A stretch of DNA of 39,677 nucleotides from a virus. Below the pieces are notes generated by a model. That model saw only the letters and a program-made list of their open reading frames with translations. It had not been told where the DNA came from and did not search any database. A program made the translations under genes and the position numbers. Below are positions 1 through 39,677 of the stretch, one piece after another (positions within the stretch are counted from its first letter, which is position 1; every line of letters begins with the position of its first letter). Location of the stretch: positions 1-39,677 of the IMG/VR virus record IMGVR_UViG_3300044713_000006, one strand, 5' to 3'.

Positions 1-1562
1 CCTTTGGCGAATTTTTAGTCGATTTACCTTTATTCCCCTATGCCGTTATTAAAGGCCCCACCGTTAGAATTAAAACAGAAGTACGGTGGAACCAGCAAGC
101 TCAACAATCATTCGGGAAGGGTCGCGCTACAGTTGTGGATGTTCCCAAGCTGACTTGGGAGCGGGTTAGTCCATTCGATATCTATTGGACACCGGGTGCA
201 ACAAGGATCGAAGATGCCAACATCATCGAGCGAACCCGTCTTACCCGTCGTGAAATTAACGATATGCTGGACTTGCCCGGCTACAATGTCGCCGAAGTTC
301 GTGCCGTTCTCGACGAATATGGCCGAGGAGGGCTGGTCGATAACTGGGATCAGACTGACTCGGAAAGAGCAATCTTGGAAAGCCGTGAAAATCCTCGATT
401 CAACCAATCAGGGATGATCGCATGTTTGGAGTATCAGGGGAATGCTCAAGGAAGATATTTACTTGAATTGGGGATGGACCCCAGAACCATCCCTGATCCG
501 TTACGAGACTATTTCGTTAATGCGTGGCTCATTGGGCGGCACGTCGTCAAAGTCCAACAATCTCCTTCGCCACGCAAGCGGCATCAATATTATGTCACGT
601 CGTTTGAAAAGATACCTGGCACTCCGGTCGGCAATGGGCTTCCCGATCTGCTTGCAGATATCCAAACGGTGTCGAATGCGGCGCTACGGGCGCTTGTCAA
701 TAACCTTTCCATCGCGTCGGGTCCGCAGGTCGTTATCAATGACGACCGTCTAAGCGACGGTGAGAATGCCGAGGACATGTACCCGTGGAAGCGATGGCAT
801 GTTAAATCCGATCCGTTTGGAAATAATCAGCAGGAACCTATTATATTTTTTCAACCTCAATCTAACTCTGGTGATCTGCTTAACGTATATACCCAGTTTT
901 CAAGCTTGGCTGATGAAGCATCAGCTATCCCTCGCTTTCTCACAGGTGTTCCTCCTACTGGTGGTTTGGGCCGTACAGCTAGCGGCCTGTCTATGCTTAT
1001 TCAAAACTCCTCGAAAATCCTTCAAACAGTCGCCTCCAACATAGACCGCGATATTATGCAGGGTGTGTTGGACAACCTGATGGATATGGTATTGCTTACC
1101 GATCAATCAGGACTTCTCAGTGGTGAAGAGAAGGTGCGCGTGCTAGGCGTGAACGTCGCTGTACAGCGCGATACGCAACGCGCTCGTCAAGAACAGTTCC
1201 TGCAAATGACCATGAACCCAATCGATAATGCGATCATTGGGCCAATGGGTCGTGCGCAAATCCTTCGTTCCGTTGCAGATGGTCTGGGTCTACCGGGAGA
1301 AGATATCGTTCCTTCCGAAGACAAGATGAAGAAGATGCAGGAGCAAGCGCAAGAGACAGCGGCGCAGCAAGGGCAAGTCGGCCACGCCATGGGACAACCA
1401 CAACCGGGTGGGGCTGGGGGTGGGCCATCTGCACCGCCTCAAGCAGCGGGACCAACAGGCGCACCCGGTATGCAGGGGCCACAGGCTCCTCCCGCTGGTG
1501 GGCCGCGAACGGCTACGCAAGGTCAGACTGGGCCGAGTGGAGGTCAGACGACGCAGGGATAA
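1..1562 (+). CDS. Portal protein (5' end outside window)
   Basis: Probable portal (head-tail connector) protein, which forms the dodecameric ring that DNA passes through during packaging and ejection. The frame is open from base 3, so the gene enters from upstream; the GTG at 135 is only the first internal start-like codon. About 519 residues are visible. The segment SPFDIYWTPGATRIEDAN, and the later stretch GLGRTASGLSMLIQNSSK followed by an amphipathic helix (NIDRDIMQGVLDNLMDMV), resemble portal proteins of podovirus-like phages. The last ~90 residues are Gln/Gly/Pro-rich and probably disordered. Position ahead of the putative scaffold and capsid genes supports the call. The family assignment comes from remembered sequence character, not a search. 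Confidence 0.8.
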   Translation, partial: FGEFLVDLPLFPYAVIKGPTVRIKTEVRWNQQAQQSFGKGRATVVDVPKLTWERVSPFDIYWTPGATRIEDANIIERTRLTRREINDMLDLPGYNVAEVRAVLDEYGRGGLVDNWDQTDSERAILESRENPRFNQSGMIACLEYQGNAQGRYLLELGMDPRTIPDPLRDYFVNAWLIGRHVVKVQQSPSPRKRHQYYVTSFEKIPGTPVGNGLPDLLADIQTVSNAALRALVNNLSIASGPQVVINDDRLSDGENAEDMYPWKRWHVKSDPFGNNQQEPIIFFQPQSNSGDLLNVYTQFSSLADEASAIPRFLTGVPPTGGLGRTASGLSMLIQNSSKILQTVASNIDRDIMQGVLDNLMDMVLLTDQSGLLSGEEKVRVLGVNVAVQRDTQRARQEQFLQMTMNPIDNAIIGPMGRAQILRSVADGLGLPGEDIVPSEDKMKKMQEQAQETAAQQGQVGHAMGQPQPGGAGGGPSAPPQAAGPTGAPGMQGPQAPPAGGPRTATQGQTGPSGGQTTQG

Positions 1563-1579
1563 CGAGGTAGGAGAGTAAC

Positions 1580-2014
1580 ATGGCGCGCAAAAAAGGCATG
1601 ATGGGACCGGGTAGTAAGGCAATGGGTGGAGCAGGTATCAAGCCCTCCCCCTCACCCACGCCGATGGCGGGTCGTCCTCCCATGGGCGCACCCGGTGGGA
1701 TGCCCGGTGGTGGGCTTGGCGCTGGCCCGCCTCGCCCGCCTATGGGTATGCCTTCGCCCGGTGGGCAGCGCGTAGCCCCTTCCCCTGCGGGCGGGATGGG
1801 TGGCGCGGCTGGCTTCAAGCATGGTGGTGAAGCGGAGAAGAAGCGCGACCGGCATGAGAAACTAGCCCATGGCGGCGAGGTCGGAGAACCAAAAGAACGC
1901 ATGGATGAAGACCGAAGCGAGCGGAAAGCATTCAACAAGGGCGGTGCGGTCGGTGGCGGTGACGCCAAGGGACGGGTCGGTCGCGACCGAGGCGGTGCGG
2001 GCAAAGCCTGTTAA
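1580..2014 (+). CDS. Gly/Pro/Met-rich basic protein with KGG-type motifs
   Basis: Unrecognised 144-residue protein. The first ~85 residues are a Gly/Pro/Met low-complexity tract. The rest is Lys/Arg/Glu-rich and carries three short motifs of the form K/A-H/K-GG (FKHGGE, LAHGGE, FNKGGAV) that recur in other proteins of this window. A ribosome site (TAGGAG) lies 7 bases before the ATG. Its TAA stop lies inside the left arm of the 18-bp palindrome that follows. It probably encodes a small virion or assembly protein, judged only from its place just after the portal gene. Confidence 0.7.
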   Translation: MARKKGMMGPGSKAMGGAGIKPSPSPTPMAGRPPMGAPGGMPGGGLGAGPPRPPMGMPSPGGQRVAPSPAGGMGGAAGFKHGGEAEKKRDRHEKLAHGGEVGEPKERMDEDRSERKAFNKGGAVGGGDAKGRVGRDRGGAGKAC

Positions 2015-2028
2015 CTGCGTGCAGTTAA
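2011..2028. repeat. 18-bp palindrome, copy 1 (perfect arms)
   Basis: TTAACTG-CGTG-CAGTTAA. Both 7-bp arms are perfect. The left arm contains the TAA stop of the upstream Gly/Pro-rich protein gene. It lies in a 67-bp intergenic gap. Confidence 0.95.
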
Positions 2029-2045
2029 GCCGCTGCGATGGTTAT

Positions 2046-2063
2046 GAACAGTTAGAACTGTTC
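2046..2063. promoter_or_regulatory. Second, different perfect palindrome
   Basis: GAACAGTT-AG-AACTGTTC has perfect 8-bp arms. It shares the CAGTT/AACTG words with the main repeat but in the opposite order, 17 bp downstream of copy 1 and just ahead of the ribosome site of the next gene. It could be an operator or an RNA hairpin that controls that gene. Confidence 0.6.
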
Positions 2064-2081
2064 CCGTTAGGAGAGATTACG

Positions 2082-2369
2082 ATGGGTAAAATCGAAAGCC
2101 GATCAGAGAAGCCAGAGATGTTCGCTAAGGGCGGTAAGGACAAGATGTTCGAGCGTGGCACCGCCCATTCCGCCGTTTCCGATGTATCGGGCAAGCCCAA
2201 GCAGGGTGGCGAGGAGGGGAACGAGCGCGCCAAGGATCGCAAGGGCGAGCTATCGACAGGGAAGGATTTCACCTTCCAGAAGGGCGGCGGCTCTGGCAGA
2301 ATGTTCGGCAAGGGCCACGCGGGCAAGAAAACCGCCGGTACCAGCGGGAAAGAATCGCAAGAAGGCTGA
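2082..2369 (+). CDS. Small Lys/Gly-rich KGG-motif protein
   Basis: Unrecognised 95-residue hydrophilic protein starting MGKIESRSEK. The start was chosen because a good ribosome site (TTAGGAGAG) precedes this ATG; the frame is open further upstream but would overlap the previous gene. Repeated Lys/Phe-Gly-Gly units (MFAKGGKDK, FQKGGGSGRMFGKGH) link it to the preceding protein and to the ejection proteins. It is probably a minor virion protein or assembly factor; function unknown. Confidence 0.75.
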   Translation: MGKIESRSEKPEMFAKGGKDKMFERGTAHSAVSDVSGKPKQGGEEGNERAKDRKGELSTGKDFTFQKGGGSGRMFGKGHAGKKTAGTSGKESQEG

Positions 2370-2390
2370 CGCCTTCTGGGAGATGTAAAG

Positions 2391-2942
2391 ATGGCGCTCC
2401 AGATCCCCTATGATATCGACTACGGCACCCGTAATGCTGTATTGTCGGCATTAGCCCTAGAGGTTGAAGCAGCGGGCGGGACCGTGGCCGGTATTTCTCC
2501 TCTTGCCGGGGAGACGCATCCGAATTGGGTGATGTTCATCAATCGCCTCAATGTGGCTGTGAATGCGTTAGGAGCGTCACCACCTTTGCCAACATATCGA
2601 TGGTTAGATTACAGCGCGTTCGGTTCAGTGGTGAGTGCGATACAGGATGCGATTGAACCGATTTTGAACCCGCCGCCGGTTGTCAATCCGGCGAATTTCG
2701 ATGTTACTCTTCCAGCGGGTAACTTGCAAACCATTGGTACGGTGACGGCTACCAATGGTGGAAGTAGTTTCGCTATTACTGGTGGGAATGCAGCAGGGTA
2801 TTTTGCTATATCGGGTGCTGGAGTGTTGCTCACCAGTGCAACGGGTGCCAATATGGTTGGTGGGGTTTATGCATTGATGGTGACGTGTCGCAATGCGGGC
2901 GGCACAAGCGCTCCCGGTGCTGTTACGGTGACTGCGGCATGA
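2391..2942 (+). CDS. Two-part virion protein with cadherin/Ig-like C-terminus
   Basis: This 183-residue protein has two regions. Residues ~1-85 carry a segment (NALGASPPLPTYRWLDYSAF) that is clearly repeated in the next gene, so the two are paralogues. Residues ~100-183 are Gly/Thr/Ala-rich beta sequence with the pattern NGGSSFAITGGNAAGYFAIS, which resembles cadherin-like or Ig-like repeats found on phage surfaces. Its stop overlaps the next start (ATGA), so translation is probably coupled. A capsid decoration or surface-adhesion role is an inference from fold character and from location in the head module. Confidence 0.7.
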   Translation: MALQIPYDIDYGTRNAVLSALALEVEAAGGTVAGISPLAGETHPNWVMFINRLNVAVNALGASPPLPTYRWLDYSAFGSVVSAIQDAIEPILNPPPVVNPANFDVTLPAGNLQTIGTVTATNGGSSFAITGGNAAGYFAISGAGVLLTSATGANMVGGVYALMVTCRNAGGTSAPGAVTVTAA

Positions 2943-3277
2943 CAGACGCTTTTACATCCGATGGTAAAGCTCGCTCGAATATAGCAGCGTTCGCTATTAC
3001 CTTACCGCCGATCCCCAATGATATTGGGTTGTCGGCGCGTGTTGGTGTTCTCAGTGACCTTGGTACGGTCATCAATGATAACGGTGGCAATATCAAGGTG
3101 CTTTCTCGTTTTGCGGCTTATGATCAGTCATCGGTTACACAGCGTATTAATGATATCTCTGCTGCGTTGAACACGATGGGGGCTTCTCCCCCCTGTCCGA
3201 TCTATACCAGTACCGATTACAATTCGTTTAGTTCGATTATCAAGATCATCGTTGCAGCTATGGCGGCGCTACCATGA
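2939..3277 (+). CDS. Paralogue of preceding protein, N-terminal type only
   Basis: A 112-residue protein whose C-terminal half (NTMGASPPCPIYTSTDYNSF) matches the N-terminal region of the preceding protein. It lacks the beta-rich adhesion-like domain. The start was chosen at the ATGA overlap with the upstream stop; a longer frame begins earlier but would lie inside the upstream gene. Function unknown. The pair suggests a duplicated small virion domain, one copy of which gained a surface domain. Confidence 0.7.
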   Translation: MTDAFTSDGKARSNIAAFAITLPPIPNDIGLSARVGVLSDLGTVINDNGGNIKVLSRFAAYDQSSVTQRINDISAALNTMGASPPCPIYTSTDYNSFSSIIKIIVAAMAALP

Positions 3278-3501
3278 TGGACTTGGATGAACAAGTGTGC
3301 GCGATTATCCGCGCCAATGTTGAGGCAAACAGGCGGTTGGAGAGCTTCTATGCGCCCGATCCGCCGAAAGAATTGGTTATGTCGCTCGATACTGTGAAGG
3401 AGCAACATCGTAAGATCTATGAGATTGCTTCTCGTATGCGAGCGCGGCATTTTGCGTCTATGAATGTGTTAGGTAGTGCGGTGAGTGAGGCGTTGCCATG
3501 A
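3274..3501 (+). CDS. Small hypothetical protein (75 aa)
   Basis: Unrecognised hydrophilic, mostly helical protein. It starts with a double Met at an ATGA overlap and ends with an ATGA overlap to the next gene, so it belongs to a tightly coupled run of tiny genes. It has one predicted helical segment rich in charged residues (VKEQHRKIYEIASRMRARHF). No domain is recognised. Gene tiling on both sides is the main support. Confidence 0.7.
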   Translation: MMDLDEQVCAIIRANVEANRRLESFYAPDPPKELVMSLDTVKEQHRKIYEIASRMRARHFASMNVLGSAVSEALP

Positions 3502-3725
3502 ATACGATTGGGTGGGCAGTTAAGGAGATGCAAGACGGTGCCCGTGTACGTCGAGAGGGTTGGAATGGCAAGGGCATGTGGCTCGCAATTGAGCACCCGC
3601 GCCCCATCTTGGGACAACTCAATATGACGACGCCCTATGTTTATTTGTCAACCGCGCAAGGCGCGATTGTGCCGTGGACATGCTCGCAGAGCGATTTGCT
3701 GGCGACAGATTGGGAGGTGGCGTGA
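3498..3725 (+). CDS. tad2-like: DUF2829 / Tad2-like anti-Thoeris protein
   Basis: A 75-residue protein with the DUF2829 signature. An N-terminal segment WAVKEMQDGARVRREGWNGKG leads into MWLAIEHPRP, followed by YVYLSTAQGAIVPW and SQSDLLATDWEV. In described members (Tad2, as in phage SPO1) this fold oligomerises and sequesters the cyclic ADP-ribose-type signal made by Thoeris ThsB, which blocks abortive defence. Here it is shorter at the N-terminus than many members but keeps the GWNGKG, VPW and DW landmarks. It lies in a coupled run of small genes between portal and capsid, an unusual place for an anti-defence gene. The domain is convincing; activity against Thoeris is inferred. Confidence 0.85.
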   Translation: MNTIGWAVKEMQDGARVRREGWNGKGMWLAIEHPRPILGQLNMTTPYVYLSTAQGAIVPWTCSQSDLLATDWEVA

Positions 3726-3895
3726 TGGAAAAATTACCTCCGGTTGTCTATGGCGATCCAGTCATCGACAAGATGAACGCCTACTTGTGGAGCCTTGAAG
3801 TTCCGAAACACAGCGATGAAATTCAACGACTGCAACTGGAAGTGGTCGAGTTGGAAAGGAAACATTGGAATGGACAAGGCAAGCGAAAGAAATAA
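3725..3895 (+). CDS. Small hypothetical protein (56 aa)
   Basis: Unrecognised. The start overlaps the Tad2-like stop by one base (TGATG); an upstream in-frame start would lie inside that gene. The second half is a probable short helix (SDEIQRLQLEVVELERKHW) with heptad-like spacing of Leu/Val, followed by a basic tail. The end overlaps the next gene by 26 bases. Role unknown. Confidence 0.6.
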   Translation: MEKLPPVVYGDPVIDKMNAYLWSLEVPKHSDEIQRLQLEVVELERKHWNGQGKRKK

Positions 3896-4151
3896 AGACG
3901 CTAAAGAGTGTGGCGATACCGATATCGGTATTCACGACTATAAGGCTGGCGGTAAGCGTCAGCAATTGAATGGTCTGTGGAACGTCACCAGCGAAGATGT
4001 GGTGGGTTTGCCGCCGACACGGTTGGCAACCAACTGCTATAAGAAGGATGACGACAAGAAGAAGGGTGGCTTGCTCGATATCCTAGTCGAGGAAAACGAT
4101 ACGAGAGGTCCGCCGCTCCTCAATACCAGCAAACCGGCGCGGGTGTTCTAG
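3870..4151 (+). CDS. Small hypothetical Lys/Asp-rich protein (93 aa)
   Basis: Unrecognised hydrophilic protein beginning MDKASERNKDAKECG. This start is preferred over an earlier in-frame ATG because a purine-rich ribosome site (GGAAAGGA) lies about 10 bases before it and it reduces overlap with the upstream gene. It contains a charged segment (YKKDDDKKKGGL). It ends in a TAGTG overlap with the following GTG start. Function unknown. Confidence 0.65.
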   Translation: MDKASERNKDAKECGDTDIGIHDYKAGGKRQQLNGLWNVTSEDVVGLPPTRLATNCYKKDDDKKKGGLLDILVEENDTRGPPLLNTSKPARVF

Positions 4152-4399
4152 TGAATGAAGCACGTGAAGCACGCGATGAATATATTAAGGCAATGTATAG
4201 GCTGGCGAAATCAGCGCCCGGTCCATGGCTGGAGTTCGTGGCGCGGTTCGATGCGTATACGCAAGCAGAATTGGAGCAGGGGATCGGCACCTCGAATGCC
4301 GATATGGCGGTATCCTTGGGCATGGGGAGGCGGATGGTAAACCTCCGTAACGATTTTCGTGATGTTGACAAGATTGCAGATAAGGTGAAGGTGGCGTAA
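4151..4399 (+). CDS. Small hypothetical protein (82 aa), GTG start
   Basis: Unrecognised, mostly helical protein with the segment PGPWLEFVARFDAYTQAELE. The GTG start overlaps the upstream TAG stop by one base, the tight coupling seen across this cluster. It lies directly before the putative scaffold gene with one base between stop and ATG. It is perhaps a small head-assembly factor, judged only from position. Confidence 0.65.
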   Translation: MNEAREARDEYIKAMYRLAKSAPGPWLEFVARFDAYTQAELEQGIGTSNADMAVSLGMGRRMVNLRNDFRDVDKIADKVKVA

Positions 4400-4400
4400 G

Positions 4401-5618
4401 ATGGGTGTCGAAGGCGCAGCACTGAGCACAAAACAGCCTGATCTAAACGTACAGGTTCCAGCGGCAGTAAGACAGGCTGCGGAACGCAGTAACGAATTGG
4501 TTAGGCAAGCGGCAGAGGCGAAGAAGAACGCACCGCCGAATGCAGATGCGCCGGTTGTTGTGGCGTTAACACCCTCACCCGCTAATCCGGGTGTGACAAT
4601 GGCCCGGTTTGATCCTAACAATCCCCAACCACCGATGGAACCACAGCGACCACAGCCACAACAACAGCAACCGAGACAACAATCGCCACAACCCCAAGCA
4701 CAACCTCAACCCCAAGCACAACCTCAACCCCAACAACAGCAAGAAACCGGCGATTGGGAACATCAATTTAAGTCACTTAAAGGTCGCTATGATCGCACCG
4801 AGCAGGATAACAAACGCTTGGCTGGGCAGATTGGCGACATGCAGCGGCTTATTGCCGCCATCAGTGCCCCTCCCACTCCGCAGCAACCACAGCCCCAGCC
4901 CCAGCAAGAGGGTAGTGGGGTGCGGTTTAGTGGTCCAATTACTGGCCGTCCCAAGCGTGTAACCGAGAAAGAGATTTCAGACTACGGGTCTGATCTGATC
5001 GATGTCATGGGTCGGCGCGCAATGGAAGTGCAAGATAGCACCCTATTGCCAGAACTGTATGCCCTGCGTAACGAACTCAACTTCGTTAAGCAGCAAGTCG
5101 GTGGGGTGCGTCAAACAGTCGAGTATGACGCACAATCCCGCATGTACAACCAACTCGACAGGGAGTTGCCAAGCTGGAAACAAGTTAACGGTTCACCCGA
5201 ATTTGTAAACTGGCTGCAAATGCCTGACCCTCTCAGCGGGCAAATCAGGCATAATTTGTTGGCGGAAGCCTACAACAGCCAGCAAGGAAATCGGGTTATG
5301 GAGTTCTTTCGTCGGTTTTTGACCGATCAGGCATCCTATGGCCCTGCAAACGGAGGTCCACAACCGGGCAACGGAGCGTTAACTGCTGGCAGTTACGTAA
5401 CCACCCCGCAGGTCGATCTTTTGTCTTTAGCAGCGCCGGGACGAGCGAAGGTAGGGCAAACGCAAGTCACCCCTGATAAGCCGACTTTCACCGTAGCGGA
5501 GATTAAGCAGTTCTACACTGACAGCGCGAACGGAAAGTATGCTGGGCGTGAACAGGAATACAATAACATCCAGCAAGAAATTTTCGCTGCCGGTCGTGAG
5601 GGTCGCGTAGCTCGTTGA
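4401..5618 (+). CDS. Putative capsid scaffolding protein
   Basis: This 405-residue protein lies directly upstream of the major capsid gene, the usual place for scaffold. Residues ~75-115 are a Pro/Gln-rich tract that includes an 18-bp DNA unit repeated twice. A coiled-coil-like segment follows (FKSLKGRYDRTEQDNKRLAG), then a second Pro/Gln tract and a helical C-terminal half. Proline/glutamine tracts plus coiled coil are common in scaffolding proteins of phages with an HK97-fold capsid. I recognise no protease motif. A copy of the 18-bp palindrome lies in the coding sequence and is read as LTAGSYV. Confidence 0.65.
   Translation: MGVEGAALSTKQPDLNVQVPAAVRQAAERSNELVRQAAEAKKNAPPNADAPVVVALTPSPANPGVTMARFDPNNPQPPMEPQRPQPQQQQPRQQSPQPQAQPQPQAQPQPQQQQETGDWEHQFKSLKGRYDRTEQDNKRLAGQIGDMQRLIAAISAPPTPQQPQPQPQQEGSGVRFSGPITGRPKRVTEKEISDYGSDLIDVMGRRAMEVQDSTLLPELYALRNELNFVKQQVGGVRQTVEYDAQSRMYNQLDRELPSWKQVNGSPEFVNWLQMPDPLSGQIRHNLLAEAYNSQQGNRVMEFFRRFLTDQASYGPANGGPQPGNGALTAGSYVTTPQVDLLSLAAPGRAKVGQTQVTPDKPTFTVAEIKQFYTDSANGKYAGREQEYNNIQQEIFAAGREGRVAR
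5379..5396. repeat. 18-bp palindrome, copy 2 (intragenic)
   Basis: TTAACTG-CTGG-CAGTTAC has one arm mismatch. It lies inside the putative scaffold gene in the frame that encodes Leu-Thr-Ala-Gly-Ser. Confidence 0.85.
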
Positions 5619-5636
5619 TCTGATCTGAACTGACGT

Positions 5637-5670
5637 CTCCGTAGTGTTCACCTCAAGAGCGCTCACGGAG
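5637..5670 (+). promoter_or_regulatory. Possible hairpin over the capsid ribosome site
   Basis: CTCCGT at 5637-5642 can pair with ACGGAG at 5665-5670; the latter overlaps the strong ribosome site (CGGAGG) of the capsid gene. The 6-bp stem is modest and a competing pairing exists, so this is a weak suggestion of translational control. Confidence 0.3.
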
Positions 5671-5677
5671 GAAAATC

Positions 5678-6733
5678 ATGGCTCTTGGTCTTGCGGGTGC
5701 AGCAACAGTCCCGCCTATATATCCGTCTGGCAGTACATCGACTGACTACGTTGCGTCTGGTTTTATTCCCGAGATTTGGTCGGGCAAGCTGATCGAGAAG
5801 TTCTACGCCGCCACGGTTCTGGCGGCAATCAGCAACACCGACTACGAAGGGGAAATCAAAAGCTACGGCGACCGGGTTAAAATCCGCACGAAGCCGACGC
5901 TGTTGATTAACCAATATCTGGTCAACGGCGATCTGGCTCTCCAGCGTCCTACCGGAAGCTTCGTTGAACTTACCATCGATCAAGGTCTATACTTTGCCGC
6001 CATCCTTGACGATGTGATCGAGAAGCAATCGGATATCAACAACCTCTCCATTTGGGCCGACGACGCATCGGAACAGATGAAGATCGCGGTCGATACCGAC
6101 GTTCTCGGCTTCTTGATGAACAACATCATGACACCAGCCGCTCCCCCGCCGGGAGGTTCTGCGGCTGTACCACCGCTTGGACCGGCTGGCGCACCAGCGA
6201 ACTGGGGCGCAACAGCGGGTGCAATCTCAGGCAACATCAATCTCGGCACATCGGCAAATCCAGTTGCTACGGTGGGACGTAACCCCACCACTGGGCAAGT
6301 GGAAATCATCGACATCATTCTTCGCATCGGGCAGTGTCTCGATGAGTTGAATATCCCCGAAACGGGGCGATGGATCGTTATGCCCACATGGGCGACGTTC
6401 CAACTCAAGCGTTCTGAACTGCGTGAAGTTTTCGTGTCTGGCGACGCCGTGTCTATCCTTCGTAACGGAAGGTTTGGACAGGTGGACCGGTTTGTGATCT
6501 ACGCTTCCAACCTCTTGCCCAACGGTACACCCGCTGGCTTGGGTGCGGGCGTGTATCCGATCCTCGGCGGTCACGCACATGGTTTGACCTTTGCATCGCA
6601 ACTGACGAATGTGGAAACCATTCGTTCGGAGCGGACGTTCGGTCAGATCTTGCGCGGTCTGCAAGTCTATGGTCGTCAGATCTTGGACTTCAAGGCATTG
6701 GCAATGGCGCTGGTGGTTCAAGGCGGACCTTGA
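5678..6733 (+). CDS. Major capsid protein
   Basis: A 351-residue major capsid protein, probably HK97-fold. It begins MALGLAGAATVPPIYPSG and has the segment WSGKLIEKFYAATVLAAISN followed by GDRVKIRTKP, which are typical of capsid proteins of phages with P22- or N4-like heads. The middle has a Pro/Gly/Ala insertion around residues 150-185. The C-terminal part (THVE-like region near SERTFGQILRGLQVYGRQIL) is conserved in character. It has the strongest ribosome site in the head module (ACGGAGGAAAATC then ATG), and its codons end in C more than its neighbours' do, as expected for the most abundant virion protein. A terminator-like hairpin follows. Confidence 0.85.
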   Translation: MALGLAGAATVPPIYPSGSTSTDYVASGFIPEIWSGKLIEKFYAATVLAAISNTDYEGEIKSYGDRVKIRTKPTLLINQYLVNGDLALQRPTGSFVELTIDQGLYFAAILDDVIEKQSDINNLSIWADDASEQMKIAVDTDVLGFLMNNIMTPAAPPPGGSAAVPPLGPAGAPANWGATAGAISGNINLGTSANPVATVGRNPTTGQVEIIDIILRIGQCLDELNIPETGRWIVMPTWATFQLKRSELREVFVSGDAVSILRNGRFGQVDRFVIYASNLLPNGTPAGLGAGVYPILGGHAHGLTFASQLTNVETIRSERTFGQILRGLQVYGRQILDFKALAMALVVQGGP

Positions 6734-6747
6734 TCTGACGCGCTCGG

Positions 6748-6787
6748 CCCCCGGTCGGAAGCCCTAGCCCCCCTAGACGACCGGGGG
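6748..6787 (+). terminator. Stem-loop after capsid gene
   Basis: CCCCCGGTCG (6748-6757) pairs perfectly with CGACCGGGGG (6778-6787) around a 20-base loop, just after the capsid stop. Only a short T-rich tail (TTCGTT) follows, so it is probably a terminator or an mRNA-stabilising 3' end. The 18-bp palindrome starts five bases later. Confidence 0.7.
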
Positions 6788-6791
6788 TTCG

Positions 6792-6809
6792 TTAACTGTA
6801 GGCAGTTAA
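6792..6809. repeat. 18-bp palindrome, copy 3 (perfect arms)
   Basis: TTAACTG-TAGG-CAGTTAA lies between the capsid hairpin and the next ATG, which follows three bases after the right arm. Confidence 0.95.
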
Positions 6810-6812
6810 GGG

Positions 6813-7208
6813 ATGCAGTCTTATTTGCCTATTCAAGCTTATATTGACCAAACACGGTCAAGCTTGCAGGATTTGATTGCTCCGTATCGTTACGCCGATA
6901 CGGATATTTTCGATGCGTTGAACTTTGTGATGCTAGAAACTTCGCGTATCCGTCCAGATATGTATCTCGATATGAAGTATCAGCAACCTTTGCGTGCTGG
7001 TGATATTAATGATTGGACACCGGCTCCATATCCTAGCAATGTAAACACGAACAGAATTGTGCCGATACCGGGTAAGTATTTTCAACCCATGGTTTGGTTT
7101 ATGTCTGGATACTTACAGACATATGATGTTGCCGATACGGCAGATCAGCGTGCGCAAGCATTCATGGCGAAGTTTCAGCAACATCTGATGACTGTGAGTG
7201 CCGGATGA
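6813..7208 (+). CDS. Head-tail connector / adaptor protein
   Basis: A 131-residue protein starting MQSYLPIQAYIDQTRSSLQD. The arrangement YRYADTDIFDALNFVMLE followed by RPDMYLDMKY resembles small podovirus adaptor (gp4-like) proteins that seal the portal to the tail. It is the first gene after the capsid hairpin, the expected position. There is no normal ribosome site: the palindrome's right arm stands three bases before the ATG and the only purines (AAGGG) touch the start codon. Stop and next start overlap as ATGA. The family call is by sequence character only. Confidence 0.65.
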   Translation: MQSYLPIQAYIDQTRSSLQDLIAPYRYADTDIFDALNFVMLETSRIRPDMYLDMKYQQPLRAGDINDWTPAPYPSNVNTNRIVPIPGKYFQPMVWFMSGYLQTYDVADTADQRAQAFMAKFQQHLMTVSAG

Positions 7209-7999
7209 TTAGTGAAAGCATTATTCGTTTAAATGATATGGTGCGGATAAACACACCCGGCTCACTGGATGGTGTTGTTCGTCTAGAATTGTTTAATGTT
7301 TTGCGTGAGTTCTTTCAACGTAGCGATAGCTGGTTACTAGAAATTCCAATCTTTGTCGTTCAATGGTCTAACGATTATGTTATTGAGACAGGACAGAATG
7401 CCGTCGTAAACCGTTTGTTAGGTCTTGAACGACCGCGCTCACCCCCACCTCCCGGCATGTGGACGCCTGAGTATGTGCCAACTTGTCCTCCCCAATATCT
7501 GGCCGTAACAGCGCGGGACCAATCGGCAGAAGATATGCCGATCCAATACCCGTCCACATATAATGTTTCCAGCGCAACGGAAGCACAGAACCCACTGTTT
7601 AGGGTGCGGAGGTCGGGGGTTCTTTTAAATGCTGGCGTAAAATGTCCGGTATTGCGTATTGCGATGAACCCGTCTGCCGATGAGACGTGGGTCGCTACTC
7701 TATCGATGAACGTAAGTGATCCAGTTGATAGCGATGGATTTACTTGTCCACCCGATTGGTTGATGAGTAAGTACATGGATTACATTGCGAGTGGGGCTAT
7801 TTGCCGGTTAATGCTGCAACCGGGGAAGCCTTACTCCAGTGTTCAAGGCGCACAGTATCACGGGCGTAGGTTTAATGAAGGCGTTGGTATTGCGCGTACC
7901 GAAGTTCGTCGTATGCTGACTTATGGAGCGCAACGATGGAACTTCCCGCAGGGATGGAATAGCGCTCGGCCACGCCTACCGTCAGGACAATTGCCATGA
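7205..7999 (+). CDS. Virion structural protein, head-tail junction candidate
   Basis: This 264-residue protein is translationally coupled (ATGA) to the adaptor gene upstream and to the fibre-like gene downstream. The C-terminal segment YHGRRFNEGVGIARTEVRRM and the preceding LMLQPGKPYSS resemble a conserved phage structural family that is usually unnamed and encoded beside connectors. The N-terminal half has a Pro-rich loop (RPRSPPPPGMWTPEY). It is probably a tail-tube or connector-completion component. I cannot assign a precise homologue. Confidence 0.6.
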   Translation: MISESIIRLNDMVRINTPGSLDGVVRLELFNVLREFFQRSDSWLLEIPIFVVQWSNDYVIETGQNAVVNRLLGLERPRSPPPPGMWTPEYVPTCPPQYLAVTARDQSAEDMPIQYPSTYNVSSATEAQNPLFRVRRSGVLLNAGVKCPVLRIAMNPSADETWVATLSMNVSDPVDSDGFTCPPDWLMSKYMDYIASGAICRLMLQPGKPYSSVQGAQYHGRRFNEGVGIARTEVRRMLTYGAQRWNFPQGWNSARPRLPSGQLP

Positions 8000-8754
8000 A
8001 TTACCCCGCATCTGTTCCGATTAACTATAGCAATAACGCTTATTTCTATCCTGACGATACTGGGGTGCTTGGCTCGTTCACCAAGGCACCCGACGCAAAG
8101 ACATTGGTGTCACTCGACTACACCAGTATACTTAGTGAACTCAATATGAACCTTCAGAGTATTTCTTATGTACTCAACTATGGTTCGGCCCCACAGTTAC
8201 TTGTGTCTGGCACAACCATTGAAGCAAACAACAATATCGTTAGTTTTATTGTGAGTGGCGGTTTGAATGGACTGAAGTACGTTCTTCAGGTTAATGCGTT
8301 GATGAGTGACGGTCAGACGGTCAATGTTCAATACTTGGAGGTTGTCGTGTCTGCACCCGGTACTCGCAGTGGCAATTGCGATCCAGCCGTTTATGGATCG
8401 ACCGGCGTTGGTGGACCACCGATATCGACAATCTATCAACAAGCATCGATCTTGAATGGGGATAACACAAAATTTGGTTCAACGTTTATCGTATTCTGGG
8501 TCAGCGATACAGCGCCGACGACAGCGAACATCCTTGATCGCTGGTATAACACCAGTGATGGTTTGATCTATGATCGAGCAACGGATGGCAATAGCGTATT
8601 CTGGGTATCATCCGCGCAGCGTCCTACGCAATACACGACAGGGGCGAATGCGCCCACAGGACCACAGATCGGTGATATGTGGTTCAATACGGGTACAAAC
8701 GTGCTGAGTATATGGATGAATACGGGTTCAGGGTTGAACTGGTTCGTGATCTAA
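7996..8754 (+). CDS. Tail-associated beta-rich protein with fibre-type repeats
   Basis: A 252-residue protein. Residues ~1-120 are Ig-like beta sequence (ISYVLNYGSAPQLLVSGTTI ... FIVSGGLNGLKYVL), as in phage baseplate or fibre-attachment proteins. Residues ~165-252 hold two copies of a WYN/WFN module (ILDRWYNTSDGLIYD; IGDMWFNTGTNVLSIW), a common fibre-shaft unit that is also related to the module in the downstream fibres. The start overlaps the upstream stop (ATGA). The TAA stop forms part of a palindrome copy. It is likely a tail or fibre-anchoring protein. Confidence 0.65.
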   Translation: MNYPASVPINYSNNAYFYPDDTGVLGSFTKAPDAKTLVSLDYTSILSELNMNLQSISYVLNYGSAPQLLVSGTTIEANNNIVSFIVSGGLNGLKYVLQVNALMSDGQTVNVQYLEVVVSAPGTRSGNCDPAVYGSTGVGGPPISTIYQQASILNGDNTKFGSTFIVFWVSDTAPTTANILDRWYNTSDGLIYDRATDGNSVFWVSSAQRPTQYTTGANAPTGPQIGDMWFNTGTNVLSIWMNTGSGLNWFVI

Positions 8755-8768
8755 CTGCGAGCAGTTAA
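8751..8768. repeat. 18-bp palindrome, copy 4
   Basis: CTAACTG-CGAG-CAGTTAA has one mismatch. The left arm supplies the TAA stop of the upstream gene; the next ATG lies three bases beyond the right arm. Confidence 0.92.
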
Positions 8769-8771
8769 GCG

Positions 8772-11549
8772 ATGGGCTTTCAATATCCAGTTAACCCGGT
8801 ACCGGGCCAGCGGGTTACGACGCCCGGTGGGATTACGTTTGTATGGGCGGAACCGCCCGGTGGATGGGTGTCCGTATTTTCTGATGCGAGTTGGCCTCCA
8901 GAGTATATGGCTGGTTCGTATGTTTCGTTCCCAGAAAACCCGGCAGTTGGAGATACGTTTACCACCCCGGCTGGATTAGAGTTTGTTTATACTGCGGAGA
9001 ACGCTTGGCGCGTTATTGGCACAGCCGCGCTACCAAGTCCTTATTTTCTTGCCGGTGTTGGCCCTCCACCAAATATTGTGGGATATGAGGGCAATTATTA
9101 TTTGGATGTTTCAACGGGTGAGCTTTATGGACCCTATGATGGGGCGCAATGGCCTCCACCCGTTTCGTTTATTCCAGCTACAGGTCCGACTGGCCCTCAA
9201 GGTATACCGGGTCCAACGGGTCCAGTAGGTCCAATAGGCGCTACAGGAGTACCGGGCGCTCAAGGGCAGCAAGGTACACAAGGTCCGCTTGGTCCGCAAG
9301 GTCTGGAAGGGATACAAGGACCGCCGGGTCCAATGGGGCAAGCTGGTCAGTTTGTCCGCATTGTTGGATATTTCTCTAATAAAACACCAGCACAATTGCC
9401 GCCCAATGGTAATTTTCCGATTAACTGGGATAGCCTTGGTAATCCGTCTCAAGCTTACGTAATCCCCTATAACGGCGGCTTGACCTATACAGTTGATCAA
9501 CATGTTTGGATCTTTGTTAGTCCTCAATTTAATCCCGCTGGATGGGTTGATCTTGGGTCAATGAACAGTATGCCGGGTATACAAGGTCCGCAAGGTCCAG
9601 CCGGTATTCAGGGTATTCAAGGCGATCCCGGCCCACAGGGCGCACAAGGTATTGCGGGTCCGCAAGGCTTGCAAGGTGTACCCGGTGCGGATGGTCAAGA
9701 TGGCGCGCAAGGCCCAGAGGGTCCAGAAGGCCCACCGGGTCAAACAGCTATCCTTGTTGGATCATTTTCCAATCAACCAATCTCTGCGCTGCCACCTGAT
9801 GGGTTTTTTCCCGCCGATTGGGATAGTCCCGATAATCCGCCTAACCCCTATCAAATGTCGCTTGGGCAAGGATTGGTTGATACACGAACGGAGGATATTT
9901 GGACTTTCGTTGGGACAACGATTAATGCTTCAGGATGGGTTGGCATAGGGGATGTACAAGGACCACCCGGCCCTCAAGGTATACAAGGTGTACCCGGTGT
10001 AGCTGGACCAGAAGGCCCGCCCGGTGCGCAAGGCATGCAAGGTATTCAAGGCCCAGTAGGACCAACTGGCCCTCAAGGCGTACAAGGTCCAGCCGGTATA
10101 GATGGTCCACCGGGTAACGATGGTGCGGCTACAATTATTGTTGGATCGTTTACGAATAACGATCCTTCTACGTTACCGCCCAATGGTTTTATTCCAGCGA
10201 ATTGGGACGCTCCCAATAGTCCTCCAAACGTTATTCAGATGGTTATGGGGCAGTCGATGCTCTATACCCCTGATAATCACATCTATGTTTGGATCAGTAC
10301 ACTTAATGATCCTACTGGATGGATAAACATTGGATTTGCTCAAGGGCCGACAGGACCGCAAGGTCCACAAGGAACACCGGGTCCGCAAGGCCCACAGGGA
10401 CCACAAGGCCCAGCCGGTCAGGGTTTTGTTGATGCGCCGTTAGATGGTAACATTTACGGACGGCAAAATGGTGGGTGGGAGGAAGTATCCGCCGCAGTAT
10501 CAGTTGGCAGTACACCCCCCGCTGGCCCCTCAGTGGGTCAATTGTGGTGGGATGATGTCGGAGGGCAACTTTATGTTTGGTATGATGACGGTAATACACA
10601 ACAATGGGTGATTACGGTCAATCAGACGTTTACTCTCCCAACAAATTTGGTTAGAGAAGCGCCGACTGACGGTGCAGCTTATGGTCGAGCAAGTGCAACA
10701 TGGACACCCGTTTTAAAGCTTGCTGGCGGGGTGATGACCGGTGGGCTTACTCTAAACGGTAATCCAATTGCGGCATTACAAGCTGCGCCTAAGCAATACG
10801 TCGATACAGGTATAAACAATGCCTTAGCCGCAGCCGTAGATGCGGCTGCACCAATTGGAGGGATAATGATGTGGTCGGGGCAAACCCCCCCGACGAATTG
10901 GTTATTGTGTGATGGTACGGTCTATTTAAACTCAGCGATCCCATTACTTGCGCCTATTCTTAATAATCAATATAATGCTGGTACATCCGCCGTTGGCGGT
11001 ACATCATCTGCTGTACCTTATATGATACAAAAATTCCCGCGTGGGGCAACTTCTACTTCTGCTGGCGCAACTGGTGGTGAAGCGGCTCATACCCTCGTTA
11101 CACCGGAAATGCCTTCACACGTGCATCCCGTTGGCGATCCCGGTCACGCACATGGGTTTAGTGATCCCGGTCACGCTCATAGCCTTTATGATCCTACCCA
11201 CGTTCATGGTGTCGGTGATCCCGGCCATGCCCATAGTATAGCCGATCCCGGTCATGCGCATACGTATACAGGGTGGACCTCTCCAGCAGTCAATATAGCG
11301 GCTGGTTCTGGAGGGAGTATGGTTGGGCAAGCAACTGGTGGATCAGGTACCGGTATTGGCATTTACGCTGCGGGTACAGGTGTCTACCTTGGCTATGCTG
11401 CAACTAGTATGGGTGTCTATGCTGCGGGAACGGGTGCATGGATTGATGGGGCATATACTGGGGTTTATCTTGGAGCAACAGGTGGGGATCAACCACACAA
11501 TAACCTGCCTCCATACATCGATATCCCATTCATAATTAAATACCAATGA
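8772..11549 (+). CDS. Tail fibre with collagen-like repeats and collar domain
   Basis: A 925-residue trimeric fibre. In order: short N-terminal repeats of the type PVNPVPGQRVTTPGG; four collagen-like Gly-X-Y tracts (about residues 136-193, 268-325, 393-452, 517-548); three ~70-residue modules between them, each starting VGxFxN and carrying LPPxGxxPxxWD; two YGR modules; a WWDDVGGQLYVWYDDG module; a GGVMTGGLTLNGNPIAAL repeat; a tail-collar domain from about residue 695 (GGIMMWSGQTPPTNWLLCDG); then a cluster of His-x-His units (about 783-832), which in T4 gp12-like fibres bind metal ions along the trimer axis. The end (QPHNNLPPYIDIPFIIKYQ) is a typical collar terminus. There is no visible ribosome site; the palindrome abuts the start. 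Confidence 0.88.
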   Translation: MGFQYPVNPVPGQRVTTPGGITFVWAEPPGGWVSVFSDASWPPEYMAGSYVSFPENPAVGDTFTTPAGLEFVYTAENAWRVIGTAALPSPYFLAGVGPPPNIVGYEGNYYLDVSTGELYGPYDGAQWPPPVSFIPATGPTGPQGIPGPTGPVGPIGATGVPGAQGQQGTQGPLGPQGLEGIQGPPGPMGQAGQFVRIVGYFSNKTPAQLPPNGNFPINWDSLGNPSQAYVIPYNGGLTYTVDQHVWIFVSPQFNPAGWVDLGSMNSMPGIQGPQGPAGIQGIQGDPGPQGAQGIAGPQGLQGVPGADGQDGAQGPEGPEGPPGQTAILVGSFSNQPISALPPDGFFPADWDSPDNPPNPYQMSLGQGLVDTRTEDIWTFVGTTINASGWVGIGDVQGPPGPQGIQGVPGVAGPEGPPGAQGMQGIQGPVGPTGPQGVQGPAGIDGPPGNDGAATIIVGSFTNNDPSTLPPNGFIPANWDAPNSPPNVIQMVMGQSMLYTPDNHIYVWISTLNDPTGWINIGFAQGPTGPQGPQGTPGPQGPQGPQGPAGQGFVDAPLDGNIYGRQNGGWEEVSAAVSVGSTPPAGPSVGQLWWDDVGGQLYVWYDDGNTQQWVITVNQTFTLPTNLVREAPTDGAAYGRASATWTPVLKLAGGVMTGGLTLNGNPIAALQAAPKQYVDTGINNALAAAVDAAAPIGGIMMWSGQTPPTNWLLCDGTVYLNSAIPLLAPILNNQYNAGTSAVGGTSSAVPYMIQKFPRGATSTSAGATGGEAAHTLVTPEMPSHVHPVGDPGHAHGFSDPGHAHSLYDPTHVHGVGDPGHAHSIADPGHAHTYTGWTSPAVNIAAGSGGSMVGQATGGSGTGIGIYAAGTGVYLGYAATSMGVYAAGTGAWIDGAYTGVYLGATGGDQPHNNLPPYIDIPFIIKYQ

Positions 11550-11552
11550 ACG

Positions 11553-11570
11553 TTAACTGCTAGCAGTTAG
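11553..11570. repeat. 18-bp palindrome, copy 5
   Basis: TTAACTG-CTAG-CAGTTAG has one mismatch, and that mismatch converts the right arm into part of the ribosome site TTAGGAG for the next gene. It lies four bases after the fibre stop. Confidence 0.92.
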
Positions 11571-11580
11571 GAGTGCGTTG

Positions 11581-11823
11581 ATGAGTGGTCCAAAGACTTA
11601 TAGCTACAGTCGCAACAATAATGGTATTCTTATCCGCAACGAAGATAATGCTTTGGTGCCGGAAGATGATCCAGACAATGCTGCGTATCTGTTATATCAA
11701 AAATGGATACAGGCAGGGAATACGCCGATCCCCGGATTTCCACAGCCACCTCATCCTCATGTCCCGGTCCCACCACCGGAACCCGGTTTACCCCTTCCGC
11801 CTGACGAGGAAGAAACTCGGTGA
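11581..11823 (+). CDS. Small fibre-associated Pro-rich protein (80 aa)
   Basis: An 80-residue protein. The N-terminal half has DPDNAAYLLYQKWIQAGNTP, a unit often found in short phage fibre-accessory proteins. The C-terminal half is Pro/His-rich (PPHPHVPVPPPEPG). The ATG was chosen over an in-frame TTG one codon earlier because TAGGAG lies at the right distance from it. Its stop overlaps the next GTG start. Placement between two fibres suggests an assembly or fibre-tip role. Confidence 0.65.
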   Translation: MSGPKTYSYSRNNNGILIRNEDNALVPEDDPDNAAYLLYQKWIQAGNTPIPGFPQPPHPHVPVPPPEPGLPLPPDEEETR

Positions 11824-13250
11824 TTGATTTCCCTGCTAACCCAACCAATGGGCAACAGTTTACTGTAGGCAATACCATTTGGGTGTGGGATGGAACCAAG
11901 TGGACTACGGTAAGCGGTGTTGCGCCGGTAGTGACTGAATATCTACCATTAGTTGGTGGTACGTTAACGGGGCCATTAATTCTCGCTGCTGATCCAACGA
12001 TACCGTTAGGAGCATCAACGAAAGAATATGTTGATGTTAATACGGGTGCGGTTTTACTAAGCGCTACACCACCTTTGGATGCGAAGGTGGGTGCGCTATG
12101 GTGGGATACCGTTGGTGGCAATCTTTATGTTTGGTTTGATGATGGCACCAGCCAACAATGGGTAGCTGCATCGAATGGATTTATGTCCTTACCGGGATGG
12201 TTGCCATTAGGGGGTGGAACATTAACCGGTACGTTAAACGCTGTAGATGCTAATTTTTCTGGTCCAGTAACGATTAACGGTGCTGCTTTTGATGGTGTAC
12301 CGCTTACCATTTCAATTACAGGCGCTCCAGCCAATACAAATTTCCCGACCATTGATGCGCCACTTAATAGTTGGCGTTCGATTATGGGTACAACTTCCGG
12401 TGTGGATCGTTGGCATTTGTCGCTTGGTAATGGCACTGAAGAGACTGGGGCTAATGCCGGATGTGATTTTGCTCTTTATAGTTACGACGATAATGGCGAT
12501 TACCTTGACGCACCGTTGCAAATTAATCGTCAAACTAGTGAAGCGACGTTTTCCGGCTACGTCACATGCGCATCCGGCCTTTTCTACACCCAGCAACCCA
12601 CCTCCGAAGATAATTGCCATTATTGGTTCCTCGACTACACAGGCGCGTCAAAGGGCATCCTCTATTGGGAGCACTCCGCCGACAGCATGATCCTGTCGCA
12701 TTCGGACAGCGGCCAATCAATCTCCATCGACAGCGGTGGCAACTGCTGGCTGCCGCTCGATGTCCATGCCGGCTATGGCTACGCATGTCGCCAAGGCATG
12801 ACCGGCGGCTACGGTGCCAATCGGTTCAACTTTTTTTACAATAGCGATGGCACGGTTCAGGGATGGATCGATGCTACGTATATGGGGTATATTTCTTTTG
12901 TCTCTGATTATCGAATTAAGAAAAGCATCACTCCGTTACCATCAACGTGGGAGCGGGTGAAGGCACTCAAGCCAATCCGTTATAGCCATAAAGATTATAC
13001 GCCACAAAATCCAGCCCCTACTAAAGATGGTAGCTCTCCACCTCCATTGGTTAAAGCAGACAATATTGAACGCTGGGGGTTTGTCGCTCATGAACTTCAG
13101 GAGACGTTAGTTGAGAGTGCGGCGAGCGGAGTTAAGGATCAAGCTGATACAATTCAATCGCCTAATCCGTGGACGGTGATTGCAAGCTTAACCAAAGCGC
13201 TTCAAGAAGCAATGGAACGTATTGAAGCATTGGAGGCGGCACGTGCTTGA
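11820..13250 (+). CDS. Tail fibre with S74 intramolecular chaperone
   Basis: A 476-residue fibre. The N-terminus (MIDFPANPTNGQQFTVGNT, WVWDGTKWTT) resembles fibre-attachment modules. Then come two GGTLTGPL/GGTLTGTL shaft repeats, a WWDTVGGNLYVWFDDG module shared with the collagen-like fibre, a beta-rich middle and, from about residue 361, the S74 chaperone (SDYRIKKSITPLPSTWERVK ... ERWGFVAHELQETL), ending in a coiled coil. In family members the chaperone drives trimerisation and then cleaves itself off. The GTG start overlaps the upstream TGA. Codons across ~12545-12835 are strongly C-ending, unlike both flanks, which suggests recombination. Confidence 0.85.
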   Translation: MIDFPANPTNGQQFTVGNTIWVWDGTKWTTVSGVAPVVTEYLPLVGGTLTGPLILAADPTIPLGASTKEYVDVNTGAVLLSATPPLDAKVGALWWDTVGGNLYVWFDDGTSQQWVAASNGFMSLPGWLPLGGGTLTGTLNAVDANFSGPVTINGAAFDGVPLTISITGAPANTNFPTIDAPLNSWRSIMGTTSGVDRWHLSLGNGTEETGANAGCDFALYSYDDNGDYLDAPLQINRQTSEATFSGYVTCASGLFYTQQPTSEDNCHYWFLDYTGASKGILYWEHSADSMILSHSDSGQSISIDSGGNCWLPLDVHAGYGYACRQGMTGGYGANRFNFFYNSDGTVQGWIDATYMGYISFVSDYRIKKSITPLPSTWERVKALKPIRYSHKDYTPQNPAPTKDGSSPPPLVKADNIERWGFVAHELQETLVESAASGVKDQADTIQSPNPWTVIASLTKALQEAMERIEALEAARA

Positions 13251-14307
13251 TTTCCCTTCTACGCCCGCTCTTGGCGATACCTATACTTCGGGTGAAGTTG
13301 CTTGGACTTGGGATGGGTCCAAATGGATTTCCAGTGGTTTATTGAACTCTTATTTGCCAATATCTGGTGGAACGTTAACCGGCCCGTTAGTTGGTACAGA
13401 TGCGACCTTTTCTGGCGATTTGAGTGTGGATGGCACAGCAACGGCTGGAACGCTAGCTGTTGGTATGATTGTTCCGACTTCGCCCCCATTGAACTATGAT
13501 CAAGCTTTTCTCCAAGAAATAACACTCCCCGGCGGTAACGCAATCCGGTTCAACCTTTACGTCACCCCAGCTGGCCCCGCCAACGTTGCTTACGGCGATG
13601 GACCGGGCGCTATTATTTATGCTGATGCTGGTGGTTTGGAATTTAATGTCGGGGCAAGTGTATCGGCTGGAGACGTGGTGTCATCGTTTGGCGTGATGAC
13701 GCTTGATTATAACGGTAATCTGACCCCTGGCGGTGGCCTCTACCCTAAAGGACAATCGGTTTTCCCCTCGGTTGGTGGTCTAGGTCAAAGCGGTTTTGGT
13801 CAATTTGTTATGTCTGCCCAACCGGGCAATGATGCTTTTATGACTTTTATCGTTAATGATTATTTTGCTTGCCAATTCGGCCTAAGCAGTAATGGGTATT
13901 ATTATACTGGTGGTTGGTCGTTTGGTTCCGGTGTTGTCTATCAATTCTGGACTTCGAGAGACTTCGCTAATCCGGCTTGCGACTATCGGATTAAGACGAA
14001 CATTAAACCGTTAGGTTCGACTTGGGAGCTTGTCAAAGAGCTTCGACCGATCAGTTATCAACAGAAGGAATTTTCGTATAGGAATGCGCCAAAAGATACG
14101 AGGCCGGTTCTTGAAGCAGATGATCGTGAACGCTGGGGTTTTGTTGCGCACGAACTGCAAGACGCACTGGGCGAAACCGCGGCGCATTGTCCCAAAGATG
14201 ATCCAAACCATTTGCAAGCGCCAAACATGATAATGTTGGTAGCTACGCTGACTAAGACGATACAGGAGATGCAAACACGTATTGAAGCACTAGAGGCAAG
14301 GCTTTAA
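13243..14307 (+). CDS. Second, paralogous S74-type tail fibre
   Basis: A 354-residue fibre, a tandem paralogue of the preceding gene. The N-terminus MLDFPSTPALGDTYTSGEVA parallels the upstream protein, and the S74 chaperone begins near residue 245 (CDYRIKTNIKPLGSTWELVK, then ERWGFVAHELQDAL) and ends in a coiled coil. The GTG start was chosen because GGAGG lies ~8 bases upstream and because it aligns with the paralogue; an earlier ATG would add seven residues inside the upstream gene. The middle domain differs, as expected for receptor-recognition regions. The TAA stop lies in a palindrome arm. Confidence 0.85.
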   Translation: MLDFPSTPALGDTYTSGEVAWTWDGSKWISSGLLNSYLPISGGTLTGPLVGTDATFSGDLSVDGTATAGTLAVGMIVPTSPPLNYDQAFLQEITLPGGNAIRFNLYVTPAGPANVAYGDGPGAIIYADAGGLEFNVGASVSAGDVVSSFGVMTLDYNGNLTPGGGLYPKGQSVFPSVGGLGQSGFGQFVMSAQPGNDAFMTFIVNDYFACQFGLSSNGYYYTGGWSFGSGVVYQFWTSRDFANPACDYRIKTNIKPLGSTWELVKELRPISYQQKEFSYRNAPKDTRPVLEADDRERWGFVAHELQDALGETAAHCPKDDPNHLQAPNMIMLVATLTKTIQEMQTRIEALEARL

Positions 14308-14321
14308 CTGCGGGCAGTTAA
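14304..14321. repeat. 18-bp palindrome, copy 6 (perfect arms)
   Basis: TTAACTG-CGGG-CAGTTAA. The left arm supplies the TAA stop of the fibre; the next ATG begins three bases past the right arm. Confidence 0.95.
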
Positions 14322-14324
14322 CGA

Positions 14325-14663
14325 ATGCGAGGAATGTTACCATCCCCAATCACACCGGCTAGGCCGACGCCGACGCAGCCGTTCGCTGGCTATGCGTTGC
14401 GCCGCACACAAGATATTTGTGCTGCCGGTCCTTATGTGTTGATGCAAGGTGACTTAGTGCTTGATGGCGCTCCACCGATCTCATCAACATTACCAGTGGC
14501 AAAACTAGGAGGAAAGAATGGCACTACCGGAAGCACCCCAACCCCAGAAGCAACCGTCACAGGGAGCATCACAAGGGGGTATGTTAGTCACCACCCCGAT
14601 GGGACCACAAAGTCAGCGAAGTACACAACAACGGCCACAGCTTTCCGACGCGACCCTCGCTGA
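14325..14663 (+). CDS. Small hypothetical protein overlapping next gene
   Basis: A 112-residue unrecognised protein. The N-terminal part has PSPITPARPTPTQPFAGYAL and CAAGPYVLMQGDLVLDG, which looks like a real folded segment. The last ~48 codons are low-complexity Thr/Ser/Pro sequence and overlap the next gene in another frame by 146 bases. There is no ribosome site; the palindrome abuts the start. The 3' part of this reading frame may be tolerated rather than functional. Confidence 0.55.
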   Translation: MRGMLPSPITPARPTPTQPFAGYALRRTQDICAAGPYVLMQGDLVLDGAPPISSTLPVAKLGGKNGTTGSTPTPEATVTGSITRGYVSHHPDGTTKSAKYTTTATAFRRDPR

Positions 14664-14796
14664 ACAGAAGGCAGGTAAAGAGGCCAGTACAAAAGCGAAC
14701 ACTCGCACTGCGGACGAACAGGAGGCAGGGCGGAAGATCGCAGAACGGTTGGCGGCTGGAGGCCCACAACAGCTTCGACCGCAGCGACAACAATAG
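14518..14796 (+). CDS. Small Gln-rich hydrophilic protein
   Basis: A 92-residue Gln/Ala/Arg-rich protein. It has a strong ribosome site (CTAGGAGGAAAGA then ATG), and an in-frame TAG within that site excludes an upstream fusion. Residues ~45-80 look helical and charged (LAEQKAGKEASTKANTRTAD). The stop, AATAGGAGG, again merges with purine-rich sequence ahead of the next gene. Function unknown; it sits between the fibres and a large tail protein. Confidence 0.65.
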   Translation: MALPEAPQPQKQPSQGASQGGMLVTTPMGPQSQRSTQQRPQLSDATLAEQKAGKEASTKANTRTADEQEAGRKIAERLAAGGPQQLRPQRQQ

Positions 14797-14817
14797 GAGG
14801 ATAAAGTCGCTACTGTT

Positions 14818-16611
14818 ATGATAGCGGATTTTAGCGGCATGTTGCCGCTCCGCGATCCTATTCTCTTGCCGGATGTTAACGCGCAGTTTGCTGAGAATAC
14901 ATGGTTGTATGAAGGCGCGGTGCGTGGCTTCCGGCAAGAGAGTTCAGTCTATACGATTTTATATGCGGATACACAATTGGTGTATCGCATTCCAATAACT
15001 GCGGCCAACCCGCCTGATTTTTCGGCAACCGGTTCGATATGGATGGAATTTCCCGATCCTTATATGGCAGCGATCCGCAATCCAACGGTAGGCGATCAAT
15101 GGGATCGGTATTACTTCTTTCCTTCTGACCAGTATAATTCAACTGGAGCTAATCCAGAGTGGCCGACGTCAAGTCCCGGCCCTGTCTATAATACATTAGC
15201 TAATATTCAATCGGGCACTCCAATGATGCCATTGGGTGTGCCTGTACCAGTAACTGCGCCAACGGTTACGCCTTCAATCGGTGGTAGCGTACAAGAGAGC
15301 CGAGCCTACGTTTATACGATGGTAACTGCTTACAGTGAAGAGGGTTGCCCTTCACCACCAACGGTAGCCAATGGCTTTACTGATGCTGGGGCTTGGATTA
15401 TTGATATACCACCCCCACCCGCTGGCACTGGTACCAACGTTGATGACTACCGGCTCTATCGCACGGTTACAGATTCTAGCGGCAATGCGACTTATTATCA
15501 GGTGCAGCAAGTTGCGATTAATTGGGCAGGTTACACGCAGGTCGTTGATGGTGCGGCTGATGCGAGCATTACTGCTAACCAACAATTGCAATCTATTAAC
15601 TATCTTCCACCGCCTCCCGGCTTACAGGGTGTGGTGCTGATGGCGAATGGTATTGCTGCTGGGTATACTAACTCGCGTGAGATATGGTTCAGTGAACCTT
15701 ATCTCCCCCATGCGTGGCCCGCAGTCTATGCTCTGACGGTTGATTATCCGGTAGTCGGCCTGACTGCCAATGGTACCTCACTCAATATCATGACTGAAGG
15801 TTCGCCCTTCATCGCGACCGGTGTTACACCGGATACGATGACGATAGGTAAGATTGTCGCCAATGAACCATGCATTGGGCGCGGCTCCATTGTTGCGGGC
15901 GGCGAGGGTGCTTACTATGCTTCCCCCAATGGGTATATTTTGCTCAATACGGGTGGCACCAGTAATGTAACTGATCAGATTTTCGAGAAAGAGTTTTGGT
16001 ACCAGATACAGCCTTGGAACTTGGTATCGGGTCGTTACTCTTTGTCGATGGCATGCTTTATTAAAGGGATGGGTGCGCCGTCGATTGACCCCAATGCAGG
16101 AGATTACATTAACGGCAGTGTAATTGATTTCACCGATACCAATGTGCCGTTTACATATCTTAAGACCTTTACACCCATCGTTAACGCACTGACAGATGAG
16201 TTGTCTGGGCAGATATTCTACATTACCGATAATCAAGTCTATCAGTGGAACCCACCTAATGGTGGGGTCTTATGGCCGTGGATATACAAGACAAAGAAGT
16301 TTCGCTTTACTTTCCCCCAACAGTTTAAAGCGTTCATGGTGTTGTTCGATATCCCACCTGAAGTTACTTTCTTGCCGGGGATACGCAATACGGATCAAAC
16401 TCAAGAATATGATCCAACAACACAGTATTTGATCTGTCGAGTGTTTGGGGATGGTGAGCAATTGGTGGTGCGAGAGGTACAACAATCAGGCGAAGTTTTG
16501 CTTATTCCTCATGGTGCTAAGTGGACACAGTGGGAGTTTCAATTTGAGGGTGTAATCCGCATGAAATTCTTCAAGGCGGCAACGTCGGTGAAGGAGCTTA
16601 AAGTTGCCTAG
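14818..16611 (+). CDS. Large tail (nozzle/tube-like) structural protein
   Basis: A 597-residue protein. The features SVQESRAYVYTMVTAYSEEG, the later IWFSEPYLPHAWPAVYAL and the repeated beta-sheet character match a large podovirus tail-protein family, often annotated as structural or tail tubular/nozzle protein. Its place between fibre and ejection genes fits. The ATG lies 15 bases after an AGGAGG site, longer than usual; no better in-frame start is visible. A palindrome copy is embedded and read as VTAYSEE. The homology is remembered and the nozzle assignment is tentative. Confidence 0.65.
   Translation: MIADFSGMLPLRDPILLPDVNAQFAENTWLYEGAVRGFRQESSVYTILYADTQLVYRIPITAANPPDFSATGSIWMEFPDPYMAAIRNPTVGDQWDRYYFFPSDQYNSTGANPEWPTSSPGPVYNTLANIQSGTPMMPLGVPVPVTAPTVTPSIGGSVQESRAYVYTMVTAYSEEGCPSPPTVANGFTDAGAWIIDIPPPPAGTGTNVDDYRLYRTVTDSSGNATYYQVQQVAINWAGYTQVVDGAADASITANQQLQSINYLPPPPGLQGVVLMANGIAAGYTNSREIWFSEPYLPHAWPAVYALTVDYPVVGLTANGTSLNIMTEGSPFIATGVTPDTMTIGKIVANEPCIGRGSIVAGGEGAYYASPNGYILLNTGGTSNVTDQIFEKEFWYQIQPWNLVSGRYSLSMACFIKGMGAPSIDPNAGDYINGSVIDFTDTNVPFTYLKTFTPIVNALTDELSGQIFYITDNQVYQWNPPNGGVLWPWIYKTKKFRFTFPQQFKAFMVLFDIPPEVTFLPGIRNTDQTQEYDPTTQYLICRVFGDGEQLVVREVQQSGEVLLIPHGAKWTQWEFQFEGVIRMKFFKAATSVKELKVA
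15322..15339. repeat. 18-bp palindrome, copy 7 (intragenic, degenerate)
   Basis: GTAACTG-CTTA-CAGTGAA has two arm mismatches. It lies within the large tail protein gene in the Thr-Ala-x-Ser frame. Confidence 0.6.
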
Positions 16612-17161
16612 TAGAACGATATATCCGTCGATCCCCGATCCCGGTAATACACTGGCGACAATCGTTCCTTGCTTGTTGGCAATCAAACAAACATTGCAGA
16701 TGATTATCATTAATGCACAAAGCCCGAACCCTAATTATACACCTTCTTCTGCTGCTCAGATATTTGTAACCCGTGATGATCTTCAGGGGGGTGGTGTAGT
16801 TGGCGAGCAAGGTCCAGCCGGTCCACAGGGTCCACCCGGTGAGGGTATAGTGGAAGCACCGGTTGATGTGAATACTTATGGGCGGCATGATCTTGCATGG
16901 ACTAAGGTTTTCCCGTTGGATTGTTCACAGAACTTGCAGCCTGCACCGGGTAATCAATTCACTATTCAAGTTATGGGGGGTACTTATGCTGGTGTAGTGG
17001 CTAAGGATGCTACTTATCAAGGGTGGGCACTTGCTTTAGGCACTATCGATACACCGGCACGTCAACAATTTGCTATTTTAAATCCATCTGGTCAACCCGT
17101 ATTATGGATCGATTCAAGCGGTGTTATTCACGTTAATGCGCCAATTGTGGTAGGGCCATGA
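16604..17161 (+). CDS. Short fibre-like protein with collagen-like tract (TTG start)
   Basis: A 185-residue protein. The start is a TTG that overlaps the upstream gene by eight bases; a ribosome site (AAGGAG) lies at the right distance and no ATG is available. Residues ~60-85 hold a short collagen-like stretch (GEQGPAGPQGPPGEG), followed by an EAPVDVNTYGR module shared with the large collagen-like fibre. The C-terminal half is beta-rich (FAILNPSGQPVLWIDSSGVI). It is probably an accessory fibre. Its stop overlaps the next start (ATGA). Confidence 0.65.
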   Translation: MPSRTIYPSIPDPGNTLATIVPCLLAIKQTLQMIIINAQSPNPNYTPSSAAQIFVTRDDLQGGGVVGEQGPAGPQGPPGEGIVEAPVDVNTYGRHDLAWTKVFPLDCSQNLQPAPGNQFTIQVMGGTYAGVVAKDATYQGWALALGTIDTPARQQFAILNPSGQPVLWIDSSGVIHVNAPIVVGP

Positions 17162-17649
17162 TCAGGATCAACGATGCTCACGCTATTCGTTTAGTTGCTG
17201 ATTGTGCTGGGGTTAATCTTGGTGCGAAAATTTATTGTATTGCTGATTACGATAGCAATGATCGGCTAACCGGAGGAGTGTTAATTCTTCATGACAATGG
17301 ATGGAGTTGTGAAATACATTCAGCTTCTTTTAGACCAAATTGGGCCACACGCGAACTCGTGTGGGCAGTGTTCAACTACGTATTCAGAGTTAGAGGCATT
17401 AAGAAGTTATTTGGTCGGGTACCAGAAAGCAACGCGAGAGCGAGGCGGTTTAACCGCAACCTTGGTTTCACCGAAGAAGCGATCATCGAAGATGTTTTCT
17501 TCGGAGGAGAAGGATTAGTTGTTATGAGTATGTATGCGGATGATTGTCGATTTCTTAGGATGAAACTGCCAGCAGTTAAGTTTGCTCCATTGGATAAATC
17601 TCATATTGTCGAGGTCCACGAATATTCTCAGGAACATATAGGAGGATAA
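17158..17649 (+). CDS. GNAT-family N-acetyltransferase
   Basis: A 163-residue phage-type GNAT protein that transfers acetyl from acetyl-CoA to an unknown substrate. Support: a beta-alpha pattern ending in GRVPESNARARRFNRNLGFT (about residues 86-105), the acetyl-CoA-loop/helix region typical of RimJ/RimL-like phage acetyltransferases, then a terminal strand (LVVMSMYADDCRFL). It is coupled to the fibre gene by ATGA and followed by the internal virion protein two bases later. Such genes are common beside tail modules. Whether the target is host or virion protein is unknown. A palindrome lies near the 3' end, read as KLPAVK. Confidence 0.8.
   Translation: MIRINDAHAIRLVADCAGVNLGAKIYCIADYDSNDRLTGGVLILHDNGWSCEIHSASFRPNWATRELVWAVFNYVFRVRGIKKLFGRVPESNARARRFNRNLGFTEEAIIEDVFFGGEGLVVMSMYADDCRFLRMKLPAVKFAPLDKSHIVEVHEYSQEHIGG
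17562..17579. repeat. 18-bp palindrome, copy 8 (intragenic)
   Basis: GAAACTG-CCAG-CAGTTAA has two mismatches. It lies near the 3' end of the acetyltransferase gene, read as Lys-Leu-Pro-Ala-Val-Lys. Confidence 0.7.
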
Positions 17650-17650
17650 G

Positions 17651-19021
17651 GTGGGCGGTGATAAAGGCGGATCGGCAAACGCGAGTGGTATGTATGAGGC
17701 TATGGCGAGCGTACAAGCCGCCAATATGGCCTACAGCCTCGGTGAGCAACAACTGCAATGGGCGCAGAATGTTTGGAACCAAGAGCAACCACTCGTCGAT
17801 CAGTCAGAACAAATCTCTATTCAACTCGCCAATCAGGAACTCGCTAGCTCAGAGCAGATGCAAGCATTCTCCAAAGAACAGGAGGACTTGTGGAACCAAT
17901 ACTATGAACCGCTACAGATAGCTTACGTTCAGCAAGCAGAGAATTGGGCTTCACCCGGTAATATCGACTTGGTTACGGGTCAGGCACAAGCTAACGTAGC
18001 GGAGCAATCGCAAGCTGGATTGAATACCGCCAATGAACAGTTACTGTCCTATGGTGTTAACCCCGGCTCGCCACGGTTTGCTGGTCTACAGGTTGGCGCG
18101 AATGTCATGTCTGGTGCCGGTCAAGCAGCGGCAGGGACAACGGCAGCGCAGAACCTCAAACTTCAGCAATTGGCATTGGAGCAAGGCGCTATCAATACCG
18201 GACAGGGGGTGGCGAATACCGCTGGACAGTTGACCAATGCGGCAACTGGCGCGAGCCAAGCTGGGACAGGAGCTTCAACCGGTGCAGCCAGTACAGCCCA
18301 ATCCAATCTCTCTACAGGATCATCTGCCCTAACCGCGCCAACCAATTGGTTCAATACTGGCGCGAATAATATGGCAGTCTACACAAACGCCGTTAATGCT
18401 TACAATACGGCTCAGTTAGGTTATGCCCAATTGTCTGCGGAGCAATCGCAAGGCATAGGCAGTATGGTTGGCAATATCGTTGGTAAGTTCCTTAATAAGG
18501 GCGGTCCTGTTGCTTTTAGAGTGGGGGGTCCGGTTTGGAAGTTTCAAGGGGCTGGCGTGGTGCCGGATGGAAGTCAGCCACAACAAGCTATCCCAGTTCC
18601 CACTGGCGGTACACCGGGAGGGTTTGTCCCGTCTCATATCTCCCCCAGTGGTGGAGAAACTGAAGATGACGTAGATGCTAAACTCACTGCGGGTGAATTT
18701 GTTATGCCCAAGGATGTATCCCAGTGGGTGGGTCAGAAAGCAATGGTGACGCAGATCGATAAAGCGCGTCAAGAAATGCAGATGTTTGGGCAACGCAACG
18801 ATATCGGTGGTGAGCCGGTACAGGGTATCCCCACTCAACAACCCACGTTTGTGTCGCGTCCCGGTCAGCAACAATCAGTAGGTCCGCCTCCACAACCGCA
18901 ACAACAAAATCAACCCCAAGGTCAGCCACAAGCACCACCAACGCAAATGGCTATGCCTCAAAGAGCAATACCGTCGCCTAGTGGTTATAATCAGGCGTCA
19001 GGAATACCGATGCCCGCTTAA
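17651..19021 (+). CDS. Internal virion / ejection-type protein (GTG start)
   Basis: A 456-residue protein starting MGGDKGGSANASG at a GTG with GGAGGA upstream. Residues ~15-210 are Gln/Ala/Asn-rich helices, as in podovirus internal virion proteins (SEQMQAFSKEQEDLWNQYYE; NEQLLSYGVNPGSPRF). Near residue 280 come LNKGGPVAFRVGGPV motifs and then DDVDAKLTAGEFVMPKDVSQ, a phrase typical of virion proteins handled with the ejection set. The C-terminal ~80 residues are Gln/Pro-rich. It probably travels in the capsid and leaves with the DNA. The stop lies in a palindrome arm. Confidence 0.65.
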   Translation: MGGDKGGSANASGMYEAMASVQAANMAYSLGEQQLQWAQNVWNQEQPLVDQSEQISIQLANQELASSEQMQAFSKEQEDLWNQYYEPLQIAYVQQAENWASPGNIDLVTGQAQANVAEQSQAGLNTANEQLLSYGVNPGSPRFAGLQVGANVMSGAGQAAAGTTAAQNLKLQQLALEQGAINTGQGVANTAGQLTNAATGASQAGTGASTGAASTAQSNLSTGSSALTAPTNWFNTGANNMAVYTNAVNAYNTAQLGYAQLSAEQSQGIGSMVGNIVGKFLNKGGPVAFRVGGPVWKFQGAGVVPDGSQPQQAIPVPTGGTPGGFVPSHISPSGGETEDDVDAKLTAGEFVMPKDVSQWVGQKAMVTQIDKARQEMQMFGQRNDIGGEPVQGIPTQQPTFVSRPGQQQSVGPPPQPQQQNQPQGQPQAPPTQMAMPQRAIPSPSGYNQASGIPMPA

Positions 19022-19035
19022 CTGTGAGCAGTTAA
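19018..19035. repeat. 18-bp palindrome, copy 9 (perfect arms)
   Basis: TTAACTG-TGAG-CAGTTAA. The left arm supplies the TAA stop of the upstream gene, and the right arm is one base from the ATG of the 1876-residue protein. Confidence 0.95.
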
Positions 19036-19036
19036 C

Positions 19037-22000
19037 ATGGTCGCGTATTTAGGTTCTTTTGGTGCCGGGTTCGTTAATTCGTACCTTGCCGCTCGCCGTC
19101 AGCGAATGATGGAGGAGTGGTACCATGAGATGATTGAATACTACCGTAGTCTTCGCAACCAGACCCCTCCCGGTGCGGGCGCATATGCTGGTGGGTATGG
19201 TGGTGCGGGGCAGATTGGAGAAGGTGGTGGCGGTGGTCACGTTACTGTTAACGATAAAACTATTGGGGAGATGAAGGATTATCTTGTCGATAAGCTAGGA
19301 TATTCTCAGAGTGGTGCGGCGGCTGTTCTTGGTAATGGCGCACAGGAGAGCGGACTTAATCCGAATACAAAGCCCGGTGATGGTGGAACTTCGTTCGGTA
19401 TGTTTCAATGGCATAACGAGCGTGGTACTGCGTTTAAGCAGTGGGTTGCGGATAATAAGCGAGACATGGGGGATTGGCATACGCATCTCGACTATCTGGA
19501 TTATGAGATGGCGCATGATCCCAAGATGTCTAAATTGCGAGACTATTTGAGATCAACCAATGATACTGCTGAAGATGCGGCACAAAAATTTTTCAGTGGT
19601 TTTGAGAGGGGTGATCCAGCAAAAGCGAATATGGGATATCGCATTTCGGTAGCCAATAGAGTAGTATCTGGTGGTCGGCATGAAGACCCGATAGTAACAT
19701 CAACGCGGGCTACTGATCTTCCATCGACCGTTACTAGGGCTAAGGCTCCTGCTGATACAACTAAGCCACGGGTAGAGCCAGTTAAGGCGGATGAGAAGCC
19801 TGTCAAATCGGGTTGGGAGAAGATTGTCGATCCCAAGACGAGCGGTGAAGACTTACAGGCAGAGCAATATAAGCACGATCATCCTGATTGGCAGAAGCAT
19901 TATAATGCGGGTGATAAGCCTGAACCCATCCCTGCTAAGGAGGATGATAAACCTGCACCTACAAAAACACCTGATGATCGGGCAGAGGCTCAACCGTTTG
20001 AGCCTTACCATGTTGCAGGACCGTGGGAGGGTCCACCCCAACGTGCATCTGGACCGGAAGACCCAAGCATTCGCAGACATGCGCAAGAGGCGGCGACCCG
20101 CTATGGCCCAGACGAACCCATCGTTACGCCTGATCGAAGCGATGTGTTCCCAACTGATCAAACGACCCGTCGAGAGGGACGATACCCGGCACCCGGTGAT
20201 CAGCCTGATCCGCAGACGATGGGATTTGGCCCTACTGCGACTACGGCTGAACAGCAAGAGATGTTGCGACGGCAGCGGACCCGGTGGAGTGAAGCTGACC
20301 AACCCGCCTTCCCTCCAGTTCAGGATCGTGAACTTGGACCGGAAAATGTAGGCAGGACCACTGGACGGGATTGGAGTGAAGCTGACCAGCCTGTTCTACC
20401 TCCTGTGCCTGGATCAGGACCAATTGACCCTAGCATCATCGCTCGACAGAGGATGCCGCAGCAACCTCCGCAGATGGGGCCGGAAGGGCCGGGACGGACA
20501 GCGTTACCGCCCTCATACGAGCATGAACCTTGGCCGCGAAATGAAAAGGGCGAAACTGCGCCGGGTAGCTTAACTGCTAGCAGTGATAAGAAAACTGGCA
20601 AAGAAGCCGACAAACCAACAGCGAAAGCAAAAGAAGTTGCGGCTCAAAAGAAAGCCCCGCCGCCAACGAAAGGTATTCCCGCACCAGAAGAAGGTCCGTA
20701 TGCATTAGGCGGACAGCATCAAGCCATCGGTTCAGCGCGTTCACCTTTAAACCGTGATCCGTTCTGGCGTCCCAATCAGCCATTGAACACGGTACAACGT
20801 CAACAGCAAGATGCGAAGTCACCACCGCCGCCAACGACAACGCCTACGCCTCCAACTACGCTAACGCAGCAACAACATAATCTTGGTATTGGCGCGTCGA
20901 TTAAACAAGCGGCTGACCAAATCAAGAAAGCTATTCACGGCGATACGGATACTCCTACGGCTCCCGCAACGGGAGGGGGAGGAGGCACTGGCACGCAGAC
21001 AGCTTCCGCTGCTGGACCGCCGCCTAAGCCACCGCCGGAAGAACCTGAAGAACCACAGCGAGGGCCATCTGTTCAGGTGCCGGATGTACCGCCAGCCCGT
21101 ACCGATATTCCGGTGCAAGATCCGTTTGCTGGTCAGAATACAACTGGGATACCGATGCAGCCCGGTCAGGTAGCGCAAGCGCGACCTGTTGCTGCACCCT
21201 ATAAACAACAGGATCAAGGGTTCGATGAAGGAGATGATGTATCCCCAGCGGGTGCATTAGCATCGCGCAAGGGCGGACCCATTCAACGGTTTGCGAAAGG
21301 TGGTATTCCGACCAAGCCGGTAGTGAAGCTTCAGGCTGGCGGCAATCCTGCTTCTTCACAATATCCGTCTTATACGCCAGTGCCTCCTAAGCCAACGACT
21401 GCGTTGACAGGGAATGTATTGGCAGCGGATCAATATATGACTGGTCTACCCGGCATGACGCCGGTTGATTTAACCCAACAGAGCCCATTCTATTATACAT
21501 CTTATGGGCCGGGACAAGGTGGGATTGGTGGGCAGGAATTAGGCACTGATTTTAACCAGATGACCCCTGATCAAGTGTCGCAGTATAACGCGATGATTGC
21601 TGGTACATGGCAACCTCCCGCCCCTACACCGGCTGCTGCACCCGCTGCTGCACCGGCTCCCGCACCGGCTCCTGCACCCGCACCGGCTCCTGCACCCGCA
21701 CCGGCTCCTGCACCACCTGTAGCAACTCCGGTGACAGGTACGCCATTAACTTGGGCACAGGGACAGTCAGGACCAATTACGCCGCCAAGCACGACGCCGG
21801 GAGTGGCATCGTTTGGCGGTGGTAGTACCCCTTCGACGGACTATAGTAATCCGCAAGTAGCAGCGACAACTACACCGCCCTCGTCAAATACAACGGGGCA
21901 ACCCAACTCGCAAAATCAAGGTGTGGCGGGGTCAATAATGACACGCCCACGCTCATCCTATGCACCATTCCAATACGAGGCGGGTGGTGTAGTTGGTTAT

Positions 22001-24667
22001 GATGATGGCGGTGACGTATCCCCGGCTGCGCTTGGTATGCCACCGGGTCTAGGTGGGCAAGGCCAACCCATTCCGCCGGTTTATTATAATACCGCAACAT
22101 TCTCTCCCTATGGGGCAGGTGTAGGACGAGGTGTGTCCTATGCATCCGCACCATCGCTTGTCGCTCAAGGTGTACCGACCTTTGCTGAAGGTGGCATAGT
22201 TGGTTACGATGATGGCGGTGATGTAAGTGATGGCACTCAAGTTGCTTCTGCTGATTATACGGGGGATCAAGGTCAGGGTGGTTATACTCCGACACCAGAA
22301 GATGCATCCTATAGGATAGCTGGTATTCCCATGGGTGGCATGGGTGGTATGGGTGGAAGCCGTATGGGTGGCATGGGTATGCGCGGACCCGGTATGCGTA
22401 TGCCCCGTCCGTCTGCGCGGTCAGCCGGTGGAATGCAGGGTGGCTTTGCCGATCCAGAAGGTACGCCTCTCTATACGCCGGATGGGCAACCTCTGAATAG
22501 ACCGCCAAATGTTCCATCTGATTTCCCGCAAATCAACGATGGTTATGGTAATCCATCCTATGGCTTAACTGCGGCAGTTAGCAGTGTGCTTCATTTCTTT
22601 GGTAGCGCGCTTGGGTTAGGCCCACAGCAACAAGGCGGACCATTGCCGAACGATCCAATGATCCAAACTAATCGGCGCGACTTCGCTAACAAAGTTCCAG
22701 CGGCGGGAGTAGCCGGTCCAGCCGAACAGTTGTTCAACGATGTTGACCCCACTGGGCATCTCAATCGCGAACTGCGAGTGATAGGCGGGCTAGAGAGTGT
22801 TTACAAGTGGCACTTGGCTAACGGCGATCCAGAGGGAGCAGTCCGTTCTGCCGCTTCAATTGTTATGTATCTTAATTCTGTTACGGCTGAGTATGGCGGT
22901 AAAGCCGTACAGTCTTATCAGAATGGTGATCTCCAAGGAGCTATTGATAACATTCATGCAGCTAGTGAGAACACGCCTAACGGTATTACAATTGAAGGTA
23001 AAATTAACCCTGATACGGGCAATACTATCCTCGCTAAACAAATGGATTTGAATGGCAAGACTAAGTGGCAGGGAGAAATTAGCGCGCCGATGTTGCTCGC
23101 AATAGCAACTAAGATCAAAGATGGGAGCATGTACTATAATCAACTTGAAGAGATGTCTTCAAGGTATGACCCTCAAACTGCCGCCATGATAAAAGAGAAG
23201 CAGAAGGAGCAGCGAGAGAACGCTTCCGCTGAAGCTGAGAACCAACAGCTTATGCAGATGTTCCCCCAGCATAGGAGGCAACAAGGACCACTACCGGATC
23301 AACCGGGTCAGCCGAAGATACAGCCTATAGCTGCCCCTGCGGGTGGGGGTGGTGGAGGCGGTGATGCGCAAACAGCAGCAGCACCGACGCCAGCCCCCGT
23401 AACTGCTAGCAGTGAAGGCCCACAGCCAACGGCTAGCCCGATACCTACAGAACAACCCGCACCTACACAACCGGGAGCGACAACCGCCGCACCGATAACT
23501 GGTGAGCATCCATCTGCGCCTACTGCCGATGCATCCGGTTCAGCGACACCACGCACTATGCCAACTCTGCGAGCGCGAGGGACTACATCGCCTATTGATC
23601 AAGTTGGTGCGGCCCCACCGGCTGAGTTACCTATTAATCGTGCCGGTATAGAGCAAGAAGTCAGGTCCAAGTATTACGACAAGGACAATGAACTTCTACC
23701 GACAGATGATGAGCCACAGCAACCTGATATAAGCAATCCAAACCTTACGCCGCAAGGGCGTAATAGGTTGATTACGACTTACATCAATCAGCATAAGGAT
23801 TGGGAGAACAGACAGAAGGATGCCTTCAAGAGTGATCTCTCTGCTAGATTAGGAGATGAGACTGAAGGGGCGCGAGCAAAGGCTGCAAACCTAACTAAGA
23901 TTTGGGAAGCCACTAAGTTAGGGGCAGCAGAGAAAGCTAGGGAACTTGCTGCTACTCGGACACAGCAACGCGAGATCGATGGGAAACTATTGCAAGATAG
24001 CTTGAACCGTGGACATGAGGACCGAGTACGGCAAGAGACGGCTACGGTCGCCGCTGAGAAACCTATCGCGTGGACTGACGCATACAAAGAGGATATAGCG
24101 AGCGGTACTAAACAATCTGTGCGTGAGGCAGCTAAGGATGCTGTCTATGGCACTAAGAACAAGGCGGGTACTGAAGTCACGCCGAGTATTGTCGAAGACG
24201 ATCCTGATAGGGCTGCAAACTCTGGTAAGCTTTGGGTGCCGAAAGCAGATCAAGGAACCGTTTCCCAAGCGGTAGGCGATATCTATCGCTTCTCGCAAGG
24301 TAAAATTGATATGCCCGATGCTGCTCGTATGGCGCAGACGATGCTATCGTCGTCTTATTATGCACAACCATTTACCGCGACCTACGATTCCACTGATAAG
24401 CGTGTGCATGTATCGATAACGGATGGACAGAATGTTCATACGTTTGTTATGTCTGATGGCACGTATCGAGACATGGATAAACTGGCGCATAATATCCGTG
24501 CGGCAGATATGTCACGTCAAGTCCAGAAACTTCATACTGAAGCACAAGGTATACGCGGTCGAGAGCTTGGTAGGAAGACGTTTGAGGAGCGGCTTAAGCA
24601 AGCAGATCAACCACGAGGGATACCTATGCCGGATGATAATATTGGCATAACGGGGCCAGAACAATAA
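19037..24667 (+). CDS. Giant internal virion protein with phage tail lysozyme domain
   Basis: A 1876-residue protein. Residues ~70-208 form a tail-lysozyme-type domain (Phage_lysozyme2-like): MKDYLVDKLGYSQSGAAAVL, a likely catalytic Glu104 in NGAQESGLNP, and FGMFQWHNERGTAF. It would cut peptidoglycan during DNA entry. Residues ~210-1190 are mostly Pro/Gln/Ala/Gly-rich and disordered, with an Ala-Pro tandem tract, two GGxVGYDDGGDVS repeats (~983 and ~1052) and a Met-Gly-rich tract (~1095-1130). The C-terminal third is folded, helical and charged. It overlaps the next gene as TAATG. There is no visible ribosome site; the palindrome is one base from the start. Three degenerate palindromes lie inside. 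Confidence 0.78.
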   Translation: MVAYLGSFGAGFVNSYLAARRQRMMEEWYHEMIEYYRSLRNQTPPGAGAYAGGYGGAGQIGEGGGGGHVTVNDKTIGEMKDYLVDKLGYSQSGAAAVLGNGAQESGLNPNTKPGDGGTSFGMFQWHNERGTAFKQWVADNKRDMGDWHTHLDYLDYEMAHDPKMSKLRDYLRSTNDTAEDAAQKFFSGFERGDPAKANMGYRISVANRVVSGGRHEDPIVTSTRATDLPSTVTRAKAPADTTKPRVEPVKADEKPVKSGWEKIVDPKTSGEDLQAEQYKHDHPDWQKHYNAGDKPEPIPAKEDDKPAPTKTPDDRAEAQPFEPYHVAGPWEGPPQRASGPEDPSIRRHAQEAATRYGPDEPIVTPDRSDVFPTDQTTRREGRYPAPGDQPDPQTMGFGPTATTAEQQEMLRRQRTRWSEADQPAFPPVQDRELGPENVGRTTGRDWSEADQPVLPPVPGSGPIDPSIIARQRMPQQPPQMGPEGPGRTALPPSYEHEPWPRNEKGETAPGSLTASSDKKTGKEADKPTAKAKEVAAQKKAPPPTKGIPAPEEGPYALGGQHQAIGSARSPLNRDPFWRPNQPLNTVQRQQQDAKSPPPPTTTPTPPTTLTQQQHNLGIGASIKQAADQIKKAIHGDTDTPTAPATGGGGGTGTQTASAAGPPPKPPPEEPEEPQRGPSVQVPDVPPARTDIPVQDPFAGQNTTGIPMQPGQVAQARPVAAPYKQQDQGFDEGDDVSPAGALASRKGGPIQRFAKGGIPTKPVVKLQAGGNPASSQYPSYTPVPPKPTTALTGNVLAADQYMTGLPGMTPVDLTQQSPFYYTSYGPGQGGIGGQELGTDFNQMTPDQVSQYNAMIAGTWQPPAPTPAAAPAAAPAPAPAPAPAPAPAPAPAPAPPVATPVTGTPLTWAQGQSGPITPPSTTPGVASFGGGSTPSTDYSNPQVAATTTPPSSNTTGQPNSQNQGVAGSIMTRPRSSYAPFQYEAGGVVGYDDGGDVSPAALGMPPGLGGQGQPIPPVYYNTATFSPYGAGVGRGVSYASAPSLVAQGVPTFAEGGIVGYDDGGDVSDGTQVASADYTGDQGQGGYTPTPEDASYRIAGIPMGGMGGMGGSRMGGMGMRGPGMRMPRPSARSAGGMQGGFADPEGTPLYTPDGQPLNRPPNVPSDFPQINDGYGNPSYGLTAAVSSVLHFFGSALGLGPQQQGGPLPNDPMIQTNRRDFANKVPAAGVAGPAEQLFNDVDPTGHLNRELRVIGGLESVYKWHLANGDPEGAVRSAASIVMYLNSVTAEYGGKAVQSYQNGDLQGAIDNIHAASENTPNGITIEGKINPDTGNTILAKQMDLNGKTKWQGEISAPMLLAIATKIKDGSMYYNQLEEMSSRYDPQTAAMIKEKQKEQRENASAEAENQQLMQMFPQHRRQQGPLPDQPGQPKIQPIAAPAGGGGGGGDAQTAAAPTPAPVTASSEGPQPTASPIPTEQPAPTQPGATTAAPITGEHPSAPTADASGSATPRTMPTLRARGTTSPIDQVGAAPPAELPINRAGIEQEVRSKYYDKDNELLPTDDEPQQPDISNPNLTPQGRNRLITTYINQHKDWENRQKDAFKSDLSARLGDETEGARAKAANLTKIWEATKLGAAEKARELAATRTQQREIDGKLLQDSLNRGHEDRVRQETATVAAEKPIAWTDAYKEDIASGTKQSVREAAKDAVYGTKNKAGTEVTPSIVEDDPDRAANSGKLWVPKADQGTVSQAVGDIYRFSQGKIDMPDAARMAQTMLSSSYYAQPFTATYDSTDKRVHVSITDGQNVHTFVMSDGTYRDMDKLAHNIRAADMSRQVQKLHTEAQGIRGRELGRKTFEERLKQADQPRGIPMPDDNIGITGPEQ
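20570..20587. repeat. 18-bp palindrome, copy 10 (intragenic)
   Basis: TTAACTG-CTAG-CAGTGAT has two mismatches. It is read in the Leu-Thr-Ala-Ser-Ser frame within the 1876-residue gene. Confidence 0.65.
21651..21715 (+). repeat. 18-bp tandem repeat encoding Ala-Pro tract
   Basis: Unit CACCGGCTCCTGCACCCG is repeated about three times plus partial units. It encodes an Ala-Pro run, a stiff extended linker in the giant virion protein, and is liable to slippage. Confidence 0.85.
22565..22581. repeat. Palindrome variant with 3-base spacer (copy 11)
   Basis: TTAACTG-CGG-CAGTTAG. The arms match except for the last base, but the centre is one base shorter than in every other copy, so it may be a decayed or weaker site. 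Confidence 0.6.
23399..23416. repeat. 18-bp palindrome, copy 12 (intragenic)
   Basis: GTAACTG-CTAG-CAGTGAA has two mismatches. It is read as Val-Thr-Ala-Ser-Ser in the 1876-residue gene. Confidence 0.6.
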
Positions 24668-27600
24668 TGGCCGACTATCCCGGTTATGATATAGCACCTA
24701 GCGATATCTACCATCGCGGTGGGGGTAGCGACGTTTATGGTTTACGTAACTCTGATGCTGACCCCGGTTACAAGCTCACTGATCCATCTATAGAGCCGAC
24801 TCCTGATCAAGCGCCAACGCTTAACGATCATCTGCTTAACCTGTATGGCGCTAGCCTGAATACACTGGCGGGTGTGCGTCGTGGTATAGCGCAAATCCAA
24901 TCTGATCCCGATTCGCGCAAGTCCTATGACGCCCTAGCTGACGAAGCCAATCAGTCGGCCCGTGATGCGTTTAATCAAATGTCGCCATCAGGGCAGGACA
25001 CCGCAACCAAATGGAATAAGCATTGGATACACGGCGCTCTTATGGGGGCCGAACAACAAATACCAATGCTTGTACCCGCTGGCGCGGCAGAAGCAGTAGG
25101 TGGTCCCGCCGCAGCGGCTGCGGTCTATGGTGGGCTATCGGCTGGACAGGCTGCGGATAGTTTCTATCATGCCGTGGCTGAAGCTCCAAGTTGGGAGTTG
25201 GAGCGCAATTCCGAATATAAAGCTTTAGTTGATGGAGGTATGTCGGAGGCTGATGCACGACAAACCTTTGCTCACAACCATGTGAACGATGCCGAACAGT
25301 TGCTTGTTGCTGGCGTTACCGGAGCCGGAGTAGGCTATCTAGGACCGGCAGCAAAATTCTTTGGTCGAGGTTTACTTGGTGGTACAGGACAGAGTGCGCT
25401 TAAGAGTATAGTGGGTGGATCGGCAGAAGCCGGTACCGCTATGGGACTACAAACTGGGTTTATGGATGCAGCACAAGCGCATGCACTAGGTGGGTTGGGT
25501 TTAGATGCGGACAGCGATGAGGATATATGGAAACATGCGGGTGAGGCTGCACTAACCGGTGCAGCTATTGGCGCAGTGGGTGGTGGCGTAGGACGTATCT
25601 TTCATCGTGAACCGCCACCAGAGCGATCCGCTGGTTTCCGTCCACAGGATATACCGCGCCCATCTATAGATGCATCTGGTTCGCGAGCCGAAGGTCCGCC
25701 ATCTGATGAATCTATGGCAGATGCTTTAAAACTTGGTGGTTATCAGTTTAGAGGACGATCCGCTGACTTCCCTCCCAGTTCTGATTATACTGGGATGGAT
25801 AATGAAGCCAAGCGTACAGCGGCTAACGAGCGACATGAAGATCCAGTAGCAGGGCGTAACGCAAGTATTGAAGGAACTGGACGGGCTGGATTAAAACCAG
25901 AGGCGGATACAGCAACCAAAACCACCACAAAGAAGACAACCAGTACCCCGTCAAGCCCAGTTGGGGACGAACAGAATGCGGCGCTCGATGATACGCTCGC
26001 ACCACAGTGGATGTTCCAACGCCACTCGATGATCCGCGATCTGCGGGCATCAGACCCATCCTTGGTGTATAGCGATCTTCTCAAGATGAACCGAGAGACG
26101 CTAACCGCCGCCCACGATAAACTGCAAGCAGTTAAGGAGCCGCAAGCTCAACCAGAACAACCAGCACCGCAGCAAGCAGCGGCGCAAGCTCCTCAAGCTC
26201 CACCCAAACCAGACGTTACGGCTGGCCTACCATTGGGCGGTAAGCCTACGCCAGCGAGCGACTTTGCGGATGTTCCCGAAGGCGGTGCGCCTTCTCCACC
26301 TCCTCGCGTCGAACCGCCACGGGAAGTGCAACCGGGTGAACCGGGGTACGATGAGTGGGCGGAACAGGTTAAGCAAGCCGAGCAGGGCAAGGCTGCGCCT
26401 ACCCCAGCACCAGCACGGGAAGCGGAAGCGCCAGCGCCCGCACCCAAAGCGCCGCTTAAAGCTGCCGCCGAACCTAAACTGCAAGCAATTAAGCCGACGA
26501 CGGTGATGGGCGAAGCGCTCAAGCCGTTGCTGGAAAAACTGCAAACAACCAAAGCGCCAAAGGAAGTTAAGCCCCTCGAAGAACGGAAAGGGAAGAACTT
26601 AACCAAGCCAGAGAAAGCCGCCTTTATATCGAACAACCGCCGTGCTGACCAGATTGTACAAGAGCATCCTGCGACAGCGAAAGATTGGCTGGCATGGCAA
26701 CCAGAGAAGTCCGGTGGCACAGGGGCGACAACAGGATTAGTCAATCGCCTGAAAGCGATGGTGGCTGCGGCTGACGATCCTAAGACTGGGATAAAGACAC
26801 CGCAATTATTTATTCGTGCCGCTAAGGACACTCTTACTCATTCGCCTAGCGTGTTGGTTATTGACGAAGCCAAGCGCTTACTGGCTAGGTTTGACAAGGA
26901 AAAAGGCAGATTCCATACTGAAGATATCCAACGATACATTGAGCGTGAGCAACGACTAACTCACCCCGATATGGACCACGCCAAAGAATACAATAAGATA
27001 TTAGAGGAACGTTCCAAAGAAGCCGAGCGCATGATGGCGAAGACGGGCAAAGGCCCGCAAGCTGGCGTGCGTCAGTTCAAAGAGGGTGAGGAAGGTCAAG
27101 TTGCAGAGGGGGAACAACTACGCGGTGAGCATGAAGAGATACCAGAAGAGGAAGAAGTCAAGCATAAGTTCTCTGAACCGTTACCTGAACCTCCATCGAT
27201 AGAGGCTAGCTCTAAAGAATGGGCGGCTTGGAAAGATGAGTTCCGTGATCACCCATTGGTAAAGGCATCGGTTAATCTTCCGGCACTGAAGCATCTTCGA
27301 CCGGAGGATATGAGCAACAATCAATTGGTTGGGCTATACCATGACCTAAGTAAAGTTAAAGCTGAAATCGACGCCAAAATGGCTGGCAAGCAGAGAGGAA
27401 CGCTAGCCGAAGCCGTAACGTCAGCCGAAGAACTTAAGGCCAAGCATGCCGAAGAAGCCGCAGAACCTACAGTCCCTATTGGCAAGGCAGCAAAGGCGAT
27501 TGCAACATCCAAGGCGCGAGAAGAAGCTAAAGCAGCGAAGAAAGCCGAAAAAGCAGAGCAAGCCCTGCAAGCTGGAAAGGCTGTATCCTTTGGCGAGTTA

Positions 27601-30600
27601 ATGGGTAAACTGCCAACAGTTAAGGAAGGTCTTGATCTCAATCGTATCGAGAAGGCATTCAGTGAAGACAAGCCGACTACCAAGGTAGGATTGAAGGCTG
27701 TATCGTTCGATGAACTACTGGGTAAGACCAAGGATGGTGAAGTTCCAGCACATATGAGTGATGGTACAGAAGGAACCGTTACCTCCCATAAGACAACGAC
27801 GGTAAGAGACGCTTTAGGTAAGGTTAACCCATCCATCTTCCCACCTGTGTTTAGGGGGATGGCGCGGATAATGATGTCGAAGATTATCGATAAGGTTGGC
27901 GATACGCCAGTTCATTTGCTTAACGATTCGGAGATGAGCAAGCTCGGTCCAGCAGGAAACATCTATGGCAAGTACGACACCAAGCTAGACCGCATCTATC
28001 TCAATACAGACCTTGACCCCAAGGGCGAGCGCGCTTCTATCTTCCATGAAGCTTTCCATGCCGCTACGATCAAGGGTATATTTGAAACGAAAGGTTTGGG
28101 TGTTCTGGTAGCTCGGCTGTGGCGTGAGGCCGACCCCGTTAGCGCTAAAGATGTCACCAAGGGCGAGGATATCCTTAGACACTCGATAGAGTGGCTGACT
28201 TACTTTATGACTAACAAAGATGTGATGGAGGGCTTTAAGAGCGCTAAGATATCGCCTGAGCTTGCCAAAGATATAGGCATACCGGTATGGCGGAAGAAGA
28301 CAATCTTCGAGGGTGTGCTAGCGGGTATCAGGAAAGCTCTAGGGTTTGGACCGCGAGAGACAGGCGCAGTTGAGGCTGCACTGGCACTAAGCGAGCGTGC
28401 TATCGCCCATCGTGAGGATGCGGTTATAGATGCACAAGCAAAGAAACCGCCAACAGCTTTCTACGATGAGGAGGTGCCCACCCGCCTGACCAAAGAATAT
28501 AATGGCATACAGGGTAGGATAAGTAAGATCGTTGATGAACAGGTTACACCTCGCGGCACGGGGGCTATGCTGCGCATCAAGCAACTGTTTAACTCTCCAC
28601 GCGAGTGGATGGTTGAGATGGAGAAGAATGGGCATTTTGGTGGCGCGATACGTCAGGTGTTTGAGCATATGTCAGCGCAAGGGATTGAGCGCGAGAATAT
28701 CCTTAAGCTATCGAACCCGGTTATGAAGTCGGTCGCCACGCTATGGAATAAAAGGCCAGAAGAATATCATAAGCTGGTTGACTTGTTGATATCATCTACT
28801 GTGAATGGCGCACATCCAGACTATGAACTGGGTGAAGGCAAGAACAAATTCATCCGTGAGAGGGAGAACCCCGAAGAGTCGAACATGGATCATTGGGAAG
28901 CGATCAATGGCGGACACGCCAAGGATCGAGCCGCTTATAAAGACTTGGAAGAACCTACGCAAGAGATATATCGTAAGGTGCGGAATGAGTTTGAACGTAT
29001 AAACGAAGACGATATTAAGGCGGCGCGAACTACTTTGGGTGCCGCAGTTCAGTCTCATATGGCTAGGATGGATTACGATGTGGGATTGAAGGATGCAACT
29101 CAGAAGGTTATCGATGGCAAGAAGTTAACCAAAGACGAGCAAGAAAAATACGGCGACGATCCAAACATCGAGCATTTGCAAGTTTATGACAAGATGCTCA
29201 AAGACGCGACGGAGCGTGGGCCGTATTTCCCACTCAAGCGCACGTCCGGTCGCTATGCGATCATCGGTCAATACAAATATGAAATTCCTAAGAACGCTAC
29301 CCGCCATCCAGATGAAGAAAATCGTATCATCTTCCCTGACCGTAAGTCGGCTTACAACTTTACCGGTGAAGTCGGGCTACCCTCTTATCGGGATACTAGA
29401 CATTTCTGGCCGCAACAAGATGGCACGAAGAAATACACTACGCATGATAACATAAGCAGCGAGCCAGATTGGCGTGGCGAGACGGAGCCAGCACAAGAGT
29501 TCCATGTGGTGGTAAACCCACACCATGTCGAGTTTGCCGATAGCATGGTCGAGGGTGAGAAAATCCGTAGGGCTATGCTTCAAGCTGGGGTCGATCCCGC
29601 TTCACTGTCAGCAGTTATCCCGGCTGAGAATATCCCACTACAGAAGTACGGACTGTTTGGCCCGCAAGTTAAGCAGATGGTCAGCCGTCTAGATAAGCTA
29701 CCCTATCTCACTCCTGATGAACGCAAGGGGGCAGCAGAAGCTATCGAGCATGTAGCAATAGCGAACATGGTGGGCAACCGTATATCGCAGAGTATGCTAC
29801 GCCGTAACCGTACAGCCGGGGCGAGTGAAGATATTCTGAAGACAATGGATACGCGGAGACGATCATCGGCTGGCTTCCAAGCCATGGCAAAGCATCGTGG
29901 CGCGATTGATGACAACATCAATCAGATGAAAGACTACGCCAAAGCCAATCGTAACGATCCTAATATACAAGCTGCCTTGAATATGTTCGTGGATCGCACA
30001 ACGAACTTCCAACAAGACGCCCTTAGCGACATGAATATGTCCAAGATGTGGGGCCATATTTCTCAGATGGCAACATTAAAGTATCTCGTCTCGCCAGCGT
30101 TCCTTGCTTATCATCAACTTCACATGCCGTTGGTTGTGATCCCAAGGCTAGCGCGAGATATCGGTTGGTTCCCTGCTTTCCGTGTCGCCTTGAATACTTA
30201 CAAGCAAATGTCTGGTGGTATGCCCATTATCGGTCGAGGATTTAAGAGCGCGTTCCAGCGAGCATGGGATTATGACAAAGACCCGATTGATTTTATTGAT
30301 GCACTTAAGAATGAACTCCAGAAGCATGGCGGCACAGACGACGAGTTAAAGGCGATCCAATGGGCAGAAGACCACGATTTATTACATCACACTGGTATCA
30401 GCTTCTCCGCTTCGTATCGAGGTATGGGGATGATGGATCGGCTCGAACAGCGTAGCCGCAACATCTCGCAAGAGATTATTGGTAGCGCCGACGCCATTAA
30501 CCGGTTTAATTCCACCTTGATGTTTTATCGTACAGCGCGGGATCGGTTTGGCCTAAGAGGTGAGGAGGCTTACCGTTGGGCGACAGATAGGGTAGCGGAG

Positions 30601-31602
30601 ACGCAAGGACAGTTCTCAGCCTTTAATCGTATCGAGGCTTTCCGTAACCCCAATGTTCGCGCCGTGGCACAATTCAAGTCGTTCCCTCTGATCTTGATGA
30701 AGACTGTAACCAAAGCGCTTTACAACTCCTTGCGTTGGGGTGCAACGGGAGAAGAACGATGGCAAGCTCTAAGCACGCTTGGCGGGTTGATGGGTGCGTC
30801 GATGGCGCTATCGGGTGTGCAAGGCGCAGTGCCGGAACCGATAGAAGATATCAACAACATCATGAGTATATTCGGATTAACCAATACTTGGGATACTTAC
30901 GAAGACAAGCTTCGCACGATGGCGGCAGACAATACAAGTCCAGAAGTCGCCAATCTTCTGATGAGTGGATTAGGTGGCGCGCTTGGTGTTGATCTAACCC
31001 ACCGTGGTGGTATCAGTGACCTAACTGGACTGACACAACTGCACGCAGCTAAACCGCAAGACATGAATGAGACATGGCTTAAGTTTGTCTCTGGTGTACC
31101 CGGCGCTATCATGGGGGATGGGTTAGAGGGGATCGGTGATCTGCAAGCTGGCAATATGACAGAAGCGTTGAAATTGTTGGTGCCGAGAGCGATCACTGAT
31201 CCTATCAAAGCCTATCAGCTATATAACCAAGGCGTCACTACGAGAGCGGGCCATGTGCTTACTGAGCCAGTGGGTGTGCCAGATGCGTTAAGACGGGCGC
31301 TCGGCTTTACCACTCAGACAGAAGCCCATGCCCGTGAAGCGCGGCATATGACCTATTTAGATCGCCAGCAACTATCGGGTGAACGCGCCAACATAACAGA
31401 AATGTGGACGCAAGGCGACCGGGCTGGTGCTATACAAGCGATGCGCGACTATAACGAGAGTAACCCTGATTCTCGGATGAGTGTAACCCAGCTACAGTCA
31501 GCCGCTAAACGTGCGGCACGACCAACCATATTCGGCTATCCAGACACTCCACAATCGCGGGGTGAGTTAGAACATAGGGCAAGCGTATACGGTTTACGTT
31601 AA
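24667..31602 (+). CDS. Giant polyvalent-type ejection protein with HExxH motif
   Basis: A 2311-residue protein, probably carried in the virion and injected. Residues ~115-320 are Ala/Gly-rich with hydrophobic stretches (AAAAVYGGLSAGQAAD; LTGAAIGAVGGGVGRIF), which could help form a membrane channel. Residues ~450-650 are Pro/Ala/Lys-rich. A zincin-like motif HEAFH (1127-1131) follows a predicted strand (KLDRIYLNTDL), the arrangement of metallopeptidase domains in phage large polyvalent proteins. The C-terminal part (about 1795-2060: LKYLVSPAFLAYHQLHMPLV, then QFKSFPLILMKTVTKALYNS) resembles polyvalent-protein-associated helical domains. ATG overlaps the upstream TAA. Its stop lies in a palindrome arm. 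Protease activity is inferred from the motif only. Confidence 0.72.
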   Translation: MADYPGYDIAPSDIYHRGGGSDVYGLRNSDADPGYKLTDPSIEPTPDQAPTLNDHLLNLYGASLNTLAGVRRGIAQIQSDPDSRKSYDALADEANQSARDAFNQMSPSGQDTATKWNKHWIHGALMGAEQQIPMLVPAGAAEAVGGPAAAAAVYGGLSAGQAADSFYHAVAEAPSWELERNSEYKALVDGGMSEADARQTFAHNHVNDAEQLLVAGVTGAGVGYLGPAAKFFGRGLLGGTGQSALKSIVGGSAEAGTAMGLQTGFMDAAQAHALGGLGLDADSDEDIWKHAGEAALTGAAIGAVGGGVGRIFHREPPPERSAGFRPQDIPRPSIDASGSRAEGPPSDESMADALKLGGYQFRGRSADFPPSSDYTGMDNEAKRTAANERHEDPVAGRNASIEGTGRAGLKPEADTATKTTTKKTTSTPSSPVGDEQNAALDDTLAPQWMFQRHSMIRDLRASDPSLVYSDLLKMNRETLTAAHDKLQAVKEPQAQPEQPAPQQAAAQAPQAPPKPDVTAGLPLGGKPTPASDFADVPEGGAPSPPPRVEPPREVQPGEPGYDEWAEQVKQAEQGKAAPTPAPAREAEAPAPAPKAPLKAAAEPKLQAIKPTTVMGEALKPLLEKLQTTKAPKEVKPLEERKGKNLTKPEKAAFISNNRRADQIVQEHPATAKDWLAWQPEKSGGTGATTGLVNRLKAMVAAADDPKTGIKTPQLFIRAAKDTLTHSPSVLVIDEAKRLLARFDKEKGRFHTEDIQRYIEREQRLTHPDMDHAKEYNKILEERSKEAERMMAKTGKGPQAGVRQFKEGEEGQVAEGEQLRGEHEEIPEEEEVKHKFSEPLPEPPSIEASSKEWAAWKDEFRDHPLVKASVNLPALKHLRPEDMSNNQLVGLYHDLSKVKAEIDAKMAGKQRGTLAEAVTSAEELKAKHAEEAAEPTVPIGKAAKAIATSKAREEAKAAKKAEKAEQALQAGKAVSFGELMGKLPTVKEGLDLNRIEKAFSEDKPTTKVGLKAVSFDELLGKTKDGEVPAHMSDGTEGTVTSHKTTTVRDALGKVNPSIFPPVFRGMARIMMSKIIDKVGDTPVHLLNDSEMSKLGPAGNIYGKYDTKLDRIYLNTDLDPKGERASIFHEAFHAATIKGIFETKGLGVLVARLWREADPVSAKDVTKGEDILRHSIEWLTYFMTNKDVMEGFKSAKISPELAKDIGIPVWRKKTIFEGVLAGIRKALGFGPRETGAVEAALALSERAIAHREDAVIDAQAKKPPTAFYDEEVPTRLTKEYNGIQGRISKIVDEQVTPRGTGAMLRIKQLFNSPREWMVEMEKNGHFGGAIRQVFEHMSAQGIERENILKLSNPVMKSVATLWNKRPEEYHKLVDLLISSTVNGAHPDYELGEGKNKFIRERENPEESNMDHWEAINGGHAKDRAAYKDLEEPTQEIYRKVRNEFERINEDDIKAARTTLGAAVQSHMARMDYDVGLKDATQKVIDGKKLTKDEQEKYGDDPNIEHLQVYDKMLKDATERGPYFPLKRTSGRYAIIGQYKYEIPKNATRHPDEENRIIFPDRKSAYNFTGEVGLPSYRDTRHFWPQQDGTKKYTTHDNISSEPDWRGETEPAQEFHVVVNPHHVEFADSMVEGEKIRRAMLQAGVDPASLSAVIPAENIPLQKYGLFGPQVKQMVSRLDKLPYLTPDERKGAAEAIEHVAIANMVGNRISQSMLRRNRTAGASEDILKTMDTRRRSSAGFQAMAKHRGAIDDNINQMKDYAKANRNDPNIQAALNMFVDRTTNFQQDALSDMNMSKMWGHISQMATLKYLVSPAFLAYHQLHMPLVVIPRLARDIGWFPAFRVALNTYKQMSGGMPIIGRGFKSAFQRAWDYDKDPIDFIDALKNELQKHGGTDDELKAIQWAEDHDLLHHTGISFSASYRGMGMMDRLEQRSRNISQEIIGSADAINRFNSTLMFYRTARDRFGLRGEEAYRWATDRVAETQGQFSAFNRIEAFRNPNVRAVAQFKSFPLILMKTVTKALYNSLRWGATGEERWQALSTLGGLMGASMALSGVQGAVPEPIEDINNIMSIFGLTNTWDTYEDKLRTMAADNTSPEVANLLMSGLGGALGVDLTHRGGISDLTGLTQLHAAKPQDMNETWLKFVSGVPGAIMGDGLEGIGDLQAGNMTEALKLLVPRAITDPIKAYQLYNQGVTTRAGHVLTEPVGVPDALRRALGFTTQTEAHAREARHMTYLDRQQLSGERANITEMWTQGDRAGAIQAMRDYNESNPDSRMSVTQLQSAAKRAARPTIFGYPDTPQSRGELEHRASVYGLR
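26118..26135. repeat. 18-bp palindrome, copy 13 (intragenic)
   Basis: TAAACTG-CAAG-CAGTTAA has one mismatch and is read as Lys-Leu-Gln-Ala-Val-Lys. Confidence 0.85.
26475..26492. repeat. 18-bp palindrome, copy 14 (intragenic)
   Basis: TAAACTG-CAAG-CAATTAA has two mismatches and is read as Lys-Leu-Gln-Ala-Ile-Lys. A further decayed form (AAACTGCAAACAACCAAA) follows ~60 bp downstream. Confidence 0.65.
27606..27623. repeat. 18-bp palindrome, copy 15 (intragenic)
   Basis: TAAACTG-CCAA-CAGTTAA has one mismatch and is read as Lys-Leu-Pro-Thr-Val-Lys. Confidence 0.82.
29601..29618. repeat. 18-bp palindrome, copy 16 (intragenic, degenerate)
   Basis: TTCACTG-TCAG-CAGTTAT has two mismatches and lies in the 2311-residue gene. 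A still weaker form (three mismatches) lies at 31035-31052. Confidence 0.5.
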
Positions 31603-31616
31603 CTGCTGACAGTTAA
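31599..31616. repeat. 18-bp palindrome, copy 17 (perfect arms)
   Basis: TTAACTG-CTGA-CAGTTAA. It supplies the TAA stop of the 2311-residue gene, and its right arm runs into the ribosome site AAGGAG of the next gene. Confidence 0.95.
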
Positions 31617-31626
31617 GGAGGTAACG

Positions 31627-31812
31627 ATGAGCACGATTGGTTTAATTTTAGTGATCCTCCTCGTCGTCATTCTCCTTGGCGGCGTGGGTGGATCTTATCT
31701 TCGTGCGCCGTGGGGCTACGGTTACGGCTATGGTCATGGCGGTATTGGTTTGTTAGGGGTACTCTTGATCATCCTGATCATACTAATGTTATCAGGAAGG
31801 ATGCCATACTGA
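31627..31812 (+). CDS. DUF3309-family small membrane protein
   Basis: A 61-residue protein with two hydrophobic segments (about 4-22 and 42-57) around a Gly/Tyr/Trp-rich loop (APWGYGYGYGHGG). This is the DUF3309 pattern seen in small alpha- and betaproteobacterial membrane proteins of unknown function. It has a strong ribosome site (AAGGAG) at good distance. It lies ahead of the endolysin region, so a holin-like role is possible but unproven. Its stop overlaps the next start as TGATG. Confidence 0.8.
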   Translation: MSTIGLILVILLVVILLGGVGGSYLRAPWGYGYGYGHGGIGLLGVLLIILIILMLSGRMPY

Positions 31813-31919
31813 TGCCCAGAAGCCCCTACCGAGGCGTTCGTGTTTCTTCAGTTATTCTCCACTCTTTTGATCGGCGTCTCTATGCACGTCGCGCTCGGCC
31901 GAGGTACCGCCAGCTATAG
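31812..31919 (+). CDS. Possible 35-residue basic peptide
   Basis: A tiny frame starting at the TGATG overlap with the DUF3309 gene, very Arg-rich (DRRLYARRARPRYRQL). Its TAG stop forms part of the ribosome site (TATAGGAGAG) of the following gene. Tiling with both neighbours supports it, but composition alone could be chance. No function can be assigned. Confidence 0.4.
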   Translation: MPRSPYRGVRVSSVILHSFDRRLYARRARPRYRQL

Positions 31920-31928
31920 GAGAGATAC

Positions 31929-32144
31929 ATGCGATGTGAATGGTGCAACGGTAGGAACTTCATCGATAACATGCCATGCACGCATTGCTTCGGCATGGGA
32001 ATTAGTTGTTGCGGTGATATAGGAGATTGCGATGCCTTCAGACGAAGTGATGCACAATTGGAAGGCGGGGAAACTACACAGCGGCTCAAAGACGGGGCCA
32101 GTGGTGAAGGATCAGAACCAAGCGGTGGCTATCATGATGAGTGA
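31929..32144 (+). CDS. Small Cys-rich putative zinc-binding protein
   Basis: A 71-residue protein with CEWCNGRNFIDNMPCTHCFG near the N-terminus, two CxxC units in the CxxCxG style of DnaJ-type zinc fingers, then a CC pair. It has a good ribosome site (TAGGAGAG). The last ~38 codons overlap the following gene in another frame by 113 bases; the Cys-rich part lies before the overlap and is probably the functional portion. Role unknown. Confidence 0.55.
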   Translation: MRCEWCNGRNFIDNMPCTHCFGMGISCCGDIGDCDAFRRSDAQLEGGETTQRLKDGASGEGSEPSGGYHDE

Positions 32145-32349
32145 GAAGCGCGAAGAAGCCAAACATGGCGGCAAGTATCCAGAGAAGAAGGGATACAAGA
32201 AAGGCGGCGAGGTTACTTCCTCTCATGCCGCTCACACACAGAACCTTGTGGAGACTGTAGCAAATTCCACTGGGCATATTAAGCTTAAGAAGGGTGGACA
32301 AGTAGAGCCAGCATCTCGAACTGGCTGGAAACGATGGGGTGCGCGCTAA
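32032..32349 (+). CDS. DUF6496-like small basic protein
   Basis: A 105-residue protein. The opening MPSDEVMHNWKAGKLHSGSK followed by GPVVKDQNQAVAIMMSEKRE matches the DUF6496-type family found in phages and bacteria, function unknown. The second half carries two KGG units (YKKGGEV; LKKGGQV) like other virion-module proteins here. Ribosome site ATAGGAG. The stop codon lies in a palindrome arm, and a ~390-bp gene-free stretch follows. Confidence 0.7.
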   Translation: MPSDEVMHNWKAGKLHSGSKTGPVVKDQNQAVAIMMSEKREEAKHGGKYPEKKGYKKGGEVTSSHAAHTQNLVETVANSTGHIKLKKGGQVEPASRTGWKRWGAR

Positions 32350-32363
32350 CTGCCCGCAGTTAA
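32346..32363. repeat. 18-bp palindrome, copy 18
   Basis: CTAACTG-CCCG-CAGTTAA has one mismatch. It supplies the TAA stop of the DUF6496-like gene. Confidence 0.92.
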
Positions 32364-32677
32364 GAACTACGATGATGGAATGTACTAATCAACATTGGGC
32401 TTTATTTAAAGGCTCGTCTAGGGCTGTCTCCCGCTCTTGGCTACTACCCTACCAGCCCCCCTATAAAAGCCGCCCACGGTGCCAATCCGCCTCGCCTACG
32501 TGCCTTCTGGAGGGGGAAGCTCGGCCTCGCGCTCGATCTCTCTCCTTCGATTTATGCCCCCATTATACGCTAGTTCTTTGGAAAAGTCAAATGCTTTTAT
32601 TAGGTGTACTTATACAATTATTAGATAGGGTATATATGACCGTTTTATTATTGTTATTAGGAAATTCCGAATGGGGC
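32364..32677. other. Gene-free stretch upstream of endolysin promoter
   Basis: The first ~200 bp are GC-rich and hold a weak stem (GGGCTG 32421-32426 with CAGCCC 32453-32458). The last ~110 bp are AT-rich. A frame for a 49-residue hydrophobic peptide (ATG at 32591 to a TAA in the right arm of the palindrome at 32723) exists but has no clear ribosome site. I see no tRNA. Confidence 0.5.
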
Positions 32678-32706
32678 TTGACATTATTTGACGTTTCGCG
32701 TATAGT
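32678..32706 (+). promoter_or_regulatory. Sigma70-type promoter for endolysin
   Basis: TTGACA, a 17-base spacer and TATAGT. This is the only near-perfect host-type promoter I found in the window. The expected start of transcription is near 32713, giving a leader of about 29 bases that is mostly the palindrome. Confidence 0.8.
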
Positions 32707-32722
32707 GCGTTACACTTCTCCC

Positions 32723-32740
32723 GTAACTGTGAGCAGTTAA
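32723..32740. repeat. 18-bp palindrome, copy 19 (operator position)
   Basis: GTAACTG-TGAG-CAGTTAA has one mismatch. It lies about +10 to +27 from the predicted transcription start and one base before the endolysin ATG, where a bound protein would block transcription. Confidence 0.92.
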
Positions 32741-32741
32741 C

Positions 32742-33455
32742 ATGGCGTATCGCATAGCGAAATCGCTCGACAAGATGCGGGCACAATTTAACCAGCATTC
32801 ACCGGGCCGTAATAAGGCATCGGATGGTTGGATTGGCGATGCTGCACATGCATCAACTACGAGTGACCATAACCCATGGGTGAAAGATGGCTCTATGGGA
32901 GTTGTTACGGCTCTTGATATTACACACGATCCTAAGAATAGGGTGGATACTTGGGCCATTGCGGAGCATCTACGACAGAAACGTGACCCCCGAGTTAAAT
33001 ACGTTATCTCTAATAAACGTATATTCAGTTCGACAACTTCTCCATGGACGTGGCGCACTTATACGGGGAGCAATCCCCATTCATCGCACATTCACGTAAG
33101 CGTTCACCAACATAAGCACCACTACGATGACGAGAAGCCGTGGGACTTAATCCCCGGTGGGACGGCACAACCAAGCCCAGAAGCACCATCAACGTCGCGT
33201 CCTATACTACGAAGCGGATCGCGGGGTGAAGACGTTAAGACCGTACAGCGTATACTTGATCTGGCCCTTGTGGATGGTATCTTTGGCCCGATCACTGAGA
33301 ACGCTGTAAAGGGTTTACAACGTACTGAGAAACTTGTCGTTGATGGTATTGTCGGCCCCGCAACATGGGCTGCGCTCGACAAGATTGAACAAATTCCGGT
33401 GCCGCTCAATTACGCGGAACCACGCGAACTATCGGAACCGGAGAAGGGGGGTTAA
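32742..33455 (+). CDS. Endolysin: M15-like peptidase with PG-binding domain
   Basis: A 237-residue lysis enzyme. Residues ~1-125 resemble M15-type (D-Ala-D-Ala / L-Ala-D-Glu) metallopeptidases: STTSDHNPW with His43, ALDITHDP with Asp59, and PHSSHIHVSV with His116/His118, the expected zinc ligands. Residues ~158-215 are a peptidoglycan-binding type 1 domain (SRGEDVKTVQRILDL; DGIVGPATWAALDKI). It has no signal peptide, so it probably needs a holin. It is preceded by a strong promoter and a palindrome in place of a ribosome site. It cuts the cell-wall peptide at the end of infection. Confidence 0.87.
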   Translation: MAYRIAKSLDKMRAQFNQHSPGRNKASDGWIGDAAHASTTSDHNPWVKDGSMGVVTALDITHDPKNRVDTWAIAEHLRQKRDPRVKYVISNKRIFSSTTSPWTWRTYTGSNPHSSHIHVSVHQHKHHYDDEKPWDLIPGGTAQPSPEAPSTSRPILRSGSRGEDVKTVQRILDLALVDGIFGPITENAVKGLQRTEKLVVDGIVGPATWAALDKIEQIPVPLNYAEPRELSEPEKGG

Positions 33456-33472
33456 CTTGAAGGAGAGTAGTT

Positions 33473-34018
33473 ATGGCACAAGCACCACGCCCACCGTCAC
33501 CACAAGCACCCCAGGCATCATCGCCTCCCCCGGCTCGACCCGCGCCGCAGGGGCCGCCGTCTGGCAGGACCGCCCAGTCGTATCCCCAGCAGGAGGAATA
33601 TCCTCGGTCGGGTCCACCCGACAGACCGGAAGCCGGTCAGCCGGGGAGCCAGCGTTTGAGTCCACAAGCGGGAGCGGGAACCGACATCGGTCCCGTACCA
33701 GAACGTCCCGGTATGCTACGGCCACAAGCACAGGACAAGCAGTCGATATTCGAGAACATGCCGGGGCAACAGATACCCGGAATGCCCGCCCACCCCGGTC
33801 ACGAAGAAGACCGGCAACATCTTCGTGGACGAACAATAGCGGATGGTTCGGCGGTCGAAGATGAAGAACCCAAGCCGGTAGGCGTGCCAACACGCGCCAT
33901 TATGCCGGGTCGTATGGGAACGGAAGAACCGGATGCACCGGAACTTCCAGTATTCGAGGAAGAGGAGGCTGAAACCCAGACACAACGCCCAGCGTATCGA
34001 TCACCACAAGAACGTTAA
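33473..34018 (+). CDS. Pro/Gln-rich low-complexity protein
   Basis: A 181-residue, largely disordered protein rich in Pro, Gln, Gly and Arg in the first ~120 residues, then acidic (PELPVFEEEEAETQTQ). Ribosome site GAAGGAGAG. The TAA stop lies in a palindrome arm. An overlapping frame on the same strand looks like a shadow of this composition. Function unknown; perhaps a minor virion protein. Confidence 0.6.
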   Translation: MAQAPRPPSPQAPQASSPPPARPAPQGPPSGRTAQSYPQQEEYPRSGPPDRPEAGQPGSQRLSPQAGAGTDIGPVPERPGMLRPQAQDKQSIFENMPGQQIPGMPAHPGHEEDRQHLRGRTIADGSAVEDEEPKPVGVPTRAIMPGRMGTEEPDAPELPVFEEEEAETQTQRPAYRSPQER

Positions 34019-34032
34019 CTGCGAGCAGTTAA
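34015..34032. repeat. 18-bp palindrome, copy 20 (perfect arms)
   Basis: TTAACTG-CGAG-CAGTTAA. It supplies the TAA stop of the Pro/Gln-rich gene and lies 21 bases before the next ATG. Confidence 0.95.
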
Positions 34033-34053
34033 ACTTTGACGAGGAGTAAACGC

Positions 34054-34743
34054 ATGGCAAGAGGTTATTGGGCTTATATTATCCCCTCGGGCGGTCGGCC
34101 CGGTGGGGGCGGAGGTCCGGTTGATCCCGATTACGGTATCGAGGAGGGGCCGGACCCCGGTTGGGGTGTCGATGAAGGCGGGCATCCTGATCAAGGACTT
34201 CCCGGTGGCGGTTGGGGTCGTCCCCCACGTCCCGGTAATCGGCCCCCCGGTAGTGGGCGTCCCCCACGTCCCGGCCATGGTCTACCCCCGGCTTGGGGTG
34301 GTGGCGGTGGTGGGGAACGTCCCGGCCATCTTCCCTCGCGTCCCAGCCGTCCCGGTGGCGGTGGTAGTCCTGATCAAGGGTTGCCTCCGGTCGGCGGTGA
34401 TGGCGGTGAAGACGCTAGCCAGCTTCCGGTATGGCCGGTTGATCCAGAGCATCCTATCGCTCCTCCGATCCCCGGTGAGCCAAACCCGCCAATCGATCCG
34501 CCTCCCGGCACGGTATGGCCTCCGCTACCCGAAGGGCTTCCAGAGGGTAAGGCAATCGCCTTGATGGGGATTGCAACGAGCAGTGGCAGAGTGGCGTTCC
34601 ACTATGTCATTATCGAGGTGCCGCCACCGAAGCCGGATCAAGGCTTGCCGGGTGGTGGCGGTGGTGGTGAACATCCAGAAGTTCAACCGCCAATTGCACC
34701 GGGTGGACCGCCTACGGCACAGCCGAAGGCTTTCCGGCGGTAA
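34054..34743 (+). CDS. Gly/Pro-rich protein with PDQGLP repeats
   Basis: A 229-residue protein. The start was chosen at the ATG after GAGGAG; the frame is open a few codons upstream. A short hydrophobic N-terminus (MARGYWAYIIPSGG) is followed by Gly/Pro repeats, including PDQGLP three times and RPPRPG units. Residues ~165-190 (GKAIALMGIATSSGRVAFHY) are the only ordinary folded-looking segment. It may be a surface or virion protein. I recognise no domain. A hairpin lies just downstream. Confidence 0.65.
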   Translation: MARGYWAYIIPSGGRPGGGGGPVDPDYGIEEGPDPGWGVDEGGHPDQGLPGGGWGRPPRPGNRPPGSGRPPRPGHGLPPAWGGGGGGERPGHLPSRPSRPGGGGSPDQGLPPVGGDGGEDASQLPVWPVDPEHPIAPPIPGEPNPPIDPPPGTVWPPLPEGLPEGKAIALMGIATSSGRVAFHYVIIEVPPPKPDQGLPGGGGGGEHPEVQPPIAPGGPPTAQPKAFRR

Positions 34744-34759
34744 GTTAACAAGAATTGGT

Positions 34760-34782
34760 GGCGAGAGGGTAGTCCTCTCGCC
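34760..34782 (+). terminator. Hairpin between Gly/Pro-rich and PEP-CTERM genes
   Basis: GGCGAGAGG (34760-34768) and CCTCTCGCC (34774-34782) form a perfect 9-bp stem with a GTAGT loop. There is no T tract, so it could be a terminator without a tail or a processing/stability element. Confidence 0.7.
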
Positions 34783-34801
34783 CTCAACTGGAGGACCAAG
34801 A

Positions 34802-35449
34802 ATGAGAAAAGTGTTATTGGCTAGCACGTTGCTAGCAGCAATGGGGGTCAGTCCTGCAATGGCAACATTGCAAATCGAGGTGTTCGATAACGGGTCGTTG
34901 ATCGACAACATTACCGGGATCACGACGGGCGCAGCGAGCCTAACAGCCAACGACGCGAATTTCGCCAACATCACGATCAATGCGCAAGGCTCGCCCATCT
35001 TGCCCAACGCGGACCTATCGAGTGTCACGCTCGACGCCACTGCGGCGTTGGGCTTTAGCGGCGCACACACGTTGACCATTGACGTGATGCAAAGCGCTAT
35101 CTTTGGCACAGGAAATACCCTCTCAACCTTCACGGTCAACGGTTTGACCAATGATCCCGGCCCGACGACAGAGAGTACGTTCGCCAATGGAGGGTTGCTC
35201 GCTACGCATACCTTCCCTGCCGTATTGCTCGATGGTTCCTTTGGTCCGGTGTCGGCGGCGACCGGCGCATTCACGTCAGACGAGACACAGTTCGCTGTGG
35301 ACTTCACGGCACCGCGTCAGTCATTCGGTGGTTCGATCCAGTTGACGACAGGTGTTCCTGAGCTTTCGACTTGGGCGATGCTGCTGATCGGTTTCGCCTT
35401 TGTGGCGTGGGGCGCTATGACGCGCAAACGAGTGCGGGAGTTTTACTGA
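34802..35449 (+). CDS. Exported protein with PEP-CTERM sorting signal
   Basis: A 215-residue protein with a Sec signal peptide (MRKVLLASTLLAAMGVSPAMA) and a C-terminal exosortase signal: VPELSTWAMLLIGFAFVAWG then MTRKR, the PEPxxWAM form common in alphaproteobacteria. Between them is a Thr/Ala/Asn-rich beta-type domain with no named family. In hosts, exosortase cleaves such proteins at the membrane for export or surface display. No exosortase is visible here, so processing would depend on the host. The gene has its own ribosome site (GGAGG), stands between two hairpins and has more C/G-ending codons than its neighbours, which suggests an acquired cassette. A longer open frame extends upstream but overlaps the previous gene. 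Confidence 0.82.
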   Translation: MRKVLLASTLLAAMGVSPAMATLQIEVFDNGSLIDNITGITTGAASLTANDANFANITINAQGSPILPNADLSSVTLDATAALGFSGAHTLTIDVMQSAIFGTGNTLSTFTVNGLTNDPGPTTESTFANGGLLATHTFPAVLLDGSFGPVSAATGAFTSDETQFAVDFTAPRQSFGGSIQLTTGVPELSTWAMLLIGFAFVAWGAMTRKRVREFY

Positions 35450-35450
35450 G

Positions 35451-35468
35451 TTAACTGCTGGCAGTTAG
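35451..35468. repeat. 18-bp palindrome, copy 21
   Basis: TTAACTG-CTGG-CAGTTAG has one mismatch. It starts right after the PEP-CTERM gene's stop and runs directly into the next hairpin. Confidence 0.9.
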
Positions 35469-35469
35469 G

Positions 35470-35496
35470 ATCACCGCCGTTTCGGGCGGCGGTGAT
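35470..35496 (+). terminator. Hairpin downstream of PEP-CTERM gene
   Basis: ATCACCGCCG pairs with CGGCGGTGAT around a short T/G-rich loop, a strong 10-bp stem. There is no T tract. With the hairpin at 34760 it brackets the PEP-CTERM gene. Confidence 0.75.
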
Positions 35497-35504
35497 TACT
35501 CAAA

Positions 35505-35729
35505 ATGAATGGAGCAAAGACTGGGTTCATAGCGTTGTGTGGTGCGTTGACCATCCTTACTATTTTTGCATTGATGGACTTCTATGCTATCCATCAATGT
35601 TTTTATATAACGCGAACAGGAAATCCACTTCCCGATTTATGTTCGCCTGAGCATATATTCCGGTCCTCATTAGAAATTGCTGGTATGGCTATTGGCCTTT
35701 ATGGTGTGTCAAAGGTTATGAGGTCATAG
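35505..35729 (+). CDS. Small two-helix membrane protein with paired Cys (A)
   Basis: A 74-residue protein with membrane segments at about 7-27 and 54-70. Between them is a loop with two Cys 14 residues apart (CFYITRTGNPLPDLC). The next gene encodes a protein of the same plan, so they look like paralogues. A weak start: no good ribosome site is visible, and the hairpin ends 8 bases upstream. It could be a holin-, antiholin- or superinfection-exclusion-type protein; this is inference. Confidence 0.6.
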   Translation: MNGAKTGFIALCGALTILTIFALMDFYAIHQCFYITRTGNPLPDLCSPEHIFRSSLEIAGMAIGLYGVSKVMRS

Positions 35730-35738
35730 CACTACGCC

Positions 35739-35984
35739 ATGAGTGACGAAGACAAGAAGGCTTATAAGCAATTGCTTCTCATTGGCGTATTGGCAATTTT
35801 TGGTATTTTATATATAGTTGCATTCGGTACCTTATTCGCCCTTTATGGGTGCTTCGATCTCTATATGAAGAGGGTCTTACCGATACCAGAGGGCTGCACT
35901 AACGGCTCATTTAGTAAATTTGTGCTTGAATTTGTAGCGATTACAGTCGGGGTGTTGGGGGCAATCCGGTTGCTAGGACAATGA
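35739..35984 (+). CDS. Small two-helix membrane protein with paired Cys (B)
   Basis: An 81-residue protein with a charged N-terminus (MSDEDKKAYKQ), membrane segments at about 12-33 and 60-78, and a loop with two Cys 15 apart (CFDLYMKRVLPIPEGC). Its layout and the shared F-x-x-x-x-CF ... P-x-P-x-x-C pattern mirror the preceding protein. It is the last gene of the rightward set and is followed by the convergent stem-loop. Function unknown. Confidence 0.65.
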   Translation: MSDEDKKAYKQLLLIGVLAIFGILYIVAFGTLFALYGCFDLYMKRVLPIPEGCTNGSFSKFVLEFVAITVGVLGAIRLLGQ

Positions 35985-36018
35985 AGCTTAACCGCTGTCT
36001 CTCCCATCTGGCAGTGGT

Positions 36019-36078
36019 AAGAGTGTGGGCCGGATAGACCGTCTGAACCCCCATGCGCCATCCGGCCCACATGCTCTT
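36019..36078. terminator. Large convergent stem-loop, probable bidirectional terminator
   Basis: TGTGGGCCGGA (36024-36034) pairs perfectly with TCCGGCCCACA (36061-36071); AAGAG and CTCTT extend the stem past a two-base bulge. It lies between the last rightward gene and the end of the leftward cluster, so it can serve both directions. Confidence 0.8.
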
Positions 36079-36283
36079 AAATTAAATCGTGTTCTTTCGC
36101 CAGCCAATCAGGGATCGTAATCCATATTGGATCGTTACGCTCATAGTCGTCATCCATATATTGGATTTGCGACTTAGGTAGCCAAATTAAATTACCATCT
36201 TCTACAGTAGCGATACCAATAGCTAACTCAGTTTGCGTTATATAAACTAGCTCGTAGTCGTTAACATTTGATCTGTAGTTCAT
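36077..36283 (-). CDS. Small hypothetical phage protein (68 aa)
   Basis: A 68-residue acidic protein. The pattern GNLIWLPKSQIQY followed by WITIPDWLAKEHDL matches a widespread but unnamed small phage family (LPKSQ ... WLA-E-GL). It is the last gene of the leftward set. Its start lies three bases from a perfect palindrome copy and no ribosome site is visible. The stop lies in the convergent stem-loop. Confidence 0.7.
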   Translation of the reverse strand: MNYRSNVNDYELVYITQTELAIGIATVEDGNLIWLPKSQIQYMDDDYERNDPIWITIPDWLAKEHDLI

Positions 36284-36286
36284 AGC

Positions 36287-36304
36287 TTAACTGCCGACAG
36301 TTAA
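36287..36304. repeat. 18-bp palindrome, copy 22 (perfect arms)
   Basis: TTAACTG-CCGA-CAGTTAA lies three bases upstream of a leftward gene's ATG, showing the same geometry on the opposite strand. Confidence 0.95.
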
Positions 36305-36460
36305 AGGAACATGAGGGAGAGCGACCTAATGGGTTTTGGGTAACACCAGACCGCCCTCCCTCCGTCTCCACTCGTACTTTCGTTAGGTACAGAATTAAAA
36401 CCTAACGCCAGCGTAGGCCCGCTGTGCTACACGTTTATCTCGCTGGTACGCCGAATGAAA
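36305..36460. other. Non-coding stretch with hairpin at 36381-36407
   Basis: CGTTAGGT (36381-36388) and ACCTAACG (36400-36407) form a perfect 8-bp stem with an 11-base loop; GAGGGAG and CTCCCTC and a small CAGCG/CGCTG pair are nearby. There is no convincing frame on either strand. It could be the leader of the leftward 68-residue gene, a terminator or a small RNA. Confidence 0.5.
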
Positions 36461-36613
36461 CTAACGAGCCGCTTCTAACTCTGCAACGCGGGCGCGCAGA
36501 GCAAGAATCTCATCAATGAGTGGTATGATGTTTGCACCCCAATCGTACCCACAACCACCGCAAGCGCCTACGAAGGAAGCTCGAAGGACGATTAATTCCT
36601 CATTAGTTTTCAT
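36461..36613 (-). CDS. Very small protein with CGGCG motif (50 aa)
   Basis: A 50-residue frame beginning MKTNEELIVLRASFVGACGG, with Cys-Gly-Gly-Cys, then a helical charged C-terminus (LALRARVAELEAAR) suggesting a coiled coil. It starts 9 bases after the stop of the upstream leftward gene. The ribosome site is weak. Support comes from tiling and sensible composition. Confidence 0.5.
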   Translation of the reverse strand: MKTNEELIVLRASFVGACGGCGYDWGANIIPLIDEILALRARVAELEAAR

Positions 36614-36622
36614 TCATCACCA

Positions 36623-36916
36623 TCATTGTTGGTGTAGAGCATCTAGCGCCTTCTGCAAACGATAGATAATCTCTGGTGGGTATATACTCACCGGTTCTGG
36701 CGTTGGCAAATCAACATGAACCGTGGCAGGGATGATAATTGTTTCACGCTTTATCGGCAGCTTGGGTACATATATTTTCTTGCCGACATAAGCGCGGGCC
36801 AGTGCAGAGTGCCAACTAACACATTCATCGAGATGCACCCGATAGATTTGTCCGTATGGGCAATGGGCGGCGTAGGCTGGACTGACCAACATCAGATAGA
36901 TAAGTAGGCGTTTCAT
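36623..36916 (-). CDS. Small exported protein with paired Cys
   Basis: A 97-residue protein with a signal peptide (MKRLLIYLMLVSPAYA) followed at once by HCPYGQIYRVHLDECVSW, a two-Cys motif seen in small exported proteins of alphaproteobacterial phages. The C-terminal half is Pro-rich, then helical. It has a strong ribosome site (AGGAGGGG). It probably acts in the periplasm; a spanin-like or surface role cannot be shown. Confidence 0.65.
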   Translation of the reverse strand: MKRLLIYLMLVSPAYAAHCPYGQIYRVHLDECVSWHSALARAYVGKKIYVPKLPIKRETIIIPATVHVDLPTPEPVSIYPPEIIYRLQKALDALHQQ

Positions 36917-36933
36917 GTTCCCCTCCTAGATCA

Positions 36934-36976
36934 GGGGCGGTTGCCGCGGTCGGGGGGATCATTAGGCAACCGCCCC
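36934..36976 (-). terminator. Strong stem-loop after leftward gene
   Basis: GGGGCGGTTGCC (36934-36945) and GGCAACCGCCCC (36965-36976) form a perfect 12-bp stem with a 19-base loop. It lies after the stop of the upstream leftward gene, which suggests it ends that operon and that the next genes have their own expression. Confidence 0.8.
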
Positions 36977-37002
36977 CTAGTCTCTGGTATAAGCTCGCGA
37001 TC

Positions 37003-37251
37003 CTATCCAGAGTACCCCGCAAGTTCTTCAAGGTGAGCTAAGATGATCCACACCTTAGTCGCTTCATAAGGGTCCAGCATATATCGCTGATCAACTCCCT
37101 TTGCTTTCAGAATGGCGTTGATGGCGTGAGCGCGCAGCAAGTCGTGGTGGTTGGGTCTTTCCGCGACGGCAGTGGCTTCTTCACGCATAACTCGTTCGAT
37201 GTCCTCAGTATTGGGTGGTATGTCGCGAAGTCTTTCCAATAACTCATTCAT
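37003..37251 (-). CDS. Small hypothetical helical protein (82 aa)
   Basis: An 82-residue charged, mainly helical protein (MNELLERLRDIPPNTEDIER; NHHDLLRAHAINAILKAKG). It has a good ribosome site (AAAGGAGT) on the leftward strand. No domain is recognised. It is followed by the strong stem-loop that probably ends the leftward operon. Confidence 0.65.
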   Translation of the reverse strand: MNELLERLRDIPPNTEDIERVMREEATAVAERPNHHDLLRAHAINAILKAKGVDQRYMLDPYEATKVWIILAHLEELAGYSG

Positions 37252-37265
37252 GCCTTTGTACTCCT

Positions 37266-37484
37266 TTACTCTGACGCTGTATTGAGATTACTATCGATCT
37301 CAGTGAACTTATCATCCACTTCATCTAAAGCATCTGCTGCCTCTTGCAGGGCGTCTTTGACATCTTCATCGTCCTCGGCATTGATTAGGTCTTGAACAGT
37401 ACCTAAGCACAAACCGATTTCGCCGCGAAGATTGTCAAGCTTAAGCTTAACTGCTGACAGTTTATCTTTATTTGCCTTGTCCAT
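37266..37484 (-). CDS. Small acidic coiled-coil protein (72 aa)
   Basis: A 72-residue acidic protein starting MDKANKDKLSAVKLKLDNLR, with heptad-like Leu/Val spacing and Asp/Glu-rich segments (NAEDDEDVKDALQEAADALD). The ATG overlaps the stop of the phosphatase gene (TAATG) and has GAGGAA upstream, so it is preferred over a TTG seven codons earlier. A palindrome copy encodes the KLSAVK segment. Function unknown; the acidic coil could mimic DNA or bind a partner. Confidence 0.65.
   Translation of the reverse strand: MDKANKDKLSAVKLKLDNLRGEIGLCLGTVQDLINAEDDEDVKDALQEAADALDEVDDKFTEIDSNLNTASE
37447..37464. repeat. 18-bp palindrome, copy 23 (intragenic)
   Basis: TTAACTG-CTGA-CAGTTTA has one mismatch. 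It lies in a leftward gene and is read on that strand as Lys-Leu-Ser-Ala-Val-Lys. Confidence 0.85.
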
Positions 37485-37918
37485 TATTTCCTCATCTCGG
37501 TCCAAGTTTTGAACTGCTTTAAGTTTTCAGGCTTTAGCTCATCTGCATTCCAGTCTCCTTTGAACGTGATGGCTCTGTCGTCGATAGTGACGAACCCCGG
37601 TGGTTTGGCTATTGGGAATAGGAAGTCAGTCATCAGAAGGTCAGTTTCCCGTGCTTCCAATGGACCCGTATCTTGTCTATCCCAATGCCAACTCTGTAAC
37701 TGTATTGTTAGCCAATCCTTCATTGGCTTAATGTTTTTGTGACTATCAGAGCGCGTACTGTAGATGGCAAGAACAAAATATTTCTTTGCCTCTATGGCCC
37801 ACTCGAAGAACCCCGGTACAACGGTACCGTATATGTGTCCACCTTGCCAGCCATTTTCGTAGGAGTGGATAACTCCATCGAAGTCAACTACTAGCGTCGG
37901 TTTCTGTCTCGTAGTCAT
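37484..37918 (-). CDS. HAD-fold phosphatase-like protein
   Basis: A 144-residue HAD-like protein. Motif I is VVDFDGVIHSY (nucleophile Asp12, Asp14), motif II is in LAIYSTRSDS, and the late acidic motif is VTIDDRAITF. Members act on phosphate esters such as nucleotides or DNA 3' ends. The small size without a large cap domain suggests a substrate such as a nucleotide or nucleic acid end. It overlaps the upstream DUF927 gene by 35 bases, so it is probably in the replication operon. The exact substrate is unknown. Confidence 0.78.
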   Translation of the reverse strand: MTTRQKPTLVVDFDGVIHSYENGWQGGHIYGTVVPGFFEWAIEAKKYFVLAIYSTRSDSHKNIKPMKDWLTIQLQSWHWDRQDTGPLEARETDLLMTDFLFPIAKPPGFVTIDDRAITFKGDWNADELKPENLKQFKTWTEMRK

Positions 37919-39677
37919 CTTTATCCCCGCTTACCCAATCTAGAGCTTGTTGAAGTATCGTCCCTGTTATACTAATCGTCCAACACTTTTCAGACCCACT
38001 AGCGAAATCTGTACCGGCACCTACTGTCGCTGTCTTAGGTTCTCCGAATAACCTTCTTAAGGCAGCGCCTAAACTAGCCGTATCTTTACCGGTAAGCTTG
38101 CACCAAGCCCCTACGGACGATTGCGTAAAGCGTAAGTAAGGTGCATTAGGATTGTTGTCGGCACCTTCCGATATGTGAACAGAGATTTGACCCCAAGGTT
38201 TATTGGGCCTATCGTTCAGTACCCTTGCCCAGTTCTTCGACGGTTGCCCAGCAGTCATCCGCATACGATCAGTCTTAACCATCCTAACGGCGCGATGATA
38301 ACTGAGATACTCAACCAATACACCCATTACAGTGTTATCATTTGAGTAGTCAGTAGATGAGTGTCGTACACTATTGCGTGATTTCTGAATTTGTTCTACG
38401 ACATAACCTACCATACGATTGACATCAAATGGGACTAGTCCGTAATGTTGAGCGAAATGAGCGCCAGCAATGATTTCGGTTGCGGCAGCAAAGATAAACC
38501 GATCTTTAGTATCATTATATGTAAGATGTTGTTTAAGCCTCGCTAGTATCCCTTTGGTTCCTTTTATAATATCATATCTATGTTGCCCTAATACCACTCC
38601 GAATTGCTGCCCCATATGCCCATAATTATATTTAAGGTCTGTCCTCAAGGTATCGACGTTGGCATGAACAGATAACCCATTTGGGCATTCAAACTCAAAC
38701 ATGCGAGCTATCGTAGCCGCAGTGCCTCCACCGCGCTGCTCTCCCGCTGATACCATGGATCGATTGGCTGCGTAGATAATTGGGAGTTCCCACTCCTTAA
38801 CTGCGCGCAGTGAACCATCAATACGCGAACGGGCTCTACTCCTACCTTGAGTTATTGTCGTTGCCATATCTAAGAAATAAGTTTCTTGCTGAGTGTTTTT
38901 GATTTCATCCCAGAACGCCGGCATACTGGTTAGGAGGGCTAGTTTACCAACAATAGCATTGTATGTATCGTCTAACCCCATCATACTGGTAGGTGAACCC
39001 CATATCGCTTGCCCTAGAGATAGGGTCGTAGTTTTACCCGTCCCTGTCTCTAGTGAATACCCTCCTATAAGAACGCCATTATGACCAATAAAACCCATAA
39101 GAGGGGAACCAAATGCGGCTGCCAATAAGCACCAAAGATCAGGGCGCTTACTGCTAAGGATAATATGCACAAGATCGCGCCACGGTCTATCACTTCCCGC
39201 TACTCCATACTTGAGGTCAGCATCCAGCTTTAAAGCAGGGAGTTCTTGAGTTGGAGATACCCATTGACCATTGAACGAAAAGCCATATTCAGTATCCTTC
39301 AACTGCCATCCCATTGCGGGGATAGTGATTATGGTCTTGGCATCCTTCTTCATTCTATCTAAGAAGGCCATAAAGAACCTCCGCTGTTCTTTACCATAAT
39401 CAATCCCAAATCCATAATTGCCAAATACTTTCCCAGCTTCAGTAAAACTACTAAGCTGTCCACCAGTAATATGAATTTCTTTTTCATAGAGATGCTTCTT
39501 GGCAGTAAAAACTAAAGTGAACGGATCGCCTCCTTCTGCTCGTCCTGACTCCGGTACGATCTGGAATGGTAGTACGCATCTTTTCCCTAGTGGTTTTCCG
39601 TCATCGTCGCGAAGGTCAGCATAGATGTAATTCTCGAACTGAGGGTGTCGATAGTAGTCGTACATGGCGTCAGGCGT
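37884..39677 (-). CDS. DUF927-type helicase/primase protein (5' end outside window)
   Basis: The visible part is ~597 residues with no stop up to the window edge; the ATG at 39665 is the first in the window but the frame continues beyond it, so the protein is probably longer. It has a Walker A motif (SLETGTGKTTTLSLGQ) near residue 200 of that reading, followed by GSPTSMMGLDDTYNAI and a Walker B-like PAFWDEIKN, the pattern of DUF927 phage/plasmid ATPases that unwind DNA. A probable DNA-binding C-terminus follows. It anchors the leftward replication module. A palindrome copy lies in the gene. Confidence 0.8.
   Translation of the reverse strand, partial: TPDAMYDYYRHPQFENYIYADLRDDDGKPLGKRCVLPFQIVPESGRAEGGDPFTLVFTAKKHLYEKEIHITGGQLSSFTEAGKVFGNYGFGIDYGKEQRRFFMAFLDRMKKDAKTIITIPAMGWQLKDTEYGFSFNGQWVSPTQELPALKLDADLKYGVAGSDRPWRDLVHIILSSKRPDLWCLLAAAFGSPLMGFIGHNGVLIGGYSLETGTGKTTTLSLGQAIWGSPTSMMGLDDTYNAIVGKLALLTSMPAFWDEIKNTQQETYFLDMATTITQGRSRARSRIDGSLRAVKEWELPIIYAANRSMVSAGEQRGGGTAATIARMFEFECPNGLSVHANVDTLRTDLKYNYGHMGQQFGVVLGQHRYDIIKGTKGILARLKQHLTYNDTKDRFIFAAATEIIAGAHFAQHYGLVPFDVNRMVGYVVEQIQKSRNSVRHSSTDYSNDNTVMGVLVEYLSYHRAVRMVKTDRMRMTAGQPSKNWARVLNDRPNKPWGQISVHISEGADNNPNAPYLRFTQSSVGAWCKLTGKDTASLGAALRRLFGEPKTATVGAGTDFASGSEKCWTISITGTILQQALDWVSGDKDDYETETDASS
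38797..38814. repeat. 18-bp palindrome, copy 24 (intragenic)
   Basis: TTAACTG-CGCG-CAGTGAA has one mismatch. It lies in the leftward DUF927 gene and is read as Ser-Leu-Arg-Ala-Val-Lys. Confidence 0.8.

Follow-up and report, generated by a model that had tools for sequence, protein, structure and literature searches.

A mobile gene for a predicted exported protein with an exosortase-type sorting signal in uncultivated soil phages

What could a phage gain from a protein that carries the ends of a bacterial exosortase substrate? This question is raised by a gene in the late region of the window, by which we mean the whole 39,677-nt stretch of viral DNA analysed here (IMG/VR record IMGVR_UViG_3300044713_000006). 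The original prediction, made from the sequence alone, described an acquired gene between two strong hairpins whose product might alter the surface of the infected or lysogenic host. The features of this region, in window coordinates, are as follows.

32742 to 33455, plus strand: endolysin with a peptidoglycan-binding domain, which precedes the PEP-CTERM gene within the same late region
34054 to 34743, plus strand: Pro/Gly-rich gene with the conserved core WPPLP..GKA..V.I....Y.VI.IP, which directly precedes PEP-CTERM genes in several contexts unrelated to one another
34760 to 34782, plus strand: upstream hairpin with a 9-bp stem and a 5-nt loop, missing in most relatives
34790 to 34794, plus strand: Shine-Dalgarno sequence GGAGG, 7 nt ahead of the ATG, read directly
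34802 to 35449, plus strand: PEP-CTERM gene of the phage family that we designate Type I, with an ATG start and 215 amino acids plus stop; relatives in about 65 IMG/VR contigs
34802 to 34864, plus strand: signal-peptide-like N-terminus, residues 1-21, in which AMA precedes the conserved TLQIE (presumed cleavage site)
34865 to 35353, plus strand: ectodomain, residues 22-184, all-beta and without Cys, with a median amino acid identity of 88% across unrelated phages
35354 to 35446, plus strand: C-terminal sorting signal, residues 185-215, consisting of VPELSTW, a TM helix and a basic tail
35470 to 35496, plus strand: downstream hairpin without a T-run, missing in most relatives
35505 to 35729, plus strand: small TM protein, resembling a holin in size and hydrophobicity (cluster c26)
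35739 to 35984, plus strand: another small TM protein, also in cluster c26

The gene is a real open reading frame with a ribosome site of its own, as had been predicted. Its signal-peptide-like stretch reads MRKVLLASTLLAAMGVSPAMA, and a heuristic used in place of SignalP found a basic n-region in 54 of 54 Type I relatives, all of which also have a net basic C-terminal tail. The AlphaFold2 model of the Type I protein contains an N-terminal helix (residues 2-13) and a C-terminal helix (residues 190-214), and AlphaFold2 run on 30 relatives gave a helix, an all-beta domain and, at the C-terminus, a long helix, with a mean pLDDT of 73. No strongly hydrophobic 19-mer that could form a second TM segment was detected in the ectodomain by a heuristic (maximum 1.31). 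A protein that begins like a signal peptide and ends in a TM helix with a basic tail agrees with the original prediction of an exported, exosortase-type protein on a phage. This is the arrangement of the bacterial PEP-CTERM/exosortase (EpsH) system in its PEPxxWA-CTERM variant (TIGR02595, NF035944; PMC1569441), in which a signal peptide is combined with PE..TW, a TM helix and a basic tail, and the phage protein also resembles its bacterial counterparts in having an ectodomain without known homologue. It differs from them in being phage-encoded without an exosortase, in having an ectodomain that is swapped between unrelated phages and in the PEL of the window copy.

That last difference corrects the predicted PEPxxWAM motif, which is not literally present because the window copy reads VPELSTWAM. 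The PEP-CTERM domain itself was recovered by profile searches across the family, but the window copy was matched only below the curated cut-offs: NF035944 gave 25.3 bits (E 1e-5; cut-off 35), TIGR02595 11.2 bits (cut-off 16) and PF07589 12.6 bits (cut-off 20.7). Among 30 aligned members, 28 matched NF035944 (best E 5.5e-11) and 23 matched TIGR02595. The motif was PEP in 41 of 54 distinct relatives, PEA, PET or PES in 11, PEL in the window copy alone and VPGP in one, and a sibling that is 98% identical to the window protein (L002) has PEP. PE..TW was retained in 53 of the 54. Judged by these motifs and profiles, the PEP-CTERM class is a fit for the gene family rather than for the window copy alone, which is a variant that may or may not be processed. 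Because PE..TW stays constant while the other CTERM residues diverge to about 48% identity, the tail is likely to be more than a membrane anchor, and this constancy speaks for a sorting enzyme that recognises the motif, over mere anchoring. One Type I protein (L058, 1339-1995) has VVPGPVVGAGLPG where PE..TW is expected, perhaps another sorting signal.

Scanning IMG/VR yielded 65 Type I loci at 75-98% identity and, in a second round, another three at 54-58%. No real hit was obtained among the cultured phages of INPHARED, and no copy was found in plasmids. The notion that phages rarely carry exosortase substrates thus holds for the INPHARED collection, but such genes are common in these uncultivated soil phages. 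We sorted the loci by hand into 11 genome contexts, keeping divergent members apart. The gene lies between portal/scaffold-like and capsid genes in context A, after a helicase in context B, after the endolysin in context C, which is that of the window, between terminase and portal in context D, near a DNA polymerase in context E and near tail genes in context F; further contexts exist. Among 499 protein clusters, Type I was the only one common to all 11 contexts (55 of 55 pairs, median identity 84%), followed by a helicase family with 25% identity and by some endolysins with about 80%. The latter comprise two endolysin-like clusters that are each about 80% identical across unrelated contexts, namely cluster 33 (L006, L026, L031, L032, L036, L042, L059) and cluster 42 (L024, L037-L040, L057), which by eye resemble endolysins of the peptidase M15 and GH19 types. 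Lysis genes therefore appear to be exchanged as well.

The Type I ectodomain had a median identity of 0.88 both within and between contexts, with a dS of 0.59 within and 0.89 between contexts and a dN/dS of 0.15 and 0.11, respectively, values that indicate purifying selection. Signal peptide and CTERM both diverge, at a dN/dS of about 0.3. Because these dS values lie far below what common descent would give for phages without other alignable genes, the gene has moved between phages. The gene tree, poorly resolved in its deep branches, likewise mixes contexts, with 19 changes for a minimum of 11.

In contexts A and D, the gene has portal or terminase and capsid genes on either side, which might suggest a virion or assembly-associated protein with incidentally hydrophobic ends. 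We regard this as highly improbable given the export signals at both ends, the variable gene position, the presence or absence of the gene among close relatives and its occurrence in phages with unrelated capsids.

To follow presence and absence in a fixed place, we collected 80 relatives of the context-A capsid gene and defined 38 as close (capsid identity at least 88%) and 42 as more distant. Because some of these A-type loci are near-duplicates, the following slot counts do not represent independent events: among the close loci, the slot held a Type I gene in 12, a Type IV gene in 11 and a Type III gene in 10 and was empty in 5, and a PEP-CTERM gene occupied it in none of the 42 more distant relatives. 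The position between the same two genes was verified locus by locus, four of the five empty slots were read directly, and two of the empty slots measure 144 and 195 nt. The ectodomains of Types I, III and IV are mutually unrelated; the Type IV model, obtained with less confidence (mean pLDDT 66), is also all-beta between two helices. Either Type I or Type II occupies the terminase-portal slot of context D. A tandem pair of PEP-CTERM genes occupies the terminase-portal slot in L326 (1099-1806 and 1912-2610), and one phage (L037) has, beside its Type I gene, a second, unrelated PEP-CTERM protein at 11870-12613 that is Gly-rich and contains several Cys.

The clearest swap pair, with some other apparent pairs being less clear, is L004 (Type I) and L238 (Type IV), for which nucleotide identity was 0.86 upstream and 0.87 downstream of the gene, 0.81 in the signal peptide and 0.80 in the CTERM, but dropped to the random level (0.56) in the ectodomain. 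Type I genes of different contexts showed the opposite pattern, with an ectodomain identity of 0.81 and flanks at the random level. Homologous flanks, signal peptide and CTERM around an unrelated ectodomain point to cassette exchange, the export ends remaining in place at the slot. Retention of signal peptide and CTERM while ectodomains differ between types would also be expected of a decoy substrate with which the phage floods the host exosortase and blocks the maturation of host surface proteins, the ectodomain being of minor importance. This is very unlikely because, within Type I, purifying selection is strongest on the ectodomain, which has also diverged less than the CTERM.

These observations sustain the predicted moron-like character of the gene, which is present or absent in a fixed slot, common to otherwise unrelated phages and foreign in codon use. 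Presence and absence were seen in the A slot, filled in 33 of 38 close loci; the lineage of the window offered just one distant relative, which is without the gene, and no relatives were found when the window DUF927 protein was used as a probe for that lineage. The predicted difference in codon use from the neighbours was confirmed, as its GC3 of 0.674 exceeds that of every other gene in a comparison of 21 from the window, and its codon-usage score is among the lowest; in phages with flanks at a GC content of 0.39-0.40, the gene has 0.55-0.57. The hairpin bracket stood only in part. Both hairpins are real and strong in the window (z of -4.4 and -4.8 against shuffles), but they are not fixed to the gene: a significant fold was present downstream in 20% and upstream in 26% of the relatives, compared with 8% of control downstream windows. 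We therefore rejected the hairpins as a mobility signature. Neither flanking hairpin has a T-run, a consensus scan revealed no promoter or terminator bracketing the window gene, and no sigma-54 site, as found upstream of bacterial PEP-CTERM genes, was detected near it.

The Pro/Gly-rich protein encoded upstream of the window gene recurs ahead of Type I genes, at a distance of 175-442 nt, in contexts B (in part), C, D, E and G. It also occurs near Types II and III, and without a PEP-CTERM gene in L306 and L307; the loci are the window, L009, L014, L026, L037, L042, L045, L047-L052, L055, L308 and L321. It is possibly a functional partner of the PEP-CTERM protein.

The endolysin and holin-like genes near the PEP-CTERM gene in the window, as well as in contexts F, G, H and K, raise the alternative of a lysis helper, an inner-membrane protein with a periplasmic beta domain that helps to breach the outer membrane in the manner of a one-piece spanin. 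A u-spanin combines an N-terminal lipobox with a C-terminal TM segment, a layout that the phage protein resembles with its signal peptide, its beta ectodomain and the TM helix at its C-terminus, and a simple lipobox scan of the window gave no convincing spanin lipoprotein that would fill this role. The phage PEP-CTERM protein shares the C-terminal TM segment with u-spanins, but the lipobox Cys is absent from the Type I family, of which 52 of 54 members carry no Cys at all. In contexts A, B and D, moreover, the gene is placed among packaging, capsid or helicase genes, interchangeable unrelated ectodomains and empty slots in close relatives are a poor match for an essential lysis component, and the conserved PE..TW motif would be left unexplained. 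We thus consider a function in lysis unlikely.

The ectodomain alone matched no known family in NCBIfam, Pfam or PHROGs, so that the match of the full-length protein to the FxDxF family is mostly due to the CTERM, and no solved structure was related to it by sequence. We rejected a bacterial source in the searched genomes, within the limited sensitivity of searches run without a positive control genome: an 8-mer scan of 84,980 genomes gave no relative, nor did profile searches of 25 selected genomes, of 397 from one order and of 385 from one class. When the order sample was searched again with a relaxed threshold, only two marginal fragments (E about 0.007) appeared. Fold searches with the Type I model returned generic jelly-roll, adhesin and carbohydrate-binding folds with a best Z of 9.1, and we did not use matches of this kind to assign a function.

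Adhesins and carbohydrate-binding modules among these matches, together with the link of bacterial PEP-CTERM proteins to exopolysaccharide and floc formation (PMC1569441, PMC9850573), would suit an aggregation or biofilm factor that makes infected cells clump or changes their exopolysaccharide, aiding spread to neighbouring cells or protecting the infected one. The fold matches are generic, however, and the floc protein PepA was matched only weakly and mainly through the C-terminal part. An effect of this kind seems quite unlikely to us.

Any use of the sorting signal would depend on the host. The nearest cultured relative of the window phage is Rhizobium phage RHph_TM3_14A (MN988472), with 59% identity in the MCP and 58% in the portal protein; none of the window's PEP-CTERM gene, the Pro/Gly-rich gene beside it, the small TM genes and the endolysin has a match there. 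Elsewhere in the window, an N-acyltransferase gene within the virion module (17158-17646) has a counterpart of 35% identity in that phage, and a 925-aa tail protein with collagen-like Gly-X-Y repeats is encoded at 8772-11546. The context D portal and the context B helicase are closest to an Ochrobactrum phage, so that the cultured relatives, which infect Rhizobium and Ochrobactrum, point to alphaproteobacterial hosts. The only tRNA seen, in L043, was dismissed as a host clue. The bacterial CTERMs nearest to those of the phages were mostly from Hyphomicrobiales, sphingomonads and Phenylobacterium, in a search that was seeded with [GN]VPEPSTW and hence biased, and an exosortase was present in 25 of 29 genomes with matching CTERMs from this seeded search. 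Unselected samples had one in 9 of 80 genomes of one Bradyrhizobium genus (G058), and in 0 of 101 and 1 of 101 genomes at the family level. By these gene searches, exosortase-bearing hosts evidently exist in the right bacterial group, although most of its members are without an exosortase. The patchy occurrence within the Bradyrhizobium genus may bear on which strains the phages can exploit. No phage-encoded exosortase was found in 43 virus records. The lysogenic role that had been considered was not upheld, as no phage integrase was found in 48 records, weak evidence given that many of these are fragments; the carrier soil phages are apparently virulent.

A conserved yet wholesale-swapped ectodomain in apparently virulent phages fits best with surface exclusion or receptor masking. 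Our preferred reading, to which we assign a probability of roughly 0.45, is a mobile phage accessory gene, or moron, for an exported protein that would take the PEP-CTERM/exosortase route, be anchored on the infected cell and act in exclusion or receptor masking. Through the Sec and exosortase systems of the host, the protein would be exported and fixed in the envelope of infected cells, where the displayed beta-sandwich might mask or occupy a surface component. Further phages and released progeny would then be kept from adsorbing to infected or lysed cells, and a change of ectodomain would change the target of exclusion. The block to further adsorption that the original prediction gave as an example would thus still be the most plausible role. 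Everything beyond an exported protein with an exosortase-type signal is what we infer from these comparisons. Occurrence of the same ectodomain in phages with different tails would require a shared receptor or target, which counts against exclusion.

Exclusion proteins such as Llp of the lytic phage T5 block the receptor against secondary infection and against non-productive adsorption to fragments of lysed cells (PMC9586334). The phage PEP-CTERM protein appears similar to Llp in being a small exported envelope protein of a virulent phage, but Llp belongs to the outer-membrane lipoproteins and jams FhuA, and the PEP-CTERM protein, with a C-terminal exosortase-type signal and no lipobox, is not a member of the Llp family. 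With the Ltp-type superinfection-exclusion lipoproteins (PMC3952083), it shares a phage origin and a presumed display on the host surface; these are, in contrast, lipoproteins of temperate phages, and the PEP-CTERM protein has no lipobox and was not accompanied by an integrase in the records searched.

None of the open-access papers searched links PEP-CTERM to viral genomes or to accessory genes of phages. PEP-CTERM signals, morons and exclusion proteins are each known; their combination, in a shared set of swappable ectodomains on host-type sorting ends, appears to be new. Our results suggest that these phages remodel the surface of the infected cell. More tentatively, and short of an even chance, virulent alphaproteobacterial phages may share an exchangeable repertoire of exosortase-anchored proteins, in which cassette ectodomains would give each phage its own exclusion coat by means of a host enzyme.

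Environmental bacteria encode many PEP-CTERM proteins, mostly without a known function, and a conserved, mobile phage ectodomain offers a defined handle on the surface function of an exosortase substrate. If exclusion is its true role, an exosortase-based route would join the known lipoprotein ones, soil phages would possess a swappable slot for surface proteins, and the exosortase would be a host factor in phage competition.
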